The translations under genes were made by a program, and so were the position numbers. A stretch of DNA of 64,000 bases from Hymenobacter montanus (GTDB taxonomy: Bacteria; Bacteroidota; Bacteroidia; Cytophagales; Hymenobacteraceae). Below the pieces are notes generated by a model, which ran no database searches, was not told the DNA's origin, and worked only from the letters and a program-made list of their open reading frames with translations. The DNA lies in assembly GCF_014699115.1 (NCBI RefSeq), contig NZ_JACXAD010000006.1:62001-126000 (forward strand). The letters run 5' to 3'. Position 1 is the stretch's first letter, and each line of letters begins with the position of its first letter. Shown one piece after another: positions 1 to 64,000 of the stretch.

Positions 1-338
1 AGGTGATGGTGAACGGCGACCGCAGCCAGATCGACTTGCCCACCCGCCAGAAGTCGGGCCTGATGCAGGCGCTGGACATTCTGAAGAACGTGCCAGGCAT
101 CGGCTACGTCGAAATGTCTTCCGAGGACGTAGTGCGCCACCGCCTAGTGAGGCAAATCGTGGAGGCCTACGATAAGTTCGACACCGAAGAAATGACTCGC
201 CAGGCCCAGCAGAATGGTAGCCAGCGCCGCGACGAGCGCCACGAGCGCCGCCTGCGGGAGTTACACGCGCAGGAAAGCGGCTTGCCCGCTCCCGAAACCG
301 AGCCTGAATTGCCGGTAAACCACGAGCAGGCCCTGTAA
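1..338 (+). CDS. PhoH-family ATPase, C-terminal end (partial)
   Basis: Only the last 112 or so codons are present; the gene runs off the left edge and is read in the frame that starts at base 3. The visible part begins with the VNGDRSQIDLP segment followed by SGL..A..IL..VPGIGYVEM and DVVRHRLVRQIVEAY, which is the characteristic end of the PhoH P-loop ATPase domain. PhoH proteins are cytoplasmic, RNA-associated ATPases. A charged tail of about 45 residues, rich in Arg, Gln and Glu, follows the domain. The Walker A motif lies outside the window, so catalytic integrity cannot be judged. Confidence 0.88.
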   Translation, partial: VMVNGDRSQIDLPTRQKSGLMQALDILKNVPGIGYVEMSSEDVVRHRLVRQIVEAYDKFDTEEMTRQAQQNGSQRRDERHERRLRELHAQESGLPAPETEPELPVNHEQAL

Positions 339-345
339 AGCCCCA

Positions 346-373
346 AGCCCTGGCAACTAGCCAGGGCTTTTTT
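346..373 (+). terminator. Rho-independent terminator after phoH-like gene
   Basis: A perfect 9-bp stem, AGCCCTGGC (346-354) with GCCAGGGCT (360-368), encloses a 5-nt loop and is followed directly by a run of T. It starts 8 bases after the stop codon of the PhoH-type gene. Confidence 0.88.
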
Positions 374-386
374 GTGGAAGCCAACG

Positions 387-640
387 CTATTTAGATCCTT
401 TATCTGATAGATGGTTGCTTCGGCGGCGTCCGATAAGCATTCGAAGTCGCGACTCAGGCGCCGGTTCCACTGCCACCAGCTGCTGGAGCGTTTCACGACC
501 CAGCGCGTGGGGGCTGGGGAAACGCCGCGGTGCCGCTGAGCCCGGGTGCCGTTCCCAAGCGCCAGCCGCAGTGGGTCCGCGTCCACTCGGCCAGGGGGGC
601 GTCGTAACCGGCATCGGCGAGGACCAGGGCCAAGCGTAAC
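387..640 (-). pseudogene. IS5-family transposase remnant (DDE C-terminal part)
   Basis: On the minus strand one frame reads LADAGYDAPLAEW and GWRL, and the neighbouring frame continues with RWVVKRSSSWWQWNRRLSRDFE and then a SDAAEATIY segment. Together these match the end of DDE transposases of the IS5 superfamily, normally RWVVERTFAWL..RRLSKDYE. The two halves are in different frames, the N-terminal two thirds are missing and no start codon is evident, so this is a dead fragment. It belongs to a different subgroup from the element at 4831-5631, whose equivalent segment reads VERFFNRLKQYRRLATRYEK. Confidence 0.7.
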
Positions 641-648
641 GTCCTGCT

Positions 649-745
649 CTAGGGTGTGTAGACAATCACCGACTTTTACCGGGTGCGACGATATGGAACT
701 CTAACGATGCGGAATGAGCGCGCTTGGCGCCGCTTTCGGAGTTGG
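649..745 (+). mobile_element. End fragment of an IS5-type element (IR plus first transposase codons)
   Basis: CTAG at 649 begins TAGGGTGTGTAGACAATC, close to the terminal repeat of the element at 4831-5631. It is followed, as in that element, by a GGTGCGACGATATG block and the sequence that would encode RRYELNDAEW, here frameshifted. Similarity fades around 745 and the rest of the element is absent. Together with the fragment at 387-640 it fills the space between the phoH-like terminator and the next gene. Confidence 0.6.
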
Positions 746-907
746 TGGCTGCGCTTGTCTGAAAGTCTTTTCTGCCGCTTGATAAGCGACTCGTTGCACT
801 TTTTCGAACGAAAAAAACTTTTTCAAACGCGGGTGCAAGGTTACGCCCTGCTCCGCGTCCAGCCCTTCGGGAGCCAGCTTCTTTTCCTCACGCCTTTCCC
901 TTCCATC

Positions 908-1705
908 ATGAAACGCATTGCCCTCACGCTTTTCCCTTTGCTCACCGTCGCCTCGGCCACCGCACTCACCAGTGCCCGCATGATGAGTTCGCCTAGGGCG
1001 CCTAACCCGGGCGTCGCCAACGTACCCGTGGTGGTGGAGCTGTTCACTTCGGAAGGCTGCTCGTCCTGCCCCGCGGCCGACGCCGCGCTGCGGGAGCTCG
1101 AAACCAGCCAGTCGCTGACCGGTGTCGAAGTCATCGCCCTCGGCCAGCACGTCGATTACTGGAACCGGCTCGGCTGGAAAGACCCGTTCTCCTCGCCCGA
1201 GTTCACCGAGCGCCAGCGCGAGTACGCTAAGGGCTTCGGCGAGGGCACCTACACCCCGCAGGCCGTGGTGAACGGCACCTACGAGTTCGTGGGCAGCAGC
1301 CAGGAACTGGCCGAAACCGTGCTCAAAGCCGCCAAAGCCCCCCGCGCCACGGTGAGCTTGGCCCGCGCCGCCAATGGCGCCCTGGCCGTGAACGTGTCGC
1401 AGCTACCCGCCGGCACCAAAGCCGCCGACGTGCTACTGGCCCTCACCGAAGCCGGCTTGTCGTCGCAAGTGGGCCGGGGCGAAAACTCGGGCCGCCTTCT
1501 GCGCCACGCCTCGGTGGTGCGCGCCCTGCGCCCGCTGGGCACCGTGCGCGCCGATGGCACCTTCATGGCCACCGTGCCCCTGGACCTGGCCCGCCAATGG
1601 AACCCCCGGAACCTGCGCGCCGTGGTGCTGGTGCAGGAGCACGCCTCGCGGCACATCGTGGGCGTGGGGGCATTGGCACTGGCTGGGGGTGCGGCGCTGA
1701 ATTAA
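908..1705 (+). CDS. Secreted DUF1223 thioredoxin-fold protein
   Basis: The protein has 265 residues. An N-terminal hydrophobic signal segment (about residues 3-22) is followed by VVVELFTSEGCSSCPAAD with a CxxC pair at Cys51 and Cys54, then HVDYWNRLGWKDPFSS and YTPQAVVNG, which are hallmarks of DUF1223. The family has a thioredoxin-like fold and is exported; its substrate is not established. ATG at 908 is chosen because it directly precedes the signal peptide, while the open frame upstream of it is IS-derived sequence. The IS fragment ends only about 160 bases upstream and may have supplied or displaced promoter sequence. Confidence 0.88.
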   Translation: MKRIALTLFPLLTVASATALTSARMMSSPRAPNPGVANVPVVVELFTSEGCSSCPAADAALRELETSQSLTGVEVIALGQHVDYWNRLGWKDPFSSPEFTERQREYAKGFGEGTYTPQAVVNGTYEFVGSSQELAETVLKAAKAPRATVSLARAANGALAVNVSQLPAGTKAADVLLALTEAGLSSQVGRGENSGRLLRHASVVRALRPLGTVRADGTFMATVPLDLARQWNPRNLRAVVLVQEHASRHIVGVGALALAGGAALN

Positions 1706-1875
1706 TTGAGGCACCGCACCCCCGCAATCTGGTCACCAGCCTACTATCTTTCGATAGCGCCGCGACAGCCCTCAGCATCAGCGGCTTTTGGGGGAGCCAT
1801 AGCCTCATCCGTTCCGACGAGCGGTTCCCTGGCAGACTGACTTACTTCTTCGTTTTACCTTTTTCAGCACTTAGT

Positions 1876-2358
1876 ATGCGCAAGCTTTTGCTCACTCGAA
1901 CGACGCCGTTGCTGCTCCTGGCCGGGGCCGCCGGGCTCGCGGCCTGCAACAAGGAAATAGTGGGCCCGCCCGGCAGCGGCACCACCGCGCCGGCCCCCAC
2001 CACGCCGGCTCCCGGTACCGCCATGGTGCGCACGGGCACTATGCAGCCCCAGGGCGGCGTGCCCAGCAGCGGCACCGTGAGCATTGAGCGCGACGCCAAC
2101 GGCGCGGAGCTGGTGCGCTTCGCGGCTAACTTCCGCACCGATTTTCACACCGGCTCGCTGGGCGTGTACTTGGCCAAGTCGGATGCCCTGGTGCGCGTGC
2201 AGCGCGCCGCTGACCCCGCCAACGTGCTTCGGGTGGGCACCATCGTGGTGGACGGCGCCCAGACGCTCCCCATCACCGGCGGCAGCGCCGGCTACACGCA
2301 CGTCATCATTCACTGCGACCTGGCGATGTACAACTTCGGGGCCGCCCTGGTGCGATAG
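1876..2358 (+). CDS. DM13-domain lipoprotein
   Basis: This 160-residue protein starts with a lipoprotein signal ending in LAGAAGLAAC, with Cys24 as the probable lipidated residue, and then a Pro/Thr/Ala-rich linker. Residues about 50-160 resemble the DM13 domain: GTVSIERDANGAELVRF, a TGSLGVYLAKSDA strand and the terminal VIIHCDLAMYNFGAALV with its conserved Cys. DM13 is proposed to be redox- or electron-transfer-related. The next gene starts 2 bases after this stop codon, so the two are almost certainly cotranscribed and may work together at the outer membrane. Confidence 0.75.
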   Translation: MRKLLLTRTTPLLLLAGAAGLAACNKEIVGPPGSGTTAPAPTTPAPGTAMVRTGTMQPQGGVPSSGTVSIERDANGAELVRFAANFRTDFHTGSLGVYLAKSDALVRVQRAADPANVLRVGTIVVDGAQTLPITGGSAGYTHVIIHCDLAMYNFGAALVR

Positions 2359-2360
2359 CC

Positions 2361-3218
2361 ATGCCGACGACCTTACGCCTTACTCATCCGGCTTGCGCGC
2401 TGCTGGCCCTGGGGCTGCTGAGCGCCCCGGCCGCCCAGGCCGGCGGCGGCTGGATCCGCAAAAAAGGCAAAGGCTACGCGAAAGTGGGCCTCACCACCGT
2501 CAACACCGCGTACTACCACCCGCTCACGGGCGGCACCATCAGCACGGCCCCGTTCAGCCAGCAGGTGTACAGCCTGTACGGCGAATACGGGCTCATCGAC
2601 CGCCTCGAAGCCACGCTCAGCTTCCCGTTTTTCCGGCGGGCCGCCTTCCCCGACCTCACGCCCGGCCAGGGCGTGGGCGACCCCGAAATCGGCCTGCGCT
2701 ACGGCCTGCTCACGGGCCGGTGGCCGCTGGCCGTGGGCGTGGCCGTGGAAGCTCCGCTGGGCGACCCCAACAAGTTCGGCCAGGGCATCGCCGACCCCAG
2801 CCTCTACCTGCGCCTGCCCACCGGCGACGGCGAATGGAACGTGTGGACCCGCGCCGCGCTCTCGCACAGCCTGGGCAAGCTGCCCGCCTTTTTCACGCTG
2901 AACGCGGGCTACAACAAGCGCACCGGCGGCTTCACCGACCAGTACAGCTACGGGGCACAGGTGGGCTACCAGCTCTTCGGCAAGCTCTGGCTTATGGCCA
3001 CCGAGCGCACCCTCGACAACGTGACGGCCCCGGACCTGGGCAAGTTCGGCACCATCGGTCTGGGCGAGGGTGTGGCCTACTCCACGGCCGGGCTGGGCGC
3101 CAGCTACACCGTCACCCCGCACCTGTCGGCCACGGCCGACTGGGCCACGGGCTTTGGCAAGCTGCGCAACGTCTACTCGGGCAACCAGTACACGTTCGGG
3201 GTGGCGTGGGAATGGTAG
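2361..3218 (+). CDS. Outer-membrane beta-barrel protein (transporter-like)
   Basis: The 285-residue product has a signal peptide (cleavage near AAQA-GGG, residue 27) and alternating strands rich in Gly, Tyr and Trp. It ends in VAWEW, an aromatic C-terminus typical of barrels inserted by BAM. The segments GWIRKKGKGYAKVGL and DPEIGLRYGLL resemble the MetA-pathway/FadL-like group of uncharacterised porins. It lies 2 bases behind the DM13 lipoprotein gene, which suggests a lipoprotein and barrel pair. No substrate can be inferred. Confidence 0.78.
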   Translation: MPTTLRLTHPACALLALGLLSAPAAQAGGGWIRKKGKGYAKVGLTTVNTAYYHPLTGGTISTAPFSQQVYSLYGEYGLIDRLEATLSFPFFRRAAFPDLTPGQGVGDPEIGLRYGLLTGRWPLAVGVAVEAPLGDPNKFGQGIADPSLYLRLPTGDGEWNVWTRAALSHSLGKLPAFFTLNAGYNKRTGGFTDQYSYGAQVGYQLFGKLWLMATERTLDNVTAPDLGKFGTIGLGEGVAYSTAGLGASYTVTPHLSATADWATGFGKLRNVYSGNQYTFGVAWEW

Positions 3219-3244
3219 CGGTTGCCGGCTAGGGCCACCTCGGA

Positions 3245-3553
3245 GCCGTTAAAAATCGGCCACCGAGGGGGCTTCAGCTCCAGTGCGAGGCCGGCGGCCG
3301 GTGCTGGTGTGCATCCGCAGCTAGTGCCGGTGAAAGTGAACACCACCTCGCACGAGCCCGCGGCGTAGGGCATGGGGCTGGTGCTCAGGCCGTAGGGCAT
3401 GACGTAGAGCGGTACCTGCCACCAGTGGTTGAGCATGGGGCTCAGGGCCAGGCGGGTTTTGTCCACCACCTGCGTCCAGAGGTGCAGGGTTTGGCGCGTG
3501 TCGGCCCAGTCTGCGGCAGGCAAGGCGGCCGGGGAAGCGGTGGAATGGCTCAT
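3245..3553 (-). pseudogene. Truncated, frameshifted DUF5996 gene
   Basis: From ATG at 3553 the first 70 residues read like an intact DUF5996 protein: ADWADTRQTLHLWTQVVDK, then LALSPMLNHWWQVPLYV and GLSTSPMPY. After EVVFTFTG the matching sequence (LRMHTSTG, then SVADF) continues in other frames and ends at a stop near 3246, where the family would have about 200 more residues. At least one frameshift and a 3' deletion are therefore present. The family has no known function. Confidence 0.68.
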
Positions 3554-3832
3554 GGGAAAGGAGGTTTATCACCCTGAACCCTGACAACCAAGTGGTCAAA
3601 TGTACGGCTGACGCCGAAGCCGGCCTTGCGCGCCCTGCTAAGCCAGCCGCTACGCGCCACGTAGTTTGCTCAACCTTTCACTCGTCGCCCCTCGAGTGCC
3701 GCTTCGGTTGCCCCCAATTACGCCAACCAACCCGCCCTGCGGGAGCGTCGGGCGAAGACCACGGCGGCCCGCGCGGGCGACGGTGCCGAGAAGAACCGTT
3801 TTGGCGTTTTTTACCTCGGCTTTTGAGCAGCC

Positions 3833-4081
3833 TTATCCCCCTGCCGCCAGCCGGCGCTGCATTTCCGCTTGTAGCTGGGCTTTGAAGTCTTCGCGCAGGC
3901 GCACCGGGCCGCGGTGGCTGGGGTAGTGGGCGGCCTGGGCAATCAATAAGCTTTGCCGCTGGTAGCGGCTGCACAGGTAGCACAGGCGCAGGTGCACCCG
4001 CAGGGGCATGAGCGTGCCCACGCGCTGCGGCTGGCCGGCGGTGCGCTCGATGAGCAGGGTGGCTTGGTGGCAATTCAGCAT
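3833..4081 (-). CDS. Small zinc-finger, anti-sigma-like protein
   Basis: The 82-residue product carries HLRLCYLCSRY, an HxxxCxxC zinc-binding signature near residues 30-37, preceded by NCHQATLLIERTAGQP. This is the pattern of the short zinc-finger proteins encoded behind ECF-type sigma factors in Bacteroidota. There is no transmembrane segment, so it would be a soluble cytoplasmic partner. Its start lies 6 bases after the stop of the sigma factor gene, which makes it the second gene of a two-gene operon and the likely regulator of that sigma factor. The direction of control is inferred from context. Confidence 0.72.
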   Translation of the reverse strand: MLNCHQATLLIERTAGQPQRVGTLMPLRVHLRLCYLCSRYQRQSLLIAQAAHYPSHRGPVRLREDFKAQLQAEMQRRLAAGG

Positions 4082-4087
4082 GGGCGG

Positions 4088-4675
4088 CTACGAGGCTTGT
4101 TGGAGCCCAAACCAATTTTTCTCCAGGCACTTACGCAGGTGCAGCTTGGCGCGGTGCACGATGACCCAGTAGTTTGCCGGCGTGAGGCTCAGTTCCTGGC
4201 AAATCTCCTCGGCCGTCAGGTCTTCCACGAAGCGTAGCGCGAACACGGCGCCGTGGCGGGCGGGCAGCTTCTGCTGGCAATGCGCCATGGCCTCGCGCAG
4301 CTCCTGCTGCTCCAGGGGGTCGTCGGCGCGCACGTTCCAGGCCTGGGGGTACTGCGCTTCGCGCCAATGCCCGTCTTCGGGCCGGAAAAATTCGGCTTCT
4401 TCCGAAGAGGCCGAACCCAACGGGACCAGCGGCGAGCGGGCCGCGCGGCGGTAGTGGTCGATGATTTTGCGCTTGAGAATGACGAACAGCCAGGTGCGCT
4501 CCGAGGCGTCCTGCCGGAAGGTGGGCAGGGCGTGGAGAGCGCTGAGCAGGGTTTCCTGCACCAGGTCCTCGGCGCAATCGGCGTCGTGCACGCGCTGCAG
4601 CGCGTAGCCGTAAAGCTCGTCGCCGTGGCGCTCCAGCCACAGCTCGGGGGCGGGAACCTCTGTTTCGGGAGCCAT
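4088..4675 (-). CDS. ECF-type RNA polymerase sigma-70 factor
   Basis: The product has 195 residues. Region 2 is visible as DADCAEDLVQETLLSALHAL followed by ERTWLFVILKRKIIDHYRR, and region 4 as LTAEEICQELSLTPANYWVIVHRAKLHLRK, a helix-turn-helix with the NYWV.IHRA.L.LR variant common in Bacteroidota ECF factors. The linker contains an acidic segment (EEAEFFRPEDGHW). ATG at 4675 is preferred over the upstream in-frame ATG because the upstream residues are not sigma-like. It is followed 6 bases later by a zinc-finger anti-sigma-like gene. Confidence 0.87.
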   Translation of the reverse strand: MAPETEVPAPELWLERHGDELYGYALQRVHDADCAEDLVQETLLSALHALPTFRQDASERTWLFVILKRKIIDHYRRAARSPLVPLGSASSEEAEFFRPEDGHWREAQYPQAWNVRADDPLEQQELREAMAHCQQKLPARHGAVFALRFVEDLTAEEICQELSLTPANYWVIVHRAKLHLRKCLEKNWFGLQQAS

Positions 4676-4830
4676 ATACACGTAGGTGATGCGTGGGGGA
4701 ACAGCAAGAAGAAACTGCGGCCGTTGCTTTCGGGCCCGGCGCAAGCCGCCAACTGCCAGGGCGGCGCTTCTTCTCGCTGCTAAGCTAGCGGATGGGTCAA
4801 TCTACGTGGGCACGAGACCTAATTTAATCC

Positions 4831-5597
4831 CTAGGGCGTGTTGACAATATAGAGGATCCAAACGAAGATAGCGGCACAATGCACAAAGGCCAGAAAAGAG
4901 GCCGCGGCTTTTTCGTAGCGGGTGGCCAGACGGCGGTACTGCTTGAGGCGATTAAAAAAGCGTTCGACTTTGTCGCGGTCGGCGTACAGGTTCTGGTCCA
5001 GCGCCCGGGTGGTGTGCCGACTGCGTTTGCTGGGCACAACGACGGCGGTACCAGACCGGCTGATTTCGGCCACCACGGCGTCGGTGTCGTAGGCTTTATC
5101 GGCCAGCACAGCCCCGACGGCCAGGCCCGCCAACAGGTCAGCGGCCACGGTGCAATCGGCCTGCTGGCCCGGCGTCAGCGCGAGCCGCAACGGGTTAGCC
5201 TAGCGCGTCTACAACGGCGTGGAGCTTGCTGGTAAAACCCCCGTGCGAACGGCCGAGGGCTTCGGCTGGGGCGCTGCTTTTTGCCCGGCCGCGTGTTGGT
5301 GGGCCCGCACACTGGTCGAATCGAGCATCATCCAGTCCAGGGCCGGGTCCTGTACGGCCTGGAACACGCGCTGCCAGACGCCTTTTTGCGCCCAGCGGCG
5401 GAAGCGCCGGTACACCGAGTTCCACGGCTCAAACCGTTCGGGCAGGTCCCGCCACGGCGCCCCGCTGCGGGCAATCCACGGCACAGCGTTCAAAAACAGC
5501 CGGTTATCGGCCGCTGAACGGCCTGCGTTCCCTACTTTGCCCGGCAAGAGCGGCCCCAGGCGCCCCATTCCGCATCGTTGAGCTCATATCGTCGCAC
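4831..5597 (-). pseudogene. IS5-family DDE transposase, frameshifted
   Basis: Piecing three frames together gives RRYELNDAEW, GRLGPLLPG, APWRDLPERFEPWNSVYRRF, MMLDSTSVRAHQHAAGQK, GRSHGGFTSKLHAVVDALG, PLRLALTPGQQAD, VLADKAYDTDAVV and VERFFNRLKQYRRLATRYEK, a full IS5/IS427-type transposase. One frame break falls at the CAAAAAG run (about 5277-5283) and fits a programmed -1 shift. A one-base loss near 5566 (codons after DAEW) and a one-base gain near 5199 (after VVDALG) cannot be explained that way. The gene is therefore judged non-functional in its present form. Confidence 0.82.
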
Positions 5598-5631
5598 CCA
5601 GTAAAGGTCTGCGATTGTCCTCCCACCCTAG
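4831..5631 (-). mobile_element. IS5-family insertion sequence (IS427-like), inactive
   Basis: The element is about 800 bp. Its left end TAGGGCGTGTTGACAAT (from 4832) and the inverted right end TAGGGTGGGAGGACAAT (near 5630) agree at 13 of 17 positions. Both ends sit in a CTAG context, the preferred target of IS5-family elements, so the target duplication is probably only 2-4 bp. One transposase gene, read leftward, fills the element, and its stop codon lies inside the left terminal repeat. Related end fragments occur at 649-745 and 22813. Confidence 0.85.
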
Positions 5632-5756
5632 CTGGCATCCGCTGGTCGAAGCAGGACCGTTTTTAATATACGCAAATAGCTTCGAAGTGAAAAAGAACCA
5701 GGATGGCCCTGCTAGGTGCGACTTTTGAGCCAAACTTCCAATCAAGGCTTATATCC

Positions 5757-6203
5757 ATGCAACCTACCCCTTCCGCCACTGCCCACCGCATCACAGACCT
5801 GCGTGACCTGGACGCGGCTTTTACCATCCGTGAGAAAGTATTCGTGGAAGAACAAGCCGTGCCATCTGCACTCGAATACGACGAGCACGACCGGCGCGAT
5901 GCCCGCCACTACCTGGCCCGGGCCGCCGATGGCACTCCGGCCGGCACCGCCCGCTGGCGCGAAACCGACCACGGCGTAAAGCTGGAGCGGTTTGCCGTGC
6001 TGCCCGGGTTCCGCAACCAGGCCATCGGAAGCACGCTGCTGGGCGTCGTGCTGGCCGACGTGCGCGCCGAGCGGCCCGACGCACTCGTGTATCTGAATGC
6101 CCAGTTGCGGGCCATACCCTTCTACGAGCGGCAGGGGTTTCAAAAAGTGGGGGAGATGTTCGAAGAAGCCAATATCCAGCACTATAAAATGGTACTCACG
6201 TAG
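5757..6203 (+). CDS. GNAT-family N-acetyltransferase
   Basis: This 148-residue protein shows the GNAT layout: AAFTIREKVFVEEQAVP near the N-terminus, ARWRETDHGVKLERFAVLPGFRNQAIGSTLLG as the acetyl-CoA-binding strand and helix (motif A, R.Q.IGS variant), and AIPFYERQGFQKVGEMF in motif B. The pattern is that of the ElaA/YjcF-like subgroup. The acceptor is unknown. ATG at 5757 starts the conserved region; the frame upstream has no similarity. The gene lies alone, 125 bases after the IS element. Confidence 0.87.
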   Translation: MQPTPSATAHRITDLRDLDAAFTIREKVFVEEQAVPSALEYDEHDRRDARHYLARAADGTPAGTARWRETDHGVKLERFAVLPGFRNQAIGSTLLGVVLADVRAERPDALVYLNAQLRAIPFYERQGFQKVGEMFEEANIQHYKMVLT

Positions 6204-6489
6204 GTAACAGCCTTTGCCTTGTTGAGTGGGCGAAAGTCGCGCCCGCTGAAGCAGGGGAGAAGTAGTGCTTTTTCAGCCGTTAAAGAGGCTGACTGTGCCG
6301 CCAGTGGTGCTGGATATCGTTTGTGGGTGGGTAGCTAAGCTTAGGCAGCAGAAAGAGCGCATGGCAAGCGGGTGGTTGCGGAGTGTCAGGGTAAGGGGCT
6401 GAGCGGTGAGAAAGTAGGTGGGCGCCCTGCTTTCTGTATAAACTCATACATTGCCATCTTAATACATTCCTGGCTTCCACCACCCGCTC

Positions 6490-8763
6490 ATGATAACCTG
6501 GGCCATGTTTCCTTTCGTGCGGTACACACCGGCCCTGATTGTCGGCATCGCGGGCTCCCTCTACTTCGGAGCCACGGGACCGGCGCTCTGGCCGTACGCC
6601 ACCGCCCTGGCGGCCCTGGCTACGCTGCTCATCTTCTGGAGTGTGCGCCAGCATACCCCCGCCGCCACCGATGCGGCTGGCGCGCTGGCCCTGCTAGCGG
6701 TGGCTGGTTGCGGGGCCGCGCTTACGCAGCAGGCCACCGAAAGCCGCCGGGCCGACCACCTCCTCCGCTGGGCCGATCAGGTGGAGTGCTACCAGGCCGT
6801 GGTTGATGATTACACCGTAGCGCGGCCTACTACCTTCGCCACTACGCTGCGCGTGCAAGCCGTGCGCGTGGCCGGCCGCTGGCGCCGGGCCTCGGGCCGG
6901 GTGCGGGTGGTACTGCCGCGGACGACGGACCTGGGTGCGCCGCAGTACGGCGAAGTTTGGCTCGTCAACGGGCACCCCAGCCCCAGCAAGCCCCCGCTCA
7001 ACCCGGGCGAGTTCGACTACCGCCGCTACCTGGAGCTGCGGCAGGTTTACCACCAGCAGTTCGTGCACCCGGACCAGTATCGGGTGTTGCGTCTGGACCC
7101 ACCCAACCCGCTCATTGCCGTCAGCATGCGGGCTTCCACCCGGCTTGACGAAGTTTTTCGGCACTACATCAAATCCAAGCGGGAGTACGCCATCGCTTCG
7201 GCCTTAGTGCTGGGCCTAAAGGACGACGTGGACGCGGCCACCAAGCAGGCGTACACGGCCACCGGCACCACGCACATCATGGCGGTGTCGGGTTTGCAGG
7301 TGGGCCTGTTGTTTGCGGCCGTGTCGTGGCTGCTGCGCAAGCTGCTGGGGCGGGCGCGCGGGTTTCGGCTGTGGTCGGCGCTGCTGGGGCTGGCCGTGAT
7401 TTGGAGCTACGCCTTTCTCACCGGCCTATCGGCCTCGGTGTTGCGCGCCACCGTGATGTTCACGATAATCATCCTCGGGCGGGCCTTTGGGCGGCAGGAT
7501 TCTATCTTCAACACCTTGGGCGTGGCAGCGTTTGGTTTGCTGCTCTGGAATCCGTTTCTGGTGGCCGACGTTGGGTTTCAGCTGTCGTTTCTGGCAGTAC
7601 TCAGCATCGTGTACGGGCAGCCCCGCATTGCGCGCCAGCTCGACGTGGCGGCGTATTTCTACGCCCGGCGCCGGCCCTGGCAGCCGCGGCTGGTGCAGCG
7701 GGCCTGGCAGGCTGTCGGCGGGTTTCTGAATGTGGTGTGGCAGGCCGTGGCGCTGTCGCTGGCGGCGCAGGTGGCCACTTTTGCCCTGAGCCTGTACTAT
7801 TTTCATCAGTTTCCGTTCAGCTTCCTGCTCGCCAACCTCGTGGCGGTACCCATCTCCAGCTGGGCCGTGTACGTGGGCATCGGGCTGCTAGTGCTCAAAG
7901 GCGTGGCGCTGGCGCTGGGGGCGGTGCTGCCGGCGGGAGCCGCCGCGTGGCTGGACTGGCTGCCGCGGGGGGCCGCCTGGCTGTTCGAGCAGTTGGTGTG
8001 GCTATTCAACGAAAGCATCTTCTGGGTGAGCCGCCACCTGGCGGGCTGGGTCGTGCGCGACATCCACGTGTCGGCCCTGCAAATGGGACTGCTCTTCGGG
8101 CTGATTGCCACCGGGCTGGCCTGGCTCAGCACCCGCCGGCTGGGCTGGCTGGGTGGGCTGGCGGCGCTCGCGGTGGTTTACGCTGGGAGCCGGGTAGCCG
8201 CGGCGCGGGCGGTGGCGGCCACGCGCGAGTTCATCGTTTACAGCATCCCGCGCCGCTCGGCGGTAGGCTTCTGGCAAGGCGCGGCGGTTGAGTTTGTCAC
8301 CCCCGACTCGCTGCCGCTCACGGAAACCGAGCGCACGTACCGGCTGCTGCCGGGCCTCATTCAGCGCCAGGCCCGGAGCCCGCGGTATGCCGTGGGGTGG
8401 CGCGGCACCACCATCCCCGTGCACTGCGTCGCCGACCCAGACAGCGCCCAGGGGTTTCGGAAACCCGGCCCCGTGGTGCTGGCCCAGTGGCGGGGCTTAC
8501 GCATCGGCTTCGTCGCTACCCGGATTTCCTCGGCTACCCAGCCCACCGCCGTCGACGTGCTGGTGCTGCGCCGCAACGCCCGGCTCCGACCCGAAACCGT
8601 GGCGGCCGTGTTTGGGCCCCGGGTCTGGGTGGTGTTCGACTCCTCATGCAAAATCTGGTACGCGGCCCGGCAAGATTCCAGCTTCCGGGCCCAGGGCTTC
8701 CGCACCTGGGATGTCGCCACACAAGGGGCTTTCCGGTGCAGGGTGCCCGCGACGCGTCGATAG
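6490..8763 (+). CDS. comEC: ComEC/Rec2-like DNA-uptake channel protein
   Basis: The 757-residue polytopic membrane protein has an N-terminal membrane and OB-like part (DUF4131 type, residues 1-230) and a central competence domain with AIASALVLGLKDD and THIMAVSGLQVGLLFA. The family normally has a His in the SGLH segment; here it is Gln. Further membrane helices run to about residue 580. The last 170 residues occupy the place of the metallo-beta-lactamase domain but show no HxHxD motif, so that nuclease-like module looks absent or degenerate. ComEC moves single-stranded DNA across the inner membrane. No other competence gene is adjacent. Confidence 0.87.
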   Translation: MITWAMFPFVRYTPALIVGIAGSLYFGATGPALWPYATALAALATLLIFWSVRQHTPAATDAAGALALLAVAGCGAALTQQATESRRADHLLRWADQVECYQAVVDDYTVARPTTFATTLRVQAVRVAGRWRRASGRVRVVLPRTTDLGAPQYGEVWLVNGHPSPSKPPLNPGEFDYRRYLELRQVYHQQFVHPDQYRVLRLDPPNPLIAVSMRASTRLDEVFRHYIKSKREYAIASALVLGLKDDVDAATKQAYTATGTTHIMAVSGLQVGLLFAAVSWLLRKLLGRARGFRLWSALLGLAVIWSYAFLTGLSASVLRATVMFTIIILGRAFGRQDSIFNTLGVAAFGLLLWNPFLVADVGFQLSFLAVLSIVYGQPRIARQLDVAAYFYARRRPWQPRLVQRAWQAVGGFLNVVWQAVALSLAAQVATFALSLYYFHQFPFSFLLANLVAVPISSWAVYVGIGLLVLKGVALALGAVLPAGAAAWLDWLPRGAAWLFEQLVWLFNESIFWVSRHLAGWVVRDIHVSALQMGLLFGLIATGLAWLSTRRLGWLGGLAALAVVYAGSRVAAARAVAATREFIVYSIPRRSAVGFWQGAAVEFVTPDSLPLTETERTYRLLPGLIQRQARSPRYAVGWRGTTIPVHCVADPDSAQGFRKPGPVVLAQWRGLRIGFVATRISSATQPTAVDVLVLRRNARLRPETVAAVFGPRVWVVFDSSCKIWYAARQDSSFRAQGFRTWDVATQGAFRCRVPATRR

Positions 8764-8862
8764 CTTATCCGTAGTCGATTGCTGGCTTGGGAACAGCCCC
8801 TTTAACAACACGATAAGCTAATAATCATTTAGCAATTCAATTTAGCTTACCCTACTTCTCTT

Positions 8863-9558
8863 CTAAAGCAGAACCCGTAGTCCCAGCCGCTCATACAGCG
8901 CCGCCTGACCGGTAGGCGTGAGGACGACAGCGCGGGCTTGCGAGGTGGGCCGCAGCCAGCCGCGCGTTAAGAGCTGCCGCAGTAGCGCCGCCCCCAGGGC
9001 CCCGCCCAAATGGGGGCGGCGCTCGCTCCAGTCCAGGCAGGGCCGCGCCAGGGCCCGGCGACCCGCTCCAACCAAGTCGACGGGGGCCAGCCCCAAGTCG
9101 GCAAACCACGCGTGCCCGGCCGACGTCAGCACAAATTCCGGCCCCGCTTCGCGCAGGTACTCCCGTTGCAGCAGCGCCTGACAAATCTCGACGGCTACGC
9201 GGCCCGCCAAATGGTCGTAGCACGTGCGCACGTACCGCAGCCCTGTGGGCGGCCGCTCAGCCGGGCGACGCGTCGGCGGCAGCAGGTTAGCCAGGGCCTC
9301 GAGGGCATACGCTACCTCGGGGCGGGCGAAACGGTAATAACGGTGCCGGCCCTGGCATTCCACCGCTAACAAGTCGGCGGCCACCAGCTTGCCCAGGTGC
9401 GCGCTGGCCGATTGCGGCGAGACGCTGGCGTGGTGCGCTAGCTCCGTGGCGGTCAAGGCCCGGCCGTCCAGTAATTGCCAGAGCATCTGGGCCCGAGCTG
9501 GTTCTCCCACTAGCCCGAGCAGCGTTGGAAAAGCGTCGGTATCTTCCGTAACGGGCAT
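8863..9558 (-). CDS. ArsR-type winged-helix transcriptional regulator
   Basis: The 231-residue protein has an N-terminal ArsR/HTH_20 domain: ARAQMLWQLLDGRALTATELAHHASVSPQSASAHLGKLVAADLLAVECQG with a R..YYRFA wing (residues about 22-80). The remaining 150 residues form a ligand- or oligomerisation-type domain without a recognised metal site. ATG at 9558 is chosen because it directly precedes the conserved part. The gene is divergent from an alpha/beta hydrolase gene and shares a 70-base gap that holds a GCAAAG/CTTTGC inverted repeat, so it probably controls itself and that neighbour. Confidence 0.83.
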   Translation of the reverse strand: MPVTEDTDAFPTLLGLVGEPARAQMLWQLLDGRALTATELAHHASVSPQSASAHLGKLVAADLLAVECQGRHRYYRFARPEVAYALEALANLLPPTRRPAERPPTGLRYVRTCYDHLAGRVAVEICQALLQREYLREAGPEFVLTSAGHAWFADLGLAPVDLVGAGRRALARPCLDWSERRPHLGGALGAALLRQLLTRGWLRPTSQARAVVLTPTGQAALYERLGLRVLL

Positions 9559-9586
9559 AGTTAAAGCGGAGATGAAATGTAGCGTG

Positions 9587-9606
9587 GCAAAGATGCAAAA
9601 CTTTGC
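9587..9606. promoter_or_regulatory. Inverted repeat between regulator and hydrolase genes
   Basis: GCAAAG (9587-9592) and CTTTGC (9601-9606) are separated by 8 bases and lie midway in the 70-base divergent gap. Size and place fit an operator for the ArsR-type regulator; binding is inferred. Confidence 0.4.
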
Positions 9607-9628
9607 GCTCGCACTCATTCCTGATAAC

Positions 9629-10660
9629 ATGTTCATTCGTTTCCGCTCCTACCTTTCTCTGTTGTTCTTATGGCTGGGGCCACTGCTGTCTGGCGCGGTC
9701 CCTCCAGACTTCGAGCGATTTCAAATCGACAGTCGACTGCCGGGCCTCCGCCTGTCGGTGCTGCATCTGCCGCCGGCCCGGGCCCGACAAACGGTGCCGG
9801 TCCTGTTTGTGCACGGAGCGTCGTTTCCCTCGGCCTTGTCGGCGGGCTTTCGCCTGGGTGGCACCTCCTGGATGGATGACCTGGCCGCCGTTGGCTATGA
9901 CACCTATGCTCTTGATTTTCTCGGGTACGGCCACTCGGACCGCTACCCCCAAATGGCGCAGGCCGCCACCCAGGACCCGAGCTTCAGCACCGGCCGGCAG
10001 GTGGCGCAGGATCTAGACCGCGCCGTAGAAGCCATCTTGCGGCGCACCCGGGCCCGGCAGGTATACCTGGTGGGGCATTCCTGGGGCGCGACAGTGTGCG
10101 CCTACTACGCCAGCCAACACCCCGAAAGAATTAGTCGGCTGGTCTTGTTTGCGCCTTTTCCACCCACGCAATCAACGGTGAAAGAGGAGGAAGCGCCGGT
10201 CCCGCCACCGGCCTATCAGGATATGACGCCGGCGGAGCGGGTGGCCCAGTTCCGGGCGGGGGTGCCGGCCGGCGAAGCCCAGGTGCTGGCCCTGGAGCTG
10301 GCCTCGACCTGGCCGGTGGCGTGGTTGCAGAGCGACCCGACGGCGGCCACGCGCCGCTCGCCGACTGTCCGCTTCCCATCGGGGTGGGAAGTAGACCTGT
10401 TAGGGTGCGGGGCCGGCCAGTGCTACTACGACCCATCCCGCATTGCGGTGCCCACGCTGCTGATGCGCGGCGAATGGGACCAACTGCCCAGCGCCGAAGC
10501 GGCCGATGCCATGTTTCGCCGCCTGACCCGGGCGCCGGTCAAGCGGTACGTGGTCATTGGTCGGGCAACCCATGTGGCGCATTTGGAGAAGAGCCGCTTT
10601 GAACTGTACCAGGAGGTCCGTAGCTTTCTAGCGGAGCCCCTTAGGCTGCCGGCCCCATGA
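9629..10660 (+). CDS. Exported alpha/beta-hydrolase
   Basis: A signal peptide (residues 1-23, YLSLLFLWLGPLLSGAV) precedes an alpha/beta-hydrolase fold of 343 residues in total. VLFVHGASFPS forms the oxyanion HG loop, VYLVGHSWGATVCAYYAS holds the nucleophile Ser151, and GRATHVAHLEKS supplies the probable catalytic His near residue 314. The acid is likely the Asp in LLMRGEWDQLP. The substrate is unknown. The stop overlaps the next gene's start by four bases (ATGA), so the pair is cotranscribed. Confidence 0.86.
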   Translation: MFIRFRSYLSLLFLWLGPLLSGAVPPDFERFQIDSRLPGLRLSVLHLPPARARQTVPVLFVHGASFPSALSAGFRLGGTSWMDDLAAVGYDTYALDFLGYGHSDRYPQMAQAATQDPSFSTGRQVAQDLDRAVEAILRRTRARQVYLVGHSWGATVCAYYASQHPERISRLVLFAPFPPTQSTVKEEEAPVPPPAYQDMTPAERVAQFRAGVPAGEAQVLALELASTWPVAWLQSDPTAATRRSPTVRFPSGWEVDLLGCGAGQCYYDPSRIAVPTLLMRGEWDQLPSAEAADAMFRRLTRAPVKRYVVIGRATHVAHLEKSRFELYQEVRSFLAEPLRLPAP

Positions 10661-11010
10661 TTGCCGTCATCTTCGAAGTCCTGCCCCATGCGGCGCACCA
10701 ATCGGAATACCTGGACCTGGCGGCCGACTTGCGGCCGGTGCTGGAACAAATGCCGGGGTTTATCTCGATCGAGCGGTTTCAAAGCCTAAGCCAACCGGGT
10801 AAGCTGCTCTCCCTGTCTTTTTGGGAGCACGAGGACCACGTGCGCCAGTGGCGTAATCTGGAACTGCACCGTCATGCCCAAGCGCAAGGGCGCAACCAGG
10901 TTTTCGTGGATTATCGCTTGCGGGTGGCCCAAGTGTTGCGCGATTACGGCATGTTTGAGCGAAGAGAAGCGCCCGCCGACAGCCAGCAGGAAGTCACAAG
11001 GAAAGAGTGA
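10657..11010 (+). CDS. Antibiotic biosynthesis monooxygenase (ABM) domain protein
   Basis: The 117-residue protein opens with MIAVIFEVLPH and continues with the typical ABM ferredoxin-like pattern: VLEQMPGFISIERFQSL, LLSLSFWEHEDHVRQWRN and HRHAQAQGRNQVFVDYRLRV. This family includes small cofactor-free monooxygenases and heme-degrading enzymes, and many members have no known substrate. It overlaps the preceding hydrolase gene by 4 bases, which suggests that both act on the same compound under control of the divergent ArsR-type regulator. Confidence 0.83.
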   Translation: MIAVIFEVLPHAAHQSEYLDLAADLRPVLEQMPGFISIERFQSLSQPGKLLSLSFWEHEDHVRQWRNLELHRHAQAQGRNQVFVDYRLRVAQVLRDYGMFERREAPADSQQEVTRKE

Positions 11011-11016
11011 CGTGAG

Positions 11017-11391
11017 TTAATCTTCGGGATAAGGTACGAAGACGAATTTGGTGAATTGCTCATCGAGCACGAACAGGCAGCAAAACTCGTCGGCATCTTT
11101 GTAAGTGGCCCGGAAGCTTTCGATGCCTTCGACGCCCACAATGCCTTGCTGCACGAACAGTTCGAGGTAGCTGGCGAAGACGTGCCATTCTAAGTTTAGC
11201 TCGTCGGCATTCACCAGCAGGCCGCCCAAGGGTACTTCCTGCTTCGCAAACACGAAGATGGGGTACTCGCTGATGTCGCGCTTACGAATCTGAGCGGAGG
11301 CTTCGAGCAGGGTGTCAGAAACGGTAGCGAAGTCCTTGGTGATGGTGCCCAGGTATTTGCCGTTCAGCTCGGGGTCGTTGAAGTAATCCAT
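11017..11391 (-). CDS. Conserved hypothetical protein, 124 aa
   Basis: I do not recognise a family. The protein is acidic and soluble, without signal or membrane segment: MDYFNDPELNGKYLGTITKDF, then a mixed alpha/beta body ending in FTKFVFVPYPED. Its ATG directly follows the stop codon of the Imm21-like gene, with no gap, so the two are translated from one message downstream of rlmD. Its base composition is closer to that of the surrounding genes than to the Imm21-like neighbour. Confidence 0.7.
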   Translation of the reverse strand: MDYFNDPELNGKYLGTITKDFATVSDTLLEASAQIRKRDISEYPIFVFAKQEVPLGGLLVNADELNLEWHVFASYLELFVQQGIVGVEGIESFRATYKDADEFCCLFVLDEQFTKFVFVPYPED

Positions 11392-11964
11392 TTAGTCTTG
11401 CCGCTGAATTTTTATGATACGAAGATTAATGTCAGGCTTTCTATAAAAACCAATTGCGGCGTTGTAAGTACCAGCTGGGCAACGCACCTCTACGGATTGG
11501 AAAAAATGAACGTCCTGTGGGCTCTGAGTGGATGGAAATAGCCAGAACCCATTGTTATAACAGGTGATAGAATGACCAGTGTCAGTGAAGAAAGAGTCAG
11601 ACAATGTCTGTATTAATTCTTTGTAATCAGGCTCGTCTTCTTCAGGTAGGAAAAGCCATGTGAGAGCATATCCGCCATTGAATGTTTGGGAATCAACCCA
11701 ATACATAGCCGGTATTTCATCACCAAAAATCAATGCCCGACCCGCACCAATTTTAATAACATTTACATATTCACCCGCTGCATCACAGGCTCGGTCGTAA
11801 TCAACATGCGTACCTTCGGGGCCATTCAAATGAAATACAGCCTTGATTATTCTTCCGTCGCTAGGTTCATGAGTTCCTTCCCATTGACTAGCAAATTCTG
11901 CCGGACAGAGTAGAATTGGAACGCCGGAACTTTCAGCACAAATAATTTTTAAAGTTTCATTCAT
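11392..11964 (-). CDS. Imm21-like immunity-family protein
   Basis: The 190-residue protein shows ESSGVPILLCPAEFASQWEG at the N-terminus and a DYDRACDAAGEYVNVI block followed by GAGRALIFGDEIPAMYWV. These match the W-ESxGGPLILLP, DYDRAC and ALVLGDEP blocks of the Imm21 family, one of the immunity families of polymorphic-toxin systems. No toxin gene lies nearby, so it is an orphan. The gene is visibly richer in A and T than its neighbours, consistent with acquisition. It starts 2 bases after the rlmD stop. The match is from memory of the family pattern. Confidence 0.6.
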   Translation of the reverse strand: MNETLKIICAESSGVPILLCPAEFASQWEGTHEPSDGRIIKAVFHLNGPEGTHVDYDRACDAAGEYVNVIKIGAGRALIFGDEIPAMYWVDSQTFNGGYALTWLFLPEEDEPDYKELIQTLSDSFFTDTGHSITCYNNGFWLFPSTQSPQDVHFFQSVEVRCPAGTYNAAIGFYRKPDINLRIIKIQRQD

Positions 11965-11966
11965 GT

Positions 11967-13379
11967 TTACTTCAGCTCCAGGGCCACCACGTTCTCCACG
12001 TGGTGGGTATGGGGGAACATGTCTACCGGCTGCACGCGGGTGACTTTATACGCGGCGTCGAGCATTTCCAGATCGCGGGCCTGGGTGGCGGGGTTGCAGC
12101 TGATGTAGACGATGCGGGGAGCGCGCAGCTCCAGCAGCCGGGCTACTACGTCGGGGTGCATGCCGGCGCGGGGCGGGTCGGTGATGAGAACGTCGGGGCG
12201 GCCGTGGCGAGCGGTGAACTCGGCGGTGAGGATGTCCTTCATGTCGCCGGCGTAGAACTCGGTGTTGGTGATGCCGTTGATTTCGGCGTTGACGTGGGCG
12301 TCGGCCACGGCTTGCGCCACGTACTCGACGCCAATGACTTTCCTCGCCCGGTGGGCCACGAAGCTGGCAATGGTGCCGGCACCCGTATACAGATCGTACA
12401 CCAACTCGTCGCCCCGCAGGTCGGCGAACTCGCGGGCTACTTTATAGAGCTGGTGGGCGCCTTCGGAGTTGGTTTGGTAGAAGGACTTGGGGCCGATGCG
12501 GAAGCGCAGGCCTTCCATGGCTTCCTCGATATAGGGCTTGCCCCGGTAGGTGATGACGTCCAGGTCGTGGAAGGTTTCGTTGCCCTTGCTATTGAGCACA
12601 TAGTTCAGCGACGTGATGCTGGGAAACTTGGCGTAGAGGGCGTCGAGCAGGGGCTCAATGGCTTCACTGGCGTGGTAGCATTGCAAAATCACCATCAGCT
12701 CGCCGGTGCTTTGGGCCGTGCGGATGATGAGGTTGCGAAGCAGGCCGGTTTGGCGCACGAGGTTGTTGAAAGCCAGCAGGTGCCGGTGAGCGTAGTCGCG
12801 GATAAACAGGCGGATTTCATTGCTGGGCTCGGGCTGCAGCCAGCAATGTTCCACGTCGATAATCTTATCGAAGCGGGCCGGCGTGTGGAAGCCCAGCACC
12901 TCGCGGTTGTACTGCCGGGTATCGTCGTTGATCTGCTCGGTGGTTAGCCAGCCGTTGTCGCTAAAGGTGTATTCGAGCTTGTTACGGTAGTAGGTGCGTT
13001 GCGGCGAGGCCAGGATAAACGGAATGGCGGGCAGCGCCACTTTGCCGATGCGGGTGAGCTGGTCGACCACCTGCTGCTGCTTGTAGTGCAGCTGGGCGTC
13101 GTAGGTGAGGTGCTGCCACTTACAGCCGCCGCAAACGCCGAAGTGCTGGCAAAACGGCGTGGTGCGCTGCTCCGAATAGGAGTGGAACTTCACCGGAACG
13201 GCTTCGAGGAAGCTCTTTTTGGCTTTGGTGACGCGCAAGTCCACGACGTCGCCCGGCGCGACTTGGGAAACAAAGATGACGAGGTTGTCGACGCGGACCA
13301 GGCACTTGCCTTCGGCCACCAGGTCCTGAATTTTGACGTTGCGAAGGGCCTCGACGGGGATATTTTTAGCTCTGCTCAT
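11967..13379 (-). CDS. rlmD: 23S rRNA (uracil-C5)-methyltransferase RlmD/RumA type
   Basis: The enzyme transfers a methyl group from SAM to C5 of a uridine in 23S rRNA. The 470 residues hold a TRAM domain (about 10-65), Fe-S ligands Cys77, Cys83 and Cys86 (CQHFGVCGGCKWQ) with Cys179 as the fourth, a SAM-binding YDLYTGAGTIASFVA motif, ITDPPRAGMHPD, and the catalytic IVYISCNPATQARDL with Cys428. The length is normal for the family. A TACCTTTG box lies just upstream. Two short genes follow in the same direction with gaps of 2 and 0 bases. Which of several target uridines is used cannot be read from the sequence. Confidence 0.93.
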   Translation of the reverse strand: MSRAKNIPVEALRNVKIQDLVAEGKCLVRVDNLVIFVSQVAPGDVVDLRVTKAKKSFLEAVPVKFHSYSEQRTTPFCQHFGVCGGCKWQHLTYDAQLHYKQQQVVDQLTRIGKVALPAIPFILASPQRTYYRNKLEYTFSDNGWLTTEQINDDTRQYNREVLGFHTPARFDKIIDVEHCWLQPEPSNEIRLFIRDYAHRHLLAFNNLVRQTGLLRNLIIRTAQSTGELMVILQCYHASEAIEPLLDALYAKFPSITSLNYVLNSKGNETFHDLDVITYRGKPYIEEAMEGLRFRIGPKSFYQTNSEGAHQLYKVAREFADLRGDELVYDLYTGAGTIASFVAHRARKVIGVEYVAQAVADAHVNAEINGITNTEFYAGDMKDILTAEFTARHGRPDVLITDPPRAGMHPDVVARLLELRAPRIVYISCNPATQARDLEMLDAAYKVTRVQPVDMFPHTHHVENVVALELK

Positions 13380-13387
13380 AAGAGGAA

Positions 13388-13395
13388 CAAAGGTA
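13388..13395 (-). promoter_or_regulatory. Bacteroidota -7 box upstream of rlmD
   Basis: TACCTTTG on the minus strand matches the TAnnTTTG consensus and lies 8 bases before the rlmD start codon. No clear -33 TTG is seen at the expected distance. Confidence 0.45.
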
Positions 13396-13507
13396 GAGCA
13401 CAGATTTAACGGATTGGTGACGCATTTTCCGGGTTCCGTGCCGCCTGCTGATTAGGCCCTGGCAGCTCCACGGGCCCGGACTGAGCCAGGATCGCAGGCC
13501 CCGGCCG

Positions 13508-13515
13508 TAAGTTTG
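13508..13515 (+). promoter_or_regulatory. Bacteroidota -7 box upstream of the SDR gene
   Basis: TAAGTTTG matches TAnnTTTG and lies 52 bases before the SDR start codon. The -33 part is not obvious. Confidence 0.45.
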
Positions 13516-13567
13516 CGCCGCTATTCTACCGCTTTCTCACGGCTCAGGAGCCCCTATTTTTAAGGTT

Positions 13568-14377
13568 ATGCCAACGTCAACAGTTCTTATTACGGGCGGC
13601 ACTTCGGGCATTGGCCAGGCGTGCGCCCTGGTTTTTGGCCGCGCCGGCTACCAGGTGGCTTTTACTGGCCGCGACGAGGCTCGGCTAGCCGCCACCGCCG
13701 AGGCCCTGACGGCGGCGGGCGTGGCTAACCTGGCCATCCGGGCCGATGTGGGCGACGAAGAAGCGGCCGAGCGGGCCGTGCGCGAAGCCGTGGCCCGCTT
13801 CGGCGGCCTCGATGTGCTGATCAACAACGCCGGGATTTCCATGCGGGCCCGCTTTCAGGATGCTGAGCTTGAAGTCATCAAGCGGCTCATGCAAACCAAT
13901 TTCTTCGGCACTGTTTTCACCACCAAGTTTGCCTTGCCGCACCTGATAGCGCGCAAGGGCAGCATCGTGGGCATCAGCAGCATTGCCGGCTACCGCGGCC
14001 TGCCGGGCCGCACCGGCTACTCGGCCTCGAAATTCGCTATGAACGGCTTTCTGGAAGCCCTGCGCACCGAGCTGCTCGACCAGGGCGTCAACGTCCTCAC
14101 CGCCGCGCCGGGCTTCACGGCTTCCAATATCCGTCAGGTAGCGCTGGCCGCCGACGGCTCGCCTCAAGGGGAGTCGCCGCGCGACGAAGGTGCCATGATG
14201 AGCAGCGAAGCCGTGGCCGAGCAACTGCTCAAAGCCGTGCGGCAGCGCCAACGCACGCTGGTACTCACGGGGCAGGGAAAACTCACGGTGTTTCTGAATA
14301 AGTGGCTGCCGGGGCTGACGGATAAGCTGGTCCTGAACCACTTCCGAAAAGAGGAAAAGGGCGTTGTAGTAGGGTAA
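13568..14377 (+). CDS. Short-chain dehydrogenase/reductase (SDR)
   Basis: The 269-residue product is a classical SDR. It has the NAD(P)-binding TGGTSGIG motif (residues 9-16), NNAG near residue 88, the catalytic Ser in VGISSIAG and YSASK with the catalytic Tyr and Lys. The C-terminus (TLVLTGQGKLTVFLNKWLPG...) resembles SDRs of the DltE/YqjQ-like group with a hydrophobic tail. FTGRDEARL after the second strand suggests NADP preference. The substrate is unknown. It is a single gene, followed by a strong terminator. Confidence 0.9.
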   Translation: MPTSTVLITGGTSGIGQACALVFGRAGYQVAFTGRDEARLAATAEALTAAGVANLAIRADVGDEEAAERAVREAVARFGGLDVLINNAGISMRARFQDAELEVIKRLMQTNFFGTVFTTKFALPHLIARKGSIVGISSIAGYRGLPGRTGYSASKFAMNGFLEALRTELLDQGVNVLTAAPGFTASNIRQVALAADGSPQGESPRDEGAMMSSEAVAEQLLKAVRQRQRTLVLTGQGKLTVFLNKWLPGLTDKLVLNHFRKEEKGVVVG

Positions 14378-14440
14378 CCTGCCCCTGGTACCCAGTGCGG
14401 CGGCGGAGAAAAGCTCTGGTAGCCTGTAAATTCACCAATA

Positions 14441-14482
14441 GCTCAATAAAAAGGCCCGCAATCGCGGGCCTTTTTATTGAGC
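14441..14482. terminator. Bidirectional terminator after the SDR gene
   Basis: A 19-bp perfect stem (14441-14459 with 14464-14482) has a 4-nt AATC loop. The GC core GGCCCGC/GCGGGCC is flanked by A-rich and T-rich arms, so it can act on both strands, serving the SDR gene and the convergent subtilase gene. Confidence 0.88.
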
Positions 14483-14513
14483 TAGAGCAGTTCTCCCATA
14501 GGAATTAAAAATG

Positions 14514-14564
14514 AAGAATGAAGAATTAAAAATTGGCTGGTCAAATTTTTAATTCTTCATTCTT
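14514..14564. repeat. AT-rich inverted repeat
   Basis: Two perfect 21-base arms (14514-14534 and 14544-14564) enclose 9 bases. The arms are built from AAGAATGAAG and AATTAAAAATT units, in strong contrast to the GC-rich surroundings. A related but different inverted repeat lies at 34609-34669. Confidence 0.8.
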
Positions 14565-14654
14565 AATTCCTAAAAAACGGTACCCTGACTTGAGAATCGT
14601 TCTAAGTGAGGAGTCTCGCCGGTTTTATGCATCAAGCAAGTCAGATACCAGAGG

Positions 14655-16373
14655 TTATAGCGAAGCTTTTTGCGCCAGCTTGACGGCTTCGTATAAATTC
14701 ACGACGCCGCCTGTGACGGAGAGGGTAGAAAAATCGGCTAGCTTATTGGTGCCGGGCACCCGCACCTTGGTGTGGTGCACCTGAGCTGATTGCATGATGA
14801 TGCGCTTTAGGTCGGTGGCCGACAGCTTGGGGAAGTACGCCTTAAGAACCGCCGCTATGCCCGCCGTGACGGGCGAGGCCATGCTAGTACCGTTCTCGTT
14901 GCCGAAGGTGCTACCGGGCAAGGTACTGAAAATGGACACGCCGGGCGCGAACACGTCGACCGCTTTTTTGCTGTAGTTGGAGAAGTCAGCGGGCAGCTCG
15001 GCGTTGTCGCGGGGGCCGGACGCGCCCACGGTGAGCAGGTTGGGCACGGGGGTTTTGTTGATGTAAAACGAGGCCGGGTAGTTGTCGAACAAGTCGAGGT
15101 TGTTGTTTTCGTTGCCGGCAGCGTGTACCAGGAGCACGTTTTTGCTGGCGGCGTACTTGTAGGCCGCTTCCACGGCCTGGCGCTGGGGCGAGAACTCCTT
15201 GCCAAAGCTCATGTTGATGATCTGGGCCCCGTTATCGACCGCGTAGCGGATGGCGTTGGCCACGTCCTTATCGCGCTCGTCGCCATCGGGCACGGCCCGC
15301 ACCGTCATGATGCGCACGGTGCTGGGCGCCAGGCCCTGCACGCCCAGCTGGTTGTCGCGCACGGCCGCGATGATACCCGAGACGTGGGTGCCGTGCAGCG
15401 GGTCGGGCCCGTGCAGGTCGTTGTTGCCGTAGTAGCGCTCGGTCAGGTCGTTGGGATTATCCTTTACGATGTCGGCGCGCGGGTTAAATTTCAGGTTGAG
15501 CGAGTTGTCGAGCAGGGTGCGCTCTTGCTTGGCGCCATCGGCCAGTTGCTTGAGCAGCGCATCGGTGTCGGCCGCCCCGGTCTGGCGCATCATTTCGAGC
15601 ATGCCGGCCGCGGCGCGGCGCAGATTGGGGTCGTCGGTTTTTACGTTGTGCAGGGTGGTCGTATCCAGCGTCGAGACCCCCAGGGCCTGCTTCATGTTGT
15701 CGACCATGGTGGTGAGCGGGCCAGTCATGCTTTCCACCTGCTGGTTGCGCGAAGTTTCTTCCTTGAGGCGCCCGGCATAGACTTTTTCCGCTTTTTGATA
15801 GAGAGCAAAGTCCGCCTTTTCGGTCGGCTTGACGGTGGCGGCGGTTTTGCCTTTGAAGCGGGTGCGGCCCGCGGCCACGATGCGGGTCACTTCCAGCGTT
15901 TCGGCATTGACGTTGCGGCCGTCGGGGCCCCCGAGGAAGTTCCAGCCGTGCACATCGTCGACGTAGCCGTTCTTGTCGTCGTCAATCTTGTTGCCGGGAA
16001 TTTCTTTGGGGTTGGTCCACAGCACGGATTTGAGGTCGACATGGGCCGTGTCGATGCCCGAGTCAATAACGGCTACCACGACGGGCTGGGGCGTCAGGTT
16101 CTTCAGGAGCTCGGTGTAGGAGCGGGTGACGCCCACGCCCGGCACGTTGTCGAGTTCGGGGTCTTTCAAATACCACTGCGAAGAGCTGAGGTCGCCAATA
16201 GACGGTTGAGCGGGCTTGACTTTGGGCGCCGGGGCCGACCTTGGGGTCGGAGCCGGAGCACTCACGGCAGTGGTGGCCACGGGCGAGCTGGCTTGGGGCC
16301 GGCGGGCGCAGGCCGAGAGCAGCGTGGCGGCTAGGAGTACCGGTAGGGGTACGCGAGATAGGGCAAGGTTCAT
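14655..16373 (-). CDS. Subtilisin-family (S8) serine protease, lipoprotein
   Basis: The 572-residue protein begins with a lipoprotein signal (LLAATLLSAC, Cys22) and a Pro/Ala-rich linker. The catalytic triad is complete: Asp104 in AVIDSGID, His327 in HGTHVSGIIAA and Ser497 in GTSMASP, with the oxyanion Asn421 in HAAGNEN. Asp and His are 223 residues apart, far more than in subtilisins; the insert (about 130-320) contains a charged helical section. It should be anchored at the cell envelope and degrade proteins there. It converges on the SDR gene across a bidirectional terminator. Confidence 0.93.
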   Translation of the reverse strand: MNLALSRVPLPVLLAATLLSACARRPQASSPVATTAVSAPAPTPRSAPAPKVKPAQPSIGDLSSSQWYLKDPELDNVPGVGVTRSYTELLKNLTPQPVVVAVIDSGIDTAHVDLKSVLWTNPKEIPGNKIDDDKNGYVDDVHGWNFLGGPDGRNVNAETLEVTRIVAAGRTRFKGKTAATVKPTEKADFALYQKAEKVYAGRLKEETSRNQQVESMTGPLTTMVDNMKQALGVSTLDTTTLHNVKTDDPNLRRAAAGMLEMMRQTGAADTDALLKQLADGAKQERTLLDNSLNLKFNPRADIVKDNPNDLTERYYGNNDLHGPDPLHGTHVSGIIAAVRDNQLGVQGLAPSTVRIMTVRAVPDGDERDKDVANAIRYAVDNGAQIINMSFGKEFSPQRQAVEAAYKYAASKNVLLVHAAGNENNNLDLFDNYPASFYINKTPVPNLLTVGASGPRDNAELPADFSNYSKKAVDVFAPGVSIFSTLPGSTFGNENGTSMASPVTAGIAAVLKAYFPKLSATDLKRIIMQSAQVHHTKVRVPGTNKLADFSTLSVTGGVVNLYEAVKLAQKASL

Positions 16374-16593
16374 AAAGGAATAAGATAAAAAGCCGAAAAA
16401 AGGCGGCGCGGTAACAAAGAAAGGGCGTTCGGCCCACTAACGTAGCATTGGGGTAAAGACGTGCCCGGCGCCAGCCTTGTTGCATACGGTCGATCTGGCC
16501 GCTGTTGTTGGGGTGCGCGTCCGGATCCACGGCCCATCCGGCCAGCGGGTGCCATCCGGTAACTTCGCGGCTTCAATTCCGGTTTCTTCGCTC

Positions 16594-19245
16594 ATGCGCT
16601 CATCGTTCCGCTTCCTGACCCTCGTGGCATTGCTCACGGTTTCCTGCTCCCTGCTCCCCGAAACCCGAGCGCAAACCCCCAAAGCTTACTCTTCCTCGGA
16701 AATATTGCTGGGCCTGAAAAAGCTCAACATACTGGGCTCGGTGCTATACATTGCCGCCCACCCCGACGACGAAAACACCCGCCTCATCGCCTACCTGGCC
16801 AACGAGCGCCTGCTAGAAACCGGCTACCTGAGCTGCACCCGCGGCGACGGCGGCCAGAACCTCATCGGCCCCGAGCTGCGCGAGGGCCTCGGCGTCATCC
16901 GCACCCAGGAGCTGCTCGCGGCCCGGCGCCTCGATGGCGGCCGGCAGTTTTTCACCCGGGCCAACGACTTCGGCTTCTCGAAAACGGCCGCCGAAACCTT
17001 CACCATCTGGGATAAGGAGCAGGTGCTGGCCGACATGGTTTGGGTTATCCGCCAGCGCCGGCCCGACGTGCTCATCACCCGCTTCCCACCCGACCCGCGC
17101 GCCGGCCACGGCCACCACCAGGCCAGCGCCATCCTCGCCGCCGAAGCCTTCGAGGCCGCCGGCGACCCCAAGCGCTTCCCCGAGCAGCTCAAATACGTGC
17201 AGCCCTGGCAGCCCAAGCGTCTGTTCTGGAACACTGGCAGCTTCTTTGTGAAGCCCGGCGAAAACATGGAGGGCTACCTCAAACTCGACGCCGGCGGCTA
17301 CAACCCCCTGCTGGGCCAGAGCTACGGCGAAATCGCGGCCCGCAGCCGCTCCAACCACCGCAGCCAGGGCTTCGGCTCAGCCGCCACGCGCGGCGAGGCG
17401 CTGGAGTATTTCCAGCCCGTGAAAGGCGACAAGGCCACCAAAGACCTATTCGAAGGCGTGGACCAGACCTGGAACCGGGTGCCCGGCGGCGCGGCCGTGG
17501 GCCAGCTGATTGAGGAAGTAATTCAGAAGTATGATGCGAGCAACCCAAGCGCCAGCGTGGCGGGGCTGCTGAAGGTGCGGGAGCAACTTCTGAAGTTGAA
17601 CGGGAGGTTCAAAATGCTAACTGTTGATAACCCACAGATAGAGGCACCCGCTTACGCTACGACGCAATTTTGGACAAAAGCCAAATTGAGAGTAGTGGAC
17701 CAATTAATTCAATCTTGCATAGGTGTTTACTTCGAAGCAACAGCGGATGAGTCGAGTGTGTCAACAGGCCAGGCTATTAAAATCAACTTGCAAGTTCTAA
17801 ACCCATCCAATGTTAATGCTAGCTATCGGGTTGTTGCTTTTGATTCAAGCACTTCTTGGGGAAGCAAAGAAGGGGGGCAACTGATTAAGCTGGCAAGTGG
17901 TAAACTGAATGCTCAGAAATTGGATTTTAAAATTCCTTCAGGATTGAGCTTGACTCAACCTTATTGGCTCACTGGTCCTGCTACAATTGGTATGTACAGG
18001 ATTGATGAAAAGGGCATAAATACAACAAGGATGATGGGAACCCCTGGGCACGATGTCTCGAATTTAATGCTCGATGAATTGGTTGGTCTGCCCGAAAATC
18101 CTCACGCTATTACAGTTCCTTTCCAGCTTTTAATTCAATTGGCTAGTAATAAGGAAAGCCAAAAAATGTCGTTTGCCATTCCCGTCCAATACAAGCACAC
18201 CGACCCCGTACTCGGCGAGTTCTACCAACCCTTGGCCGTGGTACCGCCCGTGATGGTGAACCTGCCACCCGCCCGCTCCTACGTCTTCGCCGATGCTCAG
18301 CCCAAAACGGTGCCCGTCACCCTGCGAGCCGGGCGCGCCGGGGTGAGCGGCAACCTGGTGCTGGCCCTGCCCGCCGGCTGGAAGAGCGAGCCCGCCAGCG
18401 AGCCCTTCAACCTCGCCGCCAAAGACCAGGAGCTGACCGTGAACTTCCAGGTGCAGCCCAGTGCCGGCGCCGCGGCCGGCCGCGCCGAGCTACGCGCCAC
18501 CGCCACCGTGGACGGGCAGACCTACGGCCGCGGCATCCAGAAAATTGAGTACCCGCACATCCCCACCCAGTTTCTGTTCCCCGAGGCCGTGGCCCCGCTG
18601 GTGAAGCTCGACCTGAAGCGCCGTGGTCAGAACGTGGCCTACCTCATGGGCGCCGGCGACGAGGTGCCCGACGCCCTGCGCCAAATCGGCTACTCCGTGA
18701 CCCTGCTCAAGCCCGAGGACCTCAGCGCCGCCCGCCTCAGGCAGTTCGATGCCCTGGTGGTCGGCATCCGCGCCTACAACACCGTGGACCGGCTCAAAGC
18801 CCAGCAGCCCGAAATCCTGCAATACATCGAAGGCGGTGGCAACGTTATCGTGCAGTACGTGGTGAGCCGCGGCACCGTGCTGCCGCAAATCGGCCCCTAC
18901 CCATTCACGCTGAGCAACGACCGCGTGGCGGTGGAGGATGCCCCGGTTACCTTCCTCAAGCCCCAGCACCCGCTGCTGAACCAGCCCAACAAAATCACCG
19001 AGCAGGACTTCCGGGGCTGGGTGCAGGAGCAGGGCCTGTACTACCCCTCGCAGTGGGACCCCAAGTACCAGACCATTATTTCAAGCCACGACCCAGAGGA
19101 AACCGCCAAGGAAAGCGCCATCCTGGTGGCGGACTACGGAAAAGGACACTACATCTACACCGGGCTATCTTTCTTCCGGGAGCTGCCCGCGGGAGTGCCA
19201 GGGGCGTACCGGCTGATTGCTAATATGATATCCTATGGGAAGTAG
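16594..19245 (+). CDS. PIG-L family deacetylase, multidomain, secreted
   Basis: The 883-residue product has a signal peptide (residues 1-26) and an N-terminal PIG-L/LmbE domain (about 45-290) with the metal-binding AAHPDDENTRLIAYLA motif and GHGHHQAS. The family removes acetyl or similar acyl groups from N-acetylglucosamine-type conjugates. The C-terminal third contains a beta-rich NEW3-like domain and a GATase-like part (VVGIRAYNTVDRL, GGGNVIVQY). Codons for about residues 330-530 are strikingly AT-rich whereas both flanks are GC-rich, although the frame stays open. ATG at 16594 directly precedes the signal peptide. Confidence 0.88.
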   Translation: MRSSFRFLTLVALLTVSCSLLPETRAQTPKAYSSSEILLGLKKLNILGSVLYIAAHPDDENTRLIAYLANERLLETGYLSCTRGDGGQNLIGPELREGLGVIRTQELLAARRLDGGRQFFTRANDFGFSKTAAETFTIWDKEQVLADMVWVIRQRRPDVLITRFPPDPRAGHGHHQASAILAAEAFEAAGDPKRFPEQLKYVQPWQPKRLFWNTGSFFVKPGENMEGYLKLDAGGYNPLLGQSYGEIAARSRSNHRSQGFGSAATRGEALEYFQPVKGDKATKDLFEGVDQTWNRVPGGAAVGQLIEEVIQKYDASNPSASVAGLLKVREQLLKLNGRFKMLTVDNPQIEAPAYATTQFWTKAKLRVVDQLIQSCIGVYFEATADESSVSTGQAIKINLQVLNPSNVNASYRVVAFDSSTSWGSKEGGQLIKLASGKLNAQKLDFKIPSGLSLTQPYWLTGPATIGMYRIDEKGINTTRMMGTPGHDVSNLMLDELVGLPENPHAITVPFQLLIQLASNKESQKMSFAIPVQYKHTDPVLGEFYQPLAVVPPVMVNLPPARSYVFADAQPKTVPVTLRAGRAGVSGNLVLALPAGWKSEPASEPFNLAAKDQELTVNFQVQPSAGAAAGRAELRATATVDGQTYGRGIQKIEYPHIPTQFLFPEAVAPLVKLDLKRRGQNVAYLMGAGDEVPDALRQIGYSVTLLKPEDLSAARLRQFDALVVGIRAYNTVDRLKAQQPEILQYIEGGGNVIVQYVVSRGTVLPQIGPYPFTLSNDRVAVEDAPVTFLKPQHPLLNQPNKITEQDFRGWVQEQGLYYPSQWDPKYQTIISSHDPEETAKESAILVADYGKGHYIYTGLSFFRELPAGVPGAYRLIANMISYGK

Positions 19246-19246
19246 T

Positions 19247-19459
19247 GGCCTCACGGGACCCCTCCGGGGCCGGCCCCCTCTCCGGGAGAGAGGGGGAGCC
19301 ACGGCGGCGTTTTTCCTTATATTGCGCTTTTGCCTTGTGGGTCATTTGGATGAACAATCCAAATGACCTATTTCTAGATAATACTCTTTGATAAACAGCG
19401 CTTCGTCCGCGCCGCCGTGGCTCCCCCTCTCCCCCGGAGAGGGGGGCGGGGGGTGAGGC
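19247..19459. repeat. 213-bp palindromic repeat element
   Basis: Left arm 19247-19309 and right arm 19409-19459 are inverted copies: both run GGCCTCAC, then a C-rich stretch, CCCCTCTCCGGG, and GGGGGAGCCACGGCGGCG. Inside lies a perfect 12-bp hairpin, GGTCATTTGGAT (19340-19351) with ATCCAAATGACC (19357-19368). The CCCTCTCC/GGGGTGAGG motif recurs at 57277 and 59561. The structure is REP/MITE-like. It fills almost the whole gap between the PIG-L gene and the aspartate kinase gene. Confidence 0.82.
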
Positions 19460-19475
19460 CCTCCAGAACAACCAC

Positions 19476-20852
19476 GTGCTTACAGTAGAAAAAATCGGCG
19501 GTACCTCCATGGCCGCTTTCGGCGATGTGCTCGCCAACATCATTTTCCATAAGCGCCAGGGGGCGGCCTTGTACAACCGCATTTTCGTGGTTTCAGCCTA
19601 CGCCAACGTCACCAACTGGCTGCTCGAAAACAAAAAAACCGGGGCTCCGGGCGTTTACCACCACATCACCCAGCACCAGGAGTTCCGGCAGGCGCTGCAC
19701 GACGTGGCCATCAAGCTGCAAGCGCTGAACAAATCGTACGAGCCCCTGGGCCTCGATCTGGCCGTGGCCGACGCGGCCATCCAGCGGCGCATCAACCAGG
19801 CCCAAACCTACCTCGAAAGCCTCACCAACGTGCTGGCCTCGGGCTACGTCAACAGCGCCCACATCCTGCAGGCGGCCCGCGAAATCCTGGCTTCCATCGG
19901 GGAGGCGCACTCGGCCTTTAATTCGGTGAACATCCTGCAAAACCGGGGGGTGAATGCTACCCTGATCGACCTCAGCGGGTTCGACGACGTGCGGGCGCTG
20001 ACCATCGACGAGCGCATTCAGCAGGCTTTCGCCGACATCGACTTCGCCAGTACCATCTGCGTGGCCACCGGTTACACCAAGGGTACTGAGGGCATCATGC
20101 GCGAGTTCGACCGGGGCTATTCGGAAGTTACCTTCAGCAAGATTGCCGTGGCCGTGCGGCCGCAGGAGGCCATTATTCACAAGGAATACCACCTCTGCTC
20201 CGCCGACCCGCAGCTGGTGGGCCTCGCGAATTGCCGGCCGGTAGGCTTCACCAACTACGACGTGGCCGACCAGCTCGCCGACGTCGGTATGGAGGCCATC
20301 CACCCCAAAGCCTCGAAACCCCTCGAAATTAAGGCCATCGACCTGCGCATTAAAAATACCTTCGAGCCCGACCACCCCGGCACGCTCATCACCCGCGACT
20401 TCGTCTCACCCCGTAAGCACGTCGAAGTCATCACCGGTACCGATAAAGTGGTGATAATCGACATCCACGACCCGCTGATGGTGGGTACGGCCGGCTTCGA
20501 CCTGCGCCTCATGCAGGTGTTCTACGAGCTCGACGTGAGCTACATCTTCAAGGCCACCAGCGCCAACAGCATCACCCTGCTCATCGGGCAGAAAGACCTC
20601 AAACCAGCGCTGCTGGCTACCCTCAACGCTAATTACGAGAAGGTTACCATCGAAGACGCGGCCCTGGTCTGCCTCATCGGCTCCAACATCGACGAGCCCG
20701 GCCTACTGGCCCGCGCCGCCGGGGCCCTGGCCGAAGCCGGCGTTAACATCCGCAGCGCGGGGGTTGCCCTGCGCAAGGTGAACATTCAGTTTGTCGTGGG
20801 CCGCGAAGAGTACCAGACCGCCATTGTAGCCCTGAACGCAGCGCTGGGCTAA
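19476..20852 (+). CDS. Aspartate kinase
   Basis: The 458-residue enzyme phosphorylates aspartate, the first step towards Lys, Met, Thr and Ile. It opens with VEKIGGTSMAAFGDV (the family's K-GGTS motif) and holds the ATP-binding FIGATGYTKGTEG-like segment CVATGYTKGTEGIM. The last 150 residues form two ACT domains (LIGSNIDEPGLLARAAGALAEAGVNI is in the second). KIGGTSM instead of KFGGTS resembles the Ask_Ect-type branch. The start appears to be GTG, 16 bases after a palindromic repeat, and no ATG fits. No other amino-acid synthesis gene is adjacent. Confidence 0.9.
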   Translation: MLTVEKIGGTSMAAFGDVLANIIFHKRQGAALYNRIFVVSAYANVTNWLLENKKTGAPGVYHHITQHQEFRQALHDVAIKLQALNKSYEPLGLDLAVADAAIQRRINQAQTYLESLTNVLASGYVNSAHILQAAREILASIGEAHSAFNSVNILQNRGVNATLIDLSGFDDVRALTIDERIQQAFADIDFASTICVATGYTKGTEGIMREFDRGYSEVTFSKIAVAVRPQEAIIHKEYHLCSADPQLVGLANCRPVGFTNYDVADQLADVGMEAIHPKASKPLEIKAIDLRIKNTFEPDHPGTLITRDFVSPRKHVEVITGTDKVVIIDIHDPLMVGTAGFDLRLMQVFYELDVSYIFKATSANSITLLIGQKDLKPALLATLNANYEKVTIEDAALVCLIGSNIDEPGLLARAAGALAEAGVNIRSAGVALRKVNIQFVVGREEYQTAIVALNAALG

Positions 20853-20934
20853 CCCGGCGTGATTTCGGCGCGTACCAGTGGCCCCACGCCCGTTGCGCGC
20901 AGTCAACAAGGAAGCTTGCCAGTGGATTAACGCA

Positions 20935-20979
20935 AAGGAAGAAGCCACTGCAGCTACGCAGTGGCTTCTTCCTTTTTTT
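20935..20979. terminator. Rho-independent terminator after aspartate kinase
   Basis: A 17-bp perfect stem (20935-20951 with 20958-20974) has the loop AGCTAC and is followed by T residues up to 20979. It lies between the convergent aspartate kinase and DUF2911 genes and can serve both. Confidence 0.88.
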
Positions 20980-21027
20980 GGTGTCTGGTATTAAGTAGCC
21001 AGCAGGGGCACGGGCGGCTCAGGCCCC

Positions 21028-21945
21028 TTACTTGCCCTTTTTCTTTACTTCCGCCAGCAAGTCCTCGTTCATTTTCACGTACTCGCCATTGGGCGGCGTA
21101 GCTGCCAGCGCGGCCTTCTTCGATGCTTCGGCGGCCTTGGCGGCCCCGGCGTAGTCCTTCATCTTGAGGCGGATTTTGGCTTCCGTGTGCAAGTTCCAGA
21201 ACTTGGCGTCGCTGGCGTTGGCTTTTTCCATCCACGCTAGCGCTTGCTTAGGGTCCTTGTTGTTGTCGTAGTAATACACGGCGGCCGCGGCCAGGTCGGC
21301 CGGGGTGGGGGCGGCGTTCTTGATGATTTTCTCGTCAATCTGCGCCATTACCTTGGCGTCTACATCCGCCGTAATCTTGAACTTGACCCCGGTCACTTCC
21401 CACTCCATGGCCACGTTGGCGGTGGCGGGGGTGAGGTCGGTGAAGTCGATGGTAAAGGTCTCGACCTTGCCCAGATCCTTCGTCGGAGCATTGGGGCCAA
21501 TGTAGCCGGGCAGCTGATAGGGCTTGATGGTAAAGCGCGCCACGTCCTGGTCGTCCTTGAAGCCGTCGACATCGGCGCCCTGCTTGGTGCTCTTGTTGAG
21601 TACCACGAGCCACTCGGCTTTATTGGGGATGGTATAGATGCCGTACTCGCCGGCTGGCACCTTCTTGCCCTCAACGGTTACATCGTCCGAAAACTTGATG
21701 GTGGTGGTGGCATTAGCGCCCGTGCGCCAGCGCTTGCCAAACGGCACCACCTGGCCAAATATTTTCCGGCCCTTCACGCTGGGCCGCGAATACACGATGG
21801 TGACGTCGGTCAGGCCCACACGCTGCGTCACGGTGCTTTTGGGGCTGGGCTGGGGGGTGACGATTTGGGCCTGCGCCGCTGGAGCCGCCAGTAACGTAGC
21901 GGCCGTAGCCAGGGTAGCGGAGAAATTCAGCAAATGCTTGCTCAT
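21028..21945 (-). CDS. DUF2911 secreted protein
   Basis: The 305-residue product has a signal peptide (cleavage after AAQAQ, residue 27). It then shows the DUF2911 core, with SPKSTVTQRVGLTDVTIVYSRPSVKGRKIFG, VPFGKRWRTGANATTTIKFSDDV and VPAGEYGIYTIPNKAEWLVVLN. The last 100 residues are helical and TPR-like (ALAWMEKANA.DAKFWNLHTEAKIRLKMKDYAGA). The family is common in Bacteroidota and probably periplasmic; no biochemical role is known. It stands alone between two terminator-containing gaps. Confidence 0.9.
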   Translation of the reverse strand: MSKHLLNFSATLATAATLLAAPAAQAQIVTPQPSPKSTVTQRVGLTDVTIVYSRPSVKGRKIFGQVVPFGKRWRTGANATTTIKFSDDVTVEGKKVPAGEYGIYTIPNKAEWLVVLNKSTKQGADVDGFKDDQDVARFTIKPYQLPGYIGPNAPTKDLGKVETFTIDFTDLTPATANVAMEWEVTGVKFKITADVDAKVMAQIDEKIIKNAAPTPADLAAAAVYYYDNNKDPKQALAWMEKANASDAKFWNLHTEAKIRLKMKDYAGAAKAAEASKKAALAATPPNGEYVKMNEDLLAEVKKKGK

Positions 21946-22062
21946 CAGTAAGGGAAGAAATTTGTAGGGTAATTGTGGCCCTAAAAATACGAAGCCCCCG
22001 CCAAGGACGCGGGTTTTAGGAGAAAATCAATAGATAGTAGTCTCTAGTATATTCCCCGCCCG

Positions 22063-22734
22063 CTAGCTGCTGCGAACCATTAAAATGGGATGACGGATGC
22101 CTTTATTGCGAAGCAGCGTAAGGAAATGCATTACCAACCCGGTCCTCACTTCCGTATCAAATCTGAGGAAAAAAAGAAGCCGTTTATTGGAACATTCAGC
22201 CGATTTTTGAGCGGCGGCAATACATTCCAGTAATTGCTCCTGAGGAAGCGTATTGACGGTGCCAAGCCGAGCTAGTTGCCTGCGCTGGTACGGCGGCAGC
22301 TTCAGGAAACCGGAAATCTGCTCCACTTTAGTGGCTAAGAAAGGCAAAGTCGCTAATGCCGCTGCTTCCGAAGCCGTAAATGTGATTCCGTGTGAGGCAG
22401 CAACTTTTTCGATGACCCCAGCCTGGGTGAGTGCCCCAGGTTGTGAACTACTATCGTAGGAGATAACGGCAAGCGAAAACTGGTTCTTAGGATTGCAGCT
22501 GATGACCAAACTATTCGTGCAGCCCAGCGCAATGCCTTTAGTGCACGTAGCCCCCGGGCTTAATGGCAGCGCTTCATCCGATACTATTCCTATTTCAGGC
22601 GACTTTATTCGGCTGGTGAGCAGAAAAAAGCAGACTACCAAAAAAAATATCCCCGCGAACGGCGCCATGTCCGGCAGCGCAATGCTTCGTTTTTCATTCC
22701 GGCCAAAAGTTACTCGCGCTTGGGTCGAAGACAT
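22063..22734 (-). CDS. ExbD/TolR-like membrane protein (orphan)
   Basis: The 223-residue protein has one transmembrane helix near its N-terminus: LPDMAPFAGIFFLVVCFFLLTSRIKSPE. This follows the ExbD pattern (ID-PM..IIFLLL-FFMLT) in which the membrane Asp takes part in proton-driven force generation. Here Asp22 precedes the helix. The periplasmic part is longer than in standard ExbD. No exbB/tolQ or tonB lies nearby, so its partner, if any, is elsewhere. The gene is less GC-rich than its neighbours. Confidence 0.55.
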   Translation of the reverse strand: MSSTQARVTFGRNEKRSIALPDMAPFAGIFFLVVCFFLLTSRIKSPEIGIVSDEALPLSPGATCTKGIALGCTNSLVISCNPKNQFSLAVISYDSSSQPGALTQAGVIEKVAASHGITFTASEAAALATLPFLATKVEQISGFLKLPPYQRRQLARLGTVNTLPQEQLLECIAAAQKSAECSNKRLLFFLRFDTEVRTGLVMHFLTLLRNKGIRHPILMVRSS

Positions 22735-22812
22735 ATTTTTCAGCTAGTTATGGTTGTCAATTCGCCAGAGCTAACGAGCCAACAGCCGTAATCGTGTAAA
22801 TGCCTGCTCCTG

Positions 22813-22834
22813 CTAGGGGGTGTTTACAATTGAA
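22813..22834 (-). mobile_element. IS5-type terminal repeat remnant
   Basis: CTAG followed by GGGGTGTTTACAATTG resembles the end repeats at 649 and 4831. Read on the minus strand it ends a frame with SIVNTP and a stop, just as the IS at 4831 ends with YIVNTP and a stop inside its terminal repeat. The matching second end was not found. Confidence 0.5.
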
Positions 22835-23184
22835 GTGGTGCTTCGAAGAATGAGCTAAAGACGGGAGCTTATCGACGGGTGGGCTTTTGCCTTTGGCCCT
22901 CGTGCCGGGAACGTTCGCCCGGCACGAGAACCAAAGGCTCGGGCTCGTTGCTGAAAGCTGCGCTCTGGCGGGCGTGCTGCGGGGCTTGGCCTCGGGTGCT
23001 GGTCCAGGGGCCGAAGGCCGCCGACTTGCCCCAACTGCTGGTTATTCAACCACTCATCCGTCAATAAACCAGAGGCTTCGTTTAGCCTTCAAAGTCTGCT
23101 CTCAGCTGTAAGCATCCTCGTTGGCTCTGTTATCGGCAAAGCTTTGCGAGCTATACTCCAGAAAATGCGAACCCAGCTTTTATT
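22835..23184. other. Gene-free stretch with a strong hairpin
   Basis: About 350 bases without a supportable gene. It contains a near-perfect inverted repeat, CCTTTGG and CTCGTGCCGGG (22890-22909) with CCCGGCACGAG and CCAAAGG (22918-22937), interrupted by a symmetric 2-base mismatch. There is no T run, so it is not a standard terminator. It is probably debris of the mobile element whose end lies at 22813. Confidence 0.5.
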
Positions 23185-23205
23185 TTTGATAGTAAAACTA
23201 TCAAA
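23185..23205. promoter_or_regulatory. Palindromic operator candidate upstream of tetR-like gene
   Basis: TTTGATAGT and ACTATCAAA form a perfect 9-bp inverted repeat with a 3-base AAA spacer. It lies 66 bases before the TetR-type start and just upstream of a TATATTTG box (23220-23227), the expected place for autoregulation. Confidence 0.6.
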
Positions 23206-23219
23206 CAAGAAAGTGGTTG

Positions 23220-23227
23220 TATATTTG
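23220..23227 (+). promoter_or_regulatory. Bacteroidota -7 box of the tetR-ABC-hlyD-tolC operon
   Basis: TATATTTG matches TAnnTTTG and lies 43 bases before the start codon of the TetR-type gene. The palindrome at 23185-23205 overlaps the region where the -33 contact would be. Confidence 0.55.
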
Positions 23228-23270
23228 CTTCGCGAACAGCAGTTGTGTCGCCGTTAATCTCGCATTCTCT

Positions 23271-23954
23271 ATGGACTCGGCTCCGAACACTTCCTTGCGC
23301 ATCGAGCTCAATGACAAAATATTCCTGCGCGACCCGCAGGCCACCGACCTGGGCCGCCGCCTGGTGGCCGAAAGCGTGCTGCTCATCGACGAAATGGGGT
23401 TCGAGCATTTTACGTTTAAAAAGCTGGCTCAGCGGCTCAACTCCACCGAGGCTTCGCTGTATCGCTACTTCGAGAACAAGCACCGGCTGCTGGTTTATCT
23501 GGTATCGTGGTACTGGGCCTGGCTCCGCTACCAGATTCGGTTTCATACCCACAACGTGCCCGACGCCCGCGAGCGCCTGCGCCTGGTGCTGCGCATTCTC
23601 ACCCACGCCCACTACGACGACCCCTCGACGCCCCAGCTCGACGAAGCCGCGCTGTACCGCATCGTCGTCAACGAAGCCTCCAAGGCTTACCTGACCAAGG
23701 AAGTAGACCACGACGATCAGGCCGGCCTTTTCCGCGAATACAAAGCCCTGGCCGCGAGCATTGTCGCAGTGGTTCAAGGTATTAACCCCACTTACCCTTA
23801 CCCGCACGCGCTGGTGAGCACCTTGCTGGAAGCGGCCCGCAAGCAGTTGTTTTTTGCGCAACACCTGCCTTCCCTCACCGATACGCCCACGATGGCGGTC
23901 GAGGACGCTTTGTATGGTTTCCTTGAACATCTCGCCTTCTCTACCCTCGGCTAA
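23271..23954 (+). CDS. TetR-family transcriptional regulator
   Basis: The protein has 227 residues. A TetR_N helix-turn-helix occupies about residues 30-75: VAESVLLIDEMGFEHFTFKKLAQRLNSTEASLYRYFENKHRLLVYLV. The rest is a helical ligand domain. ATG at 23271 starts the conserved protein; the frame upstream overlaps the promoter region. It is followed after 53 bases by ABC, HlyD and TolC-type genes in the same direction, so it most likely represses this exporter operon through the palindrome at 23185-23205. Confidence 0.87.
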   Translation: MDSAPNTSLRIELNDKIFLRDPQATDLGRRLVAESVLLIDEMGFEHFTFKKLAQRLNSTEASLYRYFENKHRLLVYLVSWYWAWLRYQIRFHTHNVPDARERLRLVLRILTHAHYDDPSTPQLDEAALYRIVVNEASKAYLTKEVDHDDQAGLFREYKALAASIVAVVQGINPTYPYPHALVSTLLEAARKQLFFAQHLPSLTDTPTMAVEDALYGFLEHLAFSTLG

Positions 23955-24007
23955 GCTGAATTTTCCAGGACCTCAACCCCCGGGTTAAGCCCGGCTTATT
24001 TATCATC

Positions 24008-25741
24008 ATGGCTACTGCTTCCGTTTCTTCGCTTACTCCCGGCCAACGCCTGTGGCGCCTGCTCGGCGCCGAGCGGCGCGACATTGGCTACCTATATGTG
24101 TACGCCGCCTTCACGGGGCTGATCAGCCTTACCCTGCCCCTGGGCGTGCAGTCGGTAATTGGCTTTGTCAGTAGCGGGGCCGTCAGTACCTCGCTGATCG
24201 TGCTCATTGGCTTTATCGTGGTGGGCACCCTGCTGGTAGGGGCTTTGCAGGTGATGCAGGTCTACCTGGTGGAATTTATGCAGCAGCGCCTGTTTGCGCG
24301 GGTGGCCCTGGATTTTGCCGTGCGCCTGCCCCGCGTGCGCACCGAATCGCTGGACGGGCAGTACCTGCCGGAGCTGATGAACCGCCTGCTCGACACGCCC
24401 ACGCTCCAGAAAGGGCTGGCCACTCTCCTGATGGAGATTTCGGCGGCGGTACTGCAAATTCTATTCGGACTGCTGCTGCTCTCCTTTTACCACCCGGTCT
24501 TCATCGCCTTTGGCCTGCTGCTGCTGGCCCTGCTCGCCCTGATGATTCGCGTGACCGGCCCCAAGGGCCTCAGCACCAGCCTCACCGAGTCGAAATATAA
24601 ATACCGCGTGGTAGCCTGGCTCGAAGATGTGGCTCGCACCGTGCACACCTTTCGCCACCCACCCCGGCAGGAAATGGCCCTGCGCCGTACCGACACGCTC
24701 GTGGACGGTTACCTGGTGGCGCGCCAAAGCCACTTCCGGGTGTTGCTAACGCAGTATTGGGGCTTCGTGGCCTTCAAAACCCTGATTACGGCGGCGCTGC
24801 TCACCATCGGGTGCTGGCTGCTGCTCAGCAAGCAAATCAACATCGGCCAGTTCGTAGCCGCTGAAATCGTTATCATTCTCACCATCAATGCCGTGGAAAA
24901 GGTGTTGCTGAAGCTTGATGTGGTATACGACGCGCTGACCTCGCTCGATAAAATCGGCCACGTCCTGGATCTGCCCCTGGTAGGCGAGTGCCCCGCGACC
25001 GGCCTGGCGCTGGGACTGACGAGCGCGGGCTTAAATGTCGAGCTGCGGCACCTGAGCTATACCTATCCCGGAGGCAAAAAGCCCGCCGTACAGAACCTGG
25101 ACCTAGTTATTCGGGCGGGAGAGCACGTGGGCCTGACCGGGTTCGATGGGTCGGGCAAAACGTCGTTGCTCCGCGTGCTGGCCGGCTTGCTTGAAGGCTA
25201 CACCGGGCTGGTAGCCTACGACAGCCTGGCCATGCAAGACCTGACCGCTGATGCCTTGGGGCGGTCCGTGGGAGACAACATTGCCCACCAGGGCTTGTTT
25301 GAAGGCACGCTGCTGCAAAACCTGACCCTGGAACAGTCCGACATCTCGACCGACGACGTGGCCTGGGCCCTGGAGCTGGTGGGCCTGCGCGACGAGGTAT
25401 ACACTCGCCCGCAGGGGCTCAGTACCCCCCTGGGTATCGGCGTGCCACTGACCGACAGCACCCGGCAAAAGCTGCTGCTGGCCCGCGCCCTGGTGCGGCG
25501 CCCGCGCCTGCTGCTGCTCGACGGCTTCCTGCCCGGCGTGGAGCCCGCCGAGCGCCAGCGGGTGCTGAGCCGGGTGCTGGCCCCCGCCCACCCGTGGACC
25601 GTGCTGCTGGCTTCCGGCGACCCGCGGGTGCTGGCCTTGTGCCCGCGCCTGCTGGTGCTGCGTCAGGGCCAGCTCGTGGCCGATGGCGCGCACGCCGACG
25701 TGTTGCGGCAGCCGGAGCTGCGCCCGCTTCTGGCCGAATAA
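24008..25741 (+). CDS. ABC transporter (fused permease-ATPase) with degenerate ATPase
   Basis: The 577-residue protein has an ABC exporter membrane domain (residues about 25-300) and a nucleotide-binding domain (about 345-570). Walker A is intact (GFDGSGKTS, Lys384). The other motifs are not: the signature LSGGQ is replaced by LTDSTRQ (about 478-484), Walker B reads LLLLDGF with Gly506 where the catalytic Glu should be, and the switch His is missing (LLASGDPRV). It lacks an N-terminal C39 peptidase domain. With the HlyD- and TolC-like genes behind it, it looks like a type I secretion or efflux system, but ATP hydrolysis should be weak or absent. Confidence 0.85.
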   Translation: MATASVSSLTPGQRLWRLLGAERRDIGYLYVYAAFTGLISLTLPLGVQSVIGFVSSGAVSTSLIVLIGFIVVGTLLVGALQVMQVYLVEFMQQRLFARVALDFAVRLPRVRTESLDGQYLPELMNRLLDTPTLQKGLATLLMEISAAVLQILFGLLLLSFYHPVFIAFGLLLLALLALMIRVTGPKGLSTSLTESKYKYRVVAWLEDVARTVHTFRHPPRQEMALRRTDTLVDGYLVARQSHFRVLLTQYWGFVAFKTLITAALLTIGCWLLLSKQINIGQFVAAEIVIILTINAVEKVLLKLDVVYDALTSLDKIGHVLDLPLVGECPATGLALGLTSAGLNVELRHLSYTYPGGKKPAVQNLDLVIRAGEHVGLTGFDGSGKTSLLRVLAGLLEGYTGLVAYDSLAMQDLTADALGRSVGDNIAHQGLFEGTLLQNLTLEQSDISTDDVAWALELVGLRDEVYTRPQGLSTPLGIGVPLTDSTRQKLLLARALVRRPRLLLLDGFLPGVEPAERQRVLSRVLAPAHPWTVLLASGDPRVLALCPRLLVLRQGQLVADGAHADVLRQPELRPLLAE

Positions 25742-25905
25742 GCGACCCCAATGAATAGCCATTGGGCGGTAATGAGCGCCGCCGAAAACCAACTGGAGCT
25801 CGTTCGAGCAATGCTCCGCCGACGTTTCTCCTCGCCCTCTGATTTACTGCTCGTTGCCTCTTTCTGGACCGGCACGAGCTCACTGATAACCGTTAACCGA
25901 TAACT

Positions 25906-27315
25906 ATGCCTTTTGCCGAACATCCGCTTTCCGAAACCCACCCGCTGGCGAGCGGCTTCCGCTCGTACCAGCGGGTGCAGACGCCGAACCTGGGCCGGGT
26001 GCTGGCCCGCTGGGCGGCGGGGCTGGGGCTGCTCACGCTGCTGGCCGGCTTTCTGCCCTGGACCCAGAACATTCGCTCCACGGGCCGGCTCACAACCCTG
26101 CGACCCCAGGACCGCCCGCAAACCGTGCCCAGCACGCTGGCCGGCCGCATCGCCCGCTGGTACGTGCGCGAAGGCCAGTTGGTGAAAAAAGGCGACACCC
26201 TGGTGCAGATTGCCGAAATCAAGGAGAAGTACTTCGACCCCCAGCTCGTGCAGCGCACCCAGGAGCAGCTGACTGCCAAGCAAGGGGCTTTGCAGGAAAA
26301 CCAGGCGAAAAACCAGGCCCTGCAGCAGCAGATGCAAGCCCTGCGCGCCGGCTTGCAGGTGAGCCTGAACAAAGCCCGCAACAAAGTCATCCAGAGCGAG
26401 CTAAAAGTGAATTCCGACGAAGCCGACCTGCGGGCGGTCCGCAACGACTTCGCCATTGCCCAGCGCCAGCAGGAGCGCCAGGAAGCCTTGTACGCCCAAG
26501 GGCTGAAGTCGCTGACGGAGGTGGAGCAGCGCCGCCTCAAGTTTCAGGAGAGCACGGCCAAGCTGCAATCGGCGGAAAACAAGCTGGCCGCCAGCCGCCA
26601 GGAGCTAACCAATGCCCAACTGGAGCTGTCCTCGCTGGCGGCCGAGTATCAGGACAAGATGGCTAAGTCCGAGTCGGACCGCCGGTCCGTGACGGGGTAC
26701 CGCTTCGATACCGAAGGCCAGATTGCCAAAATGCGCAACGAGTTAGCTAACTTGAGCATCCGGGCCGGCTTCTACTTTATTACCGCTCCGCAGGATGGCT
26801 ACGTGGTGCGGGCCCTGAAAGAAGGGCTGGGTGAAATCGTGAAGGAAGGCGAGCCCATCGTGACGGTGATGCCCAACGCGCCAGTCCTGGCGGCTGAGCT
26901 CTACGTGCAACCCATGGACATTCCCCTGCTGACCGTGGGCCGCAAAGTGCGCCTGCAGTTCGACGGCTGGCCGGCACTGGTGTTCAGTGGCTGGCCCGGC
27001 ACCAGCTTCGGTACCTTCGGCGGGGTGGTGTCCGTTATCGATAACATCGACTCGCAAGGGCAGTACCGCATCCTGGTTACCCCCGACCCGGAGCTGGAGC
27101 CCTGGCCCAAACCCCTGCGGGTGGGTAGCGGCGTCTACGGCTGGGCCCTGCTCGACAATGTGACCATCTGGTACGAGCTGTGGCGGCAGCTCAACGGCTT
27201 CCCGCCCGACTTCGTCGGCGACCCCGGCGCGGCAAAAGATGGCAAAGGCGGCAAAGAAGGCAAAGAAGCCAAGAAGGCCGAAAAGGGCGGCGCTACTGAG
27301 GAGGAAGCGAAATGA
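25906..27315 (+). CDS. HlyD-family membrane fusion protein
   Basis: The 469-residue adaptor has one N-terminal transmembrane helix (LGLLTLLAGFLPW, about residues 38-55). It continues with a biotinyl/lipoyl-like half-motif (PSTLAGRIARWYVREGQLVKKGDTLVQI), a long coiled-coil hairpin (about 115-270) and the returning half-motif ITAPQDGYVVRALKEGLGEIVKEGEPIV. The C-terminal 40 residues are an unusual Lys/Gly/Glu-rich tail with repeated KDGKGGKEGKE units. It should bridge the inner-membrane ABC protein to the TolC-like channel. A gap of 164 bases separates it from the ABC gene, and it overlaps the next gene by 4 bases. Confidence 0.9.
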   Translation: MPFAEHPLSETHPLASGFRSYQRVQTPNLGRVLARWAAGLGLLTLLAGFLPWTQNIRSTGRLTTLRPQDRPQTVPSTLAGRIARWYVREGQLVKKGDTLVQIAEIKEKYFDPQLVQRTQEQLTAKQGALQENQAKNQALQQQMQALRAGLQVSLNKARNKVIQSELKVNSDEADLRAVRNDFAIAQRQQERQEALYAQGLKSLTEVEQRRLKFQESTAKLQSAENKLAASRQELTNAQLELSSLAAEYQDKMAKSESDRRSVTGYRFDTEGQIAKMRNELANLSIRAGFYFITAPQDGYVVRALKEGLGEIVKEGEPIVTVMPNAPVLAAELYVQPMDIPLLTVGRKVRLQFDGWPALVFSGWPGTSFGTFGGVVSVIDNIDSQGQYRILVTPDPELEPWPKPLRVGSGVYGWALLDNVTIWYELWRQLNGFPPDFVGDPGAAKDGKGGKEGKEAKKAEKGGATEEEAK

Positions 27316-28802
27316 GAAAAAGCGCGCTTCTGCTCAGCTTAAGCTGGCTGCTGGGCCACTGGGCCCTGGCGCAACCGCTGCGCCCGTCAGGTACCGGTAC
27401 CCCGCCCCCCGCGATGGTGGCCCCCCTGGCCGCCGCGACTGACCCGGCGGGTCCCGCCTTTGCGCTCGCCGACCTGCTTGCTTACGTCACGCTGCGCCAC
27501 CCCGTGGCGCGGCAGGCGGCGCTGCTGCCCGAGCGGGCTTTGCAGGAAGTGCGCTACGCCCGCGGCCTGTTCGACCCCGCCGCCACGAGTAAGTACTACG
27601 GCAAAACCTTGGGCGGCAAAGAGTACTTCCACGACTGGGACAGCCAGCTGCGCGTGCCGCTCTGGTTTGGCGCGGACGTGAAAGCAGGCTTTGAGCGCGG
27701 CACCGGCGCCTACGTCAACCCCGAGAACTACACCGCGCCGGCGGGGCTGAGCTACGTCGGGATCTCGGTTCCCCTGGCCCAGGGCCTGCTCATGGACGAG
27801 CGCCGGGCGGCCGTGCGCCAGGCGCAGGCCCTGCAGGGCCTGGCCGAAGCCGAGCGCCGCGGCGCCCTAAACAAGCTGCTGTTGCAGGCCGCCAAGGACT
27901 ACTGGGACTGGTGCCTGTCCTACGAGCGCCGCGAGCTGCTGCGCCAGAACGTGACCCTGGCCGACGTTCGCTTCCGCGCCGTGCGGGAGCGCGTGCGCCA
28001 GGGCGACCTGGCCGCGATCGACTCCATCGAGGCCCTGACGGAGCTGCAAAACCGGCAGGCCACGCTGGTGCAGGCCCAGGTGCAGTGGCAAAACGCCACC
28101 CTGCAGCTTAGCAACTACCTCTGGGACGAGCAAAACCAACCCCTGGACCTGCCCGCCACCGTCCGGCCGCAGCCCCTGCCCGGCCCCGCCAGTTGGCAGT
28201 CGCTCGCCCCCGACTCGTTGGCCGCCCTCACCGAGCGGGCCCAGCAAATTCACCCCGACCTGCAGAAAAGCCGGGCTAAGCTCCGCCAGCTGGGGCTGGA
28301 AGGCCGGCTGCTCAGCAACAAGCTGCTGCCCAAGCTTACCATCGACTATAATTTGCTGCAAGCCGGGCAGCCGTTCAACCCCGAAACCACTGCCCGCCTG
28401 AATAGCGCTTACCTGCAAAACAACTATAAGCTAGGCGCCAGCTTCTCGTATCCGCTGCTACTGCGCCAGGAGCGGAGCAAGCTTCAGCTCAACCGTCTGA
28501 AACAGCGGGAAACCGAGCTGGCCCTGCAGCAGAACACCCGGGAGGTGCAGACCACCGTGCGCACCGTGGCGGGCGAATGGGAGGCCTTGCGCGAACAGCT
28601 AGGCTTGCAGGAGCAAGTGGTGCGCAACGCCGAGCGCCTGCGCCAGGGCGAGCAAGTTCGTTTCGAAAGCGGGGAAAGCTCGGTGTTCTTGCTGAACTCC
28701 CGGGAATCGACCCTGGTGAGTGCCCGCGTGAAGCTGGCCGAGCTGCAATCTAAATTCGCCCAAACCCAGGCTACGCTACGCTGGGCGGCGGGCGGAAATT
28801 AA
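27312..28802 (+). CDS. TolC-family outer-membrane efflux protein
   Basis: The 496-residue protein has a signal peptide (ending near ALAQP, residue 20). It shows the TolC family's paired helical repeats: AVRQAQALQGLAEAERRGALNKLLLQAAKDYWDW and LADVRFRAVRERVRQGDLAAIDSIEALTELQNRQ in the first half, and ELALQQNTREVQTTVRTVAGEWEAL with RFESGESSVFLLNSRESTL in the second. Its ATG lies inside the end of the HlyD-type gene (overlap ATGA), so it is translationally coupled. It completes the ABC-HlyD-TolC exporter set. Confidence 0.9.
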   Translation: MRKSALLLSLSWLLGHWALAQPLRPSGTGTPPPAMVAPLAAATDPAGPAFALADLLAYVTLRHPVARQAALLPERALQEVRYARGLFDPAATSKYYGKTLGGKEYFHDWDSQLRVPLWFGADVKAGFERGTGAYVNPENYTAPAGLSYVGISVPLAQGLLMDERRAAVRQAQALQGLAEAERRGALNKLLLQAAKDYWDWCLSYERRELLRQNVTLADVRFRAVRERVRQGDLAAIDSIEALTELQNRQATLVQAQVQWQNATLQLSNYLWDEQNQPLDLPATVRPQPLPGPASWQSLAPDSLAALTERAQQIHPDLQKSRAKLRQLGLEGRLLSNKLLPKLTIDYNLLQAGQPFNPETTARLNSAYLQNNYKLGASFSYPLLLRQERSKLQLNRLKQRETELALQQNTREVQTTVRTVAGEWEALREQLGLQEQVVRNAERLRQGEQVRFESGESSVFLLNSRESTLVSARVKLAELQSKFAQTQATLRWAAGGN

Positions 28803-28981
28803 GTAAATAGTAATGGCGTTGGTTAAGGAAGCTTGATCTCGCAAAAGCCGGCGTGCTGCTTCCTTCAGCTTCTTGCCGCTAGCCTAGATACACTACACCC
28901 GCGCGGCCTTTGAGCCGCCGCAGGTAACTTATGTCTTACATGGTCATGACTGGGCGGACTCAGCCGGGCGGCCTCCACTCA

Positions 28982-30956
28982 CTATTGTACCAGAATCAGG
29001 GCCGAGCTGGCGGGGACCAGCAGCTCAGTTCCCAGGGCAGTTATTTTGCCGAGGCCTTTTTCATTTACCAGGTCGCCACGCAGCACTATCCGGTAGTCCC
29101 CGGCCGGCACGGGCACGGTGGTGGCGGTACGGTTGCCGTTGAATACCACTACAATATTCTGCCAGGGGTCGCCGCCGGCGTGGTCTTTCAGGCGGTAGGC
29201 AATGGTGCCGGCGGGTAAGTTGGGTAGAAATTCCAGGTGTTGCCGCACCAGCTCAGCCGTGGGGAGCCGAAAGGCCGGATGGGCGCGGCGCAGGGCAATT
29301 AATTGACGATAAAACGTGTAGACAGCCGCGTACCGGGCTTTGCGCGACCAGTCGAGTTGATTCACGCTGTCGGGCAAGTTATACGAGTTGGATGAGCCGC
29401 CTTTGGTGCGTAGGAATTCATCTCCCACGGGCAGGAACGGAATGCCTTGCGAGGTGAAAACAATGGTGTTGCTCAGCAAATCCAGGCGAATCAGCTCGGC
29501 CTCGCTGGCCTGGGGGTTGGCCGCGCGGAGCTTGTCCCAGAGCACCAGGTCGTCGTGGCAGGCCACGTAGTTAATGGCCTGGGCGGGGGAGGCCGCCCAG
29601 GGTGCCTTGGAGTAGTTGACCTTGGCATAGTCGAGCTGGGGATGCTGGGTGGCGGCCACGATGCCAAACTTTACGCTTTCCTCCAGGCCCGGCTGCCCGC
29701 TGGCAAAGCCGGGCTCGCTGTGGCGGGCGTAGTGGCCCTTTACGCCGTCGCGCAGCTCGTCGCCGAAAGCGGCGATGCGGTCGAGCTGGCCCAGGTTGGC
29801 TTTCACGGCGCGGCGGGCTTCGGGGAGGGGGGAGGGGCCAGCTGCCCAGCCCTCGCCGTACACCAGAATGCTGTGATCCTGCAGATCGAGGGCGACGCGC
29901 ACGGCGCGCATGGTTTCGCGGTCGAGCACCCCCATCAGGTCGAAACGGAAGCCATCGACGTGGTATTCGCGGGCCCAGTACGCCACCGACTCCACGATCA
30001 GCTTACGGACCATCGGGCGCTCGGAGGCCACTTCGTTGCCGCAGGCGCTGGCGTTGGCGAGGGTGCCGTCGGGATTGTGGCGGTAGTAGTAGCCGGGCAC
30101 CAACTGCTCGAAGGCGCTACGGGCCGCATCGGCGGTGTGGTTGTACACTACGTCGAGCACCACGCGCAGTCCTTCGCCGTGCAGGTTTTCGACCAGCTGC
30201 TTGAACTCCCGGATGCGCACGGCCGGGTCGGCGGCATCGGTGGCGTAGGAGCCTTCGGGCACGGAGTAGTGCAGCGGGTCGTAGCCCCAGTTGTAGCGAT
30301 TAGCACTGCTGGGCTGGCTTTCGTCGATGGAAGCGAAATCGTTGATGGGCAGCAGGTGCACGTGGGTCAGGCCCAGGTCCACCAAGTGGTCGAGGCCGGT
30401 GCTGACGCCCCCCGGGCCCCGGGTCCCGAGCTGCGCTACCCCCAGAAACTTGCCCTTTTGCCGGATCCCTGACTGTGGGTGCATGCTCAGGTCGCGCACG
30501 TGCACTTCGCCGATAACAACGTCGGTTGCTTGCTTAAGGGCCGGTCGCCGGTCGTCGGCCCAGCCGGGTGGCTGGGCCGTTGCGGGGTTAAGCACGGCCC
30601 CGCGTTGGCCGTTCAGGCCCACGGCGTGGGTATAGGGGTCAGCTACTTCGGCCATGACGCGGCCGGCAATGGTGGCTTGCACGGTGTAGAAACCCGTGGT
30701 ACCGGCGGGCAGGGCGTAGGTCCAGGTGCCGCCTTCGGCCTTTTGCATGGCGTAATCGGCTTGCAGTGGTATAAAGCCGCAGCCGCAAAGCTTCGGCGGT
30801 GGGGGCCCACACGCGGAGGGTGGCTTGTCCGGCGCGCCAGGTCAGGCCCAGGTCGGGGCCGTTGTAGGTGGGATACTTCGAGAAGTCGGGCTGGGGCGAG
30901 GCCGGGGCGGGCGAGGCAGCGGAAAGAAACACAAGCAGCAGAAGCGGGCGGATCAT
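28982..30956 (-). pseudogene. pulA: Type I pullulanase, one frameshift
   Basis: The gene encodes a glycoside hydrolase 13 enzyme that cleaves alpha-1,6 links of pullulan and glycogen. A signal peptide and the CBM48-like start (MIRPLLLLVFLSAASPAPAS; LGLTWRAGQATLRVWAPTAEA) are in one frame from 30956. The rest, from ADYAMQKAEGGTW on, is in another, so one frameshift lies near 30765. The large part is complete: the pullulanase signature YNWGYDP, DVVYNHT, the nucleophile Asp in GFRFDLMG, the acid Glu in VYGEGW, and HDD in NYVACHDD. A sequencing error or recent inactivation are both possible. Confidence 0.82.
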
Positions 30957-31140
30957 ACGTGCAAGTTCGGGGATTGGCGCTTCTTGTCGTTTGGGGCGCC
31001 GCAGCGCGGAGAGTAGCTGAAGCAGCCGCGCTTTGGCAATGGCCCGGTGGTGTGGTCGTGCCCGAACCGGGAAAACCTCCCCGCCGTCGATGTAATCCCG
31101 CTGGCGGTCGGTTTGGCCGGGGTTTGGGGACGGCATCGGT

Positions 31141-31148
31141 TATGTTTG
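31141..31148 (+). promoter_or_regulatory. Bacteroidota -7 box upstream of the LytS-type kinase gene
   Basis: TATGTTTG matches TAnnTTTG and lies 21 bases before the kinase start codon. TTTG at 31112 and 31123 are possible -33 contacts but neither is at ideal spacing. Confidence 0.45.
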
Positions 31149-31169
31149 CTTCAATTCCCGCCTCCACCC

Positions 31170-32246
31170 ATGGCCGTTCTGACTCCCCGACGCTACCTCA
31201 CGCCCCTGATCCACGTGTTGATGTGGGGCTTGTTCGGGCTGACATTTTTGCTGTTTCAGCCGCTCACCGGCCGCCTTACCATGCCACCCCAGTTCTGGCT
31301 GAGGCAAGCGCTGATGTTTTGCGTGTGGGTGGCCACGTTTTACTTCACGGCTCGAGTGAGTGTGCCGCGCCTGCTGTTTCAAGGCCGGACCGGCTGGTTT
31401 GTGCTGGCCCTGAGCGCCACCACTGTAGCGGTGCTGCTTTTTGGCAAGTTCCTGGAGCTGTCGCTGAATTTGCCCGCGCTCATGAATAAAGCCTTTGAGG
31501 CCGCGGCCGGCCGCCCCCGGCTGCTGAGTGGCCGGCCGCGCTTCGACTCAATGAGCCTGCTCACGACCATGTTCGTGCTCGGCATCAGCACCAGCATCAC
31601 GGTGGTTCAGAAGTGGCAGACCGACGCGCAGCTTCGCCAGACCTTGGAGCAGCAGCGGGTTAGTGCCGAGCTGTCGGTCCTCAAGGCGCAGATCAATCCG
31701 CACTTTTTCTTCAACACCCTCAACAACATCTACGCCCTTACCCTGCTCGATGGCGAGCAGGCCCGCACGGCCCTTCACCGGCTGTCGCGCATGATGCGCT
31801 ACGTGCTCTACGACACTGCCGGGGGCCTCACGCTGCTAAGCCAGGAGCTGGCTTTCGTGCAAGACTACATCACGCTCATGCAGTTGCGGCTCGATGAGCG
31901 GGTGACGGTCACCTTCGAGCGGCCCGAGCCGATCCGCGACGTGCCCGTAGCTCCCATGCTGCTCTTGCCCTTTCTGGAAAACGCGTTCAAACACGGTGTG
32001 GCGGCAACTTCGGCCAGCAGCATCTTCATCGCCTTGCGCCAGCCCACGCCCGAAGTAGTGGAGCTGGAAGTGCGCAACACCCGCCTGCCGCTGCCCGCCA
32101 CCGACCTGGCCGGGAGTAATGGCATCGGCCTGGCCAACACTCGCCGCCGCCTCGATTTGCTGTACCCCGGCCAGTTCACCCTGCTGGTGGAGGACCACAC
32201 GCCCGCCAATGAGTTTCGAGTTCATTTAACCTTGCACGTCGCATGA
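31170..32246 (+). CDS. LytS/YehU-type sensor histidine kinase
   Basis: The 358-residue protein has about four transmembrane helices (residues 10-165) and then a His_kinase domain: LSVLKAQINPHFFFNTLNNIYALTL, with the His in NPHF as phosphoacceptor. An ATP-binding HATPase segment follows (LLLPFLENAFKHGV and GNGIGLANTRRRLDLLYPG-like SNGIGLANTRRRL). No extracellular sensor domain is present, so the signal is probably sensed in the membrane. Its stop overlaps the start of the LytTR regulator (ATGA), which makes the partner certain by context. Confidence 0.92.
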   Translation: MAVLTPRRYLTPLIHVLMWGLFGLTFLLFQPLTGRLTMPPQFWLRQALMFCVWVATFYFTARVSVPRLLFQGRTGWFVLALSATTVAVLLFGKFLELSLNLPALMNKAFEAAAGRPRLLSGRPRFDSMSLLTTMFVLGISTSITVVQKWQTDAQLRQTLEQQRVSAELSVLKAQINPHFFFNTLNNIYALTLLDGEQARTALHRLSRMMRYVLYDTAGGLTLLSQELAFVQDYITLMQLRLDERVTVTFERPEPIRDVPVAPMLLLPFLENAFKHGVAATSASSIFIALRQPTPEVVELEVRNTRLPLPATDLAGSNGIGLANTRRRLDLLYPGQFTLLVEDHTPANEFRVHLTLHVA

Positions 32247-32986
32247 GCAGCCGGCCGCCCCTCAACTGCATTGCCGTCGACGATGAGCCCCTGGCCCTGG
32301 GCTTAGTCGCTTCCTTTATTCAAAAAACCCCCTTCCTGGAGTTGGTCGGCCGCTTCGGTAGCGCCGTTGAAGCGTTGAAGTACTTGCACGAGCACCCCGG
32401 CACGGTCGACGTAGCTTTCCTCGACATTCAAATGCAGGAGCTCAACGGGCTGGAGCTGGCCCGCGTACTGGGCTCCGCCGGCCCGCGTATCATTTTCACC
32501 ACTGCTTTCAGCCAATACGCCCTCGACGGCTACCGGGTCGACGCCCTCGACTACCTGGTTAAGCCCTTCAACTACGAGGAGTTTCTGCGAGCGGCGGCCA
32601 AAGCCCAGGCCTACGCCGCGCTCACCGCATCGGCCACCACCCCCGCGCTCGCCGGCCCGGAGGAAGAGGAGTATTTATTTCTTAAGGCGGAGTATCAACT
32701 GGTGCGCGTGGCCCTAAGCGACATTCTGTACATAGAAGGTTTAAAAGACTACGTCAAGGTCCACCTCAGCAGCGCCCCCCGCCCTCTACTCTCCCTCATG
32801 AGCCTGAAGGCCATGGAGGAGAAGCTGCCCGCGCGCCGCTTCATGCGCATTCACCGCTCATTTATCGTAGCTCTGGATAAAATTGAGGCCGTACGGCGCC
32901 TTACCATCCAGATCGGCGCCGCTACCATTCCAGTAGGCGAGCAGTACAAAGACGCCTTCCTACAGTTTCTCAGCCGCTGGACCTAG
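32243..32986 (+). CDS. LytTR-type response regulator
   Basis: The 247-residue protein has a receiver domain (residues 6-125) with the acidic pocket IAVDDEP, the phosphoacceptor Asp in VDVAFLDIQM, and the Lys in YLVKPF. It ends in a LytTR DNA-binding domain (about 148-245) with YLFLKAEYQLVRVALSDILYIEGLKDYVKVH and RFMRIHRSFIVALDKIEAV. It overlaps the kinase gene by 4 bases. Targets are unknown; a 44-bp inverted repeat and terminator follow. Confidence 0.93.
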   Translation: MSSRPPLNCIAVDDEPLALGLVASFIQKTPFLELVGRFGSAVEALKYLHEHPGTVDVAFLDIQMQELNGLELARVLGSAGPRIIFTTAFSQYALDGYRVDALDYLVKPFNYEEFLRAAAKAQAYAALTASATTPALAGPEEEEYLFLKAEYQLVRVALSDILYIEGLKDYVKVHLSSAPRPLLSLMSLKAMEEKLPARRFMRIHRSFIVALDKIEAVRRLTIQIGAATIPVGEQYKDAFLQFLSRWT

Positions 32987-33008
32987 CCCACGGACCACGG
33001 ATTCGCGA

Positions 33009-33233
33009 CCACGGATTCGCGCGGATTTTTCGGATTACACGGATTTTGTGGATGGTTTACTTTTGTCACGTAGGCGTGAGTCCGATTCTCAGGTTTAGGT
33101 ATACGTCCGGCTGAATAATCTCGCTGGCCCTTGCTAACTGTCAACGCAAAAGGCCACCCAATTGGGTGGCCTTTTCCTGTATGAAGTCGTCCACAAAATC
33201 CGTGTAATCCGAAAAATCCGCGCGAATCCGTGG
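33009..33233. repeat. 44-bp perfect inverted repeat pair
   Basis: Arms 33009-33052 and 33190-33233 are perfect reverse complements over 44 bases and include GCGGATTTTTCGGATTACAC. They enclose 137 bases that hold a terminator hairpin. One arm edge touches the 3' end of the iscA-like gene, the other the 3' end of the LytTR gene. Confidence 0.9.
33148..33175. terminator. Bidirectional terminator between lytTR and iscA genes
   Basis: AAAAGGCCACCC (33148-33159) and GGGTGGCCTTTT (33164-33175) form a perfect 12-bp stem with an AATT loop, A-rich on one side and T-rich on the other. It separates the convergent lytTR and isc operons. Confidence 0.85.
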
Positions 33234-33234
33234 T

Positions 33235-33561
33235 TCAGACGGAGAAGCTCTCGCCGCAGCCGCACTCGCGGGAGGCGTTGGGGTTGTGAAACTGAAAGCC
33301 CTTGCCGTTCAGGCCGTCCGAAAAATCCAGCTCGGTGCCGGCCAGGTAGAGGAAGCTCTTCATGTCGACTACTACCCGGACGCCTTTATCTTCGAACTCC
33401 TGGTCCATGGGCCGCACTTCATTGTCGAAATCCAGCTTGTAGCTCAGGCCCGAGCACCCACCACCGGCTACCGAAGCACGCAGGCGGTAAGAGTCGTCCA
33501 GCTGCGCATCGCGCATTAGGCGCGTTACTTTTTCTTTGGCTTTATCAGATACGGTAATCAT
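33235..33561 (-). CDS. iscA: IscA/SufA-type Fe-S assembly protein
   Basis: The 108-residue A-type carrier binds iron or Fe-S clusters through three conserved cysteines. These are Cys36 in GGGCSGLSYKLDF and Cys100 and Cys102 in RECGCGESF. It starts with ITVSDKAKEKVTRLM as is usual. It is the last gene of the minus-strand order iscS-iscU-unknown-iscA and hands clusters to apo-proteins in the cytoplasm. IscA, ErpA and SufA cannot be told apart by motif alone; the name follows its neighbours. Confidence 0.9.
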   Translation of the reverse strand: MITVSDKAKEKVTRLMRDAQLDDSYRLRASVAGGGCSGLSYKLDFDNEVRPMDQEFEDKGVRVVVDMKSFLYLAGTELDFSDGLNGKGFQFHNPNASRECGCGESFSV

Positions 33562-33674
33562 GACTGTAATGGTCAGGAGCTGGTTATTAGTAGCTGGTTG
33601 CTGGCTGATGATTTATTTAACGGGTATTTCTTTATGGAAACGGGCCAGCAACAGCAATTAAGTAAACAGCTAAA

Positions 33675-34070
33675 TCAAGAAGAAGGATTCAAAACCACGC
33701 TGAACACGGTAATAGTGTTGAGGTCGCGGCCGAAGTAAAGTTTATCCAAGGCTTCGTAGACGTGGTGAGCCCGAAAGTAGGAAGTGTGCAGCTCCTTATC
33801 GCCGCGGGCTCGCCACTGCAAGGTGAACGAGCTTTCGTTGTCTCGGTAGCGCCGCACGTAATCCAGCATTTTGTGCAGGCACTCCCCCGCATCGTGGCCC
33901 ACTTCATAGCGAAATAAAAAGCTCTGCTGGTGCCGTGGGTTCACGGTAATCAAATCCAGCCGCGTCTGCCCGTCTAGTTGCCGAAACTCAAACCGCAGCT
34001 CCCCCGGGGCTATCCCCAAGTGTTGCTCGATTTCGCGCTGCAAGCGGGCCGCCTCAAATTCGTCGGTCAT
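33675..34070 (-). CDS. Hypothetical protein inside the isc operon, 131 aa
   Basis: I do not recognise a family. The soluble protein has no cysteines and contains FEAARLQREIEQHLGIAPGELRFEFRQL, a beta-rich middle (LDLITVNPRHQQSFLFRYEVG) and HDAGECLHKMLDYVRRYRD (this part has its only Cys). ATG at 34070 is chosen because residues upstream in the frame are low-complexity. It sits 95 bases after iscU and 113 bases before iscA in the same direction, so a role linked to Fe-S assembly is possible but only by location. Confidence 0.65.
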   Translation of the reverse strand: MTDEFEAARLQREIEQHLGIAPGELRFEFRQLDGQTRLDLITVNPRHQQSFLFRYEVGHDAGECLHKMLDYVRRYRDNESSFTLQWRARGDKELHTSYFRAHHVYEALDKLYFGRDLNTITVFSVVLNPSS

Positions 34071-34165
34071 GCAATAACGAAAAAATGAGGAATAGCGAAG
34101 GAGAGCCCGAAGAATCAGCCGGTGGGCCAATGCTTCGTTCCCCGTTCGTCATTCCTCATCCAGGA

Positions 34166-34576
34166 TTAGTGATGGGCTAGCTCCAGGGCGGGCAAGCCGT
34201 TTTTCACGCGGTAGTCTGAGATAGCCGACTTAATGGCATCTTCAGCCAGTACTGAGCAGTGAATTTTTACGGGCGGCAAGGCCAGCTCCTCCACAATCTC
34301 CATGTTGTCGATGGCCAGGGCCTCGTCGATGGATTTACCCTTTAGCCACTCGGTGGCGAGCGACGACGACGCAATGGCCGAGCCGCAGCCAAACGTCTTG
34401 AATTTGGCGTCGGTGATGGTATTGGTGGCTTCGTCTACCTCAATTTGCAGGCGCATAACGTCGCCGCACTCCGGTGCGCCCACCAGGCCGGTGCCCACGT
34501 TTTTCTTGCTTTTGTCGAGCGTGCCCACGTTGCGCGGGTTGCTGTAGTGGTCAATTACTTTATCGGAGTAAGCCAT
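34166..34576 (-). CDS. iscU: Fe-S cluster assembly scaffold IscU
   Basis: IscU holds the nascent cluster built with sulfur from IscS. The 136 residues contain the three ligand cysteines Cys37 (PECGDVMRL), Cys64 (TFGCGSAIASSS) and Cys107, with Asp39 next to the first. The chaperone-binding LPPVKIHC motif is at 100-107, so this is a true IscU and not SufU. ATG at 34576 is followed by AYSDKVIDHYSNPRNVG, the usual start. It follows iscS after a 99-base gap filled by an AT-rich inverted repeat. Confidence 0.94.
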   Translation of the reverse strand: MAYSDKVIDHYSNPRNVGTLDKSKKNVGTGLVGAPECGDVMRLQIEVDEATNTITDAKFKTFGCGSAIASSSLATEWLKGKSIDEALAIDNMEIVEELALPPVKIHCSVLAEDAIKSAISDYRVKNGLPALELAHH

Positions 34577-34608
34577 GGCTTTTTGTGAATTAAAAATTAA
34601 AAATTTTG

Positions 34609-34669
34609 AATTAAAAATTGAGGGGCGAATCAAATGGATCAGTCCATTTTTAATCCTCAATTTTTAATT
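34609..34669. repeat. AT-rich inverted repeat between iscS and iscU
   Basis: AATTAAAAATTGAGG (34609-34623) and CCTCAATTTTTAATT (34655-34669) are perfect 15-base arms with a 31-base loop. Further AATTAAAAATT copies lie at 34589-34608. The element ends 6 bases before the iscS stop codon and resembles the repeat at 14514-14564. Confidence 0.78.
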
Positions 34670-34675
34670 AATTCC

Positions 34676-35890
34676 CTAGTGTTCGGCCCACTCGATTTTA
34701 CTTAAGTCGACGCCCTCCTTAAACATCTCCCACAAAGGCGACATCTCGCGGAGCTTGGTTACCGCTTCCTTTACGTGGTTGATGGCGTAGTCGATCTGTT
34801 CGTCGGTGGTAAAGCGGCTCAGGCCGAAGCGTAGCGAGGAGTGCGCCAGGTCGTCGCTCAAGCCCAAGGCCTTGAGGACGTAGCTGGGCTCCAGCGAGGC
34901 CGACGTACAGGCCGAGCCCGACGACACGGCCAGGTCTTTCACGCCCATCATCAGCCCTTCGCCTTCGACGTACTTAAAGCTGATGTTGGTAACGTGGGGG
35001 AGGCGGTGCTCCCGGGAGCCGTTTACGTAGCTTTCCTCCAGCGTTAGCAGCTCTTTCTCGAGGCGGTCGCGCATGGTGCGCAGGCGGGCGGTGTCGGCTT
35101 CCATTTCGAGCATCGCCAGCTCGCAGGCCTTACCCAGGCCCACGATGCCGGGCACGTTGAGGGTGCCCGAGCGCATGCCGCGCTCGTGGCCGCCCCCGTC
35201 CATCTGGGCGGTTACTTTTACCCGGGGGTTCTTGCGGCGCACGTACAGCGCGCCCACGCCCTTCGGGCCGTACATCTTATGGGCGGTGAAGGCCATCAGG
35301 TCGATGCCATCGGCAATGACATCCACCGGAACTTTACCTACCGCCTGAGTACCGTCCGTCATGAACAGGGCGCCGTACTGGTGGGCAATCTTGGCGATTT
35401 CGCGGATGGGCTGGATGGTACCCGTCTCGTTGTTGCCGTACATGATGGTGACCAGAATCGTCTCTGGAGTCATGGCGGCGGCGAGCTCTTCGAGGCTGAT
35501 GAGTCCTTGCTCGTTCACCGGCAGGTACGTGACGCGGGCGCCGAGCTTCTCGAGGTGCTTACAGGTATCGAGCACCGCTTTGTGCTCGGTGGTAGCGGTG
35601 ATGATGTGGTTACCCTTCTGGCTGTACATCTCGAACACGCCCTTGATGCCCAGGTTGTCCGACTCGGTAGCGCCCGAGGTGAAGATGATTTCCTTGGGGT
35701 CGCAGTTAATGAGCTTGGCGATTTGTTCCCGGGCGTAATCAACGGCTTCTTCGGCCGCCCAGCCGAAAGGATGGTTGCGCGAAGCGGCGTTGCCAAACAC
35801 TTCGGTCAGGTAAGGCATCATGGCCTCTAGTACCCGGGGGTCGAGCGGGGTGGTAGCGTTGTTGTCGAGGTAAATAGGGAGCTTAAGCAT
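34676..35890 (-). CDS. iscS: Cysteine desulfurase IscS
   Basis: IscS is a PLP enzyme that takes sulfur from cysteine for Fe-S clusters and other thio-compounds. The 404 residues include [14 protein letters not shown] at the start, the cofactor Lys205 in [11 protein letters not shown], and the active-site Cys328 in [11 protein letters not shown]. The long loop around it marks group I (IscS/NifS). The C-terminus ends with [10 protein letters not shown] as in E. coli-type IscS. It heads the operon; a TACTTTTG box and a GACAATC/GATTGTC repeat lie about 100 bases upstream. Confidence 0.95.
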
Positions 35891-35982
35891 TGCGCGCAGC
35901 AGTAAAAGCAAAGTGGTAAACCAGCGAATGCCTGGTTCCTCGTAGAACACGGTTACGGGGTAATCAGTTTTCTTTGGTCCGA

Positions 35983-35990
35983 CAAAAGTA
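35983..35990 (-). promoter_or_regulatory. Bacteroidota -7 box of the isc operon
   Basis: TACTTTTG on the minus strand matches TAnnTTTG and lies 93 bases before the iscS start. It directly abuts the inverted repeat at 35993-36014. Confidence 0.5.
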
Positions 35991-35992
35991 GA

Positions 35993-36014
35993 GACAATCT
36001 AAATAGGGATTGTC
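35993..36014. promoter_or_regulatory. Operator candidate upstream of iscS
   Basis: GACAATC and GATTGTC form a perfect 7-bp inverted repeat with an 8-base AT-rich spacer, immediately upstream of the iscS -7 box. A repressor bound here would block the isc promoter. The regulator is unknown; no iscR is in the window. Confidence 0.45.
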
Positions 36015-36107
36015 TTCGGAAAGTCGGAGCCACGCCGAAGCGTAGCGAATAAGCACGTAAACCCCCTTAATGTCTCTTTCGCCAAGCCGGAGCTTGGCGC
36101 TTTTCCC

Positions 36108-36527
36108 ATGCTTACTAACCTCGAACACCTCGGCCTGGCCGTGCACGACCTCGCCGCCGCCACGGCGCTTTACACCACCCTGCTGGGCACGCCGCCCTAC
36201 AAGCAGGAACACGTCGCCAGCGAAGCCGTGGATACGGTGTTCTTTCGGGTTGGCGGCTCCAAAATTGAATTGCTGGCCGGCACCTCCCCGGAAAGTGCCA
36301 TTACGAAATTCCTGGCCCGGAAGCCCGAGGGCATTCACCACGTGGCGTTTGAGGTGGATGATATCCGGGCCGAGATGGCGCGGCTGAAGGAGGAGGGCTT
36401 CGTGTTACTGAATGAAGAGCCCAAGCCTGGAGCGGATAATAAGCTCGTTTGTTTTGTGCACCCAAAGAGCGCCGTTGGCGTATTAGTAGAGCTTTGCCAA
36501 ACCATCGATTCAGCGGACGGTGATTAA
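36108..36527 (+). CDS. mce: Methylmalonyl-CoA epimerase
   Basis: The 139-residue protein of the VOC superfamily interconverts (R)- and (S)-methylmalonyl-CoA in propionate metabolism. Visible family blocks are LEHLGLAVHDLAAATALYTTLLG with the first metal His8, VFFRVGGSKIELLAGTSPES, and KPEGIHHVAFEVDDIRAEMARLKEEGF with the second His, and PKSAVGVLVELCQ with the Glu ligand. Its length is normal. It is divergent from iscS and followed by a tsaC-like gene after 89 bases. No mutase gene is nearby. Confidence 0.9.
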   Translation: MLTNLEHLGLAVHDLAAATALYTTLLGTPPYKQEHVASEAVDTVFFRVGGSKIELLAGTSPESAITKFLARKPEGIHHVAFEVDDIRAEMARLKEEGFVLLNEEPKPGADNKLVCFVHPKSAVGVLVELCQTIDSADGD

Positions 36528-36616
36528 CGAAAACGGGTTTCGGTGGTTTTGCCACGCAGGTGTGCAGCCTGTGAAGAGGTCATGCTCATTAGCCAACCCC
36601 CCTAAACAAGTGGTTT

Positions 36617-37189
36617 ATGAACCGATTCCAACAAGAAGTAGAAGCCGCGGTGGATGCCTTACTGCTCCAGCAAGTTATCTTGTACCCCACCGATACGGTG
36701 TGGGGCCTGGGTTGCGATGCCGAAGCGCCGCGCGCCGTGCAGAAACTGTACCGGCTCAAGGACCGCCCCGAGGGCCAGCCCAGCATTGTGCTGGTGGCTG
36801 ACCTGGCCATGCTGCACCGCTACGCTGCGGAGGTACCCAACGAGTTAGAGAGGCTGCTGGCCGAGCAAACGCGGCCTACCACTTACCTGTTGCCAGCCAG
36901 CCGGGTGGTCGCCCCTTGCCTGGTCGCCCCGGACGGGACCGTCGGCCTGCGGGTGGTGAAGGATGAATTCTGCTTCAAGGTGGTGCGGCGGCTCGGGCAC
37001 GGACTGGTGTCTACTTCGGCCAACAAATCCGGGGAACCAGCCCCGACAGTGTACTCGGAGATTGCCCCCGTCATTCTGCGTGGCGCCGACCATGTAGTAA
37101 GCTGGCGGCAGGATGACGAGACCCGGGTCGCCCCCTCACGTGTGGTGCGCCTGGGCGAGAACGGAAGTCTGGAAGTGGTGCGGATGTAG
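36617..37189 (+). CDS. tsaC: L-threonylcarbamoyladenylate synthase (YrdC/Sua5 domain)
   Basis: The enzyme makes threonylcarbamoyl-AMP from Thr, bicarbonate and ATP for t6A37 of tRNA. The 190 residues form a single YrdC domain with VILYPTDTVWGLGCDAEA, the KxR motif in RLKDRPEGQPSIVLV, RPTTYLLPAS and GLVSTSANKSGEPAP. KDRPEGQPS varies from the usual KRRPAGKPL. No Sua5 extension is present, so it is the short TsaC-type form. It lies upstream of the CCA-adding enzyme gene, another tRNA-maturation gene, with a gap of about 100 bases. Confidence 0.9.
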   Translation: MNRFQQEVEAAVDALLLQQVILYPTDTVWGLGCDAEAPRAVQKLYRLKDRPEGQPSIVLVADLAMLHRYAAEVPNELERLLAEQTRPTTYLLPASRVVAPCLVAPDGTVGLRVVKDEFCFKVVRRLGHGLVSTSANKSGEPAPTVYSEIAPVILRGADHVVSWRQDDETRVAPSRVVRLGENGSLEVVRM

Positions 37190-37287
37190 AAAAGGCCCGT
37201 TTTTTAGGGCAGGAGCCTGGCCCGCTAATTCGGCCGCGTGGGGCCAGCGACGCGCCAACTAACCGGGGAGTTACGACCTTTGCGCCC

Positions 37288-38727
37288 ATGAAAACCCCCC
37301 AGCTCCCAGAATTACCCGTCTTTCGTGCTATTGCCGCCGCTGCTGCCGAGCTCAAGCAGCCTGCCTACGTGGTGGGGGGCTACGTGCGCGATCTGGCCCT
37401 GGGCCGCAACAGCAAGGACATCGACGTGGTGACCGTGGGGGATGGCATTGCCCTGGCTCAGGCCGTCGGCGCCAAGCTGAAAGGCCGCGGCCGGGTCACG
37501 GTGTTCAAGAACTTCGGTACGGCCATGCTGCCGACCGAGGAGGCGGGCGAAATCGAATTTGTGGGCGCCCGGAAGGAAAGCTACCGCGCCGATTCGCGCA
37601 AGCCGGAGGTCGCCGCGGGCACGCTCGAGGAAGACCTGGCCCGCCGTGACTTCACTATAAATGCCCTGGGCCTGAGTTTGAATGCTGAAGATTTTGGCGC
37701 TCTGGTCGACCACTACGAGGGCCTGAAGGACTTGGCCAGCAAAACTATCCGCACGCCACTGGGCCCCGACGTAACGTTCTCCGACGACCCGCTGCGCATG
37801 ATGCGCGCCATTCGCTTCGCCAGCCAGTTGGGCTTCGACATCGAGCCCGACACGTTCGACGCCATCAGCCGCAATAAGGAACGGATAAAAATTGTGTCGC
37901 AGGAGCGAATTACGGTCGAGCTGAACAAGATTATTGAGTCGCCGACGCCCAGCTACGGGTTCAAGCTGCTGTTTCAAGCGGGCCTTTTACCCCTCATCTT
38001 TCCTAAGATGGCCCAGCTGCATGGGGTGGAGAAAGTGGGCAACCACGCCCACAAGGACAATTTCTACCACACCCTGCAAGTGCTCGACAACGTGGCCGCG
38101 GCCGGCGGCGACCTGTGGCTGCGCTGGGCCGCCGTGCTGCACGACATCGCCAAGCCCGCCACCAAGCGCTACGACCCGCGCGTGGGCTGGACCTTCCACG
38201 GCCACGAAGACAAGGGCGCCCGCTGGGTGCCCGGCATCTTCGCCGACCTGAAACTGCCCCAGGGCGAGGAAATGCGCATGGTGCAAAAGCTGGTGCGCCT
38301 GCATCTGCGCCCCATCGCCCTGGTAAAGGAAACCGTAACTGATTCGGCCATCCGCCGCCTGCTGTTCGAGGCCGGCGACGACATCGACCGCCTGATGCTG
38401 CTGTGCCGGGCCGACATCACCAGCAAAGACCACGAGCGCAAGGCTCGCTACCTGCGCAACTTCGGGCAGGTGGAAGAAAAGCTGAGGGAGGTGGAGGAGA
38501 AAGACCACCTACGCAGCTTCCGCCCGGTTATCACCGGAGAGGTCATCATGGAAACTTTTGGCCTGAAGCCCTCGCGGCAAGTGGGCGAGCTGAAAGAGGC
38601 CGTGATGGAGGCCATTCTGGAGGGCACCATTAAAAACGAAATGGAGCCAGCCCTGGCCTTCCTGTTGCAGCAGGGGGCAGCCAGGGGGCTGGCTCCAGAA
38701 GGAGGCTTCGTTCACTCACCAAACTGA
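37288..38727 (+). CDS. cca: CCA tRNA nucleotidyltransferase with HD domain
   Basis: The 479-residue enzyme adds or repairs the CCA end of tRNAs. It has the class II nucleotidyltransferase motif VVGGYVRDLALGRNSKDIDVV (metal-binding Asp44 and Asp46), RRDFTINAL, and the head-to-neck RMMRAIRFASQLGFDIEPDT with RITVELNKI. An HD phosphohydrolase domain follows (WAAVLHDIAKPATKRYDP, FHGHEDKGARW). Family members are 450-480 residues long. It probably shares a transcript with tsaC. Confidence 0.92.
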   Translation: MKTPQLPELPVFRAIAAAAAELKQPAYVVGGYVRDLALGRNSKDIDVVTVGDGIALAQAVGAKLKGRGRVTVFKNFGTAMLPTEEAGEIEFVGARKESYRADSRKPEVAAGTLEEDLARRDFTINALGLSLNAEDFGALVDHYEGLKDLASKTIRTPLGPDVTFSDDPLRMMRAIRFASQLGFDIEPDTFDAISRNKERIKIVSQERITVELNKIIESPTPSYGFKLLFQAGLLPLIFPKMAQLHGVEKVGNHAHKDNFYHTLQVLDNVAAAGGDLWLRWAAVLHDIAKPATKRYDPRVGWTFHGHEDKGARWVPGIFADLKLPQGEEMRMVQKLVRLHLRPIALVKETVTDSAIRRLLFEAGDDIDRLMLLCRADITSKDHERKARYLRNFGQVEEKLREVEEKDHLRSFRPVITGEVIMETFGLKPSRQVGELKEAVMEAILEGTIKNEMEPALAFLLQQGAARGLAPEGGFVHSPN

Positions 38728-38786
38728 GCCTGGCTTCTCTTTCTCAGGGCTGTAGACGTAAAGATGGGTTTAAAGTTGCTTATGTC

Positions 38787-39115
38787 CTAGCGGGTACAGA
38801 AAAACTTCCTGTTATTATTAAATGACCCGTATTTGAACCCGTACTGTTGAGCCGGAACGGCTGCTCCTCCTGGCAAAAGCGTGGTTACGGTGCGGTTTGT
38901 AATCAGGAAGTCACCGCTATCAACCGGGCCCCGGCGAATGGCGCGGCTGCCGCGCAACAAGCGGTACCGGTGGAAGTACGCGGGCAGCCCTTCAGCATTG
39001 AGCGTGGCGCCAGTCCATAACTCATAGTGGAGATGCGGAAGGTAAGAGCGGCCCGTCGGCCCTACCCGAGCTGCCCTGCTTTCCTCAGGGGAGTAATAAA
39101 GTAAAACAGCTTGCG
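38787..39115 (-). pseudogene. Remnant of an M23 (LytM-type) peptidase, C-terminal part
   Basis: On the minus strand an open frame without a start reads AVLLYYSPEE, RVGPTGRSYLPHLHYELWTG, LNAEGLPAYFHRYRLLRG and ends with FFCTR and a stop at 38787. LPHLHYELW is the final HxH zinc motif of M23 endopeptidases, and AEGLPAYFHRYRLLRG matches the C-terminal extension of one subgroup. The N-terminal two thirds, including the first His and the Asp ligand, are gone, and the frame is cut at the terminator of the PspC gene. It is therefore a fossil left by a deletion. Confidence 0.65.
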
Positions 39116-39163
39116 GGGGCGGAGCCGCCAGGGAAAGCCTGCGCCGAGCCCCGGCCCCCGCAA
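39111..39163 (-). terminator. Terminator hairpin after the PspC-GIN gene
   Basis: TTGCGGGGGC (39111-39120) and GCCCCCGCAA (39154-39163) form a 10-bp perfect stem just after the stop codon at 39169 (minus strand). A GTTTTACTTTATT stretch follows instead of a pure T run. Confidence 0.6.
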
Positions 39164-39168
39164 CGGAG

Positions 39169-41838
39169 TTACAGCCGCTTCACACTAGAGGGGCCGGTGG
39201 CATCCACGTCCACGCTTTGGGGTTGGCCGCTGTAGGCAATTACGCTGGCCCCCACGGCGTCGCCCTTGATGCTTTCGGTGACGTTCAGCCGAGCCTTGCA
39301 CACCCCCGCCACCGATACGTTAGCGTTGCGGATTTGCAGGTTGGCACCGGCCAGCTCGCAGGCTCCGGCGGCGTCGAGGTCGAGGGCATCGGCGTGGCCG
39401 GTAGCCGTGGTGCGGCAGGCGCCGGCTTGTTCCAGCTTCAGGGTGCCGTAGTTGCCGTTGAGGCGCAGGTGGCTGGCCCCGGCCTGTTGCACTTTGAGGC
39501 GGTCCTGCCGGTCGAAGCCACCGAGGTCGGCTTGCACGGCCCCAGCCAACTCCAATTCCTCCAGGGCCGGCATCTCAATGCGAATCAGTACCTTCTGATC
39601 GTCCCGGCCCCAGTTACGGCCGAAAAACGACGTGTTGCGAGGGCGAATGGTGAGGGTGTTGCCTTTGCGCTCCACGCGCAGGTCTTGCAGCCGGTCGTCA
39701 TTGCCACCAGCTTCCACCTTGAAGGCGTCGCCGTGGCGCACCACCAGCCGGTAGCCACCCACGATGTTCACCTGTGTAAAGTCGGTCTCGTTGAAGCTAC
39801 GGCGGGCGCTGCCGTAGCTGCCCAGGTCGGTATCGAAGGCGGGCGCGCCCCCGTAGTTCAGCGAGAGGCCGCTGCTGCGGTCGTCGCCTTCGTCATTGTC
39901 CCCGTTATCACCATCGTCGCCGTTGTCGTCATCCGAGTCAATGTGAACGTTGATGTCGGCTTCGTCGTTGTCCTCGGATCTGCCTAGTTCCTCGTCGGTG
40001 CAGCCGATGCACTCCAGCTTGTTGCCGCGCAGGCGGTAGCGGTGTTGCTCGGGGTTGTTGGGGCGGTGGTTACCCACGAAGTTCTCGTCATCGAGCAGGT
40101 TGTTGGCAAAGCGCTCACTGAGGCGGAAAGTGCGGTCGCGGGGCAGTCGGATGGTAACGGCCAGCTCTTGATCGCGATACTTGGCCCCGGGCAGGAAGGA
40201 GAAGTGGTCGTCAAGCACCAGCGCGGAGTCACCGCTGGCCCGTACGGTGTAATCAATCGACGTCAGCGCGTTGCGGCGGGCTTCTTCATCGGTTGGTCCT
40301 TTCGCACTGAGGGTGCGCAATACCTCCACGACGCGGCCGCTGTCGGCGGGGGCGAGGCGCACCTCCGCGCGCTGGTCCCACTCGCGTTCGACGCGGCGGG
40401 TGTCTAGCCGCACTACCGGGGTGGTCAGGGCTGGGTAGCGTTCGAGTTGCTCTACTTCGGCCTGGCGCTGGAATTGGCGGCTTTGTTGGGCCACGGTCAT
40501 GACCAAGCCTACAATGCTCAGCAACCACAAGCCTAGTAGCGACAAGTTGACGTTACGGGACGTTAAAGAACGACGGAATAGCAAGCTGAGCCCGCCCAGT
40601 AGCAGAAAGAGCGAAGGAATTCCGCCAGCGAGAAAGCCGGCCAGCAATCCCCAGGCCGATATGCCGTTTAGCAGTACGTGAGCGGGTGCATCACCGAGTA
40701 TAATGTTTTCCGAATTGGGAATCAGTCCAATGCCCACCCCTAGCACGATGGCCAGGGCTAGCAGGAGCGCAAACCCAGCTATGGTGAGCACCACGCCGGC
40801 CCAGATGCGAATGGCGGCCCCAATGAAGTTCACCAGCGGCCGCAGGCCCCGGGCTGCATCCTCCACAAAGGCACCAACGGGCCGGTTGGTGGTAGCGGGT
40901 CCCCCAGCGAGGGCATTGTTGCGCATGCTGCTGTCAAAGCTTTCCAGGGTTACCGCGTCGCCGCGCATGCGCAGCTTGTCCGAAACCGTTTTGGCTTCGG
41001 GCAAGAATATCCACAAGATGATGTAGAGCAGGAAGGTGAAGCCACCCACGAACAAGCCGGCCAGCAGCAGCACGCGCACCAGGGTCACGTCGATGTTGAA
41101 ATATGCCGCCAGGCCCGCGCCTACGCCGGCCACTTTGCCGGTGTCGGTGTCCCGAAACAAACGGCGGCCGGCCAGCGGACCCGAGTTTAACAGGGCTTCG
41201 TTGAGCGCGGGCGCGTCGTAGCGCTTGGGCAGTACAATCCAGAGCACGATGTAGGCGATGGCGAACCACCCGCCTAAGCCCAAGTGGCCGTCGTGATGCG
41301 AGTCGGTCCAGATGCCGATGGCGGGCGAAAACAGCGTGGCAAACAAGAAGCCCAGGCGGATCCAGAGCGGGTTCACGGCGAAGTACTGGGCGATGCCGGC
41401 GGCCACCCCGGCCACTTTGCGGTTGGCCATGTCGCGGTACAGGCGCTTGGGGCGGGTTTCCGCCGTAGCCGAGGCCGGCGTCTCCGTGGTCGCGTTGCCG
41501 AAGCCCGCCGAGGCATTATTAGCCGAAGTACCGGCCGCGTAGGCCGTTTCGGTGGCCTCGTCGTCCTCGTCGGCCTCGGCCGCAAAGTCGCGCACGCGGC
41601 CCATTTTGGCCATCATGGCTTCTACATCGGCCAGGGTGATGACTTGCTGGATAGGGGAGAGGCGCGCCGAAAATAGCTCGGCGATGCGGCCTTCAATATC
41701 GGCCACGATGTCCTCGTGGCCACGATAGCTGGCGAAGTGGGCCTTCACTTCGGCCAGGTAGCGGCCCAGCACCTCGTAGCCGTCCTCCTCGATGTGAAAG
41801 ATAATACCCTGCAGGTTGATACTGATGTTCTTTTTCAT
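39169..41838 (-). CDS. PspC-domain membrane protein with C-terminal GIN (DUF2807) domain
   Basis: The 889-residue protein starts with a small cytoplasmic domain (1-95). Two PspC domains follow: KRLYRDMANRKVAGVAAGIAQYF (about 129) and RRLFRDTDTGKVAGVGAGLAAYF (about 225), each ending in a membrane helix. More helices lie at about 340-480. After a long extracytoplasmic region and an Asp-rich stretch (NVHIDSDDDNGDDGDNGDN) it ends in a GIN/DUF2807 beta-helix domain (about 680-889; FTQVNIVGGYRLVVRHGDAF). PspC proteins sense or stabilise membranes under stress. A PadR gene lies 63 bases upstream and is likely its regulator. Confidence 0.88.
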   Translation of the reverse strand: MKKNISINLQGIIFHIEEDGYEVLGRYLAEVKAHFASYRGHEDIVADIEGRIAELFSARLSPIQQVITLADVEAMMAKMGRVRDFAAEADEDDEATETAYAAGTSANNASAGFGNATTETPASATAETRPKRLYRDMANRKVAGVAAGIAQYFAVNPLWIRLGFLFATLFSPAIGIWTDSHHDGHLGLGGWFAIAYIVLWIVLPKRYDAPALNEALLNSGPLAGRRLFRDTDTGKVAGVGAGLAAYFNIDVTLVRVLLLAGLFVGGFTFLLYIILWIFLPEAKTVSDKLRMRGDAVTLESFDSSMRNNALAGGPATTNRPVGAFVEDAARGLRPLVNFIGAAIRIWAGVVLTIAGFALLLALAIVLGVGIGLIPNSENIILGDAPAHVLLNGISAWGLLAGFLAGGIPSLFLLLGGLSLLFRRSLTSRNVNLSLLGLWLLSIVGLVMTVAQQSRQFQRQAEVEQLERYPALTTPVVRLDTRRVEREWDQRAEVRLAPADSGRVVEVLRTLSAKGPTDEEARRNALTSIDYTVRASGDSALVLDDHFSFLPGAKYRDQELAVTIRLPRDRTFRLSERFANNLLDDENFVGNHRPNNPEQHRYRLRGNKLECIGCTDEELGRSEDNDEADINVHIDSDDDNGDDGDNGDNDEGDDRSSGLSLNYGGAPAFDTDLGSYGSARRSFNETDFTQVNIVGGYRLVVRHGDAFKVEAGGNDDRLQDLRVERKGNTLTIRPRNTSFFGRNWGRDDQKVLIRIEMPALEELELAGAVQADLGGFDRQDRLKVQQAGASHLRLNGNYGTLKLEQAGACRTTATGHADALDLDAAGACELAGANLQIRNANVSVAGVCKARLNVTESIKGDAVGASVIAYSGQPQSVDVDATGPSSVKRL

Positions 41839-41901
41839 GACAAATGGCTGAGAAACGGCCTTTTAAATTCTGATGAGTGAAGAAGGAAAAAGACGGCAAA
41901 A

Positions 41902-42249
41902 TCAAACAGCGGGCTTGGTGGGAGCGCTGTGTCGGATAATGCCCACGGAAGTAGCCATTTCCTCCCAGGTTTCGCGCAGCTCGTCTAAAAACTGGCGCCC
42001 GGTGTCGGTCAGGGTGTAGTATTTGCGCGGCGGCCCGCTGGTGCTCTCTTTCCAGACATAGTCCAGCAGCGCGGCGTTTTTTAGGCGGGTGAGGAGCGGA
42101 TAGAGCGTGCCCTCTACCACTATCATGCGGGCCGAAGTCAGTTCCTCCAGCATGTCGGAGGCATAGGCTTCGCCGCGGGCGATAATTTCCAGGATGCAGA
42201 ATTCAAGGATGCCCTTGCGCATTTGAACCTGGGTGTTCTCGAGTTTCAT
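41902..42249 (-). CDS. PadR-family transcriptional regulator
   Basis: The 115-residue protein is a compact PadR: NTQVQMRKGILEFCILEIIARGEAYASDMLEELTSARMIVVEGTLYPLLTRLKNAALLDYVW is the winged helix-turn-helix, and SGPPRKYYTLTDTGRQFLDEL the wing and C-terminal helix. Bacteroidota commonly pair such a PadR with a PspC-domain protein, as here, where the PspC gene follows after 63 bases. A canonical Bacteroidota promoter lies 35 bases upstream, and autorepression is typical for the family. Confidence 0.92.
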   Translation of the reverse strand: MKLENTQVQMRKGILEFCILEIIARGEAYASDMLEELTSARMIVVEGTLYPLLTRLKNAALLDYVWKESTSGPPRKYYTLTDTGRQFLDELRETWEEMATSVGIIRHSAPTKPAV

Positions 42250-42284
42250 GGGCGTTACGAATAGCTAGTGGGTGAGAAACAGTA

Positions 42285-42314
42285 CAAATGTATGGTAGGT
42301 ACTTTGTAACGCAA
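42285..42314 (-). promoter_or_regulatory. Promoter of the padR-pspC operon
   Basis: On the minus strand TTG (42314-42312), 19 bases, then TACATTTG (42292-42285) match the Bacteroidota TTTG-N19-TAnnTTTG consensus. Two GTAC palindromes and a TACAAA/TTTGTA inverted repeat overlap it and are possible PadR sites. Confidence 0.65.
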
Positions 42315-42439
42315 GGTACTGGATGAATATTTTTCGGATTAATTGCCAAATATTTTTTTACTCGTTGATTATCAGCAATAAAAAATTAGCTCTCCCCACC
42401 GGCCAAGTGTCATTAGAAAGATGAAAACCTAGAAAATAC

Positions 42440-42508
42440 GGTCATTCTTCGCCGGCACCCCAGGGCTACGAGCGGAAGCTAGCGCGCGCTGAGCCCCTGG
42501 GGATGACC
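42440..42508. repeat. Imperfect palindrome in the padR-porV gap
   Basis: GGTCAT (42440) and CCCCAGGGCT (42458-42467) pair with AGCCCCTGGGG (42492-42502) and ATGACC (42503-42508), with a bulge on the left arm. The rest of the 408-base gap holds the padR promoter and no other feature that I can support. Confidence 0.5.
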
Positions 42509-42657
42509 TGGGCACCGCCCCGGCGCAAGCGGAAGGGATTCGGCCGTACCGGTAGAATTAATTCTGATTTTTAGCTCAGTAACTAGCGTGGGCAACGCAC
42601 GATAATGGGTGTAACTTGCGTTTTGTTCGCGCACCATATAGCCGCTTTCCGAATCCT

Positions 42658-43770
42658 ATGCTCCAATTCTCCACCACCATTCGTGGACTGTTTCTTCTGG
42701 GTGCTTCGGCCGTGCTGGTCGCGCCCGCCCGGGCTCAATCGACCAAAACGCCCAAGTACAGCAACGAATTCCTGAACCTCGGCGTCGGAGCCCGCGCCCT
42801 CGGCATGGGCAAGGTACAGGTGAGTCTGGCCGACAATGCCACCGCCGGCTACTGGAATCCCGCGGGCCTGGCCAATCAAACGCACAAATACGACGGGGTG
42901 CTGATGCACTCCGAGTTGTTTTCAGGCATCGTAAAAAACGACTACGCCGCGTTCTCGATGCCGCTGGACGATAAGAGCGCCATTGGAGCAAGCTTGATGC
43001 GCTTGGGCGTCGACGACATTGCCGACACCCGCAACCTCATCAACGAATACGGCTACGTCGACTACAGCAAGATAGAGTTATTCTCGGTGGCTGATTATGC
43101 CTTGCTGCTCTCCTATGCCCGCAAGCTGAGCAATGTGGAGGGCCTGAGTGTGGGGGGCAACGCCAAAATCATCTACCGTAACATCGGCAAATTCGCCCAC
43201 GGCTACGGCTTCGGCATCGACGCGGGGGTGCAATACAACCACAAGGGGTGGAACCTGGGCCTGATGGCGCGCGACATCACCACTACGTTCACCCAGTGGA
43301 CCATTAACGCCGAGGAATACACGAAGGGAATCAACAGCACCATTGCCAATGGCCCCGACGCCATTCCCACTGGTAGCTCCGAAATTACGCTGCCTCGCTT
43401 CGTGCTGGGGGCGGGCCGGCGGTTTGTGCTGCCCAAGCAGTTCTCCGCCCTGGTCGCCGTCGACCTGGAAACTACCACCGACGGCCAGCGCGGCACCCCT
43501 ATTTCCACCAAAGCCGTGAGCGTGGACCCCCGCCTGGGCATTGAGCTGGGCTACAAAGACCTCGTGTTCCTGCGGGGCGGGGCGGGCAACTACCAGAAAA
43601 TTCAGGAGTTCACGGGCACGAGCTGGAAGGGCCAGTACTCCCTGGGGGCAGGCGTGGCCATCAGTGGCCTGCGCGTCGACTTGGCCCTGTCGCGATTAGC
43701 GGTTGAGAAGCTCGGCAGCTCCTCGCAAACCAACTCGCTGATTGTGTCGCTGGGTTACGGATTTAAATAG
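42658..43770 (+). CDS. porV2: PorV/LptO-like type IX secretion outer-membrane protein
   Basis: The 370-residue product has a signal peptide (cleaved near ARAQS, residue 23) and a FadL-like 14-strand barrel pattern. It opens with KYSNEFLNLGVGARALGMGKVQVSLADNATAGYWNPAGLA, the hallmark of the PorV/PorQ family, and ends in LIVSLGYGFK. In type IX secretion PorV shuttles cargo from the translocon to the PorU sortase. A PorU-like gene follows after 148 bases, which supports the PorV2/PorU2 naming used for this pair in Cytophagales; that label rests on gene order. Confidence 0.82.
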   Translation: MLQFSTTIRGLFLLGASAVLVAPARAQSTKTPKYSNEFLNLGVGARALGMGKVQVSLADNATAGYWNPAGLANQTHKYDGVLMHSELFSGIVKNDYAAFSMPLDDKSAIGASLMRLGVDDIADTRNLINEYGYVDYSKIELFSVADYALLLSYARKLSNVEGLSVGGNAKIIYRNIGKFAHGYGFGIDAGVQYNHKGWNLGLMARDITTTFTQWTINAEEYTKGINSTIANGPDAIPTGSSEITLPRFVLGAGRRFVLPKQFSALVAVDLETTTDGQRGTPISTKAVSVDPRLGIELGYKDLVFLRGGAGNYQKIQEFTGTSWKGQYSLGAGVAISGLRVDLALSRLAVEKLGSSSQTNSLIVSLGYGFK

Positions 43771-43872
43771 TGCCCGTCGTCGTTCAAAAACACAAATGGG
43801 TATTGCTTTCAGCAAACTGAGCGGCCACCGCCGTTGTTTAACCAGTACCCGCAGTAGTTCAGAAATACAAAT
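43771..43872 (+). repeat. Imperfect direct repeat between porV2 and porU2
   Basis: The 27-base segments 43771-43797 and 43846-43872 are similar (about 20 of 27 positions; both contain GTTCA-AAA-ACAAAT-like blocks). The first begins directly after the porV2 stop codon. Confidence 0.4.
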
Positions 43873-43918
43873 CAGCCTACCGCACTGTCCGAAGATTTAA
43901 ATTTTTATGGCGTGAGTT

Positions 43919-46900
43919 ATGAATTGGAATTTTAAACAAAGGAATGTTTTTTGGGGATTGTGGCTGCTGCTGTTGGGCGTGAGTACGTCGGCAGCAGTAG
44001 CGCAGTCGGGTCCGGTAGGCAACGAGTGGATCGTGCCAGGGCAGCCGTACTATAAGGTGAAAATCCTGAAAGATGGTCTTTACAAAATTGACTATCAGTA
44101 CCTGACTCAGGCCGGTATTACTGGAGTAGCCCCCAGCCAACTGCAAATCTGGCGCCGGGGCCGGGAAATCGCCACCTACTTGGGCGGCAACTCGACCACG
44201 CTGGACCCCACGACCTTTCTGGAATTTTACGCCCTGCGTAACGACGGCAAGCTGGACGTTGAGCTCTACAAACAGCCTCAGGATCAGCCGCACCCCTATT
44301 ATAATTTTTATACGGACACCGCCAGCTACTTTATCACGTGGAGCACGACCGGGGAGCGCCCTGGCCGGCGCATGGCCCAGCCCAACGCGGCGGGCGGGGC
44401 GGTTCATCCCCACCGGTTAACCAATCAGCTCTTCCTCAAGGTGGGGGTTTACGTTGACCGACCCAAGGATCCGTACACGTATTTGCCGTGGGTAGAGCCT
44501 GCGGAGGGCTATTTTGAAGATAAAACCAGGACCACTATCGGCGATACCGCCGTGCGTAACGTGGTAACCACGGGCCCGCCCCCCCAAGTAGAGGTGATGA
44601 TGTTTGGGGTAACCGATGCGGAACACCTCGCGGAAGTGCTGGTGCAGACGCCGGCGGGGGCTGACCGCAGCCTGGGCACGATACGGTGGTCGGGCCGCTC
44701 ACGGGGAAGAAAATCATTCGCGCTGCTGGCTTCGGATGTGGACCCCAATGGTAAAGTGGTAATTAAGACCCGGCGGTATGACTCGGACGGGCCCCGGTAC
44801 AGCGACGAGTTTTATTCTTGCTATGTACGTATTGGGGGCCCCCAGCTTAGTACCTGGTACCCTAACCGCAACAGTATCTTATTTCAGAACGATTCGCTGC
44901 TGACCGGGCCGGCCACCTATGAGTTCGACGCCAGCTCTATTCCCGCTACGGTGGTCGGATTCGATGTGCAAGACTTTTATAATGTCCAGCGCGTAGTCAG
45001 CACGGTGGGCAGCACGGGCACCAACCGCCGGTTTGTGTTTCCCGATGCCAATGCCAGTGCCACCCACAACCTCCTGCTGGCCAACGAAGCGCGCTTACCG
45101 GTGCCCCCCGTGCGGGCCCAGCGGGTATATTTCCGCAATATCGACCCGGCGGTGCCCAACTTTATTATCATCACCCATCCGCAGCTGATGCAGCGCGACC
45201 CGGCCACCGGCATGGTCAATGCCCCCAAGCTCTACGCCGCGTATCGGGCCTCGGCTGCGGGCGGGAGATACGACACCCTGGTCGTAACCGTCTCGCAGCT
45301 GTACGACCAGTTTATGTACGGCGACCGCTCCTGGCTGGCTATGCGCCATTTCGGGCGGTGGCTAGCCGCCGCTACCCCAGGTGCTACTAACCGGTACCTG
45401 CTTTTAATTGGGAAGGGAATAGTGCCCAGTGAGCGCGGAACGTACTACCGCGCTGGGGGAGAGTTAGGCCAAAACCTGGTGCTATGCAGTAGCCGGGCGG
45501 CTTCCGATAATATGCTCACGGCAGACTGGCAGGCCAATAGATTCGACGCGCAATTGAACACCGGCCGCCTTACTGTGCTCACGCCGGCCCAGGTACTCGC
45601 TTACCTGGCCAAAGTCCGCGAATACGACGCGCTGGGTGACCAGCCCTGGCGGAAAAATGTGCTGCACCTGATCGGCGGTACTGATCCCGACGAGTTTGTC
45701 GAGTACAGAGGATACATGAACCAGTACAAGCAGTCCATCGAGAAACCTCTGTTTGGTGGTCAGGTATCGACCGTGGAGCGAACGACAATAGGTGGTACCG
45801 GCTCCTCGGTGGTCGTGCGCACCAATATTGCTTCGTACCTCAACCCTGGTTTAGGGCTTATTTCTTATTTCGGGCACGCGTCGCCTACCGCGTTCAGTTT
45901 AGAAATCGGCGATGTGAACGACCCGGGTAACGGCTACAACAATACCAATGGGAAGTACCCCGTGATGATGTATCGCGGTTGCAGCGCGGGAGCACTGTAT
46001 ACTTCTGATAACACTACCTTTTTTGAGAAGTGGCTTTTTGCGCCTGGCAAAGGGGCCATTGGGGCCCTGGGCGAAACCGGGTTTGCTTTTGCGGGCTACC
46101 TGAACGTATCGCAAGACACGCTGACGAGGCTGCTGTTCAACGATCCAGCTTGGTACGGAAAGCCCGTTACGGCGGTATATAATGAAATGGTACGCCGCCT
46201 GCAACGTGCTCCCGGCGGCCTCTTTAACAATCCCGATGATGGCCCCGCGGCGGAGATGCTGCTTTCCACTACTTGGCACGGCGACCCTACTGTCTCGTTG
46301 TACGCACCCCCCAAGCCGGATTTTCAGGTTAGCGACGCGGCCTTGGCCATCAGCCCCCTGGCGCCAGCTACCGCCGTTACGGCTGCTTCCCCGGAATTCG
46401 TACTTAAGATTGGCGTAACCAATCCGGGCAAGGTAACCACCGATTCGGTTGAGATACGGGTGACGCGAACCATTCCCGGGCAGCCCAACACGGTTAGCAC
46501 CAAACACTTCGCTCAAGGGCCCCAGGGTAGTGCCACCTATGATTTTCGACTCACTAACCCCGCGGGAATTAACGTCTTTGGCACTAACACCTTCCGCGTC
46601 GAGCTGGATTACCGCAACAAGGTGGACGAAAGCAACGAGACCAATAACACGGCCAGCACCAGCTTTACCTTCCTGCGGGGCGGCGTGACCGTGCTAAACC
46701 CCGTGGAATTTGCCATTGTCGGCACTAACCAGCCGCAGTTGGTAGCCCAAACCAATGACCCGACCGGGCAGGCGCGACTGTACGAATTTGAGGTCGACAC
46801 AACCGCGGCATTCAACAGCGGCCAGCGGCGGCAGTCGGGCCCGATAACGGCCACGATTGCGCCCCGCTGGCGACCGACGCTGCCGGCCTTCGGCCCCGAC

Positions 46901-49117
46901 AGCGTGGTGTGGTACTGGCGGGTGCGCTTCCAGAGCCCCGCCCCCGACGAAGATCCCAACTGGGTGGTGAGTTCCTTCCGCGTGATACCGGGCCGCACGG
47001 CCGGGGGGTGGTCGCAGAGCCACTACACGCAGTTCCGGCGTAATCAGCGCCAGGGCGTGGAAGTAGCCGCCCCCACCGGCCAATGGAGCTTCAGTACTGA
47101 AAACAAACCCCTGCTGTTACGCACCGCCGGGGGCGGGTTGCCAGGAGCACCGCCCTCGTTTGAGGGGGGAGTTGGGTTTGGTGTCACGACCAACGTGCAA
47201 GCTCCGCCTACTGTGGCCAACTGCGGCGTTCGGGCGCCCAATATGCTGGTGGCTGTGTACGACCAGCGCACGTTGGAAACCAAGACCGGCCTGCCCGGAG
47301 CCGCGGTTTGCAGCCAGCCGCCCCAGGAGTTTTATATTTTTGGCAGCAATCCCGCCAATGCCGCCGACACGACCAACACGCTCAACAACAATGCGGCCCG
47401 GCAAGCGCAGCTAGCGACTTTCCTGGCTACGGTGCCCGACGGCGACTACGTGGCCATCGTGAGCATGAACCGCCTGCGCTGGCCCAGCCTGACCACGGTA
47501 AAGACGGCCCTTAGCACGCTGCTGGGCTCGCAGCTCGTCAACCAACTGCGGAATGGCGACCCCTTTCTATTGGTAGCCCAGAAGCGCGCCAGCGGGGGCC
47601 GGCTCCTCCACGAAGCCGGCCCAGACCTGGCCTCGCCCACCATTCCGCGCTACAACCAAACCATCACCTTGAAGGATACGCTGCGCACGCCTTCCTCGCG
47701 TGGCGTCATTACTTCCGCGCGCATCGGCCCGGCGAGCAGCTGGGAAAATCTGCATCACTGGATTCAGCGCGAGCCGGGAGCCACCAGCAACTACACGCTC
47801 AAAGTGATTGGCATCGATACCCTCAACCAAAGCACCGTGCTACCGATTACCATTACGGCCGCTTCGCCCCAACAGGGAGGCTACTCGCTTAGCTCGATCT
47901 CGGCGGCCCAGTACCCGTACCTGCAGCTGGAGCTGACCATGGAGGACCGGGCGCGCCGTGTGGCCCCGCAGTTGAAGGAGTGGTTTATAACTTATCAGGG
48001 CGTGCCCGAAGGGGTGGTGCTCAAAGACCAGGCTCCCAGCAGCGCCTACGAAGCGGCCACGTTGACGGCTCAAGCGTCGGATGCCAGGACACTCACTATT
48101 CCAGTGGTGTTTGAGAACGTTACGCCCTACGATTTTGGTACCCCGCTGCGGGCTCGGATCGAATTGCGCGATGCCCAGGGAGTGGTGAGAGCCTCGGGCG
48201 TGGTGAATGCCCCGGGCCAGCTACGGGGCGATTCGCGCATGACCATTCCGGTCACCTTAGCAGTAGGAAATAATTTTGGGACCAATTTCACGACCAAGGT
48301 GACGATTAACCCCCGGCCACGCGCACTACCCGAAGTCAACCTGTTCAACAATGAGCTGAACCTGGGCCCGTTCCCGATAATCGACAAGAACGTACCCCCC
48401 ACCTTGGACGTGGCCTTCGACGGCCGCCACATCCTGAATGGAGAGCTGGTCTCCTCCACACCCGTGATTAACATTCAGCTCAAGGATGAAGACCGGATTA
48501 CGCCCATCACCGACCGTTCGGCATTCACGGTTACGCTGCTCAAGCCCGGCCAAACCGGCCTGCCCACCCTGGTAGACCTCAACGGCTCAGATGTCAACTT
48601 CAATGTGGAGGTGAACAACGGCAGCGTGGCCAAGCTGGAGTACCGCCCCGGCCAGCGCGCGCCCCTGCCCGATGGCGTGTACACGCTACGGGTGCAGGGC
48701 CGGGACCCGCGCCAAGCCAGCGCGGGCGCGCAGGAGTTTCAGGTGAAGTTTGAGGTCGTGAACGCCTCCACAATTAGCAACCTCTACCCGTACCCGAACC
48801 CGGTTACCAACAAGGCCCGCTTCGTGTTTACGCTAACCGGGCAGCAGTTGCCCCGCAACATGAAAATCCAGATCTTGACCCTGACGGGTAGGGTAGTGCG
48901 CGAGATTTTCATGTCCGAGCTTGGGCCGCTGCACATCGGCAACAACATCACCGATTTTGCCTGGGACGGGACCGATTCCTACGGCGACCGGCTGGCGAAC
49001 GGCACCTACCTCTACCGCGTATCGCTCGACGACGCGGAGGGGCAGTTCAGCCGCCGCGATACGGCGGGCGACCAGGCCTTCAAGAAAGACTGGGGCAAGC
49101 TGGTACTCATGCGCTGA
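43919..49117 (+). CDS. porU2: PorU-like C25 peptidase, type IX secretion sortase
   Basis: The 1732-residue protein has a signal peptide (1-29), an N-terminal beta region (YYKVKILKDGLYKIDYQYL), and a gingipain-like C25 domain (about 390-790) with the catalytic dyad His653 in ISYFGHASP and Cys688 in MMYRGCSAGALY. Ig-like or CARDB-type modules follow (FVLKIGVTNPGKVTTDSVEIRV, about 810-920). The end is a T9SS type A sorting domain (YPYPNPVTNKARFVFTL to YLYRVSLDD). PorU cuts the sorting signal of T9SS cargo and attaches it to A-LPS at the surface. It follows a PorV-like gene. Confidence 0.85.
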   Translation: MNWNFKQRNVFWGLWLLLLGVSTSAAVAQSGPVGNEWIVPGQPYYKVKILKDGLYKIDYQYLTQAGITGVAPSQLQIWRRGREIATYLGGNSTTLDPTTFLEFYALRNDGKLDVELYKQPQDQPHPYYNFYTDTASYFITWSTTGERPGRRMAQPNAAGGAVHPHRLTNQLFLKVGVYVDRPKDPYTYLPWVEPAEGYFEDKTRTTIGDTAVRNVVTTGPPPQVEVMMFGVTDAEHLAEVLVQTPAGADRSLGTIRWSGRSRGRKSFALLASDVDPNGKVVIKTRRYDSDGPRYSDEFYSCYVRIGGPQLSTWYPNRNSILFQNDSLLTGPATYEFDASSIPATVVGFDVQDFYNVQRVVSTVGSTGTNRRFVFPDANASATHNLLLANEARLPVPPVRAQRVYFRNIDPAVPNFIIITHPQLMQRDPATGMVNAPKLYAAYRASAAGGRYDTLVVTVSQLYDQFMYGDRSWLAMRHFGRWLAAATPGATNRYLLLIGKGIVPSERGTYYRAGGELGQNLVLCSSRAASDNMLTADWQANRFDAQLNTGRLTVLTPAQVLAYLAKVREYDALGDQPWRKNVLHLIGGTDPDEFVEYRGYMNQYKQSIEKPLFGGQVSTVERTTIGGTGSSVVVRTNIASYLNPGLGLISYFGHASPTAFSLEIGDVNDPGNGYNNTNGKYPVMMYRGCSAGALYTSDNTTFFEKWLFAPGKGAIGALGETGFAFAGYLNVSQDTLTRLLFNDPAWYGKPVTAVYNEMVRRLQRAPGGLFNNPDDGPAAEMLLSTTWHGDPTVSLYAPPKPDFQVSDAALAISPLAPATAVTAASPEFVLKIGVTNPGKVTTDSVEIRVTRTIPGQPNTVSTKHFAQGPQGSATYDFRLTNPAGINVFGTNTFRVELDYRNKVDESNETNNTASTSFTFLRGGVTVLNPVEFAIVGTNQPQLVAQTNDPTGQARLYEFEVDTTAAFNSGQRRQSGPITATIAPRWRPTLPAFGPDSVVWYWRVRFQSPAPDEDPNWVVSSFRVIPGRTAGGWSQSHYTQFRRNQRQGVEVAAPTGQWSFSTENKPLLLRTAGGGLPGAPPSFEGGVGFGVTTNVQAPPTVANCGVRAPNMLVAVYDQRTLETKTGLPGAAVCSQPPQEFYIFGSNPANAADTTNTLNNNAARQAQLATFLATVPDGDYVAIVSMNRLRWPSLTTVKTALSTLLGSQLVNQLRNGDPFLLVAQKRASGGRLLHEAGPDLASPTIPRYNQTITLKDTLRTPSSRGVITSARIGPASSWENLHHWIQREPGATSNYTLKVIGIDTLNQSTVLPITITAASPQQGGYSLSSISAAQYPYLQLELTMEDRARRVAPQLKEWFITYQGVPEGVVLKDQAPSSAYEAATLTAQASDARTLTIPVVFENVTPYDFGTPLRARIELRDAQGVVRASGVVNAPGQLRGDSRMTIPVTLAVGNNFGTNFTTKVTINPRPRALPEVNLFNNELNLGPFPIIDKNVPPTLDVAFDGRHILNGELVSSTPVINIQLKDEDRITPITDRSAFTVTLLKPGQTGLPTLVDLNGSDVNFNVEVNNGSVAKLEYRPGQRAPLPDGVYTLRVQGRDPRQASAGAQEFQVKFEVVNASTISNLYPYPNPVTNKARFVFTLTGQQLPRNMKIQILTLTGRVVREIFMSELGPLHIGNNITDFAWDGTDSYGDRLANGTYLYRVSLDDAEGQFSRRDTAGDQAFKKDWGKLVLMR

Positions 49118-49178
49118 GGTCACTGACTATCAGCCGCCACGAGCGGAGGGGCAATCCTGTCTCTCCGCAACCCGTCCG

Positions 49179-49238
49179 CCACTGGATAAGCTAAAGCCCC
49201 GGCTCGTTGCAGAGCCGGGGCTTTAGCTTATCCAGTGG
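49179..49238. terminator. 27-bp-stem terminator after porU2
   Basis: Arms 49179-49205 and 49212-49238 are perfect 27-base complements with a GTTGCA loop. The core AAAGCCCCGGCTC/GAGCCGGGGCTTT has the usual terminator form, but the stem is much longer than needed. The rest of the gap to 49449 contains no feature that I can support. Confidence 0.82.
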
Positions 49239-49449
49239 CATGAGGTATGCCCCTGTTCAACGAGTCAATCTGGTACCTGGTATGGACGAACCCTGATCGA
49301 TATAGCGTGGCGCTGGAAACCCAGCGGCGCGAGCGGGGCGGCAACGGACGCGCCCTTTGCTACGCTCTTCTACGGAACGCGCTAAAAGGATTGAAGCAGC
49401 TCATGGCGCGGAAGGCCGGGTGTCCGGGCAATGAATGACTAAACCCTTT

Positions 49450-49938
49450 TTACCGGCGTCGCAGGGTTACGAAGCTGAAAGCATACGCGTGCTGCTCATC
49501 AGCTTCGTGTCGTTCGCGGGATTCCTCGCGCCAGTCGGCCGAATCGAGGGCCGGGAAATAGGCATCGCCCTCAAAAGAGTGGTGTACTTCCGTCAGGTAG
49601 ATGACGTCGGCGGCGGGCAGTGCTTCCCGATAAATCTCTCCGCCGCCAATAACGCACACTTCGGCGTCGAGCGCCCGGGCGCGGTCCAGGGCGGCGGGCA
49701 CCGAAGCGGCGGTTTCGCAGCCCGGGGCCGCCCAGTGTGGTTGGCGCGTCACCACGATGTTGGGGCGCTGGGGCAGGGCCCGCCCCATGCTGTCGTAGGT
49801 GCGGCGGCCCATCACCACCGGATGGCCCAGGGTGAGGCGCTTGAAGTGTTGCAGGTCGGCTGGTAAGCGGCCCCAGGGCAGCTCGCCCCGGTAGCCGATA
49901 ACCCCGTTTTCGGCCACGGCCACGACAAAGGAAACCAT
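49450..49938 (-). CDS. folA: Dihydrofolate reductase
   Basis: The 162-residue enzyme reduces dihydrofolate to tetrahydrofolate with NADPH. It shows VSFVVAVAENGVIGYRGELPWGRLPADLQHFKRLTLG, in which W and the acidic residue of LPADL contact substrate, then VVMGRRTYDSMGRALPQRPNIVVTR and VCVIGGGEIYREALPAADVIYLTEV. Length and order of motifs are normal. It lies 33 bases after... the start of its upstream neighbour's 3' end, fmt, in the opposite reading order: fmt ends at 49972 and transcription of folA begins separately at 49938. Both are on the minus strand with fmt upstream, so they may share a message for one-carbon metabolism. Confidence 0.93.
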   Translation of the reverse strand: MVSFVVAVAENGVIGYRGELPWGRLPADLQHFKRLTLGHPVVMGRRTYDSMGRALPQRPNIVVTRQPHWAAPGCETAASVPAALDRARALDAEVCVIGGGEIYREALPAADVIYLTEVHHSFEGDAYFPALDSADWREESRERHEADEQHAYAFSFVTLRRR

Positions 49939-49971
49939 AGAGTGGATTAGATGATGACGAAGAAAAATACC

Positions 49972-50904
49972 TTAGCGAGCCAGCTTGAAACCGAGGAGCA
50001 ACTCTTTCACTGGCATGCGCTTTTTGCCTTCGAGCTGCACATCCAGCAAATCCAGCCAGCCATCAGCAGTAGCTACGCGTAGAAAGTGCCGACCATCCGA
50101 AGCCCAGCTACCCGGTGTGGGCAGGGGCGTATCCGCTTCGGGTACCTGGACCTGGGCTCGGAATATTTTCAGCAAGCGGCCGTCGGGCAGGGTAGCGAAG
50201 GCGGCGGGAATGGGAGAAAGGCCCCGCACCCAGTTCACCAGCTCGGCGGCGGGCCGGCTGAAATCGAGTCGCCCGGTTTCTTTCTGAATCTTGGGGGCCG
50301 GGCGTAAGTCAGCGCGTGGTGCCTGGGGAATGCTGGGAGCGGTGCCGGCCGCGATGGCTTCGACTGAGCGGCGGGCCAAGGCGGCCCCCGCTACCTTGAG
50401 CTTGGCGTAAAGGCTGCCAAAATCATCTTCGGGCGCGATGGGCACCCGATCCTGCAAAATCAGGTTGCCAGTGTCGATTTCGTGCCGCAGGAAAAAAGAG
50501 GTAACCCCGGTTTCCGTGTCGCCGTGCATCAGGGCCCAATTGATGGGGGCCGCGCCGCGGTACTGCGGCAACAGCGAAGCGTGCACGTTGATGGACCCGA
50601 GCCGAGGCATGCTCCACACCGCTTCGGGGAGCATGCGAAAGGCCACGACCACCTGCAAGTCGGCCGCGTAGGTTTTCAGCTCGGCCTGAAATTCGGGGGA
50701 CTTGAGGTTGGTGGGTTGCAGCACGGGCAGGCCATGAGCCAGGGCCGCCACCTTCACCGCCGACGCTTGCAGCTGCTGCCCGCGTCCCGCCGGCCGGTCG
50801 GGGGCTGTAATAACAGCTACTACCCGTCCGCCCGGCCAGGCCAATAGGCTTTCCAGCGTGGGAACGGCAAAATCGGGCGTACCCATGAAAACGAGGTTCA
50901 GCAT
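49972..50904 (-). CDS. fmt: Methionyl-tRNA formyltransferase
   Basis: The 310-residue enzyme formylates Met-tRNA(fMet) with 10-formyl-tetrahydrofolate. It has LVFMGTPDFAVPTLESLL at the start, APDRPAGRGQQLQASAVK, and the catalytic block SINVHASLLPQYRGAAPINWAL with HASLLP, followed by GVTSFFLRHEIDTGNLILQ. The C-terminal OB-like domain follows (about 205-310). ATG at 50904 is chosen; residues upstream in the same frame are translated repeat. The gap to namZ upstream is filled by an inverted-repeat element. folA follows 33 bases downstream and supplies the folate cofactor pathway. Confidence 0.94.
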   Translation of the reverse strand: MLNLVFMGTPDFAVPTLESLLAWPGGRVVAVITAPDRPAGRGQQLQASAVKVAALAHGLPVLQPTNLKSPEFQAELKTYAADLQVVVAFRMLPEAVWSMPRLGSINVHASLLPQYRGAAPINWALMHGDTETGVTSFFLRHEIDTGNLILQDRVPIAPEDDFGSLYAKLKVAGAALARRSVEAIAAGTAPSIPQAPRADLRPAPKIQKETGRLDFSRPAAELVNWVRGLSPIPAAFATLPDGRLLKIFRAQVQVPEADTPLPTPGSWASDGRHFLRVATADGWLDLLDVQLEGKKRMPVKELLLGFKLAR

Positions 50905-51108
50905 AGTGGTGCTTGGTTTTTGGTGCCTGGTGCTTGGTTGTTGGTGCTTAGTTGTTAGAATATCATGCTCATCTCGTCTTCGCGCGATCCAAGCAGCTCG
51001 CGTGGAGCAGCAAGCAATGCCGTTGCAATAATGCGGGCCAGCTGCTTCGGTGGCGCTCGGCAGGACCTTCCAACAACCAAGCACTAAGCACCAGGCACCA
51101 CCAACCAA
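50905..51108. repeat. Inverted-repeat (MITE-like) element, copy A
   Basis: The ends are inverted versions of a GGTGCCTGGTGCTTGG-rich sequence (about 50907-50960 and 51067-51108). The interior contains AGAATATCATGCTCATCT and GGCAGGACCTT, which recur with small changes in copy B at 60744-60972. The element fills the whole gap between the fmt start and the namZ stop. Confidence 0.75.
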
Positions 51109-52350
51109 TTACCGCTCTGGGTATAACAGGTATTTCTTACGCAGCGCCTTAAACTTGCCCAGGCCGGGCTCCCACGAGGCCCGAATTTCAGCTTCGGACT
51201 TGCCTGCGACCACTTGTTCGCGCAATGTTGCGGTGCCTGCGAGCTGCTCGAAATATTTGCCAAAGAAGTGCGGCTTGTCAGTGCTTTGCTGATAGAAATC
51301 GAGCAGGTATTTCAGTACTAATCCCGAGCCTTCGCGGGTGGGGGCGGCGGCGAGGTTGAGGCCGTAGCAAAGCTGGCCATTGAGCGGGGGAGTGGGGGAG
51401 CCCGGGTTTGGCCGGGGCGTGAACGAGAAAGGTCGGGTAGCGGGCTGCGTAGGTCCGCCAATAACTTCGAACGGTGTGGTAGTGCCCCGTCCCACGCTCA
51501 CGTTGGTTCCTTCAAATAGGCAGATGCTGGGGTACAGGGCCACGGCGTGGTCGGTGGGCAGGTTGGGGGAGGGGCGTACGGGCAGGTGGTAGGCCGTGGC
51601 GTGGGTATAGCCGGCCGCCAGGGGCACCACCGTAAGGCGGCAGCGTTGCCCACCCGCCAGCCACTTCTCGCCGTTTATCATGGTGGCCAGCTCGCCCACC
51701 GTCAGCCCGTGCGCGATAGGCAGGGGGTCGAGGCCGACGAAGGATTGGTGGGCTGGTTCCCGCACGGGGCCATCGACCAGGTCGCCGTTGGGATTGGGCC
51801 GATCCAGCACCAGCACGGGCTTGTGCTGCTCGGCGGCGGCTTCCATCACGTAGTGCAGCGTGCTGATGAAGGTGTAAAATCGCGCGCCCACGTCCTGAAT
51901 GTCGAATACGAGCACATCCACGTCGGCCAGCATTTCGGGGGTGGGCTTTTTGGTTTTGCCGTACACCGAGCGCACGGCCACCCCGCTGCGGGCATCGCGC
52001 CCGTCCTTGATGGTCGCGCCATCGGCCGCTTCGCCCCGGAAGCCGTGCTCGGGAGCGAAAATGGCCGTCACGTTTACGCCCCGGGCCCGCAGGGTGTCGA
52101 CTAAGTACGCGTTACCCACCCGCGAAGTCTGGTTGATGACCAAGCCAATGCGCTTATTCTGGAGCTGCGGCAGGTAGGTATCGAGGCGCTCGGCCCCCAC
52201 AACCACGCGCGGCGAGGTCGGTGGGGTACTCACGCCAGCTGCTGCTTGGGCGGGGGGCGGAGCGGGCCGTCCGGCCACCGTGGCCGGCGGGCTGCAGGTC
52301 GGCACCGCTAGCAGGAGCGCCCAGGCTAGTTTTGCGGAAATGGCTATCAT
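51109..52350 (-). CDS. namZ: DUF1343 protein, probable exo-beta-N-acetylmuramidase NamZ
   Basis: The 413-residue protein has an N-terminal hydrophobic export signal with a Cys near residue 19 (LLLAVPTCSPP), possibly a lipobox variant. The DUF1343 blocks follow: RIGLVINQTSRVG, VTAIFAPEHGFRGEAADG, SVYGKTKKPTPEML, DVLVFDIQDVGARFYTFISTLHYVMEAA and YPSICLFEGTNVSVGRGTTTPFEVIGGP. Characterised members (NamZ) remove MurNAc from the non-reducing end of peptidoglycan fragments, so a periplasmic wall-recycling role is likely. A TAGCTTTG box lies just upstream. Confidence 0.9.
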   Translation of the reverse strand: MIAISAKLAWALLLAVPTCSPPATVAGRPAPPPAQAAAGVSTPPTSPRVVVGAERLDTYLPQLQNKRIGLVINQTSRVGNAYLVDTLRARGVNVTAIFAPEHGFRGEAADGATIKDGRDARSGVAVRSVYGKTKKPTPEMLADVDVLVFDIQDVGARFYTFISTLHYVMEAAAEQHKPVLVLDRPNPNGDLVDGPVREPAHQSFVGLDPLPIAHGLTVGELATMINGEKWLAGGQRCRLTVVPLAAGYTHATAYHLPVRPSPNLPTDHAVALYPSICLFEGTNVSVGRGTTTPFEVIGGPTQPATRPFSFTPRPNPGSPTPPLNGQLCYGLNLAAAPTREGSGLVLKYLLDFYQQSTDKPHFFGKYFEQLAGTATLREQVVAGKSEAEIRASWEPGLGKFKALRKKYLLYPER

Positions 52351-52360
52351 GTTAGAAGAG

Positions 52361-52368
52361 CAAAGCTA
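52361..52368 (-). promoter_or_regulatory. Bacteroidota -7 box upstream of namZ
   Basis: TAGCTTTG on the minus strand matches TAnnTTTG and lies 10 bases before the namZ start. TTTC, a one-base variant of the -33 box, precedes it by 19 bases. Confidence 0.5.
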
Positions 52369-52383
52369 AGAGAACAATGCCGC

Positions 52384-52894
52384 GTGCGAAAGCAGCCGCC
52401 AGGCAAGGGGCCAAGACGCCACGGCCCACTTCAAAGCGCAGACATCGGCTTTCGGCCTAGCTGGAAGCAGCACCCGGCGTGGCCAGCTCTAGAGAACGAC
52501 AAAACCGAGGAAGTGATGTACGGCGGCGTGGCTAAACCAGGTCAAACCCACTTACTCGCTTGTAAATAGAGAAGGCAACTGGGTTCCGAACAGAAGACCA
52601 CCATCCCTAAAAATACCAGGTGTGAGCGGTGAGCCTGGTCAAAACCCGCTGTACGGTTCCACCCGCCGCCCAGTCTCCGCAGAAGCCGTGCACACCTCGG
52701 GAATAACCCACGAAAAAAACAGTGATGCTGGGACTTTTTCGTTTATCCAAGCAGCACATACTACTCTGTTATTATCTTTTCTTCATCCAGGGCGTCCAGC
52801 GGGAGCTGCACCGACGTCAGGCGCCACAACAGGCCCTCGTGGCCCGCCCCAACCCGCCCGGTACCGGTTCAAAACGTAGCTTTACGGTCGAACA
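52384..52894. other. Gene-free 0.5-kb stretch
   Basis: No open frame here looks like a protein. GAGCC at 52630-52634 and GTACGGTTC at 52652-52660 resemble the segment found after the reading frame in bacterial group II introns, but no domain V and no reverse transcriptase is visible. A TAGCTTTA sequence (52877-52884) near the right end may be the -7 box of the following permease gene. Confidence 0.3.
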
Positions 52895-54118
52895 ATGAAT
52901 GTCGCCCGCTACATTTCGCACAAGATTGACGGGGGAGCCGACTCCGGCTCCTTTACCTCCTCGGTCACAAAAATTGCCATCATCAGCATTGCGATGGGCT
53001 TGGCCGTGATGGTGGTGTCGTTTGCCATCCTGCAAGGGTTTCGCAACGAGATTCAGAACAAGATTTTCTCGTTCGGAGCGCACCTGCAAATCTCCCGCTA
53101 CGACACCAACAACTCGCTGGAAGTTGCCCCCATTGCCGGCCCCCGGCTGGTGAAGCAGTTGCATCAGGTCCCGGAAGTAAAGTCGACGCAGCCATTTGCC
53201 GTGAAAACGGCCATTATCAAAACCAAAGAGGAAGTGCTGGGCGTGGTCCTGAAGGGCATCTCGGAAACCGATGGCCTTTCGCCCATGCGCCAGAACCTGC
53301 AAGCCGGTAAGTTTATGAGCTTTCCCGACTCGGCCGCCAGCGACGACGTGCTGCTTTCGCGCAAAGTAGCCAACAAGCTGCGGCTGGCCGTGGGCGACAA
53401 AGCCTTGTTCTACTTCATTCAAAGCCCGCCGCGCATCCGCCAGTTTCGGGTGAGCGGTATCTACTCGACCGGGCTCGACGAATTCGACGATGTGTACGTC
53501 ATCGGTGATATTCGGCAGATCCGGGAGCTGAACTCGCCGGCCTGGCCCGATTCCCTGGTGGGCGGGATGGAAGTGATGCTGCGGGACTTCACTGCGCTGG
53601 ATACGACCTACGAGCATTTATACGAGCATCTGCCGTACGACCTCAAAATCGATAAAGTCACGGAGCAGTACGCGCAGCTGTTCGATTGGCTGAAGCTGCT
53701 GAACCGCAACGTGATAATCTTTTTGATTCTGATCATTTTCGTCGCTACGTTCAACATGGTCGCTACCATTTTTATCATGATCCTGGAGCGCACCAACATG
53801 ATCGGCATTCTCAAAGCCTTGGGGTCGACCGATAACCAGATTCGGCAGATCTTCTTTTTTCGGGGGCTTTCGCTCACGGTGCGCGGCATGCTCATTGGCA
53901 ACGTAATCGCCGTGGGATTCTGCGCCGTCCAGTATTATTTCCATCTCATCCCGCTCGACCCCGAGAACTATTACATGGATCGGGTGCCGATCTCCTGGGA
54001 CCCTCGAATGCTGCTGCTCCTGAACGTGGCTACGTTCGGGGCCTCGCTGCTGGCCGTGCTCATCCCAACTTACCTGATTGCGCGCATCAAGCCGGTAGTC
54101 GCTATCAAATTTGATTGA
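52895..54118 (+). CDS. LolC/LolE-type ABC transporter permease
   Basis: The 407-residue protein has a membrane helix near residues 25-50 (IAIISIAMGLAVMVVSFAILQGFRNEI), a large periplasmic MacB-like domain (about 50-265), and three C-terminal helices with IIFLILIIFVATFNMVATIFIMILERTNMIGILKALG, the FtsX-type signature. This is the layout of LolE, which extracts lipoproteins from the inner membrane. No ATPase gene (lolD) is adjacent. Whether it moves lipoproteins or another lipid cannot be read from sequence. Confidence 0.88.
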   Translation: MNVARYISHKIDGGADSGSFTSSVTKIAIISIAMGLAVMVVSFAILQGFRNEIQNKIFSFGAHLQISRYDTNNSLEVAPIAGPRLVKQLHQVPEVKSTQPFAVKTAIIKTKEEVLGVVLKGISETDGLSPMRQNLQAGKFMSFPDSAASDDVLLSRKVANKLRLAVGDKALFYFIQSPPRIRQFRVSGIYSTGLDEFDDVYVIGDIRQIRELNSPAWPDSLVGGMEVMLRDFTALDTTYEHLYEHLPYDLKIDKVTEQYAQLFDWLKLLNRNVIIFLILIIFVATFNMVATIFIMILERTNMIGILKALGSTDNQIRQIFFFRGLSLTVRGMLIGNVIAVGFCAVQYYFHLIPLDPENYYMDRVPISWDPRMLLLLNVATFGASLLAVLIPTYLIARIKPVVAIKFD

Positions 54119-54136
54119 GCCAGTCAATGTTTTTTT

Positions 54137-55114
54137 ATGCGTCACCAAACCCTTGCCACCGACAATCCCCAAACTATTGCCTGGGTGGGTAATGAAATTA
54201 TAGACTGGGTCAGCTTGAGAAAGTACGGTCCAGCCGCGGCTGAGCCCCCGCAGATTTCGCGGAAATTGGCGTTAGCCTTCGACCGCGCCATTACCTCGGC
54301 CGACGGGCAGTATGCTTTCCTCTACCAGGTGCTGGGCACGAAGGGCGTTTTGCTCAGGAATGGGGAGCCGATTCGGGAAATCAATCGTGATGAGTACCTC
54401 GCCACCGGATACGAATACCCAGCGGCTTTTGCTACCGTCGATGGCGTAACGTATTTGGTCCATTGTCCGCTGGAGTACTGCCGGATTGACTTTGAGAATG
54501 TTGAAACCGGTGAGCTGGTCACCAATATCCCCAGCCGCCAGCCCATGGACAGATTTCATTCCCGCTTCGAAGTCAGCCCTGAAGGAGGGTATTTATTGAG
54601 CAAAGGGTGGCTCTGGCACCCGTGGGATATGGTTGAGCTATTCGACATACGTGCCTGCCTGGCTAACCCCTTATTGCTGGATGAAAGCGAGTTAAGCGCT
54701 CCTACCAACAGCGAGCTTTGTTCGGCTGGTTTTATTTCCGAAACGCAGGTCCTACTGGGCGCTTCCACCGAAGAAGTAATGGATGATGAAGAACCTAGCG
54801 TAGTACCGCCGGGGCATTTAGCCGTCTGGAATTTCATAGCCAACGAGTTTTCGCAACCACTTAAGGTGCTTGCCCCGTTCGGCAACCTGTTTCCGATTGA
54901 CGCCCATCGGGCCTGGGACCTTTACCAGTACCCCAAAATCATTAACCTGGATACCGGCGAAGTAATGGACCAGCTCGAAACCTTAAACACCGGCCGGCAG
55001 TGCTCATCCATCATTCGCAGTATTGCCCCGGTGCCCGCCATTATTTTCAACCGGCAGACGGGCCAGGTCGCGGTCAAAATCGGTGCTAACCTTGAGCTGC
55101 TTTCGGTAGCATGA
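54137..55114 (+). CDS. Hypothetical protein, 325 aa, propeller-like
   Basis: I do not recognise a family. The protein is soluble and acidic with repeated beta-strand units that include SADGQYAFLYQVLG, SPEGGYLLSKGWLWHPWDMVELFDIR and LAVWNFIAN, reminiscent of irregular beta-propeller repeats. There is no signal peptide. It starts 18 bases after the permease gene, and its stop lies 2 bases from the stop of the convergent M23 gene. Slightly lower GC than its neighbours and its isolation suggest an accessory gene. Confidence 0.65.
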   Translation: MRHQTLATDNPQTIAWVGNEIIDWVSLRKYGPAAAEPPQISRKLALAFDRAITSADGQYAFLYQVLGTKGVLLRNGEPIREINRDEYLATGYEYPAAFATVDGVTYLVHCPLEYCRIDFENVETGELVTNIPSRQPMDRFHSRFEVSPEGGYLLSKGWLWHPWDMVELFDIRACLANPLLLDESELSAPTNSELCSAGFISETQVLLGASTEEVMDDEEPSVVPPGHLAVWNFIANEFSQPLKVLAPFGNLFPIDAHRAWDLYQYPKIINLDTGEVMDQLETLNTGRQCSSIIRSIAPVPAIIFNRQTGQVAVKIGANLELLSVA

Positions 55115-55116
55115 GC

Positions 55117-55809
55117 TTAGCCCAACAGCTGGCACTGCAACACCAGGTTGGGGTCGGGGCAGAGCGCGGTCCATATGGCCCGCTCGCTCGGGCGGGCCAC
55201 GCCGGGAAAGTCACCCACGCGGCCTTGCAGGTCGGCAATGAGTTGGAAGTGGAGGTGGGGCGGCCAGTCGCCGTTCTCGGGGTAGGGGCCGACGGTCGCG
55301 AAGGCCTGGCCTTGCTCCAGCTGCTGGCCCACGCGGAGCACCGTCCACTCTTTGCGGCTGAGGTGGCCGTAGAGGCTATAAAACGGAGTGCCGTCGAACT
55401 CGTGCTCCAGGATGACGGTGGGGCCATAGTCGCCGAAGCCGGCGTTGTCGGCCAGGCTGTGGATGCGGGCGGGGAGGGGGGCGAGCACGGGCGTGCCGGC
55501 GGCAATCCACACGTCGATGCCCAGGTGCAACGACCGGGCTTCCTCGGCCTGGCCGGGGCCGAAATGCTGGCTGCGCTGGTAGATTACGCGGTTTTCGAGG
55601 TAGCCGCCCACGCCGATGGTGGCATTTTTAGCGGCCAGCATAGCGTTCACTACCACCTCGAAAGCGGCCGTGTCGCGCAGGTCGGCGTGCGCCACCAGCG
55701 GGTTGCGGTCGGTGAGGTCGAGGCGGGTAACGGCCGGGCCGTTCAGGTCGACCGGCAGCACCGGGCCAAATTCGGCTTGGTGGCGTAGCAGGAGGGAAGC
55801 AAGGGGCAT
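55117..55809 (-). CDS. M23-family metallopeptidase
   Basis: The 230-residue protein contains a complete LytM-type zinc site: HLGIDVWIAAGTPVLAP (His and Asp ligands), SLYGHLS, and PPHLHFQLIAD with the HxH motif. Such enzymes cut peptide cross-links of peptidoglycan. ATG at 55809 (MPLASLLLRHQAEFG) is chosen over the upstream ATG because the residues before it are Arg/Pro-rich and not typical. No signal peptide is clear from this start, so export is uncertain. It is divergent from paaE. Confidence 0.85.
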   Translation of the reverse strand: MPLASLLLRHQAEFGPVLPVDLNGPAVTRLDLTDRNPLVAHADLRDTAAFEVVVNAMLAAKNATIGVGGYLENRVIYQRSQHFGPGQAEEARSLHLGIDVWIAAGTPVLAPLPARIHSLADNAGFGDYGPTVILEHEFDGTPFYSLYGHLSRKEWTVLRVGQQLEQGQAFATVGPYPENGDWPPHLHFQLIADLQGRVGDFPGVARPSERAIWTALCPDPNLVLQCQLLG

Positions 55810-55904
55810 GTGGAGAGCAGGAATGGACAGAAAAATACCGGGGCCGGCCCCAACAGTGCGCAGGGAGTCGCTGTTACAGGGTCGTGGTGGACGGGGCGGC
55901 AAGT

Positions 55905-55912
55905 TACCTTTG
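55905..55912 (+). promoter_or_regulatory. Possible -7 box for paaE
   Basis: TACCTTTG matches TAnnTTTG and lies 123 bases before paaE in the divergent gap. No good -33 element is visible. Confidence 0.35.
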
Positions 55913-56035
55913 CGGCCGACATAGCGCCGCGGGCGTCGTGGCCTTCGCTTCTTTTTATTATTCGTCATCATTCGTACTACTCAAAGCCCGTCCGGCTGCG
56001 TAAATACGATAGGCTTTCCCACCTTTATTTTCCGC

Positions 56036-57133
56036 ATGAGTTACCACACCCTGACCGTTGTTGCCCTGACCCAGGAAACGGCCGATTCGGTCACCATTCA
56101 CTTAGAGCGGCCCGACCGGGCACCCATTCCCAGCCGGCCCGGCCAGTTTCTGACGCTTATCGTTCCCTGCGGTCCGGATGGAAAAAAAGAGCGTCGCGCC
56201 TACTCGCTCAGCAGCACCCCGCACGAGGCCCCGCGCCTGTCCGTGACGGTGAAGCGCGTGGCGGGGGGGCTGGTGAGTAACTATTTGCTCGATACGGTGA
56301 AAGTTGGCCAGCAAATCGAAGTGATGGAGCCCCTGGGTAACTTCACGCTGAGCCCCAGCCCGAAGGCGGCCCGCTCGCTAGTACTCATTGGTGCTGGCTC
56401 AGGCATTACCCCGCTCATGTCCATTCTCAAGGCCGTGGTGAACACCGAGCCCAACAGCCACGTGCTGCTGATCTACGGCAACCGCAACGAAGAGTCGGTA
56501 ATCTTTCAGCAGCAGCTCGCCGACCTTGAAGCCCAAAGCAACGGCCGCGTGCAAGTAGAGCACGTGTACAGCCAGCCCCTGAAGCCGGGCGGCCCCCACC
56601 GCCACACCGGCCGCCTGAACCGCACCATGCTGCTGCGCATTCTGGAGCAGCGCCATCAGTTTCCGGCCGAGCAGGCCGAGTACTTTTTGTGCGGCCCCGA
56701 GGGCATGATGGCCGAAGCCCGCGCCGCCCTCGACTTGCTCAACGTGCCCGAAGCCCGGGTGCGCCGCGAAAGCTTCGTGGCCAGCGCCGACCCGGCCGTG
56801 GCCGGCCAGCCCAACGGCCACGGTGACGTTTCCGCTAGCCCTGCCAACGATACCAAGACCACCCGCACCGTCACCATTCAATACGAAGGCAGCGAGTACC
56901 AGATTGAAGTGCCCGCCGGTAAAACCATCCTCGAAACCGCCCTCGACCAGGATATTGACCTGCCGTATTCCTGCCAGGCGGGCCTGTGCACCGCCTGTCG
57001 CGGCAAGTGCCTGAGCGGGAAGGTGCACTTGGATGAGCGCGAAGGCCTGTCCGATTCGGAAATGAAGCAGGGTTACGTGCTAACCTGTGTGGGCCACCCC
57101 ATGACGGATGACGTGGTCATCGAAATCGGCTAG
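56036..57133 (+). CDS. paaE: Phenylacetyl-CoA epoxidase reductase subunit
   Basis: The 365-residue flavo-iron-sulfur protein passes electrons from NAD(P)H to the PaaA diiron site. It has an FAD-binding barrel (RPGQFLTLIV and RRAYSLSSTP, residues 35-75), an NAD(P)-binding domain (VLIGAGSGITPLMSILK; YFLCGPEGMM), a linker, and a plant-type 2Fe-2S domain with Cys313, Cys318, Cys321 and Cys351 (CQAGLCTACRGKC...C). Cys325 is an extra cysteine. The other subunits, paaABCD, are encoded about 3 kb away on the other strand. NAD(P)H preference is not visible. Confidence 0.92.
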   Translation: MSYHTLTVVALTQETADSVTIHLERPDRAPIPSRPGQFLTLIVPCGPDGKKERRAYSLSSTPHEAPRLSVTVKRVAGGLVSNYLLDTVKVGQQIEVMEPLGNFTLSPSPKAARSLVLIGAGSGITPLMSILKAVVNTEPNSHVLLIYGNRNEESVIFQQQLADLEAQSNGRVQVEHVYSQPLKPGGPHRHTGRLNRTMLLRILEQRHQFPAEQAEYFLCGPEGMMAEARAALDLLNVPEARVRRESFVASADPAVAGQPNGHGDVSASPANDTKTTRTVTIQYEGSEYQIEVPAGKTILETALDQDIDLPYSCQAGLCTACRGKCLSGKVHLDEREGLSDSEMKQGYVLTCVGHPMTDDVVIEIG

Positions 57134-57461
57134 GAGATAAGTTAAAAGGGATTACTTAAGCCCACACAGAATGATTGACCGTCCAGCCGCACGGGGCACC
57201 TCGCTTGGTCGGGCGTTTTGAGGTTTGTCGAGAACAATTAGCGCTGTTTTCCGGTCCGCATAACTGGCATCTGTTTCCCTCTCCTGTGGAGACGGGCCAG
57301 GGGTGAGGTTCCGCTCGCCGACCAGGTATACCGGCTCGGAAACGGCGCTAGTCTTTGACCATTACCCCTGATTCCTTTTGCCAGGTGCTTTATCGGTGGC
57401 GTGAAGCACCGGCTGCGGTCAGGACAGCCGTTCTCAGATTCTCTTCCCCTATTATTGTATC
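57134..57461. other. Intergenic gap with a CCCTCTCC-type repeat
   Basis: The 328-base gap contains CCCTCTCCTGTGGAGACGGG followed by CCAGGGGTGAGGTT (57277-57310), a member of the family also seen at 19247-19459 and 59561-59600. Nothing else in the gap can be supported. Confidence 0.6.
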
Positions 57462-59204
57462 ATGATGCTACTTGCTGAACCTACCGCCGAGTCGGCCACC
57501 GACACCACCCGGCCGCCCCGCCAGTACCTGCCCGAAGACTTTATCGTAACCAACTGGGCAGCCATTGAGCCCTTCTTTCAGGAGCTGCAAAACCGCTCCT
57601 TGTCCAGCCCCGCCGAGCTGGAGCGCTGGCTGCTCAACCGCTCTGAGCTGGAAGCGGTGTTGAGCGAGGACCTGGCCTGGCGTTACATCCGCATGACCTG
57701 CGACACGCAGGACCCTTTGCGCGCCGAAGCCTTCCAGTATTTCGTGAACGAAATCGAGCCCCTGGTAGCACCCTACGACCACGCCCTGAACGAGAAGATG
57801 CTCGTTTCCCCGCATTTGAGCGGGCTTGACGAGCGCCGCTACGGGGTGTTCCTGCGCTCGGTGCGTCGGGCGTCGGAAATCTACCGGGTCGAGAACATCG
57901 CGCTCAAAACCGAAATCAGCACCAAGCAGCAGCAGTACGCGGCGACGGTGGGGGCCATGAACGTGACCCTCGACGGGCAGGAGCTGACGCTGCCCCAGGC
58001 CGCCGACCGCCTGAAAAACCCGGACCGGGCCGTCCGGGAAACGGCTTGGCGCTCCATTCAGGACCGCCGCCTAGCCGACGCCAAGCCACTGGGGCAACTC
58101 TTCACGGAGCTGGTGAGCCTGCGCCATCAAGTGGCTCTGAACGCCGGATTTATTAATTTCCGCGACTATATGTTTGCCGCGCTGGGTCGCTTCGACTACA
58201 CCCCGCAGGACTGCTTCGATTTCCATCGGGCCATTCGGGAGACGGTGGTGCCGCTCATCGACGATTTCGACCTGGAGCGCCGGCAAGACCTTCAACTGCC
58301 CGCCCTGCGTCCCTGGGACCTCGACGTCGACCCCAGCGGCCGGCCGCCGCTTCGCCCTTTCGGCACTGGCGAAGAGCTGGTGGAAAAGACCATCACCGTC
58401 TTTCAAAACCTCGACTCCTACCTCGGCGACTGTTTGCGCACCATGCGGCAGATGGGCCACCTCGACCTGGAAAGCCGCAAAGGCAAGGCGCCCGGTGGCT
58501 ATAACTACCCGCTCGACGAAACGGGAGTGCCGTTTATTTTCATGAACGCCACCAGCAGCCTCCGCGATGTAGTTACCATGCTGCACGAAGGCGGCCACGC
58601 CGTGCACTCCTTCCTCACCCGCGGCCTGCCTCTGGGAGCCGATAAGCACCCACCCTCCGAGGTTGCCGAGCTGGCCTCGATGAGCATGGAGCTGATGAGC
58701 ATGGACCAGTGGCACGTGTTCTTCCCCAACTCCGAAGAATTGCGTCAGGCCAAGAAAACCCACCTCGAAAGCGTACTCGAAACCTTCCCCTGGGTGGCTA
58801 CCATCGACAAGTTCCAGCACTGGGTGTACGAAAATCCTCACCACACCGAGGCCGAGCGCCACAGCTACTGGACCACGATTTTTGATGAGTTCAACCAGCG
58901 CACCGTCGATTGGCAGGGCCTGGAAGCCTACAAGCCCTTCCTCTGGCAGAAGCAGCTGCACCTCTACGAAGTGCCGTTCTACTACATCGAGTACGCCATG
59001 GCCCAGCTCGGCGCTATCGCCATGTGGCGGAACTATCGCCAGAATCCCACCCAGGCCCTCACCGGCTACAAGCGCGCCCTGGCCCTGGGCTACACCGCGC
59101 CCATCGGCCAGATTTACGCCGCCGCAGGTATTCGCTTCGATTTCAGCACCGACTACCTGCGCACCTTAGCCGATTTTGTGCGGGAAGAAATGGCGGCCTT
59201 GTAG
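57462..59204 (+). CDS. M3-family oligoendopeptidase (PepF-like)
   Basis: The 580-residue cytoplasmic zinc peptidase cuts oligopeptides. The zinc site is TMLHEGGHAVHSFL with His375, Glu376 and His379, and the third ligand lies in EVAELASMSMELMS (about Glu403). The helical N-terminal half contains IALKTEISTKQQQYAATVGAMNVTLDGQELTLPQAA, a typical M3 segment. Length fits the family (560-600). It stands alone, with a perfect palindromic terminator after it. Confidence 0.92.
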   Translation: MMLLAEPTAESATDTTRPPRQYLPEDFIVTNWAAIEPFFQELQNRSLSSPAELERWLLNRSELEAVLSEDLAWRYIRMTCDTQDPLRAEAFQYFVNEIEPLVAPYDHALNEKMLVSPHLSGLDERRYGVFLRSVRRASEIYRVENIALKTEISTKQQQYAATVGAMNVTLDGQELTLPQAADRLKNPDRAVRETAWRSIQDRRLADAKPLGQLFTELVSLRHQVALNAGFINFRDYMFAALGRFDYTPQDCFDFHRAIRETVVPLIDDFDLERRQDLQLPALRPWDLDVDPSGRPPLRPFGTGEELVEKTITVFQNLDSYLGDCLRTMRQMGHLDLESRKGKAPGGYNYPLDETGVPFIFMNATSSLRDVVTMLHEGGHAVHSFLTRGLPLGADKHPPSEVAELASMSMELMSMDQWHVFFPNSEELRQAKKTHLESVLETFPWVATIDKFQHWVYENPHHTEAERHSYWTTIFDEFNQRTVDWQGLEAYKPFLWQKQLHLYEVPFYYIEYAMAQLGAIAMWRNYRQNPTQALTGYKRALALGYTAPIGQIYAAAGIRFDFSTDYLRTLADFVREEMAAL

Positions 59205-59221
59205 AACCCGGAAGGCGGAAG

Positions 59222-59267
59222 ACAACAGAAAAGCGCGCGGCAAATTTGCCGCGCGCTTTTCTGTTGT
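59222..59267. terminator. 46-bp perfect palindrome terminator
   Basis: Two 23-base arms (59222-59244, 59245-59267) are exact complements without a loop. The core AAAAGCGCGCGGCAAA has the usual terminator form with an A-rich and a T-rich side. It follows the M3 peptidase stop by 17 bases. Confidence 0.82.
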
Positions 59268-59610
59268 ACACCTAGCAGTGCGTCCTACCACGCCAGCACT
59301 ACATTCATCCTACCTACCCGGTTTTCCCGACACATGCTAGCGCGCGTTATGCTCTTATGGCCGTTTACGTATTGCCGAAAAAAGGCCAAAGCGCAGAGAA
59401 GCCCGCTACGATACCTTCTCAGTCTCGGAGGCCCTGCACGACGGTTTAGAAGTAACCCCGCCAACCGAAAAGAACGCCTTCATCTTGCTGAAAAGAGCAT
59501 AACACGCGCTAAGAAATTGAGTGAATTAGCGACGTATTCCACTCGTATCCCTAATGTCAGGCTCCCCCTCTCCTGGGGAGAGGGGCCAGGGGTAAGGTTT
59601 CCCAGCCGGC
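59268..59610. other. Gene-free stretch with a CCCTCTCC-type repeat
   Basis: No convincing gene lies between the terminator and the lipoprotein stop at 59611. The repeat CTCCCCCTCTCCTGGGGAG with GGGGCCAGGGGTAAGGTTT (59561-59600) belongs to the family of 19247-19459 and 57277-57310 and lies directly beside the lipoprotein 3' end. Confidence 0.6.
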
Positions 59611-60237
59611 TCAGTTTTGCACCTCGAAAAGCGGCAGCGGCTTCATGTCCGCGTATTTGCCGCCCAGCGTCTGCAGCTCGGATTGGTGGAGCTGGAGGTA
59701 CGCGTTGTACTGCTTGACGGCGCGGTCGTACTGCACCCGGAAACCCACAACCCCCTCGTCGAGTTGCTGCAAGCCTTCGACGAAGTTGCGGGCATTTTCG
59801 GTGGGTGCATTGCCATTGGGCGCCGCCACGGGGTACACTGCGTGCAGAACGGAATCCTGGCTGGCGTCGTACTGGTCAATCAGGGCCGAGGAAGCCATGG
59901 TTTGCTGGGTGTAGCGGCGACTCTTGAGGCGGGCATTGGCCCGTTCCAGGCCTTGCAGCTGGGCGGCATTCATGCCCGGCTGGCCTTGCAGCTCGCGCAG
60001 GAGCAGCCGGGTAAGGCTGATTTTCTGGTCGTCGCTTTCGATCATGTTGCGCCACTTCAGGTCCACAGAATCGCGCAGCACATCAAGCTGGGCTTTGGCA
60101 GCTGCGGCCGAAGCAGGGTTTTTAGCCGCGGCCTGGCTGCCGTCGCGCTTGCAGGAGGCCGCGCCGCCGGTCAGAATCAACAGGGCCACAACCACCGACT
60201 TAAAAGGAGAAAGGATACATTTAGTGGAGTCCATCAT
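59611..60237 (-). CDS. Lipoprotein of unknown function (weakly LemA-like)
   Basis: The 208-residue protein has a lipoprotein signal (VVVALLILTGGAASC, Cys29 or so) and a mainly helical body with no recognised domain. The end, GVVGFRVQYDRAVKQYNAYLQLHQ...KPLPLFEVQN, recalls the last helix and tail of LemA proteins (YN...N.ALF..KP.FEV), but the similarity is weak. Two Met codons follow each other at the start (MMDS); either may be used. It lies 36 bases after paaD and may be read from the paa message. Confidence 0.6.
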   Translation of the reverse strand: MMDSTKCILSPFKSVVVALLILTGGAASCKRDGSQAAAKNPASAAAAKAQLDVLRDSVDLKWRNMIESDDQKISLTRLLLRELQGQPGMNAAQLQGLERANARLKSRRYTQQTMASSALIDQYDASQDSVLHAVYPVAAPNGNAPTENARNFVEGLQQLDEGVVGFRVQYDRAVKQYNAYLQLHQSELQTLGGKYADMKPLPLFEVQN

Positions 60238-60273
60238 TAGAAAAATAGGAATAGAACAATCAGCTCAAGAGCC

Positions 60274-60795
60274 CTACACCGGCTTGAACTGCTCGAATAG
60301 TTGGCGGCAATCGTGGCAGTAATGTACGGCGCGACACAACGTTGCCCCAAACGGCGTCCGCAGCTCGGTATTGTTGCCGTGGCAGTTGGGGCACTCCGCG
60401 TACTCCAGAAAATCCAGGTCCAGCACCTGGTGGTCGAGCACCGGGGGCGGCGAGAGCTTATGCTGCCGCAAGGCCTCGCGGCCGGCCTCGGTGAGCATGT
60501 CCGAACTCCAGGCCTCGCGCAAGCTGATGTCAACTTCCACCACCGGCACCCCGTGCGCCAGCAGAGTGCGCTCCACGTCGCGCTTCATGTAGTCCATGGC
60601 CGGGCAGCCCGCGAAGGTAGGCGTGAGGTGAACCCGCACGTTGCCCGTGGCCTCGTCAACTTCCACGCCCCGCACCACCCCCAGATCAACGAGTGAAATA
60701 GTCGGAATCTCCGGGTCTTTCACGGCTTGAAGCCACTCTAGGACTTGGTGCTTGGTGCATGGTGCTTGGTGCATGGTGCATGGTGCTTGGTGCAT
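60274..60795 (-). CDS. paaD: PaaD, Fe-S/zinc assembly factor of phenylacetyl-CoA epoxidase
   Basis: The protein (173 residues from the first ATG) combines a DUF59/MIP18 domain (VLEWLQAVKDPEIPTISLVDLGVVRGVEV, TPTFAGCPAMDYMK) with a C-terminal four-Cys ribbon (ECPNCHGNNTEL...CHDC). PaaD is needed to mature the epoxidase complex. The first 17 residues, MHQAPCTMHQAPCTKHQ, are translated from a tandem DNA repeat and are not family sequence; the start may be 60795 or 60774. The conserved part begins right at the repeat edge. Confidence 0.88.
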   Translation of the reverse strand: MHQAPCTMHQAPCTKHQVLEWLQAVKDPEIPTISLVDLGVVRGVEVDEATGNVRVHLTPTFAGCPAMDYMKRDVERTLLAHGVPVVEVDISLREAWSSDMLTEAGREALRQHKLSPPPVLDHQVLDLDFLEYAECPNCHGNNTELRTPFGATLCRAVHYCHDCRQLFEQFKPV

Positions 60796-60972
60796 AGTTG
60801 TTGGTGCTTGGTTGTTGGTGCCTGGTTAGAACGTCATGCTCATCTGGCGTCCGCTGAGTCGAAGAGGAAGTATCCGGTCGTGAGTATGAAATGAAGTGAG
60901 CGAGGTGCCTCAACTGCGCTTGGCAGGACGTTTTACCAAGCACTAGGCACCAAGCACCAACAACCAATAACC
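60744..60972. repeat. Inverted-repeat (MITE-like) element, copy B
   Basis: A tandem array of TGGTGCTTGGTGCA units (60747-60795) and GGTGCTTGGTTGTTGGTGCC form the left end. AAGCACTAGGCACC and AAGCACCAACAACC (60938-60966) form the inverted right end. The interior has TAGAACGTCATGCTCATCT and GGCAGGACGTT, as in copy A (50905-51108). It separates paaC from paaD, and its left end is the 5' end of the paaD coding sequence. Confidence 0.8.
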
Positions 60973-60977
60973 GAATA

Positions 60978-61727
60978 CTACCAATCAGCCGTGGGGTCGA
61001 GGCGAAATACTTCGGCCATCTCATCCAGCAGCGGCTGCAAAAACTCGGTATGCTGCCCCTGCCGCCCACCCGCTACGGGGGCCAGGCTGAGGACATCCGG
61101 CATTTCCAGCGCCGTTTGAGCCACTACCTTGGTGATGCTCTCCAGCCAGCGGCTCCGCAGTTCGTCTTCGCCAACAAACAAGCCGGTGCTAATAATTTCC
61201 GCCTCGGCGTCGGTTTTCTCAAAAATGCCCAGTGCGTAGGGCAGCGTAAAGTTGAGCGAGCGCTGCATCCGCTCGATGGCCTCCTCGGTGGCCGTGCCGA
61301 GGCGCTTCATCCAGGTATTGGCGTGCAAAACGTGATATTTTAGCTCGCCCCGCAGCTTGCGGGCCACTTGGGCCAGGGGCTCGTAGGTGCTGGTAGCCAG
61401 CGCCTCGAACCGCAGCAGCTCGGCGTGGTCGAACAGAAAATGACGCGTCAGGCTGAAGTCGTACTCCCCAATGGGCAGCTCCACCAGCTGGCAGCAATGA
61501 AACTGCGGCGCGTTGCGAGTGAAGGCCACCGTGTCGGGCTCGGCTTCGCCCAGCTGGTGCAGCAGCGAGTACAGCTGCAAGCTGTGGCCGAGCTTGTCCT
61601 GGGCCATGCTCGAGAAGGCGATGTCTTCTTCCAGAATGGGCCCCAGGCCGTTCCATTCCGAGTTGCGATGCCCCAGAATGAGCTGGTCGTCGGCGAGTCG
61701 ATAGAGTAAGTCGAGCTTGGGGTCCAT
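60978..61727 (-). CDS. paaC: Phenylacetyl-CoA epoxidase structural subunit PaaC
   Basis: PaaC is the catalytically inactive ferritin-like partner that stabilises PaaA. The 249 residues begin MDPKLDLLYRLADDQLILGHRNSEWNGLGPILEEDIAFSSMAQDKLGHSLQLYSLL, the usual start, and contain FLFDHAELLRFEAL and LKYHVLHANTWMKRLG. The ATG at 61727 is 4 bases after the end of paaB, so translation is coupled. The gene ends at the edge of repeat copy B. Confidence 0.92.
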   Translation of the reverse strand: MDPKLDLLYRLADDQLILGHRNSEWNGLGPILEEDIAFSSMAQDKLGHSLQLYSLLHQLGEAEPDTVAFTRNAPQFHCCQLVELPIGEYDFSLTRHFLFDHAELLRFEALATSTYEPLAQVARKLRGELKYHVLHANTWMKRLGTATEEAIERMQRSLNFTLPYALGIFEKTDAEAEIISTGLFVGEDELRSRWLESITKVVAQTALEMPDVLSLAPVAGGRQGQHTEFLQPLLDEMAEVFRLDPTADW

Positions 61728-61731
61728 GAGC

Positions 61732-62418
61732 TTACGAATTTTCGGCTTTGAATTTTTCGATGCGGTCCTGCACCTTGTAGGCAATGGCATCGCGATACTT
61801 TTTTTCCGGCGTAGTAGCCCAAATATCCCGGTCTTCGGCGTCGGAGCGCAGGAAGTCGGCCGACCGGGCGGCCCAGACATTCACCACCGGGCGCTGCTCC
61901 CCAAATGCCGCCTTGGCGACTTGCAGCGCGTGGCCCGGGGAGCTGGCGCGCACCTGGCCCACGTGCTGGTGCGCCTTGCCCCGCTTCTTAAGGTGGAAAA
62001 TATCGTAGTCGGTTTCACCCGCCTCACCTGCTTCAACAACCGTCCGTTCGGCGGCCGGGGCGCTCGTTCCCGGCGAGCTGGCGTCAGGGGCTGGTTCTTT
62101 GTGGCTGGTTACCAGCGGCAGCGTGTCGTAGGCCGACTCCTGGTCGCCCACGTAGGCCGTTACCGTGATGGCCGCCGTGGGCACGACCCATAAGCCGGTG
62201 CAGGCAAAGCGCCGGCTGTACTGCTCCTTGGCGAACAGAAAGGCTACGTCGGCTTCGGGCGCGTGCACAGGCCCTACGTACACGTAAGGAGCGCCTTCCT
62301 TCTTTTGGTGAAATACCTCGTAGGTGCCAAACTGGTCGAGGGCTTCCTTGGCGACCGCGGCGGCTGGCGCGTCGGAAAGTCCCAGGCGATTCATGCGCGG
62401 GTCGTGCGATTGGATCAT
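61732..62418 (-). CDS. paaB: PaaB with two tandem PaaB domains
   Basis: PaaB bridges PaaA and PaaC dimers in the epoxidase. Enterobacterial PaaB is about 95 residues; this protein has 228 and contains the domain twice: FGTYEVFHQKKEGAPYVYVGPVHAPEADVAFLFAKEQY (from 30) and YDIFHLKKRGKAHQHVGQVRASSPGHALQVAKAAFG (from 138), joined by an Ala/Pro/Glu-rich linker (about 105-135). The second copy continues into a charged helical tail. It lies between paaA (109 bases upstream) and paaC (4 bases downstream). Confidence 0.88.
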   Translation of the reverse strand: MIQSHDPRMNRLGLSDAPAAAVAKEALDQFGTYEVFHQKKEGAPYVYVGPVHAPEADVAFLFAKEQYSRRFACTGLWVVPTAAITVTAYVGDQESAYDTLPLVTSHKEPAPDASSPGTSAPAAERTVVEAGEAGETDYDIFHLKKRGKAHQHVGQVRASSPGHALQVAKAAFGEQRPVVNVWAARSADFLRSDAEDRDIWATTPEKKYRDAIAYKVQDRIEKFKAENS

Positions 62419-62527
62419 GATGAAGAAGCAAACAAGTTAGAACAGCCCGGCCGAGCGCAACAGCTCGCTCGCGGTATGCAGCCAAATCGGCAAGATGCTG
62501 GGCTCGGCCGGGCCGTTATTACTGCCT

Positions 62528-63520
62528 TTAAGCCAGCGGCCGGACGTACTGGGTTTTTGGCGTGCGCAGGGCGCGGCGTACCCAGGCCCCGTTTTCCTCG
62601 GCGGCGCGGCGCACGGCAATGCGCTCGGCGTTGCAGGGGCCGTCGCCGTTAATCACCCGCTTGAAGTCTTCCCAGTCGGGCTCGGTGAATTCCCACTGGC
62701 CGGTTTCCTCGTTTTTGCGCAGGTTGGGGTCGGGCAGGGTCAGGCCAATCTCCCAGATTTTGGGCACGTACATGTCCAGGAACTGATTGCGGCACTCGTC
62801 GTTGGAAGCCATCTTTACTTTCCAGCGCATCAGGATCTCGGTGTGAACCGACATCTTATCCGAAGGCCCGAAGAAGGTCATGATGGCCGGCCACCAGCGG
62901 TTGAGCGCGGCCTGCATCATCTGGCGCTGGATGGGCGTGCCGGTGGCCATGTGCACTACGGCATCGTGCCCGTACTTGAGGTGGAAGGCTTCTTCGGCAC
63001 AAATCCGGTCGAGGGCCCGGCAGTAGGGGCCGTAGCTGCCCTTGGCGTTGGCGAGCTGGTTGACGATGGCGCCGGCGTCGATAAGCCAGGAAATGACGTT
63101 GGAGTCGGCCCAGGTAGGCGTGGGATAGTTGAAGACGTTGGAGTACTTGCTCTTGCCGTTGATGAGGTCGGTAAGCATTTGCTCGCGGGTTTTGCCGAGC
63201 GTTTCGGCCGCCGAGTACAGCAGTTGCGCGTGGCCGACTTCGTCCTGCACCTTGGCCATCTGCGCCATTTTGCGGCGGAAGCCCGGGGCCCGCGTAATCC
63301 AGGTACCCTCGGGCAGCGAGCCGATGATTTCGGAGTGCGCGTGCTGCTCAATCATGCGGATGAGCTGCTTACGGTAGAGTGCCGGCATCCAGTCGTTGGG
63401 CTCGATTTTTTCGCCCCGCGCGATGCGGGCCTCAAACTCGGCCAGTAAAATCGGGTCTTCGTTTTCCAGGCCGGTGGCGGCCGTGGTCGGCAAGTCGTGG
63501 GTGCTAGCGGATCCGTACAT
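62528..63520 (-). CDS. paaA: Phenylacetyl-CoA epoxidase catalytic subunit PaaA
   Basis: The 330-residue diiron oxygenase epoxidises the ring of phenylacetyl-CoA. Diiron ligand segments are visible as [27 protein letters not shown] and [19 protein letters not shown] in the first half and [18 protein letters not shown] in the second, which give the E...EXXH pattern twice. The length equals the family norm. It is the first of paaA-paaB-paaC-paaD. A TetR-family gene lies 73 bases upstream in the same direction and may regulate the operon. Confidence 0.94.
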
Positions 63521-63593
63521 GGGGCAAGGGGGCGATAAGTGAGTGGATAAAGTAGTGAAGCTGGGGAGAAGGGCGACTAGCAGAGAGAAACAG

Positions 63594-64000
63594 TTACTGG
63601 CTCATTGCCGCTCGCTCATTAAGAAGACCACCAAGCAGTTGGTCGGCCAGTCGGTGGGCAATTTCATCGGGGGTTAGCTTGCCGTCGGGCCGATACCAGG
63701 CCGGCAGCCAGTTGAGACTGGCCAGCAGCGCGAGCGTGGCAAAGGCCGCATCGGGCGCGTGCAGCTCCGCCGTGGCAATGCCCCGCTGGATCAGGCTGCG
63801 AAAAGCGGCTTCGTACCGGTCGCGCAAGGCCAGAAACTCGCTACGGGCCGGCTCGCTCAGGTGGCGCCACTCGTGCAGAAACACCGCCGAGGCGGCGCTG
63901 TCACGGGTGAGCACCCGCACGTGGGCCTCAATGGCTTGGCGTAACTGCGTGGCGATAGGAGCGGAGGTAGCAGCCGTAGCCGCCTCGAAACCGGCGAAAA
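63594..64000 (-). CDS. TetR-family regulator, C-terminal part (partial)
   Basis: The frame is open to the right edge, so the N-terminus with the helix-turn-helix is outside the window. The visible 134 codons read like a TetR/AcrR ligand domain: [57 protein letters not shown] and [40 protein letters not shown]. These segments are typical of regulators of acyl-CoA metabolism. Position directly before paaA suggests a PaaR-like role, responding to phenylacetyl-CoA, but that is inference. Confidence 0.78.

Follow-up and report, generated by a model that had tools for sequence, protein, structure and literature searches.

The genes paaA-paaB-paaC-paaD lie on the minus strand of the window, as the whole stretch of 64,000 nucleotides analysed here is called. 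The paaB stop (61732) and the ATG of PaaC ('MDPKLD', at about 61727, placed by hand) are 4 nt apart, and 182 nt separate the paaC stop at 60978 from the first in-frame ATG of paaD at 60795. What fills the longer gap, how it arose and where the translation of PaaD begins are the questions raised by this locus. A sequence-only reading had reported both gaps and an inverted-repeat element in the longer one, which is confirmed from the sequence; its statement that the repeat is read as the first 17 residues of PaaD (MHQAPCTMHQAPCTKHQ) also holds on translation. The 14-bp unit it proposed gives way to a unit of 7 bp, TTGGTGC with variants, two of which make up the 14 bp (TRF, Table 1). We consider the repeat, with a probability of about 0.58, to be an ORF-less ('solo') copy of a family of Hymenobacter intercistronic hairpins, protein-operon relatives of the intervening sequences of 23S rRNA.

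Anatomy of the paaC-paaD junction and the start of PaaD

In the transcript the stop codon is followed by a TTGGTGC arm, a REP-like core, a GCACCAA arm and the ATG, and the second arm runs on past this ATG (Table 1). The complementary ends form a long stem (junction fold z −4.95). A two-unit pattern with one mismatch allowed matches 29 times in the window against 3.85 expected, which is not chance. The open reading frame 60274-60795 is PaaD (TIGR02159, 155.6 bits at a cut-off of 108.15); it opens with MHQAPCTMHQAPCTKHQVLEWLQAVKDPEIP, the first 17 residues being supplied by the array 60744-60826. The upstream PaaB (61732-62418) is a 228-residue ORF with two stretches matching PF06243 and TIGR02157, profiles of about 90 positions. 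No PF05635 ORF lies inside the paa element, and insertion site, target duplication and an empty allele of the same lineage were all not found at this junction; both results count against our reading.

Table 1 Repeat elements and paa genes in the window
Feature	Coordinates	Strand	Evidence
Inverted CGGATT-type arms around an intrinsic-terminator-like palindrome, by eye	32990..33240		TRF; sequence
Inverted AATTAAA-type arms, by eye	34588..34680		TRF; sequence
Second window copy, likewise arms with a REP-like core, located between the start of the fmt-like gene (50904, −) and an ORF upstream of it	50906..51107		Repeat search; sequence
paaD, 173 codons with array-encoded N-terminus	60274..60795	−	PF01883, PF23451 and TIGR02159 matches
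Array of 7-bp units TTGGTGC / ATGGTGC / TTGGTTG, the 3' arm of the element (transcript GCACCAA), over the paaD start	60744..60826	+	TRF period 7, 11.9 copies; repeat search
Stretch of the 3' arm that encodes residues 1-17 of PaaD (MHQAPCTMHQAPCTKHQ), with in-frame ATGs at 60795 and 60774	60745..60795	−	Sequence, translation
Core, a degenerate REP-like palindrome (AGAACGTCATGCTCATC...GGCAGGACGTT)	60827..60934		22 further partial matches in the genome
5' arm, TTGGTGC sense in the transcript, starting about 10 nt past the paaC stop	60935..60967 (about)	−	Inverted repeat pairs I1-I8; position (L086); junction fold
paaC ORF, likely start about 61727	60978..61880	−	TIGR02158, PF05138

The junction was compared with that of relatives, a check proposed by the sequence-only reading. 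Hymenobacter sp. BT770 (L141) and H. frigidus (L144) have no element between paaC and paaD, and their PaaD proteins start MPVTIPDKAQILDW and MYKAQILDW, respectively. In H. glacialis, H. lapidarius, H. arizonensis, IS2118 and H. cyanobacteriorum the junction bears arms of another type, TTAGCTG (L140, L143, L146, L147, L148), with an ATG between the arms and the 3' arm as the N-terminus in the paaD frame (e.g. MQNDANSPQPIAKSQILEW). H. arizonensis has an additional earlier in-frame ATG, and the upstream reading of L146 is MAVSLTYKII... One MAG (L142) carries TTGGTGC-type arms like those here and a PaaD N-terminus MHQALITKHQVLDW in frame; it has four units against seven in this genome (counted by hand), a three-unit difference which keeps the frame. 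In other relatives the place is taken by REP-like hairpins, a small ORF or repeats of another kind. In a second, distant PaaD group (37-40 % identity; L051, L060) TTAGCTG arms are likewise read as the PaaD N-terminus.

The stem is pronounced in some of these relatives (z −8.5 in L146, −3.8 in L140, −2.6 in L148), and three junctions without word arms fold with z above 0. The weak folds of L143 (−1.3), L147 (−1.6) and L142 (−1.3) speak against our reading, as do two results from the five TTAGCTG relatives: covariation of the paaD stem is modest, four pairs being changed on both sides, a number reached by 11 of 500 shuffles, and strict arm scoring called a 3' arm in one of the five only (L148).

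Hymenobacter possesses two deeply different groups of PaaD. Ten records share 83-92 % identity, and the PaaD of genome G025 has 38 % despite a NuoD 99 % identical to that of this genome; a transfer of the paa operon between lineages is possible. The junctions of the same-genus genomes G008, G016 and G027 (L034, L036, L033) recur in H. amundsenii, H. aerophilus and Hymenobacter sp. ISL-91 (L152, L156, L151). A small ORF, whose length was judged by eye as roughly 130 codons, occupies the junction in L149, L150, L152 and L153 and also in L034 and L035, and beside it in L149, L152 and L153 a CACTAAGCACCAA remnant stands directly ahead of the paaD ATG.

Two in-frame ATGs, codons 1 and 8, are present in the array, and the open paaD frame upstream of codon 1 contains no ATG, GTG or TTG. 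If codon 8 is the start, 13 residues precede the W of LEWL, just as in the array-free BT770. Starting at GTG25 would shorten the PF01883 match (residues 16-88) by nine residues at its beginning; the TIGR02159 match itself begins at residue 25, and this codon keeps a small likelihood as an alternative start. Since the armless relatives L144 and L141 begin ahead of LEWL, an upstream start is favoured. PaaD is therefore most likely translated from an ATG within the array and would carry the array-encoded residues as an N-terminal appendage. That an array could turn into an N-terminus is understandable because GCACCAA repeats are free of stop codons in all frames (translated by hand).

The extension of the five TTAGCTG relatives differs at codon positions 1, 2 and 3 in 22, 31 and 60 cases (34 synonymous and 53 non-synonymous codon pairs), compared with 106, 50 and 364 in the next 100 codons (284 synonymous, 124 non-synonymous), all counts being pairwise among the five and the pairs not independent. 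The concentration of differences at third positions speaks for translation of the arm; on these counts the extension looks translated yet only weakly constrained.

One word in this genome, other words across the genus

A three-unit pattern of the TTGGTGC word matches 112 times in this genome and its reversed version once. The 32 regions that were fetched cover 100 of the 112 matches, and on them rests the count of 34 array clusters, of which 27 are intergenic, six lie inside predicted ORFs and one is at a contig end. With gene calls from a simple, uncurated codon-usage or ORF rule, which also underlies the slot and PF05635 counts below, all 27 intergenic clusters (L090 counting as two) lie between codirectional genes, compared with 29 of 48 neighbouring gene pairs of the window; at L064 the next gene is 1,560 nt away. 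All 21 two-armed clusters have one polarity, TTGGTGC..core..GCACCAA. The genes downstream of ten elements, named by Pfam, include the 49-kDa (nuoD) and chain-5 (nuoL) subunits of complex I and RecR. Inside ORFs GCACCAA is on the coding strand in five of six arrays, as at PaaD, and the ORF around the sixth (L067) is likely to be a false call. The in-ORF arrays of L066, L076, L077, L082 and L092 encode HQAPSTK-like stretches, and so does L065 (G000:C6:1-88), where a contig starts within a perfect array of 12 units. Given this contig start, assembly may fail across long arrays, and the copy numbers counted here may be too low.

The two arms of an element belong together. Rare unit variants are shared by the arms of the same element (score 19.9 against 7.3 ± 2.3 with arms swapped among 21 elements; 0 of 20,000); a mirrored order of the units, expected by eye, did not exceed chance (z 1.31, n = 21; z 2.26, n = 12), which weakens our reading. 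Cores are partly shared as well: L070 and L078, at different loci, have a common core (90.5 % over 74 bp), and L068, L085, L086, L087 and L088 share pieces of the REP-like core, those of both window copies (L085, L086) each resembling the core of L087. Otherwise the cores differ. The second window copy adjoins a gene starting at 50904 (−) which we take, from its sequence and not by family search, to be fmt-like. The REP-like core also exists without arms, 13 of 14 partial matches fetched as loci having no TTGGTGC pairs within about 1.5 kb. No plasmid relatives were found, and known RNA families gave no match at the gathering threshold.

Exact TTGGTGC patterns occur in 15 of 61 genomes of the genus. 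With two mismatches allowed, the pattern is present in five of the ten genus members among 148 genomes of the order and in one of the 138 others, there as a single match; the reversed control is found in three genomes. The TTAGCTG pattern, again with two mismatches, is more widespread in the genus (52 of 61 genomes; controls 0). Its placement in the fetched regions is less uniform and disagrees with our reading: nine clusters between codirectional, 11 between convergent and none between divergent genes in G016, and 14, five and one in G008. The same applies to cores within arms that are sometimes intrinsic terminators. At the convergent genes of L221, L222 and L225 in G016 the TTAGCTG arms adjoin the stop codons and extend the stem of the enclosed intrinsic-terminator-like palindrome outward. 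Terminator-like palindromes enclosed by the arms are difficult to explain by a simple insertion, which would leave the native spacer outside.

One junction can be occupied by different words in different species. Between nuoC and nuoD, 10 of 30 loci have a plain gap of 18 nt, 12 a REP-like hairpin, four TTGGTGC arms (five with L287), and one each TTAGCTG, TTAGAAC and something else. Upstream of recR the 30 loci comprise three with TTGGTGC, four with TTGTCAG, three with TTAGCTG, five with AATGTGG, four with REP, 10 others and one without a called upstream gene. At fmt TTGGTGC occurs in this genome only, next to eight REP, three CGCAGAGG-type, one short and 15 other junctions and two without an upstream gene (30 loci). 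The 50 paaD loci show TTGGTGC once, TTAGCTG eight times, AATGTGG once and REP seven times, with 12 short, 15 other and six lacking an upstream gene. All these classes come from regular expressions, and 'other' makes up 15/30 at fmt, 10/30 at recR and 15/50 at paaD; moreover, the nuoD, recR and fmt slots were chosen for the presence of TTGGTGC in this genome, so that their occupancy is biased, and each 30-locus set includes this genome.

Whatever the word, the two arms match where both can be called. Among 97 slots of 45-300 nt (shorter, longer and upstream-less ones dropped) both arms were called in 31, one arm in eight and none in 58, and the words agreed in 31 of the 31; with permuted arms, agreement averaged 7.9 slots and reached 20 at most. 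In the orthologous slots with four words the 5' arm starts a median of 4 nt after the stop codon (24 slots) and the 3' arm ends a median of 5.5 nt before the start codon (18 slots). The arms of these words point outward in 24 cases across the genus and are reversed in none.

Arms around PF05635 genes and the weighing of explanations

A gene of the PF05635 / TIGR02436 (S23) family lies between TTGGTGC arms in this genome (L372). Each of its other three PF05635 genes is bracketed by inverted words too, all different, the AATGTGG one being recognised by eye only; the AATTAAA word of 34588-34680 also brackets one PF05635 gene, L374. PF05635 matches were found in 50 of 61 genomes, and the set studied consists of the four genes of this genome and the best one from each of 29 others. 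Matched inverted arms flank 24 of these 33 genes (among them three of the four in this genome) and two of 107 control genes, in a test that used stricter alignment scores plus 7- or 8-bp periodicity, with arms within 330 nt on both sides and thresholds set after a weaker first test; the nine that fail count against our reading. Alignment score without periodicity gives 24 PF05635 and four control genes. In the first, cruder flank test, whose null contains same-word pairs, only eight of 33 exceeded the 99th percentile of mismatched flank pairs, a further point on the negative side. The 33 loci represent about 15 slots, grouped by hand, so that the effective number is smaller. Both neighbours are codirectional with the PF05635 gene in 28 of 33.

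A single PF05635 slot has different words in different species. With word labels of the PF05635 loci assigned by eye, the word around the gene equals the word of the solo slots in five of 10 genomes (permuted mean 1.3, P 0.0014; 4/9 without this genome, P 0.004) and differs in the other five, the latter contrary to our reading. Between different slots, PF05635 proteins with the same word have an identity of 0.67, those with different words 0.40 (0 of 5,000 permutations), the former figure coming from only five same-word pairs.

The preferred reading, a solo copy of a hairpin family related to the intervening sequences, builds on the anatomy, the copy number, the codirectional placement in this genome, the word-matched arms, the sharing of slots between species and the arms around PF05635 genes. 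Each element consists of inverted arms of tandem words of about 7 bp, here TTGGTGC..GCACCAA from outside in, around a variable core, and can fold into a long hairpin in the transcript. Because other members carry a PF05635 gene between their arms, the family is read as related to the 23S rRNA intervening sequences. Such an element would spread as a unit; in this genome the TTGGTGC word has reached many junctions. Insertions would survive between a stop and the next start, where a hairpin in the transcript is tolerated. RNase III would be likely to accept the RNA stem as a substrate, as in the account of intervening sequences cited here (PMC4990558), and the S23 protein may aid the mobility of the family. 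At paa the 3' arm covers the paaD start, and an array ATG would be used and array residues appended. More tentatively, one can imagine mobile mRNA intervening elements in Hymenobacter operons: S23-encoding, word-armed hairpins whose S23-less copies spread in trans by word recognition, S23 being the mobility factor hypothesised for intervening sequences and word and protein co-evolving. We regard this extended version as rather doubtful.

About equally doubtful is the view that selection keeps a stem between stop and start for mRNA stability, translational coupling or attenuation, while the words are incidental and replaced by gene conversion or slippage. Unrelated hairpins in the same slots of many species, the agreement of the words in every callable slot, the modest paaD covariation and the arms around intrinsic-terminator-like palindromes at some convergent G016 genes would all fit it. 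However, 10 of the nuoC-nuoD gaps are only 18 nt long, L141 and L144 manage without a hairpin at paaD, the elements adjoin unrelated genes, and a link to PF05635 is not predicted. Neutral expansion of heptamers by slippage, with no element behind it, would account for the period of 7, the imperfect units and their varying number, and heptanucleotides are abundant in surveyed genomes, being the commonest category of long repeats in most genomes of a survey referred to in the cited part of PMC4679880. Slippage yields direct repeats, though, and not paired inverted arms of one polarity, let alone arms that share rare units and bracket PF05635 genes or cores shared by distant loci; we hold this explanation to be improbable.

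Least credible of all, and highly improbable in our judgement, is the suggestion of the sequence-only reading that the paaD start was lost to a recent insertion which now serves as a phase-variation switch for phenylacetate use. Part of that suggestion survives: the element occupies the junction, and the array provides upstream in-frame ATGs, the sole starts upstream of LEWL. Furthermore, the unit length of 7 is not divisible by 3, and if one unit were added beside the gene, no ATG of the array would remain in frame (derived by hand). A single recent insertion is at odds with the six near relatives which already have word arms in the paaD frame. Switching finds no support in the sole same-word comparison, L142, where the three-unit difference preserves the frame, nor in the imperfect units, and 26 further intergenic clusters in the genome stand beside genes such as nuoD, nuoL and recR.

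What makes the locus interesting is not a phase switch of phenylacetate use but a system of interchangeable intercistronic hairpins that spans the genus and is linked to an S23 gene; the phenylacetate aspect is a minor consequence. The same gene between inverted word arms, together with the same junction empty or bearing solo hairpins of varied words, amounts to a natural experiment on intervening sequences. It further hints at a way in which protein N-termini may come to be encoded by repeat DNA, and start-codon calls next to such elements are unreliable.

Comparison with known systems

Among repetitive palindromes, REPs are tagged by CGTC or GTAG in the description consulted (PMC3733652). 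The core of the paa element resembles them as a dispersed REP-like palindrome of many copies, and in other species the same slots can hold REP-like hairpins; the heptad arms, however, are not REPs. Mobilisation by a RAYT was considered and rejected: of six PF01797 (Y1_Tnp) matches in the genome, four over the cut-off, none has TTGGTGC pairs or the core motifs sought within about 1.5 kb. MITEs and the Rickettsia palindromic elements are likewise many-copy palindromes which, in the part of PMC10969869 cited, are at times fused in frame to host proteins, but here neither a terminal repeat of fixed sequence nor a target duplication was found, and what is translated is an N-terminus built of tandem words. 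Searches of the open-licence PMC literature brought up no description of the Hymenobacter repeats, and their silence is no proof.

The TAACTGA heptamers are reported from Beggiatoaceae, Cyanobacteria and some Bacteroidetes (MacGregor 2015, PMC4679880). They are tandem units of 7 bp as well, mostly intergenic, close to a start codon and pointing at it (PMC4679880); arrays pointing at a nearby start codon are also found here, and at paaD the array overruns the start. Sets inside ORFs are located mostly at protein ends, and one set in Flexibacter litoralis is reversed right after a stop codon (PMC4679880). Unlike TTGGTGC in this genome, the word is TAACTGA, and the repeats are direct, with one indirect repeat in the BOGUAY genome (PMC4679880). 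Paired arms, a change of word at one junction and a link to S23 as in Hymenobacter are not described in the sections of that article cited here (PMC4679880).

Intervening sequences form stem-loops, contain an S23 ORF and are excised by RNase III; their mobility is unresolved, and neither their means of spread nor the function of the S23 protein is known, according to the cited part of PMC4990558. Like them, the Hymenobacter elements have a core enclosed by inverted arms that pair into a long stem, and sister elements contain the same small four-helix-bundle gene between the arms (PMC4990558, for the portion cited). In contrast, the Hymenobacter elements sit between genes of protein operons, and their arms are tandem arrays of words that vary by species. 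The paa copy in itself does not qualify as a 23S rRNA intervening sequence, being located between paaC and paaD instead of in a pre-23S rRNA helix and lacking an S23 ORF. The nearest published repeats are the TAACTGA heptamers, and the nearest element is the intervening sequence with an S23 ORF.
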